DNA of 64,000 nt from Chlorops oryzae (Eukaryota > Arthropoda > Insecta > Diptera > Chloropidae). Every line of letters begins with the position of its first letter. The first letter of the stretch is position 1. A program made the position numbers and the translations under genes. Location of the stretch: positions 115,672,737 through 115,736,736 of the forward strand of contig CM035806.1 in the NCBI GenBank assembly GCA_020466095.1, given 5' to 3'. Under the pieces are notes generated by a model. The model ran no database searches. It worked only from the letters and a program-made list of their open reading frames with translations, and was not told the DNA's origin. Shown piece by piece: positions 1 through 64,000 of the stretch.

Positions 1-314
1 TTTGTTTGACCGGAACCGGAATTTTCAGGGGGTGTGCTACGTTTTTGATTTTTCCATAAGATTGCATTGTCAAGGGGCCTTCTTCAATTCAACACACACG
101 TTTTTTGCCAAGTGCCATCTATAGTACTATATGGTTTAAACCATCAAAAAGTTTAAGCTACCCAGCCGCAAATTTTCTTTTTGTTACAAAAGTGAAATAT
201 CTTTTTGGTTAATAAAATTTATTATATAATAAAATATTTGAACGGCGTTCTTTTAAGCGCCTGGCATGTGTTGTTAAAGAAATTCTGATATGTGTCTTAA
301 GAATGTAGCTAAAA
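1..314. other. AT-rich sequence, no gene seen
   Basis: No ORF, repeat end or motif that I can assign. The next feature begins with a recognisable DINE-A end, so this may be older unique or decayed sequence. Confidence 0.4.
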
Positions 315-482
315 ACAAGAAAGAAAGCTAAAGTCAGTCAAGCCCGACTTTGAAATACCCAGCGTCCCGACATTATAAGCGCACTATGTTTTGTCCTTCC
401 GTAAGAAAGTTAACCAAAACTTATGTTTGTGGGCGTGCCAGTGGGCGGGCCACATAAATATTTCTCCTATACCTTTTATTTG
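315..482 (-). mobile_element. DINE-A (mini-me type) 3'-end fragment
   Basis: This begins ACAAGAAAGAAAGCTAAAGT and carries the terminal hairpin (GTC..GAC around CAAGCC) followed by the sequence ending in GCGCACTATGTTTTG. The same sequence in reverse ends the element at 1019-1800 and opens the copy at 52386. Only the hairpin end and the first 'gggcgtg..gtgggcgggccacat' motif are present, so it is truncated. DINE-1-like elements are non-autonomous rolling-circle (Helentron-type) elements in Drosophila; that class is inferred from structure, since no protein is encoded. Confidence 0.7.
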
Positions 483-1018
483 CCTTCGTGTTGTAAGAAT
501 ACATGATAAACATCATTTTACACTGCACAACATTTTAACATAGCAGTGTCGGGCAATACTTTAAATTTCTTTTACTCTTCTTTTACGGTTTTCTTTTTAG
601 CAAATTCCTAACATATGCAATGCAGATTTTCGGCCAACGCACTAAGAAACAATTGGCTCGGTCATAAATACCTCGAATAATTGTTTACAATTAAAAAACG
701 CACAAGCAGCAATATGCTCCGAGCGCAGGCCAGCGGTGCACCCTTGCCTTTCGTTTTGGTGTCGGCAGGCGGCACCAATAATATTTCAATTAAGCATGCA
801 TGTTTTACACGGAATTTGAGCCCATTATAATTCAATGACATTGATTTGCTTTCGGGGTGATTTTGCCAATGCAGCCAAATAAACCCAAAAACAAAACAAA
901 GAGAACATATGTTTTTTCAGCCAGAACAATTTGTATTAAAACAGAGAATATGATTGACTTAAAAATAAAGAGAAGATTTGGATGTCAGATACTAGCTCTT
1001 GCTGTATACTGGTTCTTT
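483..1018. other. no gene seen
   Basis: AT-rich sequence with one more GC-rich patch near 715-775. No ORF over 60 codons with recognisable content. It could be unique host sequence. Confidence 0.4.
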
Positions 1019-1800
1019 TTATACCCAGCGTAAGCGGGGTATATTAGTTTTGTGCGAATCTTGTAACAGGGAGAACTAAGCTCCGGAGATATAGACATAT
1101 ATATATAGAAATGATCAGGATCAAAAACTGAATCGATTTAGACATGTCCGTCTGTCCGTCCGTCCGTCTGTCCGTCTGTCCGTCCGTCCGTGGTCAGATC
1201 TCCTCCGAAACGGCTGGACCAATCAAGTCGAAATTTGGCACACAGGTATATCGGGATCCGAGTATGATCCTAAGTAAAAATGGGAAACATCCGCCCACTG
1301 ACACGCCCACAAATGAATATAATGTGTTTTCAGTAAAATGCTTGTAACTTGCGAACCACTCAACACATTCCATTGATATTTGGTGTACTGGTAAACTTCG
1401 AAGAGGGACATATCCTGGAAAAAACCTGGATGCCGCCCTCCGTGAGCCACGCCCACAAATAAGGGCTTATCGTAACTTGTGAAGTAAAAGGCGTAGAAGC
1501 TTCAAATTCGCAACAAAGGTTGACCAAGGCGAATGAAAGGTGTAGGAAAAAAGTTTATATGGCCCGCCCACTGCCACGCTCACAAATAGAGAATTTTCGT
1601 AACTTCCGAAGTAAAAGGCGTAGAAGCTTCAAATTCGCATCAAAGGTTCACCAAGGCGAATGAAAGGTGTAGGAAAAAATTGTTTGTGGCCCGCCCACTG
1701 CCACGCCCACAAATAGAGAAGCAAAACATAGTGCGCTCATAATGTCGGGACGCTGGGTATTTCAAAGTCGGGCTTGACCGACTTTAGCTTTCTTACTTGT
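1019..1800 (+). mobile_element. DINE-A element (DINE-1/mini-me-like, full arrangement)
   Basis: The start is ATACCCAGCGTAAGCGGGGT, a short stem. A (TA)n tract near 1098, a short conserved core with 'gatcaggatcaaaaactg' and a (GTCY)n tract at 1146-1192 follow. This TA tract / core / GTCY order is the published description of Drosophila mini-me elements. The body holds partial 127-bp-type units ('cgtagaagcttcaaattcgca', 'cccgcccactgccacgc'). The end is the hairpin AAAGTCGGGCTTGACCGACTTT followed by AGCTTTCTTACTTGT. It has no coding capacity; the 67-codon ORF over the GTCY tract is an artefact of the repeat. Confidence 0.75.
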
Positions 1801-2580
1801 CCTTAATCTAAACCAGTGATGTGCAAAATTGGCCGTGAGACTGTGTGAGTAAGAAAAGGGTCAATGCACTAAGAAAAATTTTAGCACGAATTCCGTCTGC
1901 ATGGTAAAATAAGGAGATTTTATAACTTCGTGGAAAATAAAAATAATTCGAAATACTAAGACTAGTTTATGCAAGCGTTATAAATTTGTGAATTAAAAAT
2001 TTGAATTGTAACGCCAAATGTTGTTTTCAATACAATTTTCAATATCTATAACACCTTTGCAATTTTTTAAAATTCTTTTTAAGTCCCAAAATCATCTTCC
2101 ATTTTTAAAATCGAAGCCTGGGTTTTTTCTAAAACACATTTCTTTTTTTTTCTTTAAAAAGGTTTTCCTTTTCAACGCCCTGAAATTCAGAAAGAAGAAT
2201 CACAATGTCTTTTCAAATTCCATTCATATTGTTTTTGAAAAGACTTCCCACACAAAAGACAAAGCATGTTATTAAAAACATTTGAAATCATAAACAACTC
2301 TTTGCATTCCATTTTCACGTACGCTTTTCGGAGAAAACATTTCTCAATGCAGAGAAACGAAAAAGCTGTACGGATGCGCGCGATGTTGTTTCGTCGGCCT
2401 TTTGCTACCGACTGAACAAAGAGCGTAAGCAATACGTGTGAAGTGAGCGCCATCAAATGATGTATGGTGTGAACACCACTGATCTAAACCAAACATAGTG
2501 TTCTTATTTTTGCGGCTAAGTCTAACTCAAAATAGTTAGCCAGGAATCGAAACAAACGATATTATCTGGAGATAATATTT
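1801..2580. other. no gene; possible BED-type zinc-finger relic on minus
   Basis: Mostly AT-rich with poly-T runs. On the minus strand near 2187-2260 there is a short stretch with C-x2-C and NLKRH spacing (LCLLCGKSF then NLKRH), resembling the zinc finger at the N-terminus of some hAT or GTF2IRD2-like proteins. The sequence after it is broken by stops. I see nothing else. Confidence 0.25.
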
Positions 2581-2821
2581 CATGGCAATCCTGCCCATCG
2601 AACTGGACGAAGGAGATCTGAACCAAATACTGACCACATCCAGTGAGGCCTGCTTAACTTGGGTCCTGAAGAGAATTTAAATAAACTGAAGACCCTACTA
2701 CACCCAATGGGTTCATGGCTACAATAACATAACTGACGAAGAGTTCACGCCAAATTGCAACTCTAACTAATGACGTTGAGACTGCATAAAGCTTACATTA
2801 TCCTGCTCCTATCACAATATT

Positions 2822-3181
2822 ATGGCAGCGAAGAATAAAAATCAGATCAACATTCCCCTTGAAGAGGCTCTTAAGAATGCAGCAGCAGGCCCAGGACCAC
2901 TTTCACAAAAGGAGTATCAGAAAAGTAACAAAAAGGTCCCATCCCTTCGTCAAAGCGACCCAACCATGTTAACAGCACTTAAACCACCAAAGCAGCGAGG
3001 TGGCAATATTTTAAAAGCAATACGAAGACAAGCATTCCTTAAAGTCGAGCTACAGCAACCGCGACAACGACCAGAATGGAAAGTAAAGGCAGCATTAACT
3101 GAGCTTCCAAGCATAGAGGAACTCCTTGACCGATTGAAGAACAAAAGGAAGCCCGAAGCATCAACCAACAGACGACACTAG
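2822..3181 (+). CDS. hypothetical basic protein, 119 aa
   Basis: I do not recognise this protein. The ORF is open from ATG 2822 to the stop at 3179-3181. It is rich in Lys, Arg, Gln and Pro and has no predicted membrane segment or cysteine motif. A short helix-like LPSIEELLDRL lies near residue 95. An AATAAA signal at 3272-3277 is about 90 bases after the stop, as expected for a transcribed fly gene or retrocopy. A second ATG-started run of 33 codons (2582-2683) upstream, followed in frame by more sense codons between stops, may be an earlier decayed part of the same transcript. Codon use is more GC-rich than the flanks. It may be a host gene, a retrogene or a degraded gag fragment; I cannot decide. 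Confidence 0.4.
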   Translation: MAAKNKNQINIPLEEALKNAAAGPGPLSQKEYQKSNKKVPSLRQSDPTMLTALKPPKQRGGNILKAIRRQAFLKVELQQPRQRPEWKVKAALTELPSIEELLDRLKNKRKPEASTNRRH

Positions 3182-3916
3182 CACCAGATCTATTGCGATT
3201 TCGTACGATCACCACAATCATTCTATCACAATTACGATGTGAAAATTAAATTTTTTTTACACGTTGAATTGAATAAAAGCATAATTAAAGTCAGCCGACA
3301 CTTGCATTATATAAAATCACAACTTTACAATCAAAAATGAATAAGAGAGAAAGCTCAATTTCATTGGTCAACCTATGTTGCGAATTTTAAGCTACTACGC
3401 CTTTTACTTCGGAAGTGACGAAAAATCTCCATTTGTGGGCTGGCAGTAGGCGGGCCACATAATTTTTTTCCTACACCTTTCATTCGCCTTGGTCAACCTA
3501 TGTTGAGCATTTGAAGCTTCTACGCCTTTTACTTCAGAAGTTACGATAAACTCTTATTTGTGGGCTCATTTGTGGGCGTGGATCGAGGAGGACGGTGTCT
3601 ATTTTTTTCCAGTATATGTCCCTTTTCGTTTTTTCCTGCGCACTTAATATCAATGAAATGTGTTGTGTGGTTCGCAAGTTACAAGCGTGTTACTGAAAAC
3701 ACATTAAATTCAATTGCGGGCGTAGCAGTGGGCGGATGTCTCCCATTTTTACTTAGGGCCACTCTCGGATCCCGATATACCTGTATGCCAAATTTCGACT
3801 TGGTTGGTCCAGCCGCTTCGGAGGAGATCCGACCACGGACGGACAGACGGACGGAGGGAGAGACGGGCATGTCTTAATCGATTCAGTTTTTGATTCTGAT
3901 CAAGAATATATATATA

Positions 3917-5204
3917 TTAGGTGTAGTAAAAAGAAATCCATTATTTTTCCAATAGATGGCGTTATTTATCTGCATCTCGCGTTGTATAAGTCCGATCGTG
4001 TTCCGCTAGGGGGCATTAGAAAGATGACAGTTCCTACTAAAAAAGCTTTTTTGACACTTTTTTGATTGATTGATTCAGTTTTGTTTGAGAGCTTGTCAAA
4101 GGTGGACATCAGCAAAGAGAAAATTCGTTACATTTTACAGTTTTTCTTCGATAAGGGAGAAAACGCAAGCCAGGCGGCTGAAAATGTGAATAGCGTTTAT
4201 GGACCTGATACTGTAACAGCCAATCATGCGCAATTTTGGTTTCGTCGATTCCGTTCCGGTAACTTCGATGTCAAGGATGCACCACGCACTGGAAGGCCAA
4301 TTGTCGAAAATGTCGATAAAATCATGGAAATTATCGAGTGCGACCGTCATGTTAGCACTGTTTCGATTGCAAAAGAGCTAAAGATTGCACAAAAAACCGT
4401 TTGGAACCATTTGAATAAGGCTGGATACACAAAGAAGCTCGATGTATGGGTGCCACACGAGTTAACGCAAAAAAACCTCATAGACCGAATTTCCATCTGC
4501 GAATCGCTGCTGAACCGCAACAAAATCGACCCATTTGGGAAGCGGTTGGTGACTGGTGATGAAAAGTGGGTCACTTACGACAACGTCAAGCGAAAACGGT
4601 CGTGGTCGAAACACGGTGAACCGGCGGAAACGGTGGCCAAGCCAGGATTGACGGCCAGGAAGGTTTTGCTGTGTGTTTGGTGGGATTGGCAGGGAATTAT
4701 CTACTATGAGCTGCTCCCATACGGCAAAACTCTTAACTCGGAACTCTACTGTCAACAATTGGACCGTCTGAAGGAAGCAATCGCCCATAAGCGGCCAGCT
4801 TTGGCCAATAGGAGAGGAATTGTGTTCCATCAGGACAACGCCAGGCCACACACATCGATAGTGACTCGCCAGAAGCTCCGGGAGTTTGGTTGGGAGGTTC
4901 TTCTCCATCCACCTTATAGTCCGGACCTGGCACCAAGTGATTACCATCTGTTCCTGTCCATGGCGAACAATTTTGCTGGTGAAACATTCGCTTCAAGAGA
5001 GGCTTCTGAAATTCGACTATCTCAATTTTTTGCTAATAGGAACGAGGGCTTCTATGAGAGAGGCATAATGAAATTACCTTTAAAATGGCAACAAGTTATC
5101 GAACAAAACGGCGCATATTTGACCTAAATCGGGTCATTCTAACTATCTTCAATAAAGCCCTCAATTTAATGCAAAAATAATGGATTTCTTTTTACTACAC
5201 CTAA
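3917..5204 (+). mobile_element. mariner element, nearly intact
   Basis: The element is 1288 bp long. Its ends are perfect inverted repeats of about 32 bp starting TTAGGTGTAGTAAAAAGAAA. It is flanked by TA on both sides (3915-3916 and 5205-5206), as expected for Tc1/mariner insertion. It lies inside the (TA)n tract of a DINE-A element. The transposase gene fills positions 4102-5127. A second, damaged copy of the same family is at 7997. Confidence 0.95.
4102..5127 (+). pseudogene. mariner transposase, full length but without its ATG
   Basis: This is a DD34D mariner transposase of about 341 aa, which cuts and pastes the element at TA sites in the nucleus. An N-terminal helix-turn-helix region comes first (QFWFRRFRSG about residue 40). 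WVPHEL is near 120. The first catalytic Asp is in TGDEKW and the second in HQDNARPH. The third is in PPYSPDLAPSDYHLF, 34 residues after the second. The frame is open to TAA at 5127. The second mariner copy has ATG-GAC at the matching start (8179), but here the codon at 4102-4104 is GTG. The frame stays open upstream from a TTG at 4066, but no ATG precedes it in frame. The body shows no stop or frameshift. I infer a recently silenced element; start use was not tested. Confidence 0.85.
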
Positions 5205-5287
5205 TATATATCTATATCTACGGAGCTTAGTTCTGGCTGTTACAAGATTCGCACAAAATAGTATACCCTGCTTACGTTGGGTGTAAA

Positions 5288-6044
5288 AAGCAGACGTGTA
5301 AAGAGTTTTTCATCGCAAATGCGATAGTCTCAAAAATGAGAATTTTCAAACTTAAAGATGATTTAAAGTATCGATATTTTTCACACCGATATTACATCCG
5401 CAGACCACGGAGTTTAGACGAGGATCTTAAATAAGTTTTAATTCTGTACGAATTGACGGATACTCAGAAGCAAGGAAAAAATAAAAACTTAACAATTGAT
5501 AAAAGACTCTTACATTTCTTCACGGAACACGGGTTATACAAGCGGAACACACTTTGATAGCGCAAAACAGTTATAACCCAATAAACACAAAACGAGGATG
5601 ATATCGTAACGATATCGAGGCAAATTCGAGAAAATAAGTATTTCTCGATAACGCTATTTAGCTTCGCCACGATATCCAGACGAATTTGAGAAGATAAAAT
5701 TTCGCAATATCGTATTTTAGGACTCGCAACGATATCGGGACGATTTCGAGAAAAATCAAATACTCATTATTGCGATTTTGGACACGCGAAGATATCGCGA
5801 CGAATTCGAGAAAAACATTTTTAGCCCAATAAATACAAAAACGAAGATGATATCGCCACAAATTCGTTACGAATTTGAGAAAAACGAAATCCTAGAAAGT
5901 AGTTTAGTGAACTCGTTTTGAACTCGAAACACATAAGGGAAAAGAAGAAAAATAAGTAGGATATTGTTTTTGAAATATTATAATACTTATAAAAAAGTTT
6001 GCCTTTTCCAAAAATATCTTTATGTATAATTATATTTTAACGTT
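5288..6044. repeat. 60-bp minisatellite (about 5551-5890) in AT-rich DNA
   Basis: The motif GATATC-x4-CGAATTCGAG recurs with exactly 60-bp spacing at 5611, 5671, 5731 and 5791, with a further degraded unit at about 5849. Both edges share the segment CCCAATAAAYACAAAA-CGA-GATGATATCG (about 5578 and 5826), so the array may be bounded by a longer repeat. No coding potential is seen. The 5891-6044 stretch is AT-rich without features. Confidence 0.7.
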
Positions 6045-7240
6045 TTATTTAAGCAGCAATGGTACAAAATATATATTATTATTTATATTTATTTGATAAC
6101 CTTTCTTTATATTTTGAAGCTCATGTTTTACAGATTCGTGATTCTTACATTTAATAATTCCCCAACTAAAGTTTATAAACTCAATATGTGGTAGGGTTTC
6201 AAATTCAATTTCCTGACCATGAACGAAGTACGTAACGTTCTCAGTTGTTATTGAGTTAACCATAAAAAATTTATTATTTATGAAGTATATATTATTGGGA
6301 TGGTTCAATGAAAAATATTTTATTTAATTTCCCACGTTTGAAAAATGTATGCCGTCGATAAGATCTGTAAATATATCTTGACTCTCCTTGAGGACCTGGT
6401 GCAAACTTGACTCAACCATTCTTTTATAGATTTGGCCACTGAACTGTGACTTTTTTCTTAGCCTGCGTTTGATACCGCTCAAACAATTTTCGAATTTGAA
6501 TCATTAGCTCGATAATAGCGGGAAATATCTTTAGAGTGCAAAATGCGTATAGCAAGGCTAAGATCAATAAAATGGTGGTATATTTCGACCCCTACGATAT
6601 TTTCCAAAACAAAAGGTCCGGTATAAAGTAAGAAATTTCTGTATTCCGTAGCCTTCCATCTATCTAGGTCCAGAGTTGTTCTGGGCCGTCTTGCAAACTC
6701 ATGGGGAGTACCTTTTTTTATTTTTTCAAGCCGAGAATTAATAATTTTAATTTTTTTTTACTTAGGGAATACGGCATTTTACGCTTTTTTATCCAACAGT
6801 TAAGCAATGCCTTCATAGTTCTTAAGCATACAACATGCATATAATCCATTGGAAACTGCCTTTTTATGTTAATTGGCAAATTTTCTAAAGCTATCATTGC
6901 AGCGCTGTTGTGATGTTCTGGATGAACTCTGCTTCTGAAGCTTTCGTCCGTTCTCAATGCACTCTTTTCATATAGGAAAATGATTCGGATTTCAAAGCGC
7001 TCGCCCCGTTGTGTGCATTTGTGGCAGCTGTCATACCCGCTTTGGCCTTTGATTCCCAAAATCATTGCTCTGGCTGGTGCGTCACATATAAAGGAGCCTA
7101 ATTCAATAACGAAATATTTGTTTCCCACTTCAAATCCATTTGAAAGCAATTCAGTTAACTCAGAAACCGTTTCTTTAAGAAACCCTTAAGCCAAAGATAC
7201 AAACCATTATAATTGAGGTTCTTGAAATTTTAATCAGTTA

Positions 7241-7996
7241 AGGGGTTATATATCTTGCGGTTTAGGAAAACGGGGAAAAGTTTGATTTTTTAAAAAGGTA
7301 TGTAGCCATATTTTTATTGAATTTTTGTGATTTGTTTATCATAGTACAGTGACTGATCTTCAAAATTAGCCTCGAATTATAAAAAAATATCAATAATTGA
7401 CGATGCTTTCCCAATTTGCAAAAAACTCGTTTTTTTCGCAGAGGGTTGCGGTGACCGCGATGCCAGTCCAAGAGCTTAACTGAAAACAGAAAACCATACA
7501 AATTCAATTAGCATATCCACTTGTGGTGTCTTTGAACGATCGATAAAAATTTTAGAAATTTTTTTTTTCAACGGGGACGATTTTTTCGAAAAAAGTATGT
7601 TTTTTTATTTGTAAAAATTTTTAAAAAAATTCATAACATTAATATACGAGTTGATATATAAAAATGGAATCGTTCAAAGACACGGCAATCAAATTACGAA
7701 CAATTGAAAAAAAAAAACATCAAAATCGGTTGAAAACTCTGCCCGCAATCGCGGTCACCGCAAAGACGTTTTCAGAAAAACATCATTCCGAGATAATCGC
7801 GTTTAAAGTTTCCAGTATACTTTTGTCTAGTGTAGCTTGACTCGTTAGATTTTCGAGCGAGGCAAGATGAAAAACGCTATAACTTTGCTTGTACTGCTTC
7901 GATCTTCATGAAAATTCGTAATTACATTCTCAGAAACATATACTTCAAGATATAATAATAAAAAAAATTTTCGATTTTTTGACCGACCGCAACATA
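7241..7996. mobile_element. TTAA-flanked MITE, copy 1 (right end cut by mariner)
   Basis: The left end GGGGTTATATATCTTGCGGT follows TTAA (7237-7240). The body contains inverted matches such as GCGGTGACCGCGAT (7449) against ATCGCGGTCACCGC (about 7749), and TCTTTGAACGAT against ATCGTTCAAAGA, so the element is partly foldback. The right end stops at ..CCGCAACATA, where mariner copy 2 is inserted at TA. It has no protein. A TTAA target suggests the piggyBac or Kolobok type, which is not proven. Confidence 0.7.
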
Positions 7997-8833
7997 TTAG
8001 GTGTAGTAAAGAAATCCATTATTTTTCCAATAGATGGCGTTATTTATCTGCATCTCGCGTTGTATAAGTCCGATCGTGTTCCGCTAGGGGGCATTAGAAA
8101 GATGACAGTTCCTACTAAAAAAGCTTTTTTGACACTTTTTTGATTGATTGATTCAGTTTTGTTTGAGAGCTTGTCAAAGATGGACATCAGCAAAGAGAAA
8201 ATTCGCTACATTTTACAGTTTTTTTAATTAAGGGAGAAAACGCAAGCCAGGCGGCTGAAAATGTGAATAGCGTTTATGGACCTGATACTGTAACAGCCAA
8301 TCATGCGCAATTTTGGTTTCGTCGATTCCGTTCCGGTAACTTCGATGTCAAGGATGCACCACGCACTGGAAGGCCAATTGTCGAAAATGTCGATAAAATA
8401 TGGAAATTATCGAGTCCGACCGTCATGTTAGCACTGTTTCGATTGCAAAAGAGCTAAAGATTGCACAAAAATTCGTTTGGAACCATTTGAATAAGGCTGG
8501 ATACACAAAGAAGCTCGATGTATGGGTGCCACACGAGTTAACGCAAAAAAACCTCATAGACCGAATTTCCATCTGCGAATCGCTGCTGAACCGCAACAAA
8601 ATCGACCCATTTCTGAAGCGGTTGGTGACTGGTGATGAAAAGTGGGTCACTTACGACAACGTCAAGCGAAAACGGTCGAGGTCGAAACACGGTGAACCGG
8701 CGGAAACGGTGGCCAAGCCAGGATTGACGGCCAGGAAGGTTTTGCTGTGTGTTTGGTGGGATTGGCAGGGAATTATCTACTATGAGCTGCTCCCATACGG
8801 CAAAACTCTTAACTCGGAACCTACTGTCAACAA
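7997..8833 (+). mobile_element. mariner copy 2, 3' part lost
   Basis: It has the same left terminal repeat as the element at 3917 (TTAGGTGTAGTAAAGAAATC, with two As missing), preceded by TA. The sequence follows copy 1 closely to GTCAACAA near 8833, then jumps into a second copy of the sequence found at 7210 (ATTGAGGTTCTTG). The break carries a short ACAA-ATTG microhomology. About one third of the element, including the third catalytic Asp and right repeat, is gone. Confidence 0.9.
8179..8833 (+). pseudogene. mariner transposase, truncated and frameshifted
   Basis: This is the same protein as at 4102 but broken. ATG is kept at 8179-8181. A changed run (TTTTTTTAATTAAGG, about 8220) brings an early TAA. 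One base is missing near 8400 (GATAAAATATGG, where copy 1 has a C). WVPHELTQKN, TGDEKWVTYDN and WWDWQGIIYY are still readable in frame 8400-8820, and the second and third catalytic Asp are deleted. It cannot make a transposase, but it preserves the start codon missing from copy 1. Confidence 0.9.
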
Positions 8834-8863
8834 ATTGAGGTTCTTGAAATTTTAATCAGTTAA

Positions 8864-9600
8864 GGGGTTATATATCTTGCGGTTTAGGAAAACGGGGAAA
8901 AGTTTGATTTTTTAAAAAGGTATGTAGCCATATTTTATTGAATTTTTGTGATTTGTTTATCATAGTACAGTGACTGATCTTCAAAATTAGCCTCGAATTA
9001 TAAAAAATATCAATAATTGACGATGCTTTCCCAATTTGCAAAAAACTCGTTTTTTTCGCAGAGGGTTGCGGTGACCTGCGATGCCAGTCCAAGAGCTTAA
9101 CTGAAAACAGAAAACCATACAAATTCAATTAGCATATCCACTTGTGGTGTCTTTGAACGATCGATAAAAATTTTAGAAATTTTTTTTCAACGGGGACTTT
9201 TGAAAAATTATTGTAAAATTTTTTGCATAAATAATACGAGTTGATATAAAAAAATGGAATCGTTCAAAGACACGGCAATCAAATTACGAACAATTGAAAA
9301 AAAAAAACATCAAAATCGGTTGAAAACTCTGCCCGCAATCGCGGTCACCGCAAAGACGTTTTCAGAAAAACATCATTCCGAGATAATCGCGTTTAAATTT
9401 TCCAGTATACTTTTGTCTAGTGTAGCTTGACTCGTTAGATTTTCGAGCGAGGCAAGATGAAAAACGCTATAACTTTGCTTGTACTGCTTCGATCTTCATG
9501 AAAATTCGTAATTACATTCTCAGAAACATATACTTCAAGATAAAATAATAAAAAAAATTTTCGATTTTTTGACCGACCGCAACATATTATATATAACCCC
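8864..9600. mobile_element. TTAA-flanked MITE, copy 2 (both ends present)
   Basis: The element is 737 bp long. It starts GGGGTTATATAT after TTAA (8860-8863) and ends ATATATAACCCC before TTAA (9601-9604), giving a 12-bp inverted repeat and a TTAA duplication. It closely matches 7241-7996, including the 28 bases of flanking sequence before the left TTAA, which shows that flank and element were duplicated together. It has the same internal foldback pieces as copy 1. The insertion lies within the tnp2-like reading frame. Confidence 0.8.
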
Positions 9601-10257
9601 TTAAGTGAACATACTCAGAGGTACTTGCGGGCTTAGAGAATCCTTCGAAAATACCTATTAGGAGAAAAGAATCCGTTCCCTAAATATTCATTAAAATTGG
9701 CCATACTTGTGCGCCTGAGCTCTTAGCGAGCGGCAGCCCATCTATATTAAATAACAATTCCAACTTGTTTTCCCGGTAATTGTTATTTAAAATGAAATAA
9801 GTAAGGCAATCCGTGATGCCGTAGTAAATGTAATGACCTCCTTCTACTGCAACTCTACTCCTTCTACTGGTGGTTGCCTTGGAGTGCTGCGCAGTGTACG
9901 TGAATCTATTGGAAGGTTTGGAATGATCGAACCTAAAATTGCTTAAAGCCTATTCAGCGCACGGTTTGTTATATTTTCTTCTATCGACCATTTGTGTTAG
10001 CTATTTGATTACGAATATCTGGAGCTTTCACTGCGTTTGGCATTGATTTATGGTTGCTCTGTAAAAATATTTATGTAATACTTAACTTTAAAATTGATTT
10101 TAAATAAACATACCCCATAGCTCATAAGGTCTCCACTCTGATGGGAGTTGAAACTTTCGGAAGTTACATCACGCCGTACCTCAATCGCTTTATTTGCGCT
10201 CTCGGCAATTGCTTCAATAATTTCCTCATCGCTGGTTTCGTTCAAATATAAGGACAT

Positions 10258-10952
10258 AAAATTCTTCGCTTGATTTTTAATCGCACGTTTATTCCGATTA
10301 ATTATTTAAATTTGGCGTTGCTTGTTCTTTTGATAGCTAACACTGTTCCCCGCCTTACATTTTTCATTTTCAACTACGTCATAACTTCTATGTTAAACTT
10401 CTATGTTATAAATTCATACGAAGGACGCTGTTATTACGTCACGACTAACACTGCGATGAATAATTCATCTGGTAATGGCGTTATTTTGACTGCAGGGTAG
10501 TAGTGTTACCATATTTAGCAGAGTTAATATAACTATAACCTTACGCATAGAAGCATATTTAACTAAAATGCTCATAAAATTTATTTTTTCATAAAAAATT
10601 TGAATTTTATCACCATTTTAATAAAACATGTTTGTATGAATAAGGCTGTTAATATATAATATATTAATATCTAGCATATAAGGTCGCAGAAAAGAAACAG
10701 TAAACATATTTCAGCTGAATGAAAATACAAAGCAGAATTCTTAAAGGATTTGGATAGTTGCTTGAAAGTTTAGCGAATGCCACTTGGATGTTGCGAAGAA
10801 ACATGAAGAATCTACTTTAATAAATTTCTTTAATTTCAGTCAATACTTTAAGAGCGCAAAACGTCAAAATGAAAAGAAAATATGGCCCAAACTATAGTTC
10901 AGAGTAGGACTTTGTAAACCGTGAAACACCAATGTAGCTGCACTTGTATCGA
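10258..10952. other. no gene seen
   Basis: AT-rich DNA. A 76-codon ORF at 10270 shows no recognisable motif and low-complexity content. I find no repeat shared with other parts of the window. Confidence 0.4.
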
Positions 10953-11239
10953 CCCAGCAAACACAAATCAAATGTTTGAGATTTTTTTGTTCTCAAATTT
11001 GAATTCAAATCTGATTCTTAAATTTAGAACTATTGTTTTGATGTTAACATTTGAGTTCGATTTGAGATTGATTTGGGAATAAACCTTTTTTTTTTCGATT
11101 TGAGAACAAAGTCCCCTTTTTTTTGAGAATGCTGTCATTCTCGAATGAGTATCCAATTGGAATCAAACGTTTGACATTTGATTATACATTTCACCTCAAA
11201 TCATTCTCGAATCATCCTCGAACCTGAATGTTTGCTGGG
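10953..11239. mobile_element. 287-bp MITE with CCCAGCAAACA ends
   Basis: The left end CCCAGCAAACA and right end TGTTTGCTGGG are perfect inverted repeats of 11 bp. The interior is rich in TTTGAG/CTCAAA and TTCTCGAATGA motifs in both orientations, so it is foldback-like. No clear target duplication is visible. It is non-coding. Confidence 0.6.
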
Positions 11240-11467
11240 GATGCTTAAATACGAAGTTACTTCAGCGGAAGATTAAAAACCCCTTCAATGAAATCTTTTC
11301 AATTAATTTTGTTTATTAATCACTTACATTAATTGAAATTCGTTTAGCGGAGCTTAGCAGATTTTACCCACAAATATTGCATAATCGCCAATTTAAATCT
11401 GGCAACACTGCTAGTCTGTGTTAATGAAGTCTGTTATATTGAACGTCTTCTTAACGTGAAAATTAAA

Positions 11468-11995
11468 ATGTCCGACCACGAAATTTCGAGAAAAAGACCG
11501 AAGCTTATTTAAGAAGACCTAGGTAATTACATTAAATGTATATTGATTGTAAATTTACCTACATTAATTAATCTATTCCTAGATGATTTTTCCAAAAAGT
11601 TGTGCATTATAAATGATACGCAAGAGAGGCTCCACAAAAATATGGGGAAGCTCCGCAACATAGTGGAACTGCTTGCCGAAGAAGTTCTATCAATGAGGAA
11701 GGAGCTGAGGAACAAAAATGTAATGCTCTTAAATTATAGCTTGAACTTTTTGCCACAGCAGCCATTTAAAGACGCTGAAAGCTTTCAAGAGTTTCAAAAC
11801 GCACTGCGAAAGGAAGAAGCCTTTCACCAGATAGTATATAATTTTTTTTAACCTCTGTTATTAATAGATGGACTATTATGTAAAAATGTTTCAGGTGTCT
11901 GAGCTCACAAGATTTGCGACAAAAGGGCCCCAGGTATTTGTAAGAAGATGTTGGCGAATGTTGCTAACGGACAGGCACGTGCGCACGGGGGGCGT
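11468..11995 (+). pseudogene. DUF4806-like fragment, three exons, copy 1
   Basis: Exon 1 (11468-11522) reads MSDHEISRKRPKLI, then TAA, then EDL. An intron with GTAATT..CCTAG ends leads to exon 2 (11583-11833), DDFSKKLCIIN through a coiled-coil-like region (LRNIVELLAEEVLSMRKEL) to FQEFQNALRKEEAF. An intron GTATAT..TTTCAG (11834-11894) leads to exon 3, VSELTRFATKGPQVFVRRCW ending near MLLTD. The last two segments have the shape of the DUF4806 domain of abundant insect proteins, some carried by TEs. The phases of both junctions fit. The in-frame TAA in exon 1 is shared by copy 2, so it predates the duplication. Function unknown. Confidence 0.55.
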
Positions 11996-12013
11996 TTTGG
12001 GGGTTAAACCCCA

Positions 12014-12645
12014 CACAGAGAAAAAAATCAACCAGAAAACTGGTTAAATCAAAAGGAAAAACATACAAAACGGCTTCAACAAGGAATATTTTTAATTTTA
12101 ACAATTTTTCTTGTTGAAAAAATAAAAAATTTTCCTTTTGAATCAACCATATTTCAGGTTGAATTGAAATGATAATTTTCAAAAATGGATTTAAATTTAA
12201 ATTGTTGAACCAACCACGGACATAGTTGAAATGACAAGATATTTTTTAAAAAAATAAAAAAAAAAATACCTATACAAGAAGAAATGTCAAAAAAAATTTA
12301 ATTAACGTTCAAAGCAAATGGCCATAGAGCACTCTGCTGAACATGACCCAAAAAATAGCCATCGGATGGACTTCATCCGATTTCGTCACTCCGTTTTGGT
12401 GACTGCTTTCGCAATGCTTAAAATAGTTCTAAGATGAATACATATCTTATATGTCTTATTTTATAAAACAAATGAGAATTATACCGAACGAAAAGAAATG
12501 TAATTAAACATATTTCCTTTCAATTCAACCAAAAATATTGTTGACAACAATTTTTCTTTTGAAATTTTTGTTCTGCTCGAAAATCAAAAGGACTGTGAAT
12601 AACAATGCGCCCTTTTAAAAAAATCATGGTTACGTTCGCTCAGTG
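12014..12645. mobile_element. 632-bp insertion with CACWGAG ends
   Basis: This is present in copy 1 and absent at the matching point of copy 2 (about 17513), where the sequence runs straight from CCCCA into CCACATTTTTG. The ends are CACAGAGAAAAAAATC and ..GCTCAGTG, a short inverted repeat CACWGAG. The best alignment gives a 2-bp CA duplication, with 1-2 bases of ambiguity. The interior has inverted TTGAA/TTCAAC-rich stretches (TCAAAAGGAAAA against TTTTCCTTTTGA). It is non-coding, and no class can be assigned. Confidence 0.75.
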
Positions 12646-12659
12646 CACCACATTTTTGT

Positions 12660-12919
12660 TAAAAATCAAACTTTCTTTGATGTTGTCTCTGAGTCGGAAA
12701 ATTCAACCAAAAATTCAAGATCTTGCAGAAGCTGTTGAGTAAGCTGATGCTGCAAGAAAAGAATTGCTCGAAAGAAGGGAGAGAGCTTCTGAATATTTCC
12801 GAGAAATTTTTGAGAAAGCGTGCACAGTCGGAAAAGAGCATGATATCGAATTGCGAAAGCCGCGGTTAACTGCGAAACAAACACATCGCAACAACGTCGT
12901 CACTGATTCAGTTTAAGAT
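12660..12919 (+). pseudogene. hAT transposase fragment, copy 1
   Basis: In one frame the sequence reads KIQDLAEAVE, stop, ADAARKELLERRERASEYFR, then a segment ending IELRKPRLTAKQTHRNNV and a stop. A coiled helical run ending in RKPR-x-xxKQTHRNN resembles the middle of hAT proteins of the ZMYM1 / 52-kDa-repressor type, just before their insertion domain. Neither the catalytic Asp residues nor the C-terminal dimerisation motif is present. The same fragment is at 17525. Confidence 0.45.
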
Positions 12920-13163
12920 TACTAAGTGATGACCAAGGCTCAGTTCTTTGAATGAGTAAAATTCATAGTCATCTTATAAAACTTAAATTTTTTAAACATA
13001 AATGACTAAAATAAATGATAAATGACCCAAAAAGAAAACTAAAATTCATATATTTTTCGCACAAAAATCTTTGTTTTTATTGCAATTGATGCAGGTAAAT
13101 TTTTTCGACACTTATTTGTAGTCTACTCCAATTTGGTTCGGTAGTCTACCGTAGGTATTCGAC

Positions 13164-13206
13164 ACGTCGAAAATGTCGAAAATGTCGAAAATGTCGAAAA
13201 CTCGAC
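13164..13206. repeat. 9-bp tandem TGTCGAAAA array, copy 1
   Basis: About four units of ATGTCGAAA follow GGTATTCGACACG. The array sits exactly where similarity to the Helitron protein ends. It recurs at 18029. The third Helitron copy has only a two-unit form at 38404. Confidence 0.7.
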
Positions 13207-14640
13207 AGAGTATTCGACATGCCAACCCAGATTTTTACATACATATCTACTCCATACTGGTGAAATAGTTTTTTGCAATTCAAAATATGATTTTCTTGAT
13301 TTTCCCGGATCATAAGCATATATGCGTAATAGTTCATAGCGCTGACGTTTTTATTTATTTCACGTTCTGAAAAAAGCAATAAACCCATTAAATCCCACCC
13401 TCTGATAATATGCAAAAGTGGGTAATATGAGTTTACTCCCCATAGCTTAATTAAGAAAACAAATTGCTATTCGAAATTTCCAGGGGCGCCTCTGACATAG
13501 GAAAGGGTTATTTGAATATGCCTCACGGGCCCTATATCTCTTTTTGAAGACATTTGAAGAAAACATGAAGCACGTAGTTGGATTCAAAATAGCGTAAAAT
13601 TATTAAAAGGAAGCGTCTAAAAATTTGTTTCAAAAGAAGTTTTTGTTGCTCGCATTTTACGAAACTTAAAATATTAAAAACATTCTTGACGTTGACTAAC
13701 GTCACATAGCTACCATTGCTGCATAGCTACCGATGCCTGACAATAACTCACCTGGATTTACAGGATCTACCATTTTGATATTGACATAGTGTCCGTGTTC
13801 ACCTCTACAAAATAAAACAGAATATTGTAGGGCATCATATGAACGGTGGGTTTCGCACACAAGCTGTAGTTGATTACTTCGTCGTCGCAATATAATGTCA
13901 CGCGATCCAAACTCGTTGCCAACAATGACAATTGCAACCTCATCATTAGTTGGTGCATTAAATCTTCGTTCATGTTAACCAATCGGAAATTCTTGAATTA
14001 TCATTCTTTTGGCACCTGTAAAAATTCACAACGGGGGTGCATTGACCTTCAGTATTGCCAAGAAAATAAATTTGCAAAAATTGATAATTCGCATCTGGAA
14101 GTGGTAGCAATGATCCAATATTGTGATAAATCTGACCCTGTATCTGTAATGTTGAAGAACGATCAGGGCTTGGGAAAAAACTTGGATACTTATTTCGATG
14201 TTTTCGTTTAATGCTTGATGCTTAAGTTACCTTAAATGTCGGCATAAAGTTATTCCTTATCATATTTGTTGCTCCAAACGAAATCATTTGAAAACACGAA
14301 TTGTACGTTTGAATGTTGTCTAAAAAATGTTTTGATTCTCGTGATGTTCCGGAAAGCGATGTGGTTAATGCTTCAGGGGATACTGCGGTTCTGTTAGTCG
14401 AACTTTCCCAGATGCGCAACACATTCCAGGTTTACCACTTTCAAATTTGAGGGCATTGCAATAACAACATACCTCGTCCATTACGTCAATAACAACAAAT
14501 TTATGCGAGCTATAATCAATAGTATTGTTATACCGAAATCCAGCTCCGTTCAAAACAACATTTACATTGTTTTGTGTAGCGCGTCCTTGTCTTTCACGAT
14601 TCCGGCGGATATTCAATCTACTTTCTTCGTTATAGTCAGT
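13190..14640 (-). pseudogene. Helitron N-terminal domain fragment, copy 1
   Basis: Read on minus: MNIRRNRERQ near 14616, then YNNTIDYSSHKFVVIDVMD, CCYCNALKFESGKPGMCC, LSGTSRESKHF and NSCFQMISFGAT. A GTAACT..ACAG intron leads to GQIYHNIGSLLP near 14075. RRFNAPTN and CETHRSYDALQY come next (13980-13810), and REINKNVSAMNYYAYMLMI with LFHQYGVDMYVKI are at 13380-13220. This is the Helitron_like_N region that precedes the Rep domain in rolling-circle transposases. The HUH Rep and helicase parts are absent. About 115 bp present in copy 3 are missing here, which breaks the frame near 13985. Confidence 0.8.
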
Positions 14641-15020
14641 ACGTTCTTGCGTTCAAAGACATGAACGCGATCCGGCAGTTTCTTCTCGATTTAACAGATT
14701 GCGATTTTATCGTTGCTTTTGGCATGCATTTTGCGTACTTCATGTTCTACGACCAATGTCGGCTCTCGATCTTCTAGGCATTTTTTGATATATACAATAG
14801 GTTTTTAATCATAAAATAAGGGGATTTGTTCAGTTCTCGAAGAATTAACTTTATATAATTCCACAAAAAATTAACTTAATTTGTAAAAAAATTTTCACAA
14901 ATCGTTTTACAATATTTTTCTCAAAATATTTCGAACATACGAAAGAAAAATTAAGTAGGCAATGATAAAAATGTCGGAATGTATAGAGGAAACTATTCGA
15001 TCAATTCATTATGAAAGCAG

Positions 15021-15246
15021 AATTCATGATAGCCATGGTCAAAGTTTAAACCAAATAGAGCAGTACATTTGGCTGTTACATTCACGATTCAAAATAGTCA
15101 ACTTTCAACTTGCAAAAATTCGCGAATGATGGCCATGATCAAAGTTTAACCCTAATAGAGCAGTAAATTTGGCTGCTACATTCCCGATTCAAAATATTGA
15201 GATTCCAGTTTTGCAAAATTTGCACACCTTATTAATTAATTAGTTA
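15021..15246. repeat. 100-bp tandem repeat at Helitron 5' side, copy 1
   Basis: Two units spaced 100 bp start GCCATGGTCAAAGTTTAA (15032) and GCCATGATCAAAGTTTAACC (15132). They are followed by GCACACCTTATTAATTA. The same pair occurs at 30293 and 40381. Each unit has the same order of motifs as the 101-bp units of the DINE-B elements (GGTCAAA-TTTAACC, GAGCA/GAGGACA-TTT, ATTCAAAATA, TTGC/CGCGAA). The CACTGTG element at 15247 cuts the block at TTA. Confidence 0.7.
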
Positions 15247-16296
15247 CACTGTGCTAGTTTTTAGGACAAAAAAATTTGTTCATCGTGCAAACCGGCGCAG
15301 TCGGGTCCGGCTCGGTCCCCCGAGTACAACAGTACCAAGCACTAGTCTAGGTTAGCACGAGTTTGCGAAATATTCAACATTTTTTGCCAACATTTCACTG
15401 TTAATTTTTCAGTTATAGTTTTTCAATTTGAAAGGCTTTGGACGCTCTTTTAAAGTTGGTTAACTAAGCCAGACTGAAACCCAAGTATCATTTAACTCAA
15501 TTAATTTAATTTACTCAATCAAAGGCACGTTGTATTGGTTTTTTTGTTGTTGAAATTTTACGCATTTCCTAACTTACCCTAAATGTATGCTATAAATTAT
15601 ATTAAAGTCGAAATATTCAAATGTTAAAATCATAACATTAAATGTTCCTGATTTCGTTTGATTTCTGTAAAATTTTGTAAAGCATACTTTTGTGATGACA
15701 AATGAAATTTTTGCCAAAAATGGCATTAGATGTTGCATTTGATTGGTGTTTTTAGACTTCAATTGTATTATATGTGTATCTACAATAAATTAATGTGAGA
15801 ATATTGCCTGTAGCCATTATAATTGAAAAGATACGATTTAAAATTCGATAGTGCTAAAGGTGGCCGAAAATGGTGAATATTTTGCAATCTAGAGCCAACT
15901 TCTACTATCGGCTATTACCGTTGTACTCTGGGGTGTCAGCCCGAGCCGAATGCACCAATTTGCATGATGAACAATGTTTTCTTCTCGATGAACAAGCGCT
16001 TCGTCTTTGAAACTACACAGTTCGATTGCATTGCTTTTTTCACAATGTTGCCATTTTAATTGTTTGGCTTTCTTGACATATCGATTCATAAAAAAGGATG
16101 CATTTGTTATGGTATAGTTAACCATTGTGCTTTATTTTGAAAATTAATGCAAAACCATATTTACAAAACAGAACTTCATTTACCTTCAAACAAATATACC
16201 ATTGAACGGTGTAACGGCCTTTTTTTCGCTGGAGTAAGCTCAGTTTTTTTCAGAATCGTGTAATTATGCGGGATTTAAACCAATATTTAACTAAAT
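15247..16296. mobile_element. CACTGTG-ended element, truncated copy
   Basis: The left end CACTGTGCTAGTTTTTAGG is preceded by TTA. The sequence follows the full element at 53692-55118 to about 16296 (..CTAAATATAGTGTA) and then departs, so the right terminal repeat is lost. A 78-codon minus ORF (15889-16125) resembles nothing I know. It is non-autonomous. Confidence 0.7.
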
Positions 16297-16471
16297 ATAG
16301 TGTATCAAAAAGCAATTTTCTCGAAAAAATCATAAGCTTTATACATTTGTTTTAAAAGTGGTTTTGTAAACTATCAAGTTTTCATTGGCATGTTAAAACG
16401 TTACAGTTCTGAAATGTTTTGTTTTTGTGTGAGAAATACTCACTTCGCTGCTGATAAAAAAAAATAAAATA

Positions 16472-16767
16472 ATGGAGTCTTGCTACAGCAAAATAAACAA
16501 ATTTTGTTATCCGTGTGGCAGATTTACTTCTGTTAAGAACAGAAGGAAGATCTCAACGGAGACTGCAATTTTGTACGAGCAATATTTTCACATTCCAGTT
16601 ATTGGAAATGTTCCTTGGGTGCCTAAATACGCTTGCAGATCATGTACCATGCGACTTCATGATTGGAAGAATGGGCGAATTCTGAGCATGCCATTTGGTG
16701 TTCCAATGATTTGGTCCGAGCCAAACAACCATGCCGAATGCTACGTATGTGCAAACGATGTCAAGCG
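16472..16767 (+). pseudogene. N-terminal zinc-finger part of an uncharacterised arthropod TE-like protein
   Basis: ATG 16472 opens about 98 codons with cysteine pairs: KFCYPCGRFT near residue 11, YACRSCTMRLHDW near 54 and ECYVC near 90, plus the run MPFGVPMIWSEPNNH. I recognise this spacing from the N-terminus of a repeated, uncharacterised arthropod protein family whose C-terminus carries a GERFHQD-type motif. Pieces of that C-terminus occur at 29030-29416 and 62330-62840. After VCANDVK the frame runs into the compound repeat block (from 16759), so the last 17 codons are foreign and the rest of the gene is missing. Confidence 0.6.
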
Positions 16768-16967
16768 GAAGATTAAAAACCCCTTCAATGAAATCTTTTC
16801 AATTAATTTTGTTTATTAATCACTTACATTAATTGAAATTCGTTTAGCGGAGCTTAGCAGATTTTACCCACAAATATTGCATAATCGCCAATTTAAATCT
16901 GGCAACACTGCTAGTCTGTGTTTATGAAGTCTGTTATATTGAACGTCTTCTTAACGTGAAAATTAAA

Positions 16968-17490
16968 ATGTCCGACCACGAAATTTCGAGAAAAAGACCG
17001 AAGCTTATTTAAGAAGACCTAGGTAATTACATTCAATGTATATTGATTGTTAATTTACCTACTTTAATTAATCTATTCCTAGATGATTTTTCCAAAAAGT
17101 TGTGCATTATAAATGATACGCAAGAGAGGCTCCACAAAAATATGGGGAAGCTCCGCAACATAGTGGAACTGCTTGCCGAAGAAGTTCTATCAATGAGGAA
17201 GGAGCTGAGGAACAAAAATGTAATGCTCTTAAATTATAGATTGAACTTTTTGCCACAGCAGCCATTTAAAGACGCTGAAAGCTTTCAAGAGTTTCAAAAG
17301 GCACTGCGAAAGGAAGAAGCCTTTCACCAGATAGTATATAATTTTTTTTAACCTCTGTTATTAATAGATGGACTGTTATGTAAAAATGTTTCAGGTGTCT
17401 GAGCTCACAAGATTTGCGACAAAAGGGCCCCAGGTATTTGTAAGAAGATGTTGGCGAATGTTGCTAACGGACAGGCACGTGCGCACGGGG
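16968..17490 (+). pseudogene. DUF4806-like fragment, three exons, copy 2
   Basis: It has the same exon and intron pattern as 11468-11995. Exon 1 begins at ATG 16968 with the same in-frame TAA. Exon 2 carries LRNIVELLAEEVLSMRKEL and PFKDAESFQEFQKALRKEE. Exon 3 carries VSELTRFATKGPQVFVRR. It differs from copy 1 by a few residues (YRLNFL for YSLNFL, QKAL for QNAL). The ORF 17368-17604 runs through exon 3 into the hAT fragment and is probably chance. Confidence 0.5.
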
Positions 17491-17524
17491 GGAGTTTTGG
17501 GGGTTAAACCCCACCACATTTTTG

Positions 17525-17785
17525 TTAAAAATCAAACTTTCTTTGATGTTGTCTCTGAGTCGGAAAATTCAACCAAAAATTCAAGATCTTGCAGAAGCTG
17601 TTGAGTAAGCTGATGCTGCAAGAAAAGAATTGCTCGAAAGAAGGGAGAGAGCTTCTGAATATTTCCGAGAAATTTTTGAGAAAGCGTGCACAGTCGGAAA
17701 AGAGCATGATATCGAATTGCGAAAGCCGCGGTTAACTGCGAAACAAACACATCGCAACAACGTCGTCACTGATTCAGTTTAAGAT
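17525..17785 (+). pseudogene. hAT transposase fragment, copy 2
   Basis: This is the duplicate of 12660-12919 with the same stop and the same LLERRERASEYFR and ELRKPRLTAKQTHRNN runs. Here it follows the DUF4806-like exon directly, without the 632-bp insertion, which shows the original junction. Confidence 0.45.
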
Positions 17786-18028
17786 TACTAAGTGATGACC
17801 AAGCCTCAGTTCTTTGAATGAGTAAAATTCATAGTCATCTTATAAAACTTAAATTTTTTAAACATAAATGACTAAAATAAATGATAAATGACCCAAAAAG
17901 AAAACTAAAATTCATATATTTTTCGCACAAAAATCTTTGTTTTTATTGCAATTGATGCAGGTAAATTTTTTCGACACTTATTTGTAGTCTACTCCAATTT
18001 GGTTCGGTAGTCTACCGTAGGTATTCGA

Positions 18029-18071
18029 CATGTCGAAAATGTCGAAAATGTCGAAAATGTCGAAAACTCGA
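18029..18071. repeat. 9-bp tandem TGTCGAAAA array, copy 2
   Basis: Same array as at 13164, about four units, beginning ATTCGACATGTCG. Confidence 0.7.
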
Positions 18072-19106
18072 CAGAGTATTCGACATGCCAACCCAGATTT
18101 TTACATACATATCTACTCCATACTGGTGAAATAGTTTTTTGCAATTCAAAATATTTTCTTGATTTTCCCGGATCATAAACATATATGCGAAATAGTTCAT
18201 AGCGCTGACGTTTTTATTTATTTCACGTTCTGAAAAAAGCAATAAACCCATTAAATCCCACCCTCTGATAATATGCAAAAGTGGGTAATATGAGTTTACT
18301 CCCCATAGCTTAATTAAGAAAACAAATTGCTATTCGAAATTTCCAGGGGTGCCTCTGACATAGGAAAGGGTTATTTGAATATGCCTCACGGGCCCTATAT
18401 CTCTTTTTGAAGACATTTGCAGAAAACATGAAGCAAGTAGTTGGATTCGAAATAGCGTAAAATTATTAAAAGGAAGCGTCTAAAAATTTGTTTCAAAAGA
18501 AGTTTTTGTTGCTCGCATTTTACGAAACTTAAAATATTAAAAACATTCTTGACGTTGACTAACGTCACATAGCTACCATTGCTGCATAGCTACCGATGCC
18601 TGACAAAAACTCACCTGGATTTACAGGATCTACCATTTTGATATTGACATAGTGTCCGTATTCACCTCTACAAAATAAAACAGAATATTGTAGGGCATCA
18701 TATGAACGGTGGGTTTCGCACACAAGCTGTAGTTGATTACTTCGTCGTCGCAATATAATGTCACGCGATCCAAACTCGTTGCCAACAATGACAATTGCAA
18801 CCTCATCATTAGTTGGTGCATTAAATCTTCGTTCATGTTAACCAATCGGAAATTCTTGAATTATCATTCTTTTGGCACCTGTAAAAATTCACAACGGGGG
18901 TGCATTGACCTTCAGTATTGCCAAGAAAATAAATTTGCCTCGTCCATTACGTCAATAACAACAAATTTATGCGAGCTATAATCAATAGTATTGTTATACC
19001 GAAATCCAGCTCCGTTCAAAACAACATTTACATTGTTTTGTGTAGCGCGTCCTTGTCTTTCACGATTCCGGCGGATATTCAATCTACTTTCTTCGTTATA
19101 GTCAGT
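18056..19106 (-). pseudogene. Helitron N-terminal domain fragment, copy 2
   Basis: Same protein pieces as copy 1, including NYFAYMFMIRENQEN and LFHQYGVDMYVKI, CETHRSYDALQY and the AGFRYNNTIDYSSH region. The CCASGKV to NSCFQM part is missing because of the 395-bp deletion near 18938. It is less complete than copies 1 and 3. Confidence 0.75.
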
Positions 19107-19516
19107 ACGTTCTTGCGTTCAAAGACATGAACGCGATCCGGCAGTTTCTTCTCGATTTAACAGATTGCGATTTTATCTTTGCTTTTGGCATGCATTTTGC
19201 GTACTTCATGTTCTACGACCAATGTCGGCTCTCGATCTTCTAGGCATTTTTTGATATATGTTATACAATAGGTTTTTAATCATAAAATAAGGGGATTTGT
19301 TCAGTTCTCGAAGAATTAACTTTATATAATTCCACAAAAAATTAACTTTATTTGTAAACAAATTTTCACAAATCGTTTTACAATATTTTTCTCAAAATAT
19401 TTCGAACATACGAAAGAAAAATTAAGTAGGCAATGATAAAAATGTCGGAATGTATAGAGGAAACTATTCGAATCAATTCATTATGAAAGCAGAATTCATG
19501 ATAGCCATGGTCAAAG

Positions 19517-19784
19517 CATACAATACTACAAGCGACACTCTCTAAATTTTTTGAATTTGCTTGTAGGTATGATAAGAATATGCGGGTGCGATAGAGACAG
19601 AGAACAGTTTACATGAGTGCGACTGAAAAAGATAGAGTTTTGTCAACGACTGCTGTGGTGAACAGTTCAACAGCCCTGCAGGAAGTATGAGTAGTTAAGC
19701 TCTAGCGTTTTACTAGTTCTAATTCCACCAGCACTGGTTCTTCTTTATACCCCTGGTTATGTATTACTCTGTACAAAATTAACA
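19517..19784. other. no gene seen
   Basis: Short AT-rich stretch between the compound block and the long inverted repeat. Its right part (about 19700-19784) may be the diverged outer end of that repeat. Confidence 0.4.
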
Positions 19785-20530
19785 TTGCGTGTGGGCAAAG
19801 AGCTTGGAATATAAGAAGAGATTGCAAAATTGAAAAAGCTTTAAAAGAGCTTTTTGCCTCAGGCGACCGTCTCGGGTATGAATCGAAATGCGTGTATTTT
19901 GTTGTTGTCCAGTTGTACGCACGAAAACAAAAACCGAAATCCTGCATCTCGTTCGCCCTTATTGAGAATAGCCAATACAGTCAAATGTACTACTCCTTCA
20001 CATTGATCTTCGATCCTTTTGTGTGTGTTTTTTGTTCGAGCCCATATCGCCGTACATATATGTATGCAAACTTGATGGTGTGTGCTTACGCATCAACGTA
20101 CATACGTATCTACTTGAACGGCTGTGTGCTTCGCGAGTCGAAAAATCAGAAATCATATTTGGTAGGGCTTATGTTCTGTGTCAAAAAGGAATAACTGTTT
20201 AAGTCACAGTTTGCTGTTGCGGGAATGAGTTTTAAAGATATGCTATTCTTACGTGTTTCCATATTAAATGGAGTTTCATTTTTTCAATAATTTTTTTTTT
20301 CTATTTAAGCCAAGATTGTAAAATTTTGCTGGAATATACTTCTCTCTGAAAGGAATTCAATAAAATAAATAACTCATTTTGAGCTTAAGTCGACTTAAGC
20401 AGTTTTTGCTTATTTCCACAGTATTGTTTAGTTTTCGCTACGCGACTTGTGCCAGAAGCTGCCGTTCGGCGTTTGTAGCGTGATTTTCCTTAAGCGAATC
20501 ATGAAAAAGTTAAAGTCTGGTCGACTTTGA
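19785..20530 (+). repeat. long inverted repeat, left arm
   Basis: GTGGGCAAAGAGCTTGGAAT and the following bases through CTGCATCTCGTTCGCCCTTA are matched in reverse at 28352-28190. The CGAGCCCATATCGCCGTACA region is matched at 28130-28010. GCCGTTCGG..TTGTAGCGTGATT and AAAGTTAAAGTCTGGTCGAC are matched at 27950-27868. This arm is about 200 bp longer because of an internal insertion (about 20150-20430). The two arms flank the LOA-like LINE, as a foldback or long-TIR element with the LINE inserted in it would. No transposase is visible. Confidence 0.6.
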
Positions 20531-20785
20531 GAACACAATGAAGATTTTTACTTTTTTATATACATATATACATATTTTGTATACGTATGTTCTTGGTGTC
20601 GTATATATTACGTTTTAAATATTTCTACTTACGCGACAAAAACAAATGTTTTTTTTCCAAAATAATTAACAAATTTCTATTAGTGGAAAAGGCTTTTCGC
20701 CAAAAAACCACTTTTATTGATATATGTAGACATTTATTTATTTACATATTTGAAAAAATGAAAGGCTGTTATTATTATTATTATT

Positions 20786-22029
20786 GGTGAAGGCAGGCGC
20801 GCAGCCAGGATTTCAATTTGGGGGGGGTTCGCAGAAAATTTTTCTAAATATTTTTTGTTTTTATTTTCGTAAAAAGCTTACAAAATATATAATTAAAATA
20901 TATTTACATAAATATTTTACATTTTTATAAGGTGTACAAAGTAAAAAAAAGTATTTTCGAAGGAACTTATTCAATTTAAAGTGCAATGTTAAGTCTGCGC
21001 TTGCTTTCAGCAAGTTTATTTAGTATGTCCTCTACACTGGGAGTAAGATCTCGATGGACGTAGAGGAGTGCTAAGGCATTTAACCTCTGTTCTGTCATTG
21101 TAGATCTAAGATAAGTTTTGAGTCGGCGGAGAGTTGAAAACGAACTCTCATTTTCACATGTGGTTATTGGAAGAGTAGCCAAAATAGTTAATAAAATAAA
21201 AATAGTTGGTAAAATATCTTTTTTACAAAATTTTATAGCGTCAAACACTGTTTTTGGTCTTTCATTTTTTTCTAAATTATTAATTAATTTATACCAAATA
21301 GTGAGCTCCATTTTTGAATCATCAAAATTTCCCTCTAAATCATCTTGATAAAACTGAAAGAGTTTTTTAAATTTGTCTAAAAAATCATCAACTTTTGCAG
21401 TATCGCTTTGAGGAAATAAAACTTGAAAACCAAGAAGAATATCCTTGTGTTTTGAAAAGCGATTGGTTAAGTTGACAATAAATGCATCCACAAAAGGTAA
21501 ATAAAGGGAAATACGATAATAATATTCAACACTTTTAGTATGAAAATGTGCTTCGTGGTCCTGAGAATGTGCGAGCCTAGGTTTTTTCAAAATAAGTCCG
21601 CTTGATAAAGCTTGCTTCTCAGCGTTTTTAAACAATTTCTGAAATTCTTCCTCAGCGTTACTTCTTAAGGTTTGAATATTCTCTAAGCATATATCTGCTA
21701 GGACAACAGCATATTTGAGATCAATGTTTCTACCTTGTAAATATTTACATAGAACAAATGTGTAACTAAAAACTTGATTTATACAATGAAGAGATATAAG
21801 AAATTCGCCTTTTTGTAAGGCACATTTTAATAAATTAGACTGACTTGACACATTTTGATCATTCCAAGAGGAAATTCGGTCAAGAACTAAAATTATTGCA
21901 TCATAAAACTTAATAAAAGAGTTTGTAGGACGGCGATGTAGAAATGTAAGCTGTGTCGTGTATTTTTTCCTTAATTTGGGGGGGGTTTGAACCCCCAAAA
22001 CCCCCCCTGGCTGCGCGCCTGGGTGAAGG
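20786..22029 (-). mobile_element. hAT element, 1228 bp, with 8-bp target duplication
   Basis: The element is 20794-22021. The 16-bp inverted repeats are CAGGCGCGCAGCCAGG at the left and CCTGGCTGCGCGCCTG at the right. GGTGAAGG is repeated on both sides (20786-20793 and 22022-22029), the 8-bp duplication typical of hAT insertion. G-rich and C-rich runs lie just inside the repeats. It encodes only the C-terminal half of a transposase, so it is a deletion derivative that would need a complete relative to move. It inserted between the LINE 3' UTR and its (TAA)n tail. Confidence 0.95.
20976..22021 (-). pseudogene. hAT transposase C-terminal half (ZMYM1-like)
   Basis: An open frame of about 348 codons reads from the right terminal repeat; its first dozen codons (MPRTGYVRTLHP) lie outside the element and come from the LINE. 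It includes KPRLAHSQDHEAHFHTKSVE, the hydrophobic YYYRISLYLPFVDAFIVNL and the dimerisation region CENESSFSTLRRLKTYLRST followed by LNALALLYVHRD. These are the closing features of hAT transposases of the ZMYM1 type. The N-terminal zinc finger and first catalytic Asp region are missing. No stop or frameshift is present in the remaining 1 kb, which suggests recent amplification. Confidence 0.85.
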
Positions 22030-22094
22030 GTACGGACATATCCTGTCCGTGGCACTGCGTCTTGTTGGACTACTGTGCCAAACCCGGTAATATG

Positions 22095-25000
22095 TTAGAG
22101 GATTTTGTTCACTCTGGTGTTCCTTATGAAGGTGTTTACACCTTTAAGGTCAATTTCCTGCAATTCAGTCTGCTGGATTATTTCCCTACCCAATATGGAT
22201 CTTCTTTGTCCGCATATGGCTGGGCATTCTGCTAGTATGTGTATGGGGGTTTCTTCCTCCTCCAAACACAGTCTACACATTTCGCTGTTGGTTAAACCCA
22301 TCCGCTTTTTGTGTTTGTTGAGCTGGCAGTGGCCACTTAACATTCCCGTCATTGCCTTTAGTTCTGCTCTACTCAGTTCGAGCAAGTACTCAGTTTTCTT
22401 TTCCGAGTAGTTTGGAAAGAACAGTTTTGTGTTTTTCTGTCCTGTGATGCTGTTCCACTCTTGGTTCGCCTTGTTGAGGAATTCTGTTTTTGCAGCACGA
22501 GAGAAGTACGATTTGCTGACACCTAATATTGGTTCAGGTCCAATTGGGTGTATTTCAGCTCCTTCTTTAGCCAGTCTATCTGCTTCTTCGTTTCCCTCAT
22601 AGCCACTGTGTGCAGGTATCCAGTGTATAGTCACTTGGTTTCTGCATGCTAGCTCTTGTAGAACATTATCTGTTTCCCAGACTAGCTTAGAGTTCACTTT
22701 GTGAGACTTCAGAGCTTTCAGAGCAGCCTGACTGTCTGACATTATGATGATTTGTTTGTTTTCTGTATGTAGGCCAAGTAAATGCCTGCTACAATAGTTT
22801 ATCGCAAGCATTTCTGCTTGGAATATCGTTGCGCTTTTTCCAAGTCCTATACATTCCCCGTATCCAGTGGTGTGAATACCGGCGCCAGTTCCTGCTTCAG
22901 TCTTAGAGCCATCCGTATACCATACAATTGCATTTTCAGGTGGGATGATTCTGTCTTCCTCCCAACTGCCTCTGTCTGGTATTGTGATTTTATATCTTTT
23001 GTTAAGAGAGTATTTAGGAAGCATGTTGTCAAGGGGCATTGAGAAAGCTCCTGTGTTCAACCTCTTCTCTATGAGCGAAAGATGTCCTCTTTCATTAAGT
23101 TTGGGCTTTGCTAGGCCCAAGTGATAGATCCTATGTGCAGCTAGTAGGGCTGATTTCTGAATTTCCATCTCCAGGGGCAGCATGTATAACATCGTGTTCA
23201 ACGCTGCTGTGGGGGTGGTCCTCATACAACCCGTGATACTCGCACTGGCTAATCTTTGTATTTTGCCCAGTTTGTTTACAGTGGTCTTTTCGGTGGTTTT
23301 CGTCCACCATACCAGAGCTCCGTACGTTATAAGGGGAAGAATGACTAGGTAGTAAATTTTGGACAACCAGACTGGCCTTATACCCCATTTCTTCCCACAA
23401 AGTTTTTTGCTCGTCCAGATAGCAATTGTTGCTCTCTTAAATATATGTTCGATATGTAGATTCCAGCTCAATTTACTGTCTAGAATAACTCCCAGGTATC
23501 TTACCTCGGTTGTGTATTGAACGTTTTTACCAAAAATCTATAGCTGTTTTAGTGTGTGTTTCCTCTTCAAAGTGAAAGGGATAATGTTGGTTTTGTCTGG
23601 GTTAACTGACAGACCCTGATTTTGACACCATTTTTCGATGTGCCTCAATGCCGATTGCATAAGTTCAGATATTATCGATCCGTCCTTACCCCTCACAATT
23701 ACTGCTAGGTCGTCGGCATAGGCTACAATATGTACTCCCTGTTCATGTAGTGAACGAAGTAGGTCGTCCACGACCATAGACCAGAGTAGGGGGGAGAGTA
23801 CTCCCCCTTGTGGACAGCCTCTGGCTGTGATCGCAGTAACGGTTGTACTCCCTAAGCTGGATTTGATGATCCTGCTTTCTAGCATAGATGATATCCATCT
23901 TACTAGGACTTTGGGTACATGCGCTTGTTCCAGAGCTATTCTTATAGCTTCGAATGTGGTGTTATTGAACGCTCCCTCAATATCTAGGAACGCCACTAGG
24001 CATATTTCCTTCGCTTGAATGGAGTCTTCAATCATCTGTACCAGGTTTGACAGAGCTGTTTCTGTGGATCTGCCTCTTTGGTATGCGTGTTGATTCTTAT
24101 TTAGAGGTCTTGCTTTCAGGGCTTCCTCTCTGATATACTTGTCAACTATTTTCTCCAGGCCTTTTAGTGCAAACGGCATTAAGCTTATTGGTCTAAAGGC
24201 CTTGGGGTTTTGTTTATCTGTTTTTCCTGGTTTGGGTATATAGACAACATTAACTGTCGTCCATCTTTTCGGAATATAGCCGAATGCCAAACTGCTTTGG
24301 TAGATACGTGATAGAGAGGATTGCATTGTATGCTCTCCTCTCTGCAGTAGAGCAGGAAATATTTTGTCATCTCCTGCAGCTTTGTATGGTTTAAAAGTAT
24401 TCAGTGCCCAATCCACTGAGTTAGGTGAACAGATTGATTTCGCGAGCTCCCAGTCCTCTCTGCTTGGACAGTACGTTTGTACTGCAGTAGGTCTGGGTTC
24501 AGTCATATCTGTTATAATCGACGCTCCTGGAAAATGCGTTCGTGTGAGTAATGTAAGGCTTCCCTTTTCACATTTAGTCTTATGACCGTTTTCATCAGCA
24601 AGAGTGCCGATGGGTGTCTGTTTTTCTGTAGAGAGAATCTTTTGCATGCGACAACTGGTCGGCGCATCTGAGATGGACTCACAGAATCGTTTGAAGGACT
24701 CCCTCTTTGCCTTCTTGATTTCTTTATTGTAGTTGGTGAGAGCCTGAGAGTAGGTCTGCCAATCGTTGTTCTGCTTGGCTCTGTTAAACAGACGCCTTAC
24801 TTCTTTCCTTTGATGTTCCAGGTTGCGGCTCCACCATGGAGTCTGTCTCCTCAAGGATTTGGTTTTGAGTGGACAGTTTGTTTCATAGGCGCTGTTGATT
24901 GACTCGGTCACATAAGATGTGACCTTATCCAATTCGTCTATGGAATTAGGTAATTCATTTGAATATGAATTGAGTAACTGACTGACACTGGAGAGGTATC

Positions 25001-25710
25001 CTTTCCAGTCAGTCTGTCTTTTCGGTCTGAATGTCACTTCAGTCGGTATTTGATCACCAAGCTTGAACCGTATGTATCTATGGTCCGAGCATGATGGCTC
25101 TGATGATACTCGCCAGTTAGTGACAAGAGTTTTTACAAATGAGGTTGTTAGAGTGAGGTCTAAGACCTCTTCCCTTGCATTCGTGACAAAAGTCGGGCGA
25201 TTGCCCTCATTGCAAATTGTTAAGTCTAGGGATAATATACTGTTTAATAGTGACTCACCCCTTGAATTGATGTTGGTGCTACCCCAGATGGTGTGGTGGG
25301 CATTTGCGTCACACCCCAAGATCAGCTCCATGTTGTTTTTTCCTTGCATACTCAATTATCTGTTCTGCTTGCAGCGGTGGACAATCCTCTGACTCACCCG
25401 GGAAATATGCCGATGCGATTATCACATCTTTGGAGTTTATGCTTATCTTCGCCGCACACAGATCTGGCTTGACAAAATTTGCTATTGGGAAGAACGATAT
25501 ATTATTAAATACGATACATGTTCTAGGCCTACTGCTGCCTTGGCAGTAAAGCAATTTACCTGCTTGAGACAGTCCTAGAATGTTATTGTTCGTGCTGGTC
25601 CAGGGTTCCTGCACGAGGGCTATATTAGGGCCAATGGTATTGCTGGTCCTAGTTAGTGCAGCAGAAGCTGCTTTTGCGCGGTGGATGTTGATTTGGACAA
25701 CTTCCACCAT
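22095..25710 (-). pseudogene. LOA-like ORF2: endonuclease, reverse transcriptase, RNase H
   Basis: ATG 25710 opens VEVVQINIHRAKAAS, an APE-type endonuclease (ALVQEPW early; GCDANAHHTIWGS and SCSDHRYI later). The RT follows with AFLDIEGAFNN (motif A), CPQGGVLSPLLW and VAYADDLAV (catalytic YADD). The RNase H domain has VWYTDGSK, AEMLAINY, MSDSQAAL and WIPAHSGYEGNEEAD. Two lesions are visible. An extra A in a run near 25340 shifts the frame inside the endonuclease, and a TAG at about 23538 lies between RT and RNase H, with matching frame on both sides. The protein would nick DNA, copy its own RNA and remove it; this copy cannot without readthrough. Confidence 0.85.
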
Positions 25711-27040
25711 TACTTTTTGTTAGTGGTGGCGGTCGGACCTCCGTCCCCACTCTTCTTTACTGTCCTCTCCCTTCTGTTGGCAATGTCTGCCTGCCTGCTA
25801 GGAGTTAGACTCGAGCTGCTTTTCCTGCAGCTCGTAACAGCTGCTCTGACGGCTAAACGTGTCGCCGGCTTGCTGCTGCTATCCAGGTCCCTTCTAGCTG
25901 AGGGTTTTTTAGTCGTTTCCGAGCCATTTACTGGCTTGGATGTTGACTCCCTCCTCTCTTGGGCCTGCTTGCTAGTCGACGGTCTGTTGTCCTCGACGTT
26001 CGCGGTTTCCGGACCTTCTTCGGTTCCTCTAGCCTCGCTGGATCTTTTTCCCGGACTTTCGCTGGCTCCCCTTTGTCCCGCCTGATGCGAAACTGCACCC
26101 TCCCCAGGTTGAAATAGGGGAGATCTTGCAGTTCTGCCAATAGCTTGACCGAGGTGTCATCGATGGCCAGGGTTAAAGTGCAGCCTTGTGGGTTTGCTAC
26201 CTTACTCAAAACTTTCCAGTTTTGAACTTGTAGCATCCGATTTTGGGCCTGAAGAAGCTTTAGCGTCTCCGTAGTGGACATATTCCCCGGAAAATGGGCA
26301 ACTGCAATGGTTGGTTTTGGGATGTCATCTCCCTCCACCATCTTCACCTTCTTGCCCTCCGGATGAATGCGATCCACCACCGTTGACAGCCACTGCTTTG
26401 TCTCCAGGTCCGCGCAGCCCATCGTGATCCAGCCTGGCTTGTAGGAGCAATTTTGGAAGCGGACTTGAGGGCCATCTGCTGGGATCTTAATCAGTTCCGA
26501 GGTGATCGCCTTCTCCATTTCCCTCTGCTCCTCAGCACTTAGCTGAACCTCCGGAAACTTTTCCGGTATTAGACCCACCTTGATGAGTCCTGCGGTTTCT
26601 GCATAGGACGGACTTGGTCTCGTCCTTTTAGGTTCGGGTTTCCTTTCTGGCTCCCTTCGCCTCTTCACCGCTCCTTCCTCTCTTGGATTTTCCATAGTTT
26701 CCTCCAGAGCGGCTTTCAGAGCCTCTTCATAGGGCTTGCCTGCAGCCATCAGCCTCCGTAGTCTCTTCTTTTGAGAAGTCGTAAGCCGCTTTCTCTTAAG
26801 AGCAAGATTTTCGGTGGCCGATTCCACTGCGGGCACTCCCAACGATGAGGCTCCTTCTACCGGCTCTATGTTGGAAGTTGTTGTAGCTATCGAACATTCA
26901 CTGTTCGTTCTACTCTTAGGGGGTTGGTTTCTCCAACCTCCTTTGTTGATTTCTGCACTAGGCAGTGGTGTGAGACTGGTTTGTTCAGTCTCGGTTGTTT
27001 TTGTTGTGTTTGTTCCTGTTTCCATTTTGTTGGGTCCCAA
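25707..27040 (-). pseudogene. LOA-like ORF1 (nucleic-acid-binding gag-like protein)
   Basis: ATG 27040 starts MGPNKMETGTNTTK. A low-complexity N-terminus and a basic stretch (LALKRKRLTTSQKKRLRRLM) come first. A folded region follows with RFQNCSYKPGWITMGCAD and TKQWLSTVVDRI, like the DUF4780 part of LOA-group ORF1 proteins, and the end is a basic tail. One frame stops at 25928. The neighbouring frame continues through VNGSETTKKPS and NRRERTVKKSGDGGPTATTN to TAA at 25710-25712, so one base was gained near 25945. That TAA overlaps the ORF2 ATG as TAATG, an arrangement used elsewhere for termination-reinitiation. Confidence 0.75.
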
Positions 27041-27540
27041 CTCGTAATCGCTATCTCCGCTTGATTGTTGTAGTCACTATGGGATCCCGTGGTTGTCTGT
27101 GCACAAGTGCAGGGAGGCCACGCGAGGGTTGGTGTCTGCCCTTATGGGGTCAGACACTCAGAGCCAGATCCAGTGATTAGGCAGGAACACAGTCAACTGC
27201 TTCTACAACCGCCAACTTAATGGCGACAAGCTTTGAACGTGTTACGAGATTTGCCAGGTTTTAACGGGACGGAGACCACCTAGCATTAGCCCAGGAGCCA
27301 TTTCTAGTCAATTTCACTTGACTGTACTGAGGTCCCAGAATGCTAGGATAGCCAGCCTAGGTTTCGTCTGTTCCGAATGTTAGTTTACTCGTTTTCCGGG
27401 TAAGGTCCGTGTTCATCCAGGATCGTACACAGAAAACAGGTTACTGTCTCCGGTGGCGATCCTGGAGACTGGGGTGCGCGAGTTCGTCAATGCTCGTCGT
27501 ACGAGGACATGTTCTGCCCTCGAACGCCCCTGCGCCCTGT

Positions 27541-27867
27541 TTATCTGTATGAAAATAAAGATAAGAATTTATTTAAATTTTAAAAGTTCTTATAAAATTC
27601 TTATTATTTTGTTTTACCTGTTTTGTAGAATTTTGAAATTTTTAGTTGCAGGTTCATGTAAAGGGGTAGTGGTTCTGTTCAAGGTTTTTTGGAAAAGCCA
27701 GCGGCAATTTTTCCTAAGGAGGGTTTTTAAAAAAAACTTCAAAATGCACATACGGTGACTGAAGCATTCGTTGGTTTTATTAAACCACTCTGGTGTTGAT
27801 TTCATGCATTTTTCAACCATTTTTCAAAAGAACATATATTTTCAAACTTCCCCATAGTCAACCTATC
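27541..27867. other. AT-rich spacer, no gene seen
   Basis: Sequence between the LINE 5' end and the right arm of the long inverted repeat. Short ORFs only, without recognisable content. It should be the interior of the element into which the LINE inserted. Confidence 0.35.
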
Positions 27868-28352
27868 TCAATAGTCAACCAGACTTAAACTTTTCCATAA
27901 ATCGCTTGTAGTAAATCACGCTACAAAACCGAACGGCAGCTTCGTTGCATTGCACGTGTAGCAACAGATAAAAAACATAAGCGAACGACTCGAAAAATGA
28001 TTTTTCAATTCTCGAGTCGCTAAATTTTTGCGAAGCACACAACCGTTCAAGACATACGTACGTTTATATACAAACACACACCATCACGTCTGCATATATG
28101 TTTGTACGGCGATATAGGCTCGAACAAAAAACAGACAACAAGATCAAAAATCAATGTGTAAGAGTAGTGCAGTTGACTACTCTTGCTAAGGGCGAACGAG
28201 ATGCAGGATTTCGGTTTTTGTTTTCGTGCGTACAACTGGACAACAACAAAATACACGCATTTCGATTCATACCCGAGACGGTCGCCTGAGGCAAAAAGCT
28301 CTTTTAAAGCTTTTTCAATTTTGCAATCTCTTCTTATATTCCAAGCTCTTTG
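27868..28352 (-). repeat. long inverted repeat, right arm
   Basis: Reverse counterpart of 19785-20530. AACCAGACTT at the inner edge pairs with the left arm's AAGTCTGGT, and CCAAGCTCTTTG at the outer edge pairs with CAAAGAGCTTGG. The outer 100 bases of the two arms are only weakly similar, so the true ends are not fixed. Confidence 0.6.
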
Positions 28353-28462
28353 GTGTGGGCTAAAAATCACTAATTGTACACTTGAACTAACGCTTTTTTA
28401 GTGATTTGGGAACCAATTGGGAAAATTGGGTATAGTAAAACACTAGTTCCTTTGAAAGATTA

Positions 28463-29734
28463 CACTGTGCGACGAAATTGCACTTTTATAAAAATCCAAG
28501 AGGTTTGAGAACTGATTCCGGCGTGGTTTGGTCTCCTGATCACGAGGATATCGTTATTTTTTTGGGTCACGTCAGAGTTATGTTTTATGGGGCTCCAAAG
28601 TTTAGCCTATAAAATACCTTGTGAAAGAAAAAGATGTTGCATATTCAAAGGCGTAGGCTTTCAGTCAAAAAATGAAACTGCGATAAAGTAGGGCTCTTTG
28701 AATAATCCAGATAGTCTGAAAGTGGTTTCTGGTCTGAAATCTCGTCCTGATGACGGGGATGTCTTTATTTTGTTTGGGATACGTCAAAATAACATTTAAT
28801 GGGACTTTCGAAATTCTTTGTTGTGTATGAAATGAAAATTTTTTGAAAGTAAGTTGGCTATCGTGTTTGCATTGCATATTCAAATTTTAATCTGTAAGGT
28901 ATGCTACGTTTTTAACATTTTTTATTATGTATCATATGAAAAATCGTACAAATGCATATAAAAGTACTGTTGTATAAATGATCTTTTGCTAAGTAGTACG
29001 TGATTTAAAAACTTAAATATAATAAATATGGCGCTTGATTTATTTAGGAAATACACCTTTACATTTTTCTTTTCGAGCATCGACTGTACATTTCTTCGAG
29101 CTCGTCTGGTATAACACTCCAGCAATATTCCGCAAGCATTGAAACCAAATTTTTCTCCTTATATCTTGTTTCCATTTCAAGCATTTCCTGGTGAAATATC
29201 TCACCATGTTCGTCCGAAACTTTACCGAGATTTTCAGGAAAAAAATCTGTGACTATGCAACATATGGATTTTCAACGACATGAGAACATTTAAATCTTTG
29301 AAAGCAGCTAGCATATTTTTTACTAATTCCTTATAGTTTTGTGTCTTATAAGAACCTAGGAAGTTTTGAATGACGGATTTAATACTCAACCATGCTCTTT
29401 GTTCCGTTTCGTTCATTTTTGACGTAACCCAAACAAAATCAAGACATCCCCGTCATCAGGAAAAGAAATCAGACCAGAAACCACTTTCAGACTATCTGGA
29501 TTATTCAAAGAGCTCAACTTTATCGCAGTTTCATTTTTTGACTGAAAGCCTACGCCTTTGAATATGCAACATATTTTTCTTTCACAAGATATTTTATAGG
29601 CTAAACTTTGGAGCCCCATAAAACATAACTTTGACGTGACCCAAAAAAAAGAACGATATCCTCGTGATCAGGAGACCAAACCACGCCGGAATCAGTTTTC
29701 AAACCTCTTGGATATTTTTTCTCGTCGCACAGTG
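28463..29734. mobile_element. CACTGTG-ended element with TTA duplication
   Basis: The element is 1272 bp long. The left end CACTGTGCGACGA and right end TCGTCGCACAGTG open inverted repeats of about 325 bp (28463-28790 and 29413-29734). TTA flanks both sides (28460-28462 and 29735-29737). The middle holds a minus-strand fragment of an uncharacterised ORF (29030-29416). The element at 53692 shares the CACTGTG end and a TAA duplication but has a different interior. A 3-bp TWA target is known from PIF/Harbinger among others, but the end sequence does not look typical of that group, so I leave the superfamily open. Confidence 0.8.
29030..29416 (-). pseudogene. C-terminal part of an uncharacterised arthropod TE-like protein
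   Basis: From ATG 29416 the sequence reads MNETEQRAWLSIKSVIQNFL, YKELVKNML and LMSLKIHMLHSH. After a frameshift near 29245 it continues FFPENLGKVSDEHGEIFHQE, MLAEYCWSV and ends in a basic tail near 29030. The GE(R/I)FHQ(D/E) motif followed by RY and ADYCW/AEYCW marks a family I have seen many times in arthropod genomes without assigned function. The N-terminal two thirds are absent. Its position inside inverted repeats suggests that it is part of that transposon's protein. Confidence 0.6.
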
Positions 29735-30292
29735 TTATTGACCATGTTTTGTGGTTTTTTGGTTATTTTTGCTCTAAAATTTTTTGAGCCTCCAATACGC
29801 AATATTTAAAAGACACCGAATTATTTTTCGTGTTTGTTTTATTTACAAAAATATTTGTAATATATAATATAAAGATAGATTTTATTTTTGATTTCGGAGC
29901 ACCAACGCTCTTTGCAACAACTATATAATGGCAACTCTTATTACTGACACGAAAAACCATTTTTCCATGCAATACTAGTCGGAGTTTTATACGAAGCTCT
30001 ACCCCTCTTTGCACTAGTTCTTTAGTTTTGGTGAAAGTACTAGTTGCATCCAGGCTATATACCTCACACTTCCTAGAGGGTAATAAGCATTGAGCTCTGC
30101 TGTGTTGAAAGTCAGATTGTAATGTCGATGTGTGAGTTCATATGGACACAAATCGTGGTGAAAGTCAGTTTATCTTATGTGAATGTGTTAACTGTGGGCA
30201 AAGTCAGATTGTGAATGGGCAAAGTCGGTTTATACAAGCTCCCCTCACCCGTCTTAGTGATTTTGGGAAGTTTCGCTTGTAGTATTGTATGG
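29735..30292. other. no gene seen
   Basis: AT-rich DNA. Between about 30100 and 30230, GGTGAAAGTCAGTTTAT, GGCAAAGTCAGATTGTGAAT and GGCAAAGTCGGTTTAT form an irregular short repeat. No ORF of note. Confidence 0.4.
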
Positions 30293-30600
30293 TCAAAGTT
30301 TAACCCAAATAGAGCAGTACATTTGGCTGTTACATTCACGATTCAAAATAGTCAACTTTCAATTTGCAAAAATTCGCGAATGATGGCCATGATCAAAGTT
30401 TAACCCTAATAGAGCAGTAAATTTGGCTGCTACATTCCCGATTCAAAATATTGAGATTCCAGTTTTGCAAAATTTGCGCACCTTATTAATTAGTTAATTA
30501 TTAATGTGAATTTAATTTGCATATTCGAACGAAAAGCAAACAAATGATGCTGATTATCGTAGATTGATAAATTCAATTTTACTTTTCTTAACAACAAACG
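30293..30600. repeat. 100-bp tandem repeat block, copy 2
   Basis: Two 100-bp units (TGGTCAAAGTTTAACCCAAA and GATCAAAGTTTAACCCTAAT) are followed by a shared tail from CCTTATTAATTAGTTAATTA to AATTCAATTTTACTTTTC. It matches 40381-40680 along its whole length and 15021-15246 in part. No Helitron protein fragment is attached here, so the block also occurs on its own. Confidence 0.75.
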
Positions 30601-30691
30601 CGTCGACCTCAGGTAACGCAGCTATCGAAGATTCTATAAACTCAAACAATAAGTCAAAAGAACAAATCGAGCAGAAGGCGATGCTGATTGG

Positions 30692-31875
30692 CATGCATCG
30701 CTACGTTAATATAATTTAACGTAAAAGAAGTCCAACTGGAAAACACGCTAATAGGGCTAAACTAAATAAAACGGAAGTCATATCCACCCCCACTAATATG
30801 TAATCGGGTAACCGTCTTGCTCCACTAGCTGACAAATCGAATGATAACTCATCCGAAAATCAGCCTACTAGAGAATTCAAACCGCCTCCAATTTATTTGC
30901 GTGAGCGGAGCTCTAATAGCCTCGCTGCCAGCCTCATTCGCCTGATAGGCAAAGATAGCTTCCATATCGTGCCATTAACTCGTGGGAATATTCACGAGAC
31001 AAAAAATCCAAATTTATAACGAAAGAAATTATAGAATTGTCGTTAAAAACTAAGAAGACAGCAAAAAGAGTTTTTATACTTACCAACTAAAGAGGATCAA
31101 AGGCATTTCTGTTGTAATAAAAGGCCTTGAATCAGATATAGAGCCATCTGAAATTAAGCAGGCCTTGGAAGAAAAGGGCTTCCAGGTCAAGCATGTTATT
31201 AATATAATAAATAGACAGAAAGTCCCTCAGCCCATGTTCAAAATTGAACTCTGCCCTGATGCTGTAAAATTAAGGAAAAATTACAATCACCCTGTATATA
31301 GTTTACAGTATCTTCTTAGCCGTAGAATTTCAGTAGAAGAACAGCTTAAACGTAGCGGACCTGTGCAATGCACAAATTGCCAAGAGTATGGTCATACAAA
31401 GACATACTGCACCTTACGCGTAGTATGCCGCATATGTGGAGAGTTCCATCACTCTTCCGTCTGCAATAACAAGAATAGCAACGATCTTATTTTGAAAAAG
31501 TGTAGTAATTGTGGTGGAAACCAAACAGCTAATTACAGGGGCTGCCCTATTTATAAGGAGCTTAAAAGTCGTTTGGTTTTACAGAAAGAAGCCGCCTGTA
31601 ATTCTCAAAAACAAGTTTTTCTAACTCGTTCATCGGCTCAAACGCAAGCCAAATCAATTCCGTCCGTCAATCCCAGCTTATCCTACGCTGATGCTTTAAA
31701 ATCTGGTGTAAATAACGCACAGAATGTACCAAAACAACTGAATAGCAGTTTGGAAAATATAATTTTCAATTTGACGCAATGTATGTCACAATTTATGGCA
31801 TCAATGCAAACTACACTACAGGAGTTAATGCGGACGCAAAACCAAATGCTCCAAATTCTTATCTCCCAAAAATGA
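30692..31875 (+). pseudogene. Jockey-clade ORF1 (gag)
   Basis: ATG 30692 reads MHRYVNII, then a stop, then RKRSPTGKH. A Ser/Asn-rich part follows (FKPPPIYLRERSSNSL near 30880), then GNIHETKIQIY, SFYTYQLK and VVIKGLESDIEPSE. From 31165 the frame is open through three knuckles (CTNCQEYGHTKTYC, CRICGEFHHSSVC, CSNCGGNQTANYRGC) and a helical C-terminus ending MLQILISQK. The protein would package element RNA. Stops occur at about 30716 and 30810. Its TGA overlaps the ORF2 start as ATGA. Confidence 0.8.
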
Positions 31876-34329
31876 GTTTGTTGAATATATGTTCATGGAA
31901 CGCTAACGGTATAGGCCACCACAAACTAGAATTAATGCACTATCTCTCCGATAAATCAATTGACGTAATGCTCATTTCAGAGACACACCTGACAGATAAA
32001 AACAATTTTTATATCCCCGGGTTCAACTTCTATAAAACTAATCACCCTGATGGTAAGGCTCATGGTGGTACAAGTATATTAATTCGCAGTAGAATTAAAC
32101 ATTTCTGTTTAAATTCATACTCTAAAACCTACTTGCAAGCAACATCTATCTGCTTACAAACGAACGGCAGCAACCTAACTCTGTCAGCTATTTATGCACC
32201 ACCCCGCTACCCTGTAAGTGAACAACAGTTTAAAGGACTATTTAGTTCGTTAGGCAACAGATTTTTAGCTGCAGGTGACTATAATGCAAAACATACCCAC
32301 TGGGGCTCACGGCTAATCAATCCAAAAGGTAGACAACTATATAACACTTTAATTAATAGTGGTGGTGGGCTCGATTTCTTGTCACCATCCCAACCAACTT
32401 ACTGGCCCACAGACCAAAGAAAAATTCCAGATCTTATTGACTTTGCCATTGTCAAAGGAGTAGATAGGTCAAGTGTTTCAACCACGACTAGCTTTGATCT
32501 TTCTTCAGATCATTCTCCTGTGTATTTTCGACTTTCGGAATCATCCACTCACTCCAAGCCAGCCCTCGGACTAACGTCTTCCAAAACAAATTGGCTCAAA
32601 TTTAAAAAATATGAAGCCACTCATATACACACAAGCTACACAATAGAGTGCAAAGATCACGTGGAAGATGCCGTAAACGTACTTAATTCTATTTTAACGT
32701 CAGCGGCAGAAAATTCAACTCCACAAATACAAAAAGAGATTTCACCACCAATAGTGAAATACAAAGACTTGTATTAGAAAAGCGAAAGAAAAGGCGCGAA
32801 TGGCAACAAAATAGGTCCCCAGAAGGCAAACATATATTAAAGGCAGCCACAGAAGAGCTGAAAAAAGCGCTGCAAAGAGAAAAAGATCAGGAATGTCAAA
32901 ATTATGTCTCTAATCTTTCACCACATAAGTAAGGAAAATGGTCGCTATGGAAAGCGAACAAAACCTTAAAAACACCCATACAGGGTGAATCTCCGATTAG
33001 AGACTCCAATGGCAATTGGGCACGCAGTAATGAAGAAATAGCGGCAACATTTGCAAAGCACTTGAGCTTTGTGTTTCAACCTAATCCACCCCCAATCGCT
33101 TCCACGCAAATGAAATAAAGGAAATCATTAAACACCAATTGTCCCCGAAAAAAGCACCAGGTCATGATCAGATAACTCAAAAAATGATTATAGAGATGCC
33201 GTTTATTGCTATAATTTTTGTCACAAAGCTTTTCAACTCAATAATTAAATTTGCACATTTTCCGGCTGCATGGAAACGATCATTAATCACTATGATTCCA
33301 AAGCCAGGCAAGGACGTTACAATAGTATCGTCCTATCGACCGATAAGCCTCCTTCCATGCCTCTCAAAGCTATTTGAAAAGGCATTGCTCTCCAAGTTGA
33401 CTCCTTACATTAATGAAAGCAATATTATTCCATCTCATCAATTTGGTTTTCGAAAAAATCATGGAACGATTGAGCAGGTGAATCGTGTAACAAACGAAAT
33501 AAGGAAAGCATTTGAATATAAAGAGTATTGCTCCGCAGTTTTTCTTGATGTGGCTCAAGCCTTCGACAGAGTTTGGCACGAAGGCCTCATTCTCAAAACT
33601 AAGAGCCTCATCCCTCCAAATACACATGAAACACTTGCATCTTACTTAAAAAATAGATCATTTCGGGTAAAATATAAGGATCATATAACACAAGATATTG
33701 AAATAAAAGCAGGCGTCCCCCAAGGAAGTGTTCTTGGCCCCTTCCTATACTTATTATACACCACAGACTTTCCCTTAAGCAGTAGCACCACAATATCTAC
33801 TTTTGATGATGATACAGCAATTATAAGTCGGCAAAAATACCCAATTTCAGCTGCTAGGAACCTTCAAATGCATTTAAAATTAGTTGAAAAATGGCTAGCT
33901 CTTTGGCGTATAAAGGTAAATGAACAAAAATGTAAGCACGTCACATTCACACTTAAAAGGGGAATCTGCCCACCCGTATCTATTAATAATATTTTAGTAC
34001 CACAGGCCGACAATGTAAACTATTAAGGTTTCCATTTGGACAAACGTCTTACTTGGCGCAAACACGTTGAAGCCAAACGAACTCTCATGAAATGAAAAGC
34101 CTCTAAGCTTCATTGGTTAATTAACTCACGCTCTCTTTTGAACGTTGAATACAAGGTGCTTTTATACGTAAGTGTAATCAAACCGATTTGGACGTACGGG
34201 CTACAGCTATGGGGCAACACTAGCTCCACGACTGTAGAACTTATACAAAGAACTCAATCGAAAATTTTAAGATTAATTACAGGTGCTCCATGGTTTATCC
34301 GAAACGAAAACATCCACCGCGACCTTTGA
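31872..34329 (+). pseudogene. Jockey-clade ORF2: endonuclease and reverse transcriptase
   Basis: ATG 31872 starts MSLLNICSWNANGIGHHKLE. The endonuclease motifs ISETHLTDKNNF, AGDYNAKHTHWGS and SSDHSPVYF follow. The frame breaks near 32750, again after a TAA near 32930, and near 33110. The RT is open from 33139 with KAPGHDQIT, LITMIPKPGKD, SYRPISLLP, AVFLDVAQAFDRVWH, VPQGSVLGPFLYLLY and STFDDDTAI, where the usual FADD box reads FDDD. Further stops (34024 and near 34093) precede LGFHLDKRLTW-like and YGLQLWG segments. It is inactive. Confidence 0.8.
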
Positions 34330-34611
34330 TGATATACTGTCGGGAAACACTCACGTCGAAGAGCACTCCCATCGCAACAGCGATCGGCTCGACCAACGTG
34401 GTCACGGAGCGGTAGCTCCTACGTAAACCAATCATGTCGTTCAGTCTCCCCGTCGTGTCCACGACCGACTTGGCGACAGGGGCGCTTTGCCGGTAACTGA
34501 GTAGCCTCTGCCATAAATCGATACACAACAGATTCCGGTAAATTCCTTCACTGGCAAAAACTGTTTCGCCATAAATTTCGACATGAAAAAAAAAAAAAAA
34601 AATTAAAATAA
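34330..34611. other. GC-richer stretch with an unexplained minus ORF
   Basis: Between the LINE ORF2 and its A-run lies CpG-rich sequence. On minus the frame is open from about 34660 through VEIYGETVFASEGIYRNLL, LWQRLLSYRQSAPVAKSV and LRRSYRSVTTLVEPIAVAMG to 34295. I do not recognise it. It could be another element's fragment or chance in the 3' UTR. Confidence 0.3.
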
Positions 34612-34903
34612 AAAATTTATTATTTAGCCCGATCCCGTGGCACATATTATGTACAAACAACTATATATGAGTTCTTAAGCCCGCTCCGAGGCAAGTTTAT
34701 CTTGTATAAAAATTTATTATTTAAGCCCGATCCCGTGGCACATATTTTGTACAAACAACTATATATGAGTTCTTAAGCCCGCTCCGAGGCACGTTTATCT
34801 TGTATAAAAAATTTATTATTTAAGCCCGATCCCGTGGCACATATTAAGTACAAACAACTATATATAAGTTCTTAAGCCCGCTCCGCGGCACGTTTATACA
34901 AGA
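34612..34903. repeat. 98-bp tandem repeat, three units
   Basis: Units are marked by GCCCGATCCCGTGGCACATA at 34627, 34725 and 34824 (spacing 98-99 bp). Each also contains CAAACAACTATATA and CTTAAGCCCGCTCCG. It follows directly on the LINE's A-rich tail. It is non-coding and not found elsewhere in the window. Confidence 0.85.
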
Positions 34904-35029
34904 AACTTTACAACCGAAAACTTTTGTAAAGTTATGTAAAATAAGATTTAAGATTCTACAACTTATTGTTAGTTCTTTACAAATAAGAAGATTCAAAAAA
35001 CAAGTCCCGTTCAAAAAAAAAAATTTTTT

Positions 35030-35415
35030 TTCTTAATATCAAGTGAATTTTTCTTGGCAAATAATTAAAATGCTTATCTGCGAGAACCACTGTAAACTGA
35101 TTTCGTTCAAACTTCACATAAACCATCTAGAGCCCCTCCCCAATGAAGCCTGAAATTTTAAATAAATTCGGATGACGCGAATCGCTGCTATGGTCATAAT
35201 TTGACTGCGCGGACCACTGAGGGCCGATTTCGTACAAACTTCACATAAACCATATACAGCCCCTCGCAAACGAAGCCTAAAATTTAAAATACAATCGGAT
35301 GACGCGAATCGCTGCTATGGGCATATTTTGACTGATCGGACCACTGAGGGCCGATGTTGTTCAAACTTCACAGAAACCATCTGCAGACCGTCCCCAACGA
35401 AGCCTGCAATTTTGC
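35030..35415. repeat. 127-bp tandem repeat, three units, copy 1
   Basis: GATTTCGTTCAAACTTCACA-type starts occur at 35099, 35226 and 35353, exactly 127 bp apart. Each unit contains ACGAAGCCT, GGATGACGCGAATCGCTGCT and GACCACTGAGGGCCGAT. It begins after AATATCAAGTGAATTTTTCT. The same three-unit block with the same edges is at 40680-41055, so it is a mobile or duplicated unit rather than a local expansion. Confidence 0.85.
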
Positions 35416-35682
35416 TTGTAAGTAACTTTGGGAAAATGCATCGATTAAATTGTGTTTTGTTCGAGTTTTGATCAAAACACCGGTGCCGCCGTGTGGCTTT
35501 CCATCTGGGTGATGAGTGCCATAAAACATATAAGTTTTAATAGTAAAATTATTTTTGCTTGTAAGGTGGGTTTCACTGACGAGCATTACGTCAATTGAAT
35601 GAAATTCAAGAAATGTTTAAATTTCAAGCTTGTGTTGTCGAATGCCGTTCGCATTCCAATGACAAATTTTAAAGACACTCAT
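35415..35682 (-). pseudogene. Jockey-clade ORF2 start (endonuclease fragment)
   Basis: ATG overlaps the ORF1 TGA (ATGA at about 35679-35682). The frame reads MSVFKICHWNANGIRQHKLE, then a TAA, then SIDVMLVSETHLTSKNNF and HHPDGKPHGGTGVLI. It ends after YLQAKLQ at the 127-bp repeat. These are the opening motifs of the APE endonuclease. The catalytic SDH part and the RT are gone. Confidence 0.75.
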
Positions 35683-36931
35683 TTCCTTGCAATTAGAATT
35701 TGCATGAGTTGGCTTTGAGCACGTATCATCTCTTGCAGCATTGATTGCACAGTTGAAGTGAACTGCATCATGCAGTTAGTCAAATTCGAGATCATTGATT
35801 CCAAATTTGATATGGCACCTTGAAGGTGCACCGCAGTGTTCAACCTGAGAGCGTCAGCGTACGAAATAGTCATAGGAGTACGGCCAGGATGTGCTGCTGG
35901 AGCAAAAGGTGCTTGAGGTTGGGTCGCAGTGTTAGACTTTACTGCGTCAGCATATGAAAATGCTTTGGAAGGAAGAGCAGCTGATGCTGGCCCTTGCTGG
36001 CTCGCCAAGAAGTTCGGAACTTCTTGGTGAGTTTTCCGCTTGGGTTGATCTTTTTTTTTTATTGCCATGTAGATTGGGCATCCACGATAACTCGCTTTGT
36101 GGTTACCACCACAGTTGCTGCATTTTCTTACATCAGGGTTGTCTTGATCAACTTGACAAGAGTACGAAGAATGCCGATCTCCACATGTAGCGCACACAGG
36201 GTGCAAATTGCAATAGTTTTGCGTGTGACTAAATTCTTGGCAATTAGAGCATTGAATCGGTCCTTTCCGCTCATGAGGCTCTTCGACCGTAATTTTGCGG
36301 TGTAGGAAAAATTGCAGAATATATATTGGGTGGACCTCGTTCTGTTTTAGTTTTTGGGAGTAAGCTGAAGGATCAAGCTCAATGCGATATAGGGGTTGCG
36401 GAATATTTAGTTTTTTTTAAATATTAAAAACGGTTTTCGTTGGAAAATCTGCAGCTTGCAGAGCTCCTTTGATCTCTGCTGGGTCAACTGAGGGCTGGAT
36501 GCCTTTAATTACTACCACTAAACCTTTGCTTGCTTTAAGCTGGTAGGTATAGTAGCTTTTTTTGAGTGCATCAAAGTGATTCATCAGGGTACGAAAGTGG
36601 GTTTCCATATAAATTTGTATTTTAGTTTCTTTCACGTTACCTCTTTTATTGGAAACAACGTGAAAGTTGCTATTGCCAATGGAATGAGCGATAGTTGCTA
36701 CTAGAGCGTTGGAACATTCCTCACGCAAGTAGATTGGAGGCTTAATTTTTTTTTGATGGGGTTTGGTGTAGATGATTCATTATCATCTTTGCTAGCAAGC
36801 AGCGCAAATCTATTTTGGCTTGGGCTAGTAGCAGTACTCGTTGATGCATTGGGTTTCAATACTTTTAGAGCCTTCTGTCCTTGCATTTATTTGGGACTCA
36901 ATTTCCTCTTAATGTTCACGTAGCGATCCAT
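35679..36931 (-). pseudogene. Jockey-clade ORF1 (gag), minus copy
   Basis: ATG 36931 reads MDRYVNIKRKLSPK, stop, MQGQKALKVLKPNAS and SQNRFALLASKDDN. After a shift it continues GNVKETKIQIYMET, SYYTYQLKASKGLVVVIKG and DPAEIKGALQ (to 36417). Further on come a DPSAY-type segment and three knuckles ending CSNCGGNHKASYRGC. The tail carries two copies of SYADA (FSYADAVKSN and ISYADALRLN) and ends MQILIARK. The same parts occur in the same order in the plus copy. Confidence 0.8.
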
Positions 36932-37300
36932 GTCTGTTTGCACTGCCGACCCCGTTTGCTTTTCGTGGACGCCAACGTTTTTTGCTATAGCGGCAGCGGC
37001 GCTAGCATTCACTTGAGCAGAGCGCACGGCTGAGCTCTGAGCAGCGGTTTGAGCAGCAATTTCGGCTTCGTTTTGTCTGCTGCATTCTTCTTTTGGCTTA
37101 GTGTTTGTCAGTATGTCGGTTGTTTCTCCGTTTTGAAGTGATACTGTTGTTGTTGAAAAGGTTAGGCTTGCAATAAGAACAGAAACCGTTGAAATTGTAG
37201 CTGTGTACTTAGGACTAACAAAAGTATTAGTTAGCGTACTTACGCATTACTGCATTTGTTTGCTGCGGTGTGCGGGAAAGCTTGCCTGAAGTCACCGAGT

Positions 37301-38018
37301 GAAGGTTCAGCAGAGCATTTTGTTGTTGGAACGATTCGGTAATACTGTGCGAGCGACGTCGGCCGCACGGCGGCGAACGTTGAACACATATTTTATTTTC
37401 AATTTTTTTCTTCTTTGTTTCACAATAAAATCCATAAATGACTTAAGCTTTTCTCGAAATACTCTCATTTGTCCTAGATCAGTTACATTTCCGTCATAGT
37501 TGATCGCATCTCGCAAATGTATGTGTACTTGTGTGTATGTGCTTGTATCTAGTCTACGTCGAAAACTGTAAAATACTTTTCTACATGTCGAAAACCTGGA
37601 TCATATCGAAAACTCTTAATCGTCCAAGAATTTAAAGAACGGCTCACTATATCGTTCTTACTCTCTTAAAGTATTGAATCTATCGACATACACGTTCTCC
37701 AACTTGTATATTCCCAAAATACACAGATATGAAGTATGAATTCATGTTGGTCAATATAAACAATCAATTTATTTTATAGCGGCCTTAACACGTTCATGTT
37801 TGTCTGCAAGCATTGCATCATGCAGAGAAATTTCAAAAACTACTAATTTCTTAGCGTTTCTGCATGTCATACATGAATTTTGTGCATTTACACGGTCATT
37901 TTTTTCATCACGCCCCGAATGACGGCAAGTAAACGTGAACGTGTAAAGGCCGCTTATGACACTCGCATCATGCAAAGAATGCGAACAATTATGACCATGC
38001 AAACCCATTTATGCCAGA

Positions 38019-38049
<31 letters not shown>

Positions 38050-38167
38050 GGGGGGGGGGGGGGGAGAGAGAGAGAGAGAGAGAAATATAAGAAAGGAATT
38101 GGAAACTTGGGAATTTACGCTCCAATGACGAAATAATAGAGGAAGTGTTTGATGACATCGAAATAAG
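37301..38167. other. no gene; short repeats and a simple-sequence tract
   Basis: Three spaced TCGAAAAC motifs lie at 37559-37612, and ATTTCAAAAAC / GCATCATGCA motifs recur near 37810 and 37960. A purine tract, GA-rich then about 17 Gs then GA-rich, runs about 38012-38084. The ORFs here are repeat-derived. Confidence 0.5.
38012..38084. repeat. purine microsatellite (GA)n-G17-(GA)n
   Basis: AGAGAGAAAGAGAGAG flanks an uninterrupted G run of about 17, followed by (GA)n. Such a tract can form unusual DNA structure and is prone to length errors. Confidence 0.9.
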
Positions 38168-40380
38168 TGATGACCAAGGCTCAGTTCTTTGAGTGAATAA
38201 AATTCATAGTCATCTTATAAGACTTACATTTTTTAAACATAAATGACTAAAATAAATGATAAATGACCCAAAAATAAAACTAAAATTCATATATTTTTCG
38301 CACAAAAATCTTTGTTTTTATTGCAATTGATGCAGGTAAATTTTTTCGACACTTTTTTGTAGTCTACTCCAATTTGGTTCGGTAGTCTACGGTAGGTATT
38401 CGACATGTCGAAAATGTCAATAACTCGACAGAGAATTCGACATGCCGACACAGATTTTTACATACATATCTACTACATACTGGTGAAATAGTTTTTTGCA
38501 TTTCAAAATATGATTTTCTTGATTTTCCCGGATCATAAGCATATATGCGTAAAAGTTCATAGCGCTGACGTTTTTATTTATTTCACGTTCTGAAAAAAGC
38601 AATAAACCCATTAAATCCCACCCTCTGATAATGTGCAGAAGTGGGTACTATGAATTTACTCCCCATAGCTTAATTAAGAAAACAAATTGCTATTCCAAAT
38701 TTCCAGGGGCGCCTCTGACATAGGAAAGGGTTATTTGAATATGCCTCACGGGCCCTATATCTCTTTTTGAAGACATTTGAAGAAAACATGAAGCACGTAG
38801 TTGGATTCGAAATAGCGTAAAATAATTAAAAGGAAGCGTCTAAAAATTTGTTTCAAAGAAGTTTTTGTTGCTCGCATTTCACGAAACTTAAAAGATTAAA
38901 AACATTCTTGACGTTGACTAACGTCACATAGCTACCATTGCTGCATAGCTACCGATGCCTTACAATAACTCACCTGGATTTACAGGATCTACCATTTTGA
39001 TATTGACATAGTGTCCGATTTCACCTCTACAAAATAAAACAGAATATTGTAGGGCATCATATGCACGGTGGGTTTCGCACACACGCTGTAGTTGATTACT
39101 TCGTCGTCGCAATACAATGTCACGCGACTCAAACTCGTTGCCAACAATGACAATTGCAATCTCATCATTAGTTGGTGCATTAAATCTTCGTTCATGTTCA
39201 CCAATCGGTCTTCTGTCAGCGCGGATCACCACTTTATGATCATCAGTTTGCATTAGATCCAATGCTGTCTTAAATGTCTTAACCAACTCATTATGTTCAT
39301 GAAATAGTGCTTGAAATTCTTGAATTATCATTCTATTGGCACCTGTAAAAATTCACAACGGGGGTGCATTGACCTTCAGTATTGCCAAGAAAATAAATTT
39401 GCAAAAATTGATAATTCGCATCTGGAAGTGGTAGCAATGATCCAATATTGTGATAAATCTGACGTTGTATCTGTAATGTTGAAGAACGATCAGGGCTTGG
39501 GAAAATACTTATTTCGATGTTTTCGTTTAATGCTTGATCCTTAAGTTACCTTAAATGTCGGCATAAAGTTATTCCTTATCATATTTGTTGCTCCAAACGA
39601 AATCATTTGAAAACACGAATTGTACGTTTGAATGTTGTCAAAAAAATTTTTTGATTCTCGTGATGTTCCGGAAAGCGATGTGGTTAATGCTTCAGGGGGA
39701 TACTGCGGTTCTGTTAGTCGAACTTTCCCAGATGCGCAACACATTCCAGGTTTTCCACTTTCAAATTTGAGGGCATTGCAATAACAACATACCTTGTCCA
39801 TTACGTCAATAACAACAAATTTATGCGAGCTATAATCAATAGTATTGTTATACCGAAATCCAGCTCCGTTCAAAACAACATTTACATTGTTTTGTGTAGA
39901 GCGGCCTTGTCTTTCACGATTCCGGCGGATATTCAATCTACTTTCTTCGTTATAGTCAGTACGTTCTTGCGTTGAAAGACATGAACGCGATCCGGCAGTT
40001 TCTTCTCGATTTAACAGATTGCTATTTTCTCTTTGCTCTTGGCTTTCATTTCTTATAGCATTAAATGCATTTTGCGTACTTCATGTTCTACGACCAATGT
40101 CGGCTCTCGATCTTCTAGGCATTTTTTGATATATGTTATACAATAGGTTTTTAATCATAAAATAAGGGGATTTGTTCAGTTCTCGAAGAATTAACTTTAT
40201 ATAATTCCACAAAAAATTAACTTTATTTGTAAAAAAATTTTCACAAATCGTTTTACAATATTTTTCTCAAAATATTTCGAACATACGAAAGAAAAATTAA
40301 GTAGGCAATGATAAAAATGTCGGAATGTATAGAGGAAACTATTCGAATCAATTCATTATGAAAGCAGAATTCATAATAGC
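38168..40380. repeat. Helitron-bearing block, copy 3
   Basis: This begins at AAGTGATGACCAAGGCTCAG, the point where the Helitron-related part of copies 1 and 2 begins, and lacks the DUF4806-like and hAT fragments. It keeps about 115 bp (39209-39325) lost in copies 1 and 2 and about 30 bp near 40050 that those copies lack. It continues into the 100-bp repeats at 40381. It therefore looks closer to the ancestral unit. Confidence 0.8.
38440..39960 (-). pseudogene. Helitron N-terminal domain fragment, copy 3 (most complete)
   Basis: On minus: MNIRRNRERQGRSTQNNVNV, AGFRYNNTIDYSSHKFVV, CCYCNALKFESGKPGMCC, ALTTSLSGTSRESKNFF and NSCFQMISFGATNM (39936-39541). A GTAACT..TTACAG intron precedes IYHNIGSLLPLPDANYQF. 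FHEHNELVKTFKTALDLM, VVIRADRRPIGEHERRFNAP and CETHRAYDALQYSVLFCRGE follow (39331-38960). Then a GTGAGT donor, and NVSAMNFYAYMLMIREN with HILKCKKLFHQYVVDMYVKI (38611-38440). The protein resembles the region before the HUH Rep domain of Helitron transposases. Rep and helicase are not found anywhere in the window. Confidence 0.85.
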
Positions 40381-40680
40381 CATGGTCAAAGTTTAACCCA
40401 ATTAGAGCAGTACATTTGGCTGTTACATTCACGATTCAAAATAGTCAACTTTCAACTTGCAAAAATTCGCGAATGATGGCCATGATCAAAGTTTAACCCT
40501 AATAGAGCAGTACATTTGGCTGCTACATTCCCGATTCAAAATATTGAGATTCCAGTTTTGCAAAATTTGCACACCTTATTAATTAGTTAATTATTAATGT
40601 GAATTTAATTTGCATATTCGAACGAAAAGCAAACAAATGATGCTGATTATCGTAGATTGATAAATTCAATTTTACTTTTC
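40381..40680. repeat. 100-bp tandem repeat block, copy 3
   Basis: Two units begin ATGGTCAAAGTTTAACCCA (40383) and GATCAAAGTTTAACCCTAAT (about 40484), followed by the tail ending CAATTTTACTTTTC. Here it directly adjoins the Helitron fragment and then the 127-bp repeat. Confidence 0.75.
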
Positions 40681-41055
40681 GTGATATCAAGTGAATTTTT
40701 CTTGGCAAATAATTAAAATGCTTATTTGCGAGAACCACTGCAAACCGATTTCGTTCAAACATCACATAAACCATCTTAAGCCCCTCCCCAACGAAGCCTG
40801 AAATTTTAAATACATTCGGATGACGCGAATCGCTGCTGTGGTCATAATTTGACTGCGCGGACCACTGAGGGCCGATTTCGTTCAAACTTCACATAAACCA
40901 TCTACAGCCCCTCGCAAACGAAGCCTAAAATTTTAAATACAATCAGATGACGCGAATCGCTGCTATGGTAATATTTTGACTGATCGGACCACTGAAGGCC
41001 GATGTTGTTCAAACTTCACAGAAACCATCTGCAGACCGTCCCCAACGAAGCCTGC
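40680..41055. repeat. 127-bp tandem repeat, three units, copy 2
   Basis: Unit starts lie at 40747, 40874 and 41001, again 127 bp apart, with the same left edge (GATATCAAGTGAATTTTTCT) and right edge (AACGAAGCCTGC) as 35030-35415. It is non-coding. A shared fixed copy number of three suggests that the unit moves as a block. Confidence 0.85.
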
Positions 41056-41179
41056 GAAGAAAATCGGATGAGGTGTTTGGCCAGTTAGCGTCTATACACA
41101 AACACTTTTTTCGTTTCATTTTTATGTATATAGATTACATTGTTGTTGTGGACGGATTGTAATTCGTTCCCGACTGTCC

Positions 41180-41274
41180 TTGGTCGAAAACCGGCTGCGC
41201 CATAAATGTTGTAGCATCCTACCGGCTGCGCCATAAATGTTGTAGCATCCTACCAGCTGCGCCATAAATGTTGT
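41180..41274 (-). repeat. 31-bp repeat carrying a tRNA-type primer-binding site, three units
   Basis: On plus, ACCGGCTGCGCCATAAATGT recurs at 31-bp spacing, three times. On minus each unit reads TGGCGCAGCCGGTAGGATGC, which begins TGG and has the form of an LTR-element primer-binding site. From memory it resembles the Ser-tRNA sites of the 17.6/297 group. It adjoins the end of a minus-strand LTR. Confidence 0.65.
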
Positions 41275-42045
41275 AACGTCGGGATGAGCGTCTAAGCTGA
41301 GCAGGAATGAGAAGTCCTTTTGTTTAAATTTGATTACAACTCTTGATTTAATTCCATTAAAATATTACAATGTCCTATTCCAGCTCACTTAACTACCCTT
41401 ATCCCTAGCTAACATGGAGATCCACACTTTAACGTCCTGGCTCGTGAGTAGGTGCGCTAAAGTTGAGATCCACTGATACTATTCGAAGTCCTCTTCCATA
41501 GATCGATGATCAGCTTTATTAATCAGAAAGTGCTTTTCATGCACTTTCTTAAAGTCGATCATTTCCAAAGTGCTCTTCTGCGTCTAATCATCGTTCTATT
41601 TCTTCGGCTGGTTGTTGTTGTCGTGCTGACGCAGTTCTTTTTCCTCGTTCATGCAATGTTGAGTTATTATTGCCACACATTCTTCTGGGTGAACTTGATT
41701 GTTGTTGTTGCTATTGGCTGTGGCTTATTTCCTCTACATACATTTGAAATTTCAATTTTATGGAGACGCACTCACACGCACGATTTTCCCGCAGCTCACG
41801 CGTAATTAGAATTCCCGCTTTAAGCTGCGACCTGTTGTTGTTGTTATTGTTCTTAGCATAGGTGAGCTTATGCAGTTACTTCTGCTGACTCATTCCCATA
41901 TAATTTGTTGCTGGCTCGCCCGAACCGATGGCTCGACTGGTGACCGTTGGCTTTGGGTGTTAACGTCAGCATTTCCTCTTTGTACTTTCTTATTCTTGGC
42001 GCTAATGGTTTTGTTGTTGCATTCTACTGTTGATCGAGTAATGAG
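41275..42045 (-). mobile_element. Gypsy-type LTR (minus)
   Basis: GC-balanced, CAACAACA-rich sequence ends, on minus, at TTACAACA directly before the primer-binding-like repeats. An AATAAAGCTGATC signal lies within it on minus. The outer boundary at about 42045 is where recognisable BEL coding begins on plus, so it is approximate. No internal region follows beyond about 130 bases (to 41060), so the copy is incomplete. The plus-strand ORFs here (41506-41805 and the start of 41870-42253) are probably chance. Confidence 0.5.
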
Positions 42046-42232
42046 TCGAAGAACTGTTTGTGCTGTTGTGACACACAACAATACCTTGGAAAGGTTTTCT
42101 TCTCTCCCTCGCGCCTGGCGAGTACTAAGCTATTGTTTTCGCTTCGTTTTTCGGACCCATCCCCATTATCGACTCTTTAAAAAATGCGCTTTCCATTCCG
42201 AAATCTCTTGTCTTCAGAAACAACACAACATA

Positions 42233-43667
42233 AGGAATGGTGCAAAACTATAAATAATGAAATATTTTTTAATAATTCGTTCTTTACGAAAAAAACTGTG
42301 CACTTTTTTTAAAAATTTAAAGTGTCCTCTTTAGAGAGGTTTCACAGTATTTTTTGTTTACACTTTTGTTTTCGTAAAATTTTTGTTGTTGTGTGAGCGC
42401 CTTTTTAGCTCCAAACAAACTGGCGGTGCATAACTATAAAAAAATATGATAGAAAACCGATGTAAATGACAGCTTATTACTGCAATGTTATTTGAAATTG
42501 ATAGCTTGTACTATTTTTCTCATTCTTTGACGAAATGCCGCGTGGTAAATTCTTAAGTGGAACCGAACAAGGTCTAATCCTTGCATTCAGAGAGCAAGGG
42601 CTGACAACGCAAGAAATTGCAAAAAAAATCAAAAAGAGCTGGTATGGTGTGCACCATTTTTTGCAGAAACCACAAAATTATGGAAAAAATAAGCGAGAAG
42701 GCCGGAAAAAGAAGCTTTCGGAGCGTGAGGAGCGCAAACTATTGGGAAAAGCAGCCAACTCATCCCTAAGCAGCAGGCAGTTGGCATCGTCTGTGGGCAA
42801 TAAGGTGTCGAAATGGACAGTTCTTCGGCTAATTAAGAACACGCCTCATTTAGTTCATCAAAAAATGAAGCCTGCTCCCCGTTTGACAAGCAGCCATAAA
42901 GAACGCCGGCTCTGCTTTGCCCGAGAAAATATGAGAACAGACTGGTCCACGGTTAGCATGTTTTAAGTTTCAAACCATTCGATCTGCTCTTACATTTTAA
43001 TTAAAAGGTAATTTTTTCCGACGAAAAGAAATGAAACTTGGATGGCCCAGACGGTTTTCACTCCTATTGGCGCAATCTTAGATCGGAGCCCCAATATTTC
43101 TCAAAATTGAATTTCGGAGGCGGATATGTGATGGTTTGGGGCGCGTTTTCAAGGGATGGTGCGCTCGAGCTGCAATTCGTGTCAACGAAAATGAAAAGCA
43201 CCGACTACATAAATGTGCTTCAGTGTAGTCTTGTCCCATTTGTAAACCAAAATAGGGATAGAAATTGGAAATTTCAGCAGGATAATGCCCCTATACATGT
43301 CAGTAAGCAAACTTTAACTTGGCTACGTGCCCAAAATATCCCAAAACTCGACTGGCCAGCCTGCTCTCCAGATTTAAACCCAATCGAGGACCTTTGGCGA
43401 ATCCTTACAAGGCGCGTTTATGCAGCTAACAAACAATATGAAAGCGTATATGAGCTTAAAGAAGCCATTTCATGAGAATGGGACAATTTCAACGGGATTT
43501 TGTTGAAAAACCTCACCGATTCAATGCCCAATCGCATATTTAATTATATAAGTGTTTTTTTAGTTATGTTTATGCTCTCTTTAAATTTTTAAAAAAGTGC
43601 ACAGTTTTTGTCGTAAAGAACGAATGAATAAAAAATATTTCATTGTTTATAGTTTTGCACCATTCTT
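42233..43667 (+). mobile_element. Tc3-like element with long inverted repeats
   Basis: The element is 1435 bp long. Ends starting ARGAATGGTGCAAAACTATA form inverted repeats of about 75 bp (42233-42310 and 43590-43667). TA is present on both sides (42231-42232 and 43668-43669). It is inserted within the BEL coding frame between codons of QKQHNI and SPKRS. The transposase gene is 42535 to about 43554. Confidence 0.9.
42535..43554 (+). pseudogene. Tc3-like DD34E transposase with one intron
   Basis: ATG 42535 opens MPRGKFLSGTEQGLILAFRE and two helix-turn-helix units. After DWST comes a 56-bp intron (42952-43007, GT..AG), and the frame resumes VIFSDEKK with the first catalytic Asp. The second is in FQQDNAPIH and the Glu is in SPDLNPIEDLW, 34 residues later. 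Two in-frame TGA codons (43033 region and 43473-43475) fall where Trp is expected (KK-W-NLDGPDG; AIS-W-EW), each one base from TGG. After the second the frame continues EWDNFNGILLKNLTDSMPNR to about 43554. The copy is therefore inactive but little decayed. Confidence 0.85.
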
Positions 43668-43818
43668 TATCTCCCAAAAGGAGCATTCTCTCGTTAAATC
43701 CTTATCTGGTTGATTGTTTTATTCTTCGAGCTAATGGACGTTTCACTTCATCCAACTCGTTAAATTTCTTTGAAACCCCCCGATTGTACTTCCATACAGT
43801 TGCCATTGGACAAAATTA

Positions 43819-45102
43819 AGGACTGTCCCAGAAATAACTGTCCTTTTGTTTTTAGGCTATTTATAAAAAAGTGTTAACTCTATAGCAACATATTTGGTAC
43901 CTAAATAAAGTATAAATATTGCAGATTAAAAATAAAATACTCATTCGTAAAATAAAAGATCTACTGAAAAGATGTCGTCTCAAAAACAAGAAAAGCGGAA
44001 AGCAATTATTTACAAACACCTGGAAAATCCAAACACCACGTACAAAAAGATCGCTAAGGAAGTTGGCGTGTCCGAAAAAACTGTCGGTAGGACCATAAAA
44101 CGATACAGACAGCTTACCCCTTTATCAAAAATACCAGGATCAGGGAGAAAAAGTGGTCCAGCGAACCAAGCGTTGGCCCAGAACGTTAAGCGGCTGTTTA
44201 CTCAGAATCCAGGCACTTCGGTTCGTGATATGGCAGCAAAAGCGGGAACATCGAAGTCAAGTGTTCAACGGATTAAAAAATTTTACAACCTAAGGAGCTA
44301 TAAAGTACAAAAAGTACCTGATAGGTCAGAAGAAAAGGACGCCAAAGCCAAGAGGAGGGCTCGAAATCTGTATCGCGATTTCCTGCCCAAATTTGATTGC
44401 GTGATCATGGACGATGAAACGTATTGCAAAGCGGATTTCAAGCAGTTACCTGGACACGGATATTAAGCTGCGGTTAGAAGGGGTGGATCATCCTCTAAAT
44501 TTACCACCGAAAAACATACCAAATTTCCAAAGAAATACATGGTGTGGCAGGCCATTTGCAAATGTGGCCTTCGAAGTAAGGAGTTTGTGACGGATCGCAC
44601 AATCAACACCGAAGTTTACATCAGAGAGTGTCTGGACCGGCGTTTGCTGCCTTTTATACGTCAGCACCAAAGTTCAGTACTATTTTGGCCTGACCCAGCA
44701 ACATCTCACTACGCCCAGAGAACGATGGATTGGTACCAAGCCAATAATGTCACTGTGATACCAAGAGAAGCAAATCCTCCGAATTGCCCCGAACTTCGTT
44801 CAATCGGAAAATATTGGGCTTTAATGAAAAGGAACCTTAAGAAGACCAAACAAACTGCGAAGAACATCGAAATATTTCGACATAAATGGCGTCCGGCATA
44901 CACTAAGGTGAACGAAAGGTCGGTAAAAAACCTAGTGGAGGATCTTAATAAAAAAGTGTATAATTTTTTTAAAGTGTAATTAAAATTTTTATTTATTTTG
45001 TAATGTTCACTTAATAATAAACTGAAAGAATTTTTAAAAAACATCATTGGTTTTTTTGCAATAAAAAAAAAACAAAAGGACAGTTATTTCTGCAACAGTC
45101 TT
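43819..45102 (+). mobile_element. DD37E-type Tc1/mariner element
   Basis: The element is 1284 bp long. Inverted repeats of about 33 bp start ARGACTGTYSCAGAAATAAC, with TA on each side (43817-43818 and 45103-45104). It is inserted in BEL integrase coding sequence 150 bp from the Tc3-like element. It encodes a single transposase (43972-44979). Confidence 0.9.
43972..44979 (+). pseudogene. DD37E transposase, one stop and a changed catalytic residue
   Basis: ATG 43972 begins MSSQKQEKRKAIIYKHLE. Helix-turn-helix units (KIAKEVGVSEKTVGRTIK, DMAAKAGTSKSSVQRIKK) come first. The first Asp is in VIMDDETY and the second in LFWPDPATSH. The third position, 37 residues between, is in NPPNCPELRSIGKYW, where Gly replaces the expected Glu. 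An in-frame TAA at 44464-44466 splits the gene; the same frame continues AAVRRGGSSSKF to KYMVWQAI. Both changes would stop transposition. The DD37E spacing links it to the ITmD37E group known from insects. Confidence 0.85.
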
Positions 45103-46309
45103 TATTAATTGAATTTATCCATCAAATGTCCCTACACGGTGGGAACGCGCTCGTCTTACGACTCGTTCGAAGTGAATTCTGGATTCCTAAAGGTAGAAAT
45201 TTGATAAAAGCAACTATCCACCGCTGCCGCAATTGTGTGGTCGAACGAAAAATACGACGTACCCAATTAATGCCAGCTTTGCTCGCAGAACGCAGCACCT
45301 TCTCTAGACCCCTTACCTACACCGGTGTTGATTTCTCTGGACCCTTTGAAATAAAATCATACCATGGTCGAGGCTTTCGCATCTCCAAGGGATACGTTTG
45401 CATCTTTATTTGTTTCTGTACCAAAGCTATTCATCAAGAAGCCACTTCTGATCTCAGTTCAGAAACTTTTTTAGCAGCATTTGCGAGATTTCCCTCTAGG
45501 CGCGGATATCCAGCTCACGTGAACTCAGACAATGGTACCAACTTTGTGGGAGCCGCCAAAATCTTGCAATCGGATTATACCTTCTTCATAAGAGAATCTC
45601 AGCATTCGGTCTTACGCCATTATGCCCATCAAAATATCACCTAAAATTTCATCCCTGCAGGAGCCCCTCACATGGTAGGACTCTGGGAAGCTGGCGTAAA
45701 AAGCTTTAAACTACATCTTTGTAAGTCAGCAGGACTCTTAAAAGATTCCTTCGAGGAATTTCAGACATTACTCACGAAAATCTAGGCATGCTTGAAAACG
45801 CGCCCGCTGACTTCGCAATCCACCGACCCACTCGATTTTGCTGCTCTAACTCCAGGACATATCTTGTTTGGCAGTCCCCTTTTCTCCCCAGCAGAAGCGA
45901 TTCCGGACGTGGACCCTCAACTTCTCACTAATCGCTGGCAGCGCGTCAAGGCAATGAATCAACAGTAATGCGAAATATGGAAGTATGAATATTTATCCGA
46001 GCTCCATAAGCGAAACAAATGGAAATTTCCTAAAGAAAATATAAATCTAAATGATCTCGTGGTTATTGGCGAAGAGAATCTCTCTAGTAATGAGTGGAGA
46101 TTGGGAAGACTCGTTAAGACTTATCAAGGCTCTGACGCTCGTATACGAGTTGCCGATGTGCGCACCTCTACTGGGATCATCACCAGGCCTAGTTATAACG
46201 AAACTTATAGTATTACCTAGCAGTTAACCATGCGACAAATCAAATTTTCATAAAGCTAATCTTGTCTCGTTCTCGTTTTTATGTATTCTCTTCAACATAG
46301 CCATGCCCT

Positions 46310-46840
46310 CTCCACGCAACCGACCAGAAGAGCAAGGATGAGAAGTTCTTGCTGCGATGCCTTCTAGCCGCTCCAGAGCCCATAATCTTAATTTCGACGG
46401 CAGTGGTTTTGCTCAAGCTCAATAATCGATACATCCCTATCCGGGCGCTAATGGATCCATGTAGCGAGCGCAGTCTAATCTCAATGACATTAAGTGATGG
46501 TCTTCATCTTACCCCACGGCTTAATGGAGGCCAAAAGACGTGCTTGATCACCTTCACTCTTCGGTTTGATAAGACCCTTGAGTTCGAACTTGTCGTACGA
46601 CTCAGTGATATCCGATATTCGACTCCTACGAAAACTATTGAGTGGAATGTGCCGGCTCAACTGGAAAATGTGCTTCTGGCTGATGACAAATTCCATCTGC
46701 GTTCACATTGCGATATTATTTTGGCTGGAGACGTGTATTATAAATTTATTCGACCTGGACTTCTTCTAAAGGGGAACGGATTGGCCATGGCTCAAAATTC
46801 TCTGCTGGGCTATTTAATTTCGGGACCAATTATTCCTTAA
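46310..46840 (+). pseudogene. BEL-type aspartic protease fragment
   Basis: The frame reads CPLHATDQKSKDEKFLLRCL (from about 46310), then ILISTAVVLLKLNNRYIPI and RALMDPCSERSLIS, where the catalytic segment is DPCS instead of the usual D-S/T-G form. It ends CDIILAGDVYYKFI and NSLLGYLISGPIIP at 46840. In BEL elements the protease precedes RT and integrase, but here it follows an integrase and lies 150 bp before a polypurine tract. It must belong to another, internally deleted copy or a rearrangement. Confidence 0.7.
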
Positions 46841-46997
46841 AGGATATCATCTTATCTCTAGTCGTTTTTTCTCCACTTGACCTCAATTGAATTGCATTGT
46901 ATAAGTTTAACTTTGCCTACTTCATATCTTTACATTTTGAATCGTATCCAGTATATCTTCTAAGTTAATTTATAACGTATTTTTGCAACGATGTTGC

Positions 46998-47650
46998 AAG
47001 GGGGCAGTAATGTATACGCGAAAGTGCAACGCTTCATTTAAATTCTTCGCTTATAATGGCAGCCGTTCTGCGGTTATACGCGAAGGTGCAACACTTCATT
47101 ACAACCTTTGCTTAAAATTGAAACCGTGCTGATTTAGTTGTCATCTCTTTTTTTTTTGACATTTTGACGTTTTGCTCTCTTGGCCGAAAATTCGGGAAAA
47201 AAAAAAGTTCCGGTTTTTTAGAATTTTCTTCTTGTTCCAGCAGCGAAACGATCAACACGTCTTCTATCGGTGATCTCGGACATCATTCAGTTTGTTTTAT
47301 ACAATTCAAATCCACGCCTCCTCGCTTCATCGAAGCAGCTTGTTTTGATATTTTCCAAACAATTGGAATTGTGTAATTGCACACCATCCTATGTATAATC
47401 ATTTCTCGGTTACGTTGTAATAAAACTTTTAAGAAGAAGAAGAACGCCACGTTTCTTTTTTCGCATATCGTTCATCTGCGACTACGACGACGCGGTTCCA
47501 ACGAGCAAAAGCCTTCATTCCTCTGCGACTCCGACGGCGTTGTCTAAACGAGCCAAAGCCCTCCAGTAAGAAGACCATTACGCTCCCGGTGGACCCAGTA
47601 TCTAACCGCATTCTATTTTTCCGCCCTACTTTTGTGCAAGACAAAAGCAA
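46998..47650 (+). mobile_element. polypurine tract and BEL-type LTR
   Basis: AAGGGGGCAG (46999-47008) is followed by TGTATACGCGAAAGTG at 47011, the expected start of a 3' LTR. The LTR has two internal repeats. One is about 75 bp (TATACGCGAAAGTGCAACGC and TATACGCGAAGGTGCAACAC). The other is about 60 bp (CTGCGACTACGACGACGCGG and CTGCGACTCCGACGGCGTTG). ATAAAACTTTT near 47420 may be its poly(A) signal. The right edge (about 47645-47660) abuts DINE-B1. The protease fragment upstream makes BEL the likely source. Confidence 0.6.
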
Positions 47651-47662
47651 TTTGAAAAAAAA

Positions 47663-48582
47663 CAAGTAAAGAAGTTTACATCGGCTAAGCCGATTGCACA
47701 CATACCTTTTCCTCAGCCTTAAATATGTTGAAACATTACCTTAACAAAAATTCCAACCCTTTTCGTTGTTCTAGCTACACATTATCTGTGCTTCGATTTA
47801 GCTTCACAAACTCGAAATTATATTTAAGTACAAATTTTTTGCGAATGGTGGGCATGGTCAAATTTTAACCGTTAGAGGACATTTTGTCTAGCTGCGAAAT
47901 ACTCAATTCAAAATAGTGAAAATCACATTTTTGCGAATTTCGCGAATGGTGGTCTTGATCAAATTTAAACCGTTAGAGGAAATTTTGTTTAGCTGCGAAA
48001 TACTCAATTCAAAATAGTGAAAATCAACATTTCGCGAGTTTCGCGAATGATGGTCATGGTCAAAATTTAACCGTTAGAGGACATTTTGTCTAGCTGCGAA
48101 ATACTCAATTCAAACTAGTGAAAATCAAATTTTCGCGAATTTCGCGGATGGTGGTCAAATTTTAACCTTAAGTGACGGCTTTATTTGGCGGCAAAAAACA
48201 CAATCAGAAGAAGCAAAAAAAAATCATTTTTGTATACAGATATGAGAATAAGAGAAAGAGTGTTTTTTTCTAATGTGTAGGATGATGACCATAGTTCTAG
48301 CGATGTTGCAAGTTTTTTTCAGCGAAAGCTTAAGTCTACATAGTAGCTATACACACACAAAATTTCAATAAGCTGGGATGTATAGTAAAAAAGTTATTCA
48401 CGAAAAACGTTAAGAATCGTGATTTTTGAAACTTCTGAACCACTTCCCACGACCCAAGAAGGGACTACGAAAAAAATTTGTTTGCAGTTTTTCGGACATT
48501 TACCTGGTTCATGTCCATGCCAAATTTCAATATGATATCTTTCATGGCTTAGGAGTAAATTACGAAAAACTAAACTGTGACC

Positions 48583-48634
<52 letters not shown>

Positions 48635-48767
48635 TGGCTAGATCGATTCCTCTTGTCACCCTGATCAAGAATATATATATATGTCTATATCTATCGCGAC
48701 TCCTTTGGTATATTACATACTCCGTGCCAAACTTAATATACCCTTTCCTTCGGAAAAGGTATAAAAA
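47663..48767 (-). mobile_element. DINE-B element 1
   Basis: On plus it starts at the hairpin end (ACAAGTAAAGAAGTTTACAT, stem ATCGGC-TAA-GCCGAT). About 3.3 units of a 101-bp repeat follow (47841-48174), then a conserved part, a (GACA)n run of about 12 units (48583-48632), the core, a (TA)n tract and GGAAAAGGTATAAAAA. It has the same TA / core / GTCY order as DINE-A but a different sequence. It is non-coding. Confidence 0.8.
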
Positions 48768-48825
48768 CACAATGTATATTTTTTTCTATTCTTTATCAAA
48801 TATTATTCCACCCCAATATTTTTTT

Positions 48826-50300
<1,475 letters not shown>

Positions 50301-50566
50301 TTTTTTTTTTTGGATCCAAATTTTGGGAGTTATGGGGTTTTGAAATTTTGAGAAAACAAAAATTTGATTTTTCTGAAATGCAAATTTAAAAGAAATGGCT
50401 TATCAGAGAAAATTAATGTTCATACAACGAGACAAAGAATCGTTTACGCTGGAAATGTAGCAGTTAAAATTTTTTTTTTAATTTGATTTTAATCAAGATT
50501 TTTATAGTTTCTTTAAACAATTGCTATTTTTTGCAAATAGAATTTTTTTATTTTATAATTTTTTTT
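50301..50566. other. AT-rich spacer between DINE-B elements
   Basis: No gene, no shared repeat. Begins with a T-run. Confidence 0.4.
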
Positions 50567-52272
50567 ATACCTTTTCCGAAGGAAAGGGTATATTAAGTTT
50601 GGCTCGGAGTATGTAACATGCCAAAGGAGTCGCGATAGATATAGAGATATATATATATTCTTTATCAGGGTGACAAGAGGAGTCGATCTAGCCATGTCTG
50701 TCTGTCTGTCTGTCTGTCTGTCGGTCACACTTTAGTTTTTCGTAATTTACTCCTAAGCCATGAAAGATATCATATTGAAATTTGGCATGGATTTGAACCA
50801 GGTAAATGCCCGAAAAACTGCATACAAATATTTTTCGTAGTCCCTTCTTGGGTCGTGGGAAGTGGTTCATAAGTTTCAAAAATCACGATTTTTAACGTTT
50901 TTCGTGGATAACTTTTTTACTATACATCCCAGCTTATTGAAATTTGGTGTGTGTATAGCTACTATGTAGACTTAAGCTTTCGCTGAAAAAAAATTGCGAC
51001 ATCGCTATAACTATGGTCATCATCCTACACATTAGAAAAAAAACACTCTTTCTCTTATTCTCATATCTGAATACAAAAATGATTTTTTTTTTGCTTCTTC
51101 TGGTTGTGTATTTTGCCGCCAAATAAAGTCGTCACTTATGGTTAAATTTTGACCATGACCACCATTCGCGAAATTTGCAAAAATTTGGTTTTCACTATTT
51201 TGAATTGAGGATTTCGCAACTAGACAAAATGTCCTCTAACGGTTAAATTTTGACCATGACCACCATTCGCGAAATTGGAAAAAATTTGGTTTTCACTATT
51301 TTGAATTGAGGATTTCGCAACTAGACAAAATGTCCTCTAACGGTTAAATTTTGACCATGACCACCATTCGCGAAATTGGCAAAAATTTGATTTTCACTAG
51401 TTTGAATTGAGTATTTCGCAGCTAGACAAAATGTCCTCTAACGGTTAAAATTTGACCATGATCACCATTCCCGAAATTCGCGAAAATTTGATTTTTACTA
51501 TTTTAAATTGAGGTTTTCGCAGCTAGACAAAATGTCCTCTAACGGTTAAATTTTGACCATGACCACCATTCGCGAAACTTGCAAATATTTGGTTTTCACT
51601 ATTTTGAATTGAGGATTTCGCAACTAGACAAAATGTCCTCTAACGGTTAAATTTTGACCATGACCACCATTCGCAAAATTCGGAAATATTTTATTTTCAC
51701 TATTTTGAATTGAGGTTTTCGCAGCTAGACAAAATGTCCTCTAACGGTTAAATTTTGACCATGACCACCATTCGCGAAATTCGCGAAAATTTGATTTTTA
51801 CTATTTTAAATTGAGGTTTTCGCAGCTAGACAAAATGTCCTCTAACGGTTAAATTTTGACCATGACCACCATTCGCGAAACTTGCAAATATTTGGTTTTC
51901 ACTATTTTCAATTGAGTATTTCACAGCTAGACAAAATGTCCTATAACGGTTAAAATTTGACCATGAACACCATTCGCGAAATTCGCAAAAATTTTATTTT
52001 CACTATTTTGAATTGAGTATTTCGCAGCTAGACAAAATGTCCTCTAACGGTTAAAACTTGACCATGCTCACCATCCGCGAAAAATTTGTGCTTAATAATA
52101 ATCTCGAGTTTTAGAAGCTAAATCGAAGTACAGATAAGGTATAAATAGATATCCAAGCTAGAATAACGAAAACGGCAGGAAGTTTTGTTAAGGTAATGTT
52201 TTAACATATTTCAGGCTGAGGAAAAGGTATGTGTGCAATCGGCTTAGCCGATGTAAACTTCTTTACTTGTTT
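50567..52272 (+). mobile_element. DINE-B element 3
   Basis: It has the same order as element 2 but a (GTCT)n run of only about six units (50696-50721) and about nine units of the 101-bp repeat (51161 to about 52085). Units carry ACCATTCGCGAAATT, TTTTCACTATTTTGAATTGA and AGACAAAATGTCCTCTAACG. It ends with the hairpin and TTCTTTACTTGTTTT. Confidence 0.85.
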
Positions 52273-52385
52273 TAAAATTTCTTTGACTAAAATAACGCGT
52301 TTCTAGCACAAAGCAATTTGTAAAGATGCATGCTAAGCGTGCAATGCCTACATACCATACATGCTTTCTACATACATACAGCAAA

Positions 52386-53010
52386 ACAAGTAAGAAAGCT
52401 AAAGTCGGTCAAGCCCGACTTTGAAATACCCAGCGTCCCGACGTTATGAGCGCACTATGTTTTGCTTCTCTATTTATGGGCGTGGCAGTGGGAGGGCCAC
52501 ATAAATTATTTCCCTACATCTTTCATTCGCCTTGGTGAACCTATGTTGCCAATTTGAAGCTTCTACGCCTTTTACTTCGGAAGTAACGAAAAATCTTCAT
52601 TTGTGGGCGTGGCAGTGGGCGGGCCACATGAAATTTTTTCCTACACCTTTCATTCGCCTTGCTGAACCTATGTTGCGAATTTGAAGCTTCGACGCCTTTT
52701 ACTTCGGAAGTTACGAAAAATCTTAATTTGTGGGCGTGGCAGTGGGCGAGCCACATAAAACTTTTTCCTACACCTTTCATTCGCCTTGGTCAACCTATGT
52801 TGCGAATTTGAAGCTTCTACGCTTTTTACTTCGGAAGTTACGAAAAATCTTCATTTGTGGGCGTGGCAGTGGGCGGGCCTCATAAAAATTTTTCCTACAC
52901 CTTTCATTCGTCTTGGTCAACCTATGTTGCGAATTCGAAGCTTCTACGCCTTTTACTTCACAAGTTACGATAAGCGTTCAAGGGTGTTGAAGACAAAACC
53001 AATTTTAAAT
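52386..53010 (-). mobile_element. DINE-A element, 3' half with tandem units
   Basis: It begins ACAAGTAAGAAAGCTAAAGT and the hairpin, then about four units of 127 bp with TTTGAAGCTTCTACGCC at 52553, 52680, 52808 and 52935, and GGGCGTGGCAGTGGGCGGGC in each. The core, (GTCY)n and (TA)n end is absent. Its right half is included in the local duplication 52583-55328 / 55371-56279. Confidence 0.75.
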
Positions 53011-53440
53011 TTTATTATACATATCGCACCTTTGCTACTAAATCGGCACAATTCAAAATTTCGCATTTCTCAAAAATCACTCAATCCCTCTTGACTCTAA
53101 GGAGAAATGAAATTTTTTCTAAACTAATATTACTCTTAATCGACTGCTGCATCAGTCAATATAAGCGTTAATTCTCAATGTGTTGGGTTTCTTACAGAAA
53201 AAAGCAATCGAACATAAAAAAATTGATTAAACAATTTTTAAATTGTGCCGATTTATTAGCAAGGGTGTGATATGTAAATATACTTTGAGTCCTCAACACC
53301 CTAATGACCACTATAACTCTTTCAACAAACCTTTATACAACTCAAGTCTTCCAGCGGTTTGTTGGCACTGCTCATACTTTGAAGCAGCTAAAAGCAAAAA
53401 TAAGAATAGAATTAGATATTGCAATTTAAAATATGTATGT

Positions 53441-55270
53441 TAGGCCGGGTCGATTTGTATGGGTAAATAAAAACTAAGAAATCGTACCCCTGGAAATGAA
53501 ACTTCAGACAATTCTAAGCTTTTTTTCCAAGAAACCATGGGTATAAATGAAACGTAGATCCGCGCTGAACGATGGGAAGTTTTTACCATACATACATATG
53601 TTATTAACAGGGATTGGATTTTACATATTTGAAAATATATTTTAATTTTTTTAATACTTTCAAATATGTTAAATCCGATCCCTGTTAATAACACTGTGGT
53701 AGTCGAAAAAATTTCATCGTGCAAACCGGCGCAGTCGGGTCCGGCTCGGTCCCCCGAGTACAACAGTACCAAGCACTAGTCTAGGATAGCTCGAGTTTGC
53801 GAAATATTCGAAATTTTTTGCCAACATTTCACTGTTAATTTTTCAGTTATATTTTTTCAATTTTAAAGGCTTTGGACGCTCTTTTGAAGTTGGTTAACTA
53901 AGCCAGACGAAACATAAGTATCATTTAACTCAATTAATTCAATTTACTCAATCAAAGGCACGTTCTATTGGTTTTTTTTTTTTGTTGCAATTTTACGCAT
54001 TTTCTAACATTACCCCAAATGTATGCTATAAATTATATTAAAGTCGAAATATTAAAATGTTAAAATCATAAAATTAAATGTTCCTGATTTCGTTTGATTT
54101 CTGTAAAATTTTGTAAAGCATACTTTTGTGATGACAAATGAATTTTTTGCCAAAAATGGCCTTAGATGTTGCATTTGATTGGTGTTTTTAGACTGCAATT
54201 GTATGATATGTGTATCTACAATAAATTAATGTGAGAATAATGCCTGTAGCCATTATAATTGAAAAAATACGTTTAAAATTTGATAGTGCTAAAGGTGGCT
54301 GAAAATGGTGAATATTTTGCAATCTAGAGCCAACTTCTACTATCGGCAATTACCGTTGTACTCTGGGGTGTCAGCCCGACCCGAATGCACCAATTTGCAT
54401 GATGAACAATGTTTTATTCTCGATGAACAAGCGCTTCGTCTTTGAAACTATACAGTTCGATTTCATTGTTTTTTCAAATTGTTGGCATTTTAATTGTTTG
54501 GCTTTCCTGAATATCGATTCATAAAAACGGATGCATTTGTTATGGTATAGTTAACCATTGAGCTATATTTTGAAAATTAATGCAAAACCATATTTACAAA
54601 ACAGAACTTCATTTATCTTCAAACAACTATACCATTGAACGGTGTAACGGAATTTTTTTGATGGAGTAAGCTCAGTTTTTTTCAGAAGCGTGTCATTATG
54701 CGGGATTTAAACCAATATTTAACTAAATATAGTGTAGTCTTTCCAGGTTCCGATCTAGTTCTCAAAAAACAAATTTTTTCCGTTGCCCTTCGAATGAGGG
54801 CTCACCAAGTTTGTGCGATTCAGACGACAACTCAAATTCTTGAGAGCTCATCTTGGTGGATTAATTGAGTAAAATGATACTTATGTTTCGTCTGGCTTAG
54901 TTAACCAACTTCAAAAGAGCGTCCAAAGCCTTTAAAATTGAAAAAATATAACTGAAAAATTAACAGTGAAATGTTGGCAAAAAATTTCGAATATTTCCCA
55001 AACTCGAGCTAACCTAGACTAGTGTTGGTACTGTTGTACTCGGGGGGACCGAGCCGGACCCGACTGCGCCGGTTTGCACGATGAACAAATTTTTTTGTTC
55101 CTAAAAACTAGCACAGTGTAACATATGTATGTATGGTAAAAACTTCCTATCGTTCAGCGCGGATCTACGTTTCATTTTATACCCATGGTTTCTTGGGAAA
55201 AAAATCTTAGAATTGTCTGAAGTTTATTTCCGGGGTTACGATTTTTTATCCAAAAAATCGACCCGGCCTA
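53441..55270. mobile_element. foldback hAT-type MITE, itself interrupted
   Basis: The ends are TAGGCCGGGTCGATTT and its reverse. ATGTATGT is duplicated on both sides (53433-53440 and 55271-55278). The matching point of copy B (about 56219-56230) has a single ATGTATGT, so the empty site is preserved. The two arms (53441-53691 and 55122-55270) pair over their length, with a small inner palindrome around TTAACAGGGATYGGATTT. Without the inner element it would be about 400 bp. An 8-bp duplication and a TAG start suggest hAT. Confidence 0.85.
53692..55118. mobile_element. CACTGTG-ended element with TAA duplication, full copy
   Basis: The element is 1427 bp long. The left end is CACTGTGGTAGTCGAAAAAA and the right end, in reverse, CACTGTGCTAGTTTTTAGG. 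The inverted repeats are about 250 bp long (to AATTTACTC and GAGTAAAATG). TAA is present on both sides (53689-53691 and 55119-55121). It sits at the tip of the foldback MITE. It shares its body with 15247-16296. No ORF of note, so it is non-autonomous. Confidence 0.85.
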
Positions 55271-55370
55271 ATGTATGTATTAAAATATCAAACCTTGGGG
55301 AGGAACGTATTTCATTATTCTGATCGAAATGGCCTTAGATGTTGCATTTGATTGGTTTTTAGCTGATTGA

Positions 55371-56279
55371 GTAACGAAAAATCTTCATTTGTGGGCGTGG
55401 CAGTGGGCGGGCCACATGAAATTTTTTCCTACACCTTTCATTCGCCTTGCTGAACCTATGTTGCGAATTTGAAGCTTCGACGCCTTTTACTTCGGAAGTT
55501 ACGAAAAATCTTAATTTGTGGGCGTGGCAGTGGGCGAGCCACATAAAACTTTTTCCTACACCTTTCATTCGCCTTGGTCAACCTATGTTGCGAATTTGAA
55601 GCTTCTACGCTTTTTACTTCGGAAGTTACGAAAAATCTTCATTTGTGGGCGTGGCAGTGGGCGGGCCTCATAAAAATTTTTCCTACACCTTTCATTCGTC
55701 TTGGTCAACCTATGTTGCGAATTCGAAGCTTCTACGCCTTTTACTTCACAAGTTACGATAAGCGTTCAAGGGTGTTGAAGACAAAACCAATTTTAAATTT
55801 TATTATACATATCGCACCTTTGCTACTAAATCGGCACAATTCAAAATTTCGCATTTCTCAAAAATCACTCAATCCCTCTTGACTCTAAGGAGAAATGAAA
55901 TTTTTTCTAAACTAATATTACTCTTAATCGACTGCTGCATCAGTCAATATAAGCGTTAATTCTCAATGTGTTGGGTTTCTTACAGAAAAAAGCAATCGAA
56001 CATAAAAAAATTGATTAAACAATTTTTAAATTGTGCCGATTTATTAGCAAGGGTGTGATATGTAAATATACTTTGAGTCCTCAACACCCTAATGACCACT
56101 ATAACTCTTTCAACAAACCTTTATACAACTCAAGTCTTCCAGCGGTTTGTTGGCACTGCTCATACTTTGAAGCAGCTAAAAGCAAAAATAAGAATAGAAT
56201 TAGATATTGCAATTTAAAATATGTATGTATTAAAAATATCAAACCTTGGGGAGGAACGTATTTCATTATTCTGATCGAA
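55371..56279. repeat. local duplication, copy B (empty site)
   Basis: Second copy of 52583-55328 without the nested insertion. Immediately before it, 55326-55362 is a 35-bp piece matching the interior of the CACTGTG element (54155-54190), which looks like filler copied into the junction. Confidence 0.9.
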
Positions 56280-56376
56280 GGTTTTGCTTGCTGACTTGAC
56301 ATTTTACAGGAAGGCAGCTGTGTAGAAATGACAATATTAAAAAATCTGACTCTAAAAGAACTTATACTGAATTTCC

Positions 56377-58148
56377 TTAAAAAAAAAATTGTTTTTCTCC
56401 CAAAGTAAAATTTGTCTTGAACATGCCTAATTCACATGAATTAATGGGTTCTCCAAAAAAACTTTCCAATAGCAATAAACGCCTTCCTCCAACATGAATT
56501 TCGTCTTCGTCTTTTATTATTTCCTCAATTCCTACATTAACATCTGAGCTAACTGAACAAATATTATCGGGATCTGTCGATGAAACAGAAACACAATCGT
56601 TAACAAAAGCGCCAACAATAATATTTCCTTTGAATTTCAGCTTTTCCTTTGTGCGTTCGACATACAAAGTGTGATTTTTCTTTCGGCAAATTTGTTGAAG
56701 GATTGCAGATGGTTTGCGTACATGGCATTTTATAATTTGAAGTTTGTTTTCAAACTCGTATTCCGAAAAGGAGGACAGTGTGCCATACTTTTTTGCGCAA
56801 GAAGGTATATGCAAAAGATTATGGACATTAAAAGAAACACTATCCGGGCCAAACACGATTGGGAAGTTTTCAACAAACAGTTGAAGTATATCAACAGCCT
56901 GCTTTACATTTTATTGCACTTCGCGGGGATTATTCAGCAAACTATAGGCACCATGTAAAAACAAAAATTTGTACAAAATATCTTCGTGCACGTTCCTATA
57001 GAGTGCAATATGTCCAGTGTAGGCAAGGAACTGATGAAACTCAGTAGCTTTCCAATGATATGTGTCATCTAACGACCTAGGCTTTCTTGGAAATTCTTCG
57101 GGAAAATATTGTCTTGATTTTGTGAGCTCAGAGGATATAAACTTTTTTTATGAGTCTTTTCCATTGTTTTCCTGTTTATAATTCGCATACGCATTTTTTT
57201 CATGACTCCAAGGTCAATAAGATGCATGCTGTCAAGTGGAGCTTGCGTAACCATACTGAAAAAAATTTCTTCGAGAGGTTTATGGTGTTTTGGGTACTTC
57301 CTCAATGCAAAGTCAGAAATTAAATCTCCACTCATACTTCTGTATGTTAGCATATTTCCAATCTTTTTCACAACCTGCGTACACTTCGTACAGCCATGCA
57401 ATGAAGTGTGGCCTGGAATGCCGCAAACAAAAGCTTTAGCCGGAGTGTCGCATAGCCAACACCGGAAAGAAAAATCTAGGCTCTTTCCATTTAAATGCAG
57501 TCGACCATTAAGCAAAATTACTTAATCAATAAAGTCTTTGAAAAATTCTTTGATGCAGCTCGGCTTGGAATTCCCTGCATATATTCCGACAAGAATTGGA
57601 TGCACTTTTTCCTTGATGTTAACGATTCTCAAAAGAATTGGTCCCAATTGAACGCGATAGCTTTTAAACAATGGAATTCCGTCAGCGTTTATATCGAGTT
57701 CAATTTTGTCATAGTTGACTAAAACATCTTCAATCTTTTCCAACTGACTTTGAATTCCAATGTGTCAATAACGTCCTGGCGCGACATCCCTCAAGCAAAC
57801 TTTATCTTTTTTACCTAACAGAGTTGCTACTGATAGTGGAACATCCATTCCTTCTTCTTGCAAAATAGCTAACAGCATCTCTAATGACTTTCTTGAAGGT
57901 GATATTTCTATGAACCACTGTTTTAATTTCTCTGCGAGTGTCAACTTTGCAGGAGAAAAACTTTTAAAAGATTTGACGAACCACTCTTCTTCTTGACCCG
58001 TAAACATTTCACTGACGCTTTCTTTCCTTTTTTCTAATGAACGAGTTTCACATTCATTTTTATAAATCTCAAACTGTTTCTTAACTTTTCTTCTGTAATT
58101 TCTCGTACTCATTTTGTTAATTATACGTATTATATTCAGATTTCTCAC
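56377..58148 (-). pseudogene. tnp2-like transposase-related pseudogene, copy 2
   Basis: On minus the frame starts MSTRNYRRKVKKQF (near 58112) and contains LRDVAPGRY, a TGA, HIGIQSQLEKIEDVL, LDINADGIPLFKSY, GPILLRIVN, HPILVGIYAGNSKP and KEFFKDFID. A TAA, then LLNGRLHLNGK, CWLCDTPAKAFVCGIPG and GCTKCT follow. One frameshift occurs near 57100, then PRKPRSLDDTYHWKATEF, LAYTGHIALYRNV, one more TAA, and FPIVFGPDSVSFNVHNLL with a charged C-terminal part to 56377. The TGA replaces an expected Trp. With about 590 codons and four lesions, it is nearly full length. The cysteine pairs suggest metal binding; the function is not known to me. Confidence 0.7.
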
Positions 58149-58380
58149 CGTTTTTATTTGTATAGTTACACGAGCGCAGCGCGAATCACTAGAACTATGA
58201 AGAATTATCGATACTACCGATTTACATGCAAATATTTATCGATGAAAAGCTTAACATAAGATGTGTAGACATGGTCAATGGAGATTAGTTATACCTCCTG
58301 ACAGTAAAGTTTTTCTATTGACACCGCCTGGAAATACTGTTGACTTTTGAACTAGCTCTCTTGTCCATATAGACGTCAGA
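58149..58380. other. short intergenic stretch
   Basis: No feature beyond ATCGAT-rich bases near 58205-58245. It separates divergently oriented pseudogenes. Confidence 0.4.
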
Positions 58381-58440
58381 ATGGACATTTGGCCATATGA
58401 CGACAGGCTTCCTGCAGGGTATTTATGTGTTCAGAATTTC

Positions 58441-60004
58441 AGAGTTTTCAAAATGCCAAAAGTAAAAGAAATCGCGGGTTCTTTTAATCGACGAATAGCG
58501 GCTGAATTTTCAGGGGTTTTTCGATGTGATAAGTTTGTCATATTTTGTTTATTTTGCGAAACAAATGTTCCTGCGAAGCAAATTTCACATGTAAAGCAGC
58601 ACATAACATATGAAGTAATAAACACGTTACATATGTTGAACGAAAAAAACCAAATTGCCAAAAGAGCAACCAGGAACTTTTAACTACATTGCAAAAAAAG
58701 AGATGCGCTACTACTGACCTTGCAATGGAACTGACAAAATGTTTTCTCAAAACGAATATCGCTTTGCATAAAATATGTCACCGATGCATGGTTGAATTTC
58801 TCGAAAAATATACTAGGAATACTGTGCCTTCAGAAGTTACACTTCAAAACAAGTGTCTTCCAACAATTTACAACGAATGCATTGAAAAAATGAAACGAAT
58901 TGCAGCTAAAAATTATATATGGTGCTCCATAGACGAAACAACAGATAGCGAGCAACAATCTGTAGCTCATTTCGGTTTTGGTGTGTTAGGCGTTGAGTTG
59001 GAAAGAGGCCGGAGCTATCTCTTTGCATCGGTGGTTCTTGAAGCCGTGAATCACAACACAGTTTCAATGTTTTTTTTTGAATCAATCAATAAACTGAGTA
59101 AGTGAAGAATGGAAAATTTCTATTGTATTCCTTACAAACAATTACAAAAAAAAATATTCAAATTATTGTATTTACTGTTTTCGCAGGTGTCGACAAAAAA
59201 AAGTTATATTAACCGTAACAGATGCCGCGCCGTATATGTGTTGTGCAATGCGAGCTTTACAGGTACTTTACTCAAAGATGATTTATTTGACGTGTACAGC
59301 ACATGGACTCCAACGCGTAGCTGAAATTGTTCGAGATGAATTCTGTAATGTTAACAAGTTAATATCTAACGTTAAGAAAATTTTTACAAAGGTGAAATTA
59401 AAAAATATTTAAAAGCATATTTTAATCAAAATATTTTTAAAGGCTCCAATTCGACGACGTCAATTCAAGTCAATGTTTCCTCAAACGGCGTTACCTCCAC
59501 AACCAATAGTTACACGATGGGGCTCATGTATACATGCTGCAATTTATTTTCCGATCATTTTGACAAAGTCGAAAACTTTTTGGACATCATCAAATGTATT
59601 TTTGCGTGCATAACTCACGCAATAACTCAGCTTGAAGCACAGGGGGTGTCTCTTCTAACCGCTTTTGAACCGTTCCAAAAAGTGCGTGAAGTTTGAAATC
59701 AATAAAAACACAACAAAAGTTTTTCAACAAATTTTAAAAAGTCACTGAACGTAAAAAAGAACTTCACAAAACACAGCAAATTGTGACTATATTGCAAGCA
59801 GGTCATATAAAAGAAGTGGACAGTTTCGTTGACAGCTATTCACCAGCTGATCTTGCAGCTTTGAAGTTTGCTCTTTTAATTTTCTACGACGTCGAACTTA
59901 CATTTTCAGCGTGCAAAAGGGTCTTGAAAGATTTCCGTCGTTCGTTTGTTTTTGATAATTTACAAAAACATATTGTTATTCATTGCAACAAGTTTGATGC
60001 ATGA
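58441..60004 (+). pseudogene. hAT transposase (CGGBP1-like type) with introns
   Basis: The first part carries CDKFVIFCLFCETN and QISHVKQHI, a zinc finger (from about 58454). After a frameshift near 58683: AMELTKCFLKTNIALHKI, NTVPSEVTLQNK and NYIWCSIDETTD with a catalytic-type Asp. An intron GTAAGT..TTCGCAG (about 59099-59186) leads to VILTVTDAAPYMCCAM, LTCTAHGLQRVAEIV and VNKLISNVKKIF. A second intron GTGAAA..TTAAAG (about 59392-59441) leads to APIRRRQFKSMFP and VTRWGSCIHAA, a shift, then FDKVENFLDIIK. The C-terminal part SPADLAALKFALL and CKRVLKDFRRSFVFDNL ends at 60004. One A lost in an A-run after intron 1 and two other shifts disable it. Confidence 0.75.
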
Positions 60005-60469
60005 AAAGAACTTGTAAAGTCAGCAAATGGCGTGTGTTTTAATATTATTTTTTCGTACCTAAACCTTACTTTTTCGTACCAATTTACACCATTTTTCGTA
60101 CTTATTAACCTTACTTTTTCGCAGTTTTTCGTACCTATTTTATGTTGCCCTACACAACACAATTGCTTTTAGAACTTAAAATTGTTTTTCTTTTTTTAGG
60201 AATAATGAAGATCAATGCAAAAATGGCGACTCCGATAGAGGAAAGAGTCGATCAAAACTTGAAGGTAAGCCATTCAAAATTATTTAACAGTTATTTTTGT
60301 AGTTTCATATAGTTTTTGACAGTTAGTTTATCTGAAAAACTAAAAATTACTTTTTAAGTCCGGCAGTTCTTGGCCAATGTGAAAGTCTCTACGTGGAAGT
60401 ATGAAATCCTCTATTCCCTTCAGTAAATTCTAAAGCTAATTCATGTTGGGATATGGGGATAAAAAGGTA

Positions 60470-61141
60470 TGACGCCGTGGCACTTGGGTAGTTACGCACG
60501 TCATACAATCTTGTCCAAAAGACAAGATTGACAATGTTCAATCCTTTTATTTATAAAATGTAATCCTTATGTCTAACAGAAATATATATGAATCCTAGCT
60601 CCTGACAATTTACTTGAAACTTCCCTATTCTAGATCTAAGCGTCGTAGCTTCGTGAGAGTACATGCGCTTAGACGAGACTTCTGCTTGAACGGTTCCAAT
60701 CAGTCTCCCTTTCCGTTGGTCGAGACTCCGCTTATATTCAGTGAAAGTGCTGACTTGGCTCTGTCCCAATAGTATTTTGATATAATGCGCTTTCCTCTTG
60801 TCACTATTGTTGATCCGCTGTGCTATTGCCACAGAACATTTGACCCAGTTATTAGCCAAAGAACAACTGACCCAGTCATAAGTGCTGAATTGCACTTCCG
60901 CGTTGCTGGTGTCGTTGTCTTTTATTGTTCTTTCTTTATGTCGACCTTCCCGCTGAGTTGATCGTTGCTCGTTGGTAGCCGGGCATGATACTTGTTTTTG
61001 TTATTGTTGAGTATCTAATATCACGCCCGGTCAATGTGCTGACGCTTTTGGTTCTTGTTATAAGTTCAACCGCTTCTATGAGTTTGCAGAGTTGGAACAG
61101 GAGGGGACCTTAATGTTGGGGTCAAGCCGTGACTCCCAGCA
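60470..61141 (-). mobile_element. Gypsy-type LTR with polypurine tract (minus)
   Basis: On minus the polypurine tract AAAGGGGGAGGGA (61142-61154) is followed by the LTR, 672 bp, starting TGCTGGGAGTCACGG and ending CCACGGCGTCA. A TATA-like ATATAAGCGG and an AATAAAAGG signal lie in the expected order. No protease, RT or integrase is recognisable in the adjoining sequence, so it is a partial copy. The 114-codon ORF (60551-60895) lies in the LTR and is probably not coding. Confidence 0.65.
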
Positions 61142-61155
61142 TCCCTCCCCCTTTG

Positions 61156-61765
61156 AAGAAAATTGCAACCTTAGCGGTGAAAAACCCTCAGTATTGCTTG
61201 TGTTTGTGCCACGTGGAAGTTGCTTTATATAGTGGCTACTGCTCTTTCGACTTCAAATTGTTGTTAGCATAACTTCGTCGATGTGGTTATGTCAGCGTGA
61301 ATGAATAAGTTGTGATGACTGTGTTACTGTGCAAACTTGATTTGGCCTTTTAATTAGACTTGAAGACCCAGCTTGATCGGTGCAAAATGTTTCAGTCCGG
61401 GAGTCATTGTTGGCTCCCTTCTCTCCCCTTCTTAAAGAAGTCGGTTATCTGTATTGGTGAGTTGATGTCGAAGTATTTGTCTTCACGCGGCTGTAGTGGC
61501 GAAGAAGAAAGGCAATTTGGCGACTTTTGCCTGTCGTTGCTGGAGAATTGTTGTTGACGAAAGGCAATTTTGAAACGTTTGCCTGTTGTTGCTGGAGACT
61601 TGTTGACTTTGGCACGTTCTTCGTTATTTATTCTACCCTTTTACATAAATCCCTCTTACATAAATCCAACTTTAAAACTTCAAAACATATACATATTGAC
61701 TTTTTGAATCATTTTCTTTTTTAATTCTCTTACTCTACACTTTACCATAATTATAATAATTACAC
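61156..61765. other. possible remnant of the LTR element's internal end; no gene
   Basis: Two copies of CTGTCGTTGCTGGAGA / CTGTTGTTGCTGGAGA (about 61530 and 61583) preceded by GAAAGGCAATTT form a short repeat of about 53 bp. No conserved domain is seen. Confidence 0.35.
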
Positions 61766-62329
61766 AGGCCGACACAGATTTTGGTGCCGACGGTTTTGAA
61801 ACTGATTTAGAATATTTGGACTCAGATGATTTCAAAAATGTGGTCGGTTTTTCTCTATCAGCTCTAGTTAAAGAGATATAGGCAAAATATGTTTTTTTCG
61901 ACTTTGATATACTTAAATGCCATCAACTCGGTTGCTTATTTTTATACTTCAAATTTTTTTACAGGAGTGAGAAGCGAAAAGACAGGTCTTATAACAAATG
62001 TAAATTGTTTTCTTGGTTTGTAAGAGTTTATTGGAAATTTTCCAATTCGAAACTGAAAATGTTAGTTTTCCCCCAAAATTTTTCAACTTTGAGCCCTTTT
62101 TTACCCAATTTCCTTCGGTGCAACGCCTCCAAATTGGCATATTTTTGAAAAACACATTTAATTGACAATAAAATGGTGTATAAATATTGATAAGTTCTTG
62201 AAAATTGCTGAAGCTATTTAAGGTTTTCAAAAAAAAAAAGAAGAGATTCGATGTAAAATTTATAAGAAAAACACAAGTTTGCTTTGCAACGTATTTAGTT
62301 ACATAGTATTTAGTATTGTACATGAAGAA

Positions 62330-62580
62330 ATTGCCTTTTAAGTGATTTTCTTGAGTGTACGTTTTTTGGGAAATCGCGCATAATTCCCCAGCAATAGTCT
62401 GCCATCATACGAATGTCCCATCTCCCTTGATACCTTTTCTCCATTGTTTAAATATCCTGGTGGAAGCGTTCTCCTTGTTCTTCGCTGAGATCTCCTAGGT
62501 TATGTTGAAAGTGATCTATATGACTATGGAGGTAGTGTACTTTTATGCTCATGTTGCAGCTTAAATTTTTAAAGTAATTT
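62330..62580 (-). pseudogene. C-terminal part of uncharacterised arthropod TE-like protein, minus copy
   Basis: On minus: NLSCNMSIKVHYLHSHIDHF, HNLGDLSEEQGERFHQD, a stop, TMEKRYQGRWDIRMMADYCW, GIMRDFPKNVHSRKSLKRQF and HVQY. This is the same family as 29030-29416 and better conserved. The segment 62450-62575 is repeated in reverse at 62710-62835. Confidence 0.6.
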
Positions 62581-62596
62581 TTATGGCATCTATGAC

Positions 62597-62840
62597 TTGT
62601 TAGAAAAATTAGCCTGGAAATATTTTGTAGCAGTAGTAAAAAGTTTCCTCGGAAATAACAAGGCTGACAACTACAAAGAATTAGTTGAAGAAATGCTCCT
62701 GAACTTTAAAAATTTAGGCTGCAACATGAGCATAAAAGTACACTACCTCCATAGTCATATAGATCACTTTCAACATAACCTAGGAGATCTCAGCGAAGAA
62801 CAAGGAGAACGCTTCCACCAGGATATAATTAAAGTTTTTT
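62597..62840 (+). pseudogene. C-terminal part of uncharacterised arthropod TE-like protein, plus copy
   Basis: From 62597 it reads AWKYFVAVVKSFLGNNKADN, YKELVEEMLLNFKNL, GCNMSIKVHYLHSHIDHF and HNLGDLSEEQGERFHQD, then departs at 62835. It extends further toward the N-terminus than the minus copy, and together they cover about 150 codons. The head-to-head arrangement gives an inverted repeat of about 125 bp with a 135-bp spacer. Confidence 0.6.
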
Positions 62841-62929
62841 TTTGCCAATCTTTGATGACTTCCCCCAACAATTCTCTTGATAAATTAAGAGGTTCATGTT
62901 CAAACATACATATTTTCGTTTGGTTTATA

Positions 62930-63475
62930 TTTAATTTTTTTCTCTATGCAGCAAAAAAATCTGAGTGCAAATTTCAAAATGAACAACCCGCAATCTGTTT
63001 GATTTTCCTGTTGCGGACAATTTGGATATATTGATTCTCTTATTTTTGAAAAAATGTCATTTTCTTTTAGGCTATTGGCTGTGTCAAAAAAAAAACTTAA
63101 TATTTGTGATAATTTCATGGACACTATGCGGTTTGAGGGAGTCGAGCACATATATAAAGTCAGAGTGTGCTACCGCAAGCATCCAATGATTGTTTTCACA
63201 AATTGGAAAAACTAATGTCTTTACCATGAACACATCAATGATTCTTAGCAATGATTTTATTCTAATCCTGCTACTGCTTTGTTGTCTATTCCTTTTGCCG
63301 CTTTAATACTTGTGTAGGCAAATGAATCAAAAACGTAAACCGATTTGTGAATTGAAAAATGTAATTTAAATAGCCAGTTCATAAAAACATTGATGTGTAC
63401 ATCGTTCAACCACCTATTATTGAGCAATCTATTGTAATCGTCCTGGGTAATATTGTTCGATCGGTTTCCTATCAT
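62930..63475 (-). pseudogene. Ulp1-like (C48) cysteine protease fragment
   Basis: From 63475: MIGNRSNNITQDDYNRLL, RWLNDVHINVFMNWLF and VYVFDSFAY. After a shift near 63235: IDVFMVKTLVFPICENNHWM with the catalytic His, FIYVLDSLKPHSV with the Asp, then QQENQTDCGLFILKFALRFF with the catalytic Cys. A second shift is near 63145. These are the Ulp1/SENP protease signatures in order. Such domains process SUMO in host proteins and also occur in several DNA transposons. Here, surrounded by repeats, a TE origin is more likely. Confidence 0.65.
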
Positions 63476-64000
63476 GTATTTACAAAGGTTTTAACCTCCG
63501 TCATGTCCAACAATATTTATACTCACTTCACTTAGGTTGTCTTTTCCAACAATTTCGTTAAATTCTTGTTATTTTTTATTCTTTATTTCTTCTTTTTGTA
63601 GCTACTTTCCAATGTCTCTTTTTCTTCGTTTGGCGGTTTGTCTTGAAAGAAAATCAAAATGTTTACCGGGGATTGTAGAAAATATTCTTGACTGTAAGAC
63701 TCCAAAATAGATTTCGAGATATCTGGTTTTTTAGGGCATAGGGCATCCTTTTTTATACATAACCTTAAGGGATGTTAAAAAGAAATTCCTAGTCATAATT
63801 AGGATTAAAACGGCAAGACCTCACCAAAAGTGATAAAAATCGTTGTTTTTCGATTGATTTTTTGCATTAGAGAACTCTTTACGGCACTTTAAAATTGTAC
63901 GAAACTATTTTATTTAGAAGATTCTTTTTTAAAGTTGAAATTTCGCTTTTGCTTGTATTTGATTTTACGTTATGGTTTACGCCATCCCATTTTAAAATTG
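63476..64000. other. no gene seen
   Basis: AT-rich DNA at the window edge. No ORF with recognisable content, no repeat shared with the rest of the window. Confidence 0.4.

Follow-up and report, generated by a model that had tools for sequence, protein, structure and literature searches.

The window, a 64-kb stretch of Chlorops oryzae DNA (G000:C1:115672737-115736736), carries elements that begin with the heptamer CACTGTG next to a TTA or TAA triplet. Two questions arise: which kind of transposon these elements are, and whether the broken reading frames found inside them encode the enzyme that moves them. The best explanation is that the window holds copies, either non-autonomous or truncated, from two Chapaev3-type families of cut-and-paste transposons, referred to here as F1 and F2, and we put the probability of this reading at about 0.88. 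The features of the window are as follows:

15247..16764, plus strand: F2 copy with its right side cut off; the full-length F2 element L074 shares 98.7% identity with it (1496 aligned columns)
16472..16816, plus strand: F2 transposase, zinc-finger N-terminal part (profile 3-102); the repeat that follows supplies its last ~17 codons
28460..28462, no strand: target site duplication TTA, left of F1; the same TTA stands at 29735-29737
28463..29734, minus strand: F1 element, Chapaev3-like and non-autonomous; related to the 4404-bp F1 element L009 but internally deleted
28463..28789, plus strand: left inverted arm of F1; 24 bp separate the heptamer CACTGTG from the inner shared block
about 29065..29425, minus strand: C-terminal transposase fragment in F1 (profile 435-555 of 557; one frameshift)
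29417..29734, minus strand: right inverted arm of F1; 14 bp separate the heptamer CACTGTG from the inner shared block
29735..29737, no strand: target site duplication TTA, right of F1; matches 28460..28462
53689..53691, no strand: target site duplication TAA, left of F2; the same TAA stands at 55119-55121
53692..55118, no strand: F2 element without recognisable transposase sequence; 14 bp (left) and 26 bp (right) from heptamer to inner block
55119..55121, no strand: target site duplication TAA, right of F2; matches 53689..53691
61763..63031, no strand: relic of a third element with this kind of transposase; its head CACAGGCC is preceded by the TTA at 61763

Ends, arms and transposase fragments in the window

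The word TWACACTGTG occurs five times in the window, in every case at one of the five reported ends, where 0.28 occurrences are expected (0 of 100 shuffles reach five). CACTGTG by itself is not unusual, with 7 occurrences against 4.4 expected. The original prediction described common seven-base ends, long inverted repeats, 3-bp duplications and a third copy after TTA, and all of this was found: CACTGTG forms the tips of both the 28463 and the 53692 element, their arms are ~320 and ~240 bp long, TTA stands on both sides of the former and TAA on both sides of the latter, and the copy at 15247 is preceded by TTA. Identity between the arms is 91.6% in F1 (28463-28789 versus 29417-29734) and 96% in the F2 element (53706-53941 versus 54857-55095), which is followed, after its right duplication, by C and not T. 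The copy at 15247 shares 93.7% identity with the 53692 element over 1068 aligned columns; its far end is gone, the break lying at ~16764, where a repeat begins that is also present at 11264.

We treat F1 and F2 as two separate families because the elements at 28463 and 53692 give no alignment at E<=1e-5, and a single family for all three window elements is ruled out on the same ground. The 53692 element is itself nested in other palindromic repeats (53562-53688, 55119-55170); one of these is a hairpin of ~85 bp (about 53604-53688) that lies inside an inverted pair, an arrangement of nested insertions. Further left, 47770-52149 is a large complex of inverted and repeated arms of up to 419 bp at 98%.

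Within F1, the reading frame for which a GERFHQD-like motif had been noted lies on the minus strand at ~29065-29425 and, in two frames, matches a 60-member family profile (E 3.5e-22 and 2.1e-21). At 16433-16816 on the plus strand this profile recognizes the N-terminus of the family (E 3.4e-27). The zinc finger at 16472 and the GERFHQ-like C-terminus are, as the original prediction suggested, the two halves of a single type of transposase. No match to this profile was obtained for the 53692 element. The third relic contains C-terminal transposase pieces with GERFHQD on both strands, which form an inverted duplication (62313-63031). We infer that its head at 61763 and these pieces make up one element of a third lineage; its right end was not found with four patterns up to 2964 bases past the window.

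F1 and F2 families in the genome

Genome searches covered 442 Mb in 1044 contigs, and all tests of ends refer to this one genome. Since only the best candidates were scored (40 of 53, 150 of 914, 150 of 470 and 40 of 209), copy numbers are lower bounds. The F1 left arm yielded at least 40 matches (best 40 of 53 candidates scored), and both F1 arms were present in opposite orientation in 14 of the 20 regions fetched. F1 elements range from 1.1 to 4.4 kb in length. Pieces of one transposase lie between the arms in 14 of 15 F1 elements, the window copy included, although three of the 14 hold only ~20 residues. In the longest element (L009, 4404 bp) the transposase is split into four frame pieces, which together reach from profile position 3 to position 555 of 557; this element is about 96-97% identical to the window element over the parts of the latter.

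For F2, the zinc-finger reading frame at 16472 served as the query and gave at least 150 matches (best 150 of 470 scored). A full-length F2 element of 5588 bp (L074/L076, C1:16533365-16538952) bears CACTGTG at both tips and TAA on both sides; its first exon corresponds to profile positions 3-420 and its second to 415-541. At L075, where a second full-length F2 element was looked for, the stretch contains no heptamer. In both families an intron-like gap bounded by GT..AG lies at one and the same position and codon phase (phase 1), which suggests that the F1/F2 transposase gene is spliced, with a phase-1 intron at one shared position. Both exons are complete in no F1 or F2 copy among those examined. 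At L070 (G000:C1:111773461-111785200) four F2 N-terminal pieces follow one another in one orientation at ~3.8-kb spacing, so an F2 element seems to belong to a tandem array there.

As 14 of 15 F1 elements and the longer F1 and F2 elements carry parts of the same transposase, we conclude that the reading frame belongs to these ends, as the original prediction had suspected: the longer elements of both families, with the same ends, span nearly the whole transposase. The search it had proposed, for longer copies combining both halves with CACTGTG ends and TWA duplications, was positive for two families in this genome.

Sister lineages and target sites

A protein search of the genome returned at least 150 matches (best 150 of 914 candidates scored); many of them sit in long open frames, which indicates that the transposase family is large in this genome. 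Dozens of copies of one lineage have identical scores and an open frame of 493 residues, and others have frames of 637-651 residues. From these sequences, the lineages have probably been active recently. We read the ends of four sister lineages, whose terminal words are CACAGCC (FB), CACAGCT (FC), CACAGGC (FD) and CACTGCT or CACTGTC (FE); CACTGTG is thereby ruled out as a mark of the whole transposase family. The shorter pattern CAC..GTG is common to F1, F2, FB, FC, FD and FE, with one exception, an FC element with TAC at one tip (L036). For the lineages at L063, L064, L065 and L066 both ends were looked for and not resolved.

All 29 elements of F1, F2, FB, FC and FD in which both tips were found have exact duplications of 3 bp, none of which extends to 4 bp. 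The duplicated triplet is TAA in 18, TTA in 10 and TAT in one, and the flanks are biased, with A before the triplet in 27 of 29 and T after it in 26 of 29. Six further pairs (the L074 F2 element, three other F2 and two FE elements) gave five TWA and one TGA, the latter in F2, so that 2 of 35 duplications depart from TWA (TAT, TGA). The TWA target with its 3-bp duplication, predicted from the window, is hence seen in 28 of 29 elements and in 5 of the 6 further pairs. This count of 29 required both tips (a 13-mer, for F2 an 11-mer, one mismatch allowed) within the fetched stretch, with duplicates removed. Dropped from it were L011 (one tip not found), L005, L007, L022 to L026 and L028 (a single end in the stretch) and L008, L014, L019, L020, L021 and L029 (repeats of counted places). 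Among the 30 transposase loci L029 to L058, 15 were left out, 14 give counted pairs and one repeats L010. The sole FD element, L057, was counted under FB because one mismatch was allowed.

Motifs, predicted fold and relatives of the transposase

A protein search in which 7999 candidates were scored gave 628 relatives, and nearly all of the 120 listed are 530 to 601 residues long; those of the 120 that bear a name are called hypothetical or uncharacterized. An alignment of 60 sequences (A1; 57 of the 120 listed relatives and three translated loci) shows C(2)C, LH and H(4)H motifs that are invariant or at least 90% conserved. The structure was predicted for a sister protein (L045, FB) that is about 36% identical to the F1 protein. 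The RNase H-like fold that had been suggested is present in this model as a core like that of RAG1, which is the enzyme of antibody gene rearrangement, and the structure matches of the model are led by RAG1 and Transib. The catalytic part is predicted to be an RNase H core resembling those of RAG1 and Transib, with a triad of the DDE type and a zinc site of the form CxxC..HxxxxH.

A whole-protein profile against PDB sequences gave nothing below E 0.16, with RAG1 absent from the matches listed, and no Pfam family reached its cut-off for the members scanned. The model had no match at E<=0.001 in a viral structure library. Scans of viral and prokaryote genome contigs produced 59 and 56 pattern matches, none of which was confirmed, and a literature text search for GERFHQ returned no match. 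Chapaev3 transposases have an N-terminal Chapa zinc finger in common with RAG1. When a profile of nine N-termini was compared with 177635 sequences, a ZAD came first (E 0.21) and the RAG1 chain 21wb_A second at a non-significant E of 0.34, with cysteines in the same order as in the transposase N-terminus. By sequence, the zinc-finger N-terminal domain resembles ZAD (Pfam zf-AD) and weakly the RAG1 N-terminus, and a common origin of ZAD and the transposon domain (16472-16816 and relatives) is possible.

Probable assignment to Chapaev3

Chapaev3 transposons are said to go back to Kapitonov and Jurka in 2008. The available part of the account by Zhang and colleagues (PMC4079192) gives as their hallmarks CAC..GTG ends and a TWA duplication always preceded by A and followed by T, and a DDE-type transposase marked by C(2)C, LH and H(4)H. 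It names Merrow, Garfield and Conan as members and gives two exons for the Merrow and Garfield transposases and 556 residues for that of Garfield. According to an excerpt of PMC3630058, Chapaev3 elements have already been reported from a blowfly. The original prediction had called the window elements unclassified and unnamed, and on this point it finds no support: CAC..GTG ends, TWA inside A..T and a DDE enzyme bearing C(2)C, LH and H(4)H are the Chapaev3 hallmarks in that part of PMC4079192. The likeness extends to a transposase of ~556 residues, two exons in some families and deleted non-autonomous copies, as far as that part describes them. Since the published hallmarks that could be tested are found here, F1 and F2 are filed as new Chapaev3 families, by comparison with descriptions rather than with Repbase sequences. 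A before and T after are a bias here, whereas PMC4079192 writes 'always'. Two traits may set these families apart from named Chapaev3 elements: the arms measure ~320 bp in F1 and 240 to ~1000 bp in F2, and the distances from heptamer to inner block are unequal in F1, F2 and FE.

We consider it improbable that the elements form a distinct superfamily of the CACTA-Mirage-Chapaev-Transib clade, with TWA targets and CAC ends in common with Chapaev3 but separate from it. Such a superfamily would fit the absence of any Pfam family at its cut-off and the fact that 'Chapaev' is in no name shown for the 120 listed of the 628 relatives, most of which are nameless. However, CAC..GTG ends, the 3-bp TWA duplication, the A/T flank bias and C(2)C-LH-H(4)H all agree with Chapaev3, and the 556 residues of Garfield fall within the 530 to 601 of nearly all listed relatives. 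CACTA/EnSpm elements also have 3-bp duplications and CACT-type ends, to which the CAC..GTG termini conform, and C(2)C and H(3-4)H are common to both groups according to PMC12730594. But the target here is TWA-specific, sister lineages end in CACAG, and the 25 Pfam families listed at E<=1 for 60 members include none of a transposase. Membership in CACTA/EnSpm is very improbable. Least credible of all is that reading frame and inverted repeats are unrelated, a hairpin element holding a piece of another gene: the frame in the window is indeed a broken fragment of ~120 codons and the 53692 element has no transposase match, but 14 of 15 F1 elements hold parts of the same transposase, longer F1 and F2 copies span nearly all of it and so refute a chance association, and in FB, FC, FD and FE the ends differ along with the transposase.

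PIF/Harbinger transposons have TWA as their target, in agreement with the sites found here. The 25 Pfam families listed include no Harbinger profile, which excludes nothing, and the absence of PIF/Harbinger from the structure matches shows nothing either. Transib and HzTransib share 10-14% identity with the transposase in the aligned part. Their duplications are typically 5 bp (PMC4411706), and those of ProtoRAG are 5 bp (PMC8289069), whereas 3 bp are duplicated here and 0 of 29 extend to 4.

Proposed transposition mechanism

A putative cut-and-paste chemistry can be placed upon what is observed in the Chapaev3-type families: their ends and duplications, the link between gene and ends, the conserved motifs and the predicted fold. 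A full element combines CAC..GTG ends and long inverted arms with a single transposase gene, coding for a zinc-finger N-terminus and an RNase H core. The transposase would pair both ends, nick before CAC, close the flank into a hairpin in the manner of RAG1 and Transib, and excise the element. Joining to an A|TWA|T target with a 3-bp stagger, followed by fill-in, would produce the duplication. We propose pairing, the nick at CAC, the flank hairpin and the staggered insertion because of the fold and the relationship to RAG1 and Transib. The copies in the window, which have no intact transposase, could presumably move only in trans, with enzyme from intact relatives; both this and splicing of the gene belong to the model.

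Unequal spacing at the two ends

The layout of the ends is the part that deserves a closer look. In F1 and F2 the two ends differ directly inside the heptamer and are then nearly identical; agreement between the arms is all that delimits this inner block, a putative binding block. Heptamer and block lie 13 or 14 bp apart at one end and 24 bp at the other in 14 of 14 F1 elements, 14 or 15 versus 25 or 26 bp in all five F2 elements with both ends read, and 12 or 14 versus 25 bp in both FE elements (L059, L061). Within an element of F1, F2 or FE the ends hence differ by about 10-13 bp, which recalls the 12/23 spacers. Distances in FB are 17 or 18 bp (24 ends), those in FC are 28 bp at seven ends and 22 bp at one, and the two ends of the single FD element differ by one base. 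The sample comprised 36 F1, 6 F2, 5 FE, 8 FC and 24 FB ends; an F1 value of 44 and an FE value of 43 were set aside as due to a second heptamer-like word upstream, which was seen in FE and is presumed in F1. A transposase tree of moderate support (23 sequences, 289 columns) groups F1, F2 and FE with two lineages whose ends are unread (0.81) and places FB, FC and FD together elsewhere (0.95). As copies within a family share one parent, independent cases of unequal ends number at most three and possibly one.

It is conceivable, if rather doubtful, that CACTG-ended Chapaev3 families follow a 12/23-like rule in which synapsis needs one short (12-15 bp) and one long (24-26 bp) gap between heptamer and inner block; the two gaps differ by about one DNA turn. 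Against a functional reading, CACAG-ended lineages do without unequal ends, and in F1 the gene does not always point the same way with respect to the long end. A 2021 review (PMC8355894) attributes 12/23-type asymmetry outside V(D)J recombination only to some Transibs; ProtoRAG spacers are 27/31 and those of V(D)J signals 12/23. Among the literature matches listed, as far as their text was available, there is no report of unequal ends in Chapaev, which does not prove their absence.

These results connect a large set of proteins without a Pfam family with a group of transposons as well as with the RAG1/Transib fold, and they give the end sequences of these transposase lineages for one genome. 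If the 12/23-like rule is true, paired unequal ends would be an old habit of RAG1-fold transposases that reaches beyond the few reported Transibs, and they would not have been invented by the V(D)J lineage. Within one genome and among related transposases, three lineages have unequal ends and three have ends that are equal or nearly so, which offers a testable case for the origin of the 12/23 layout.
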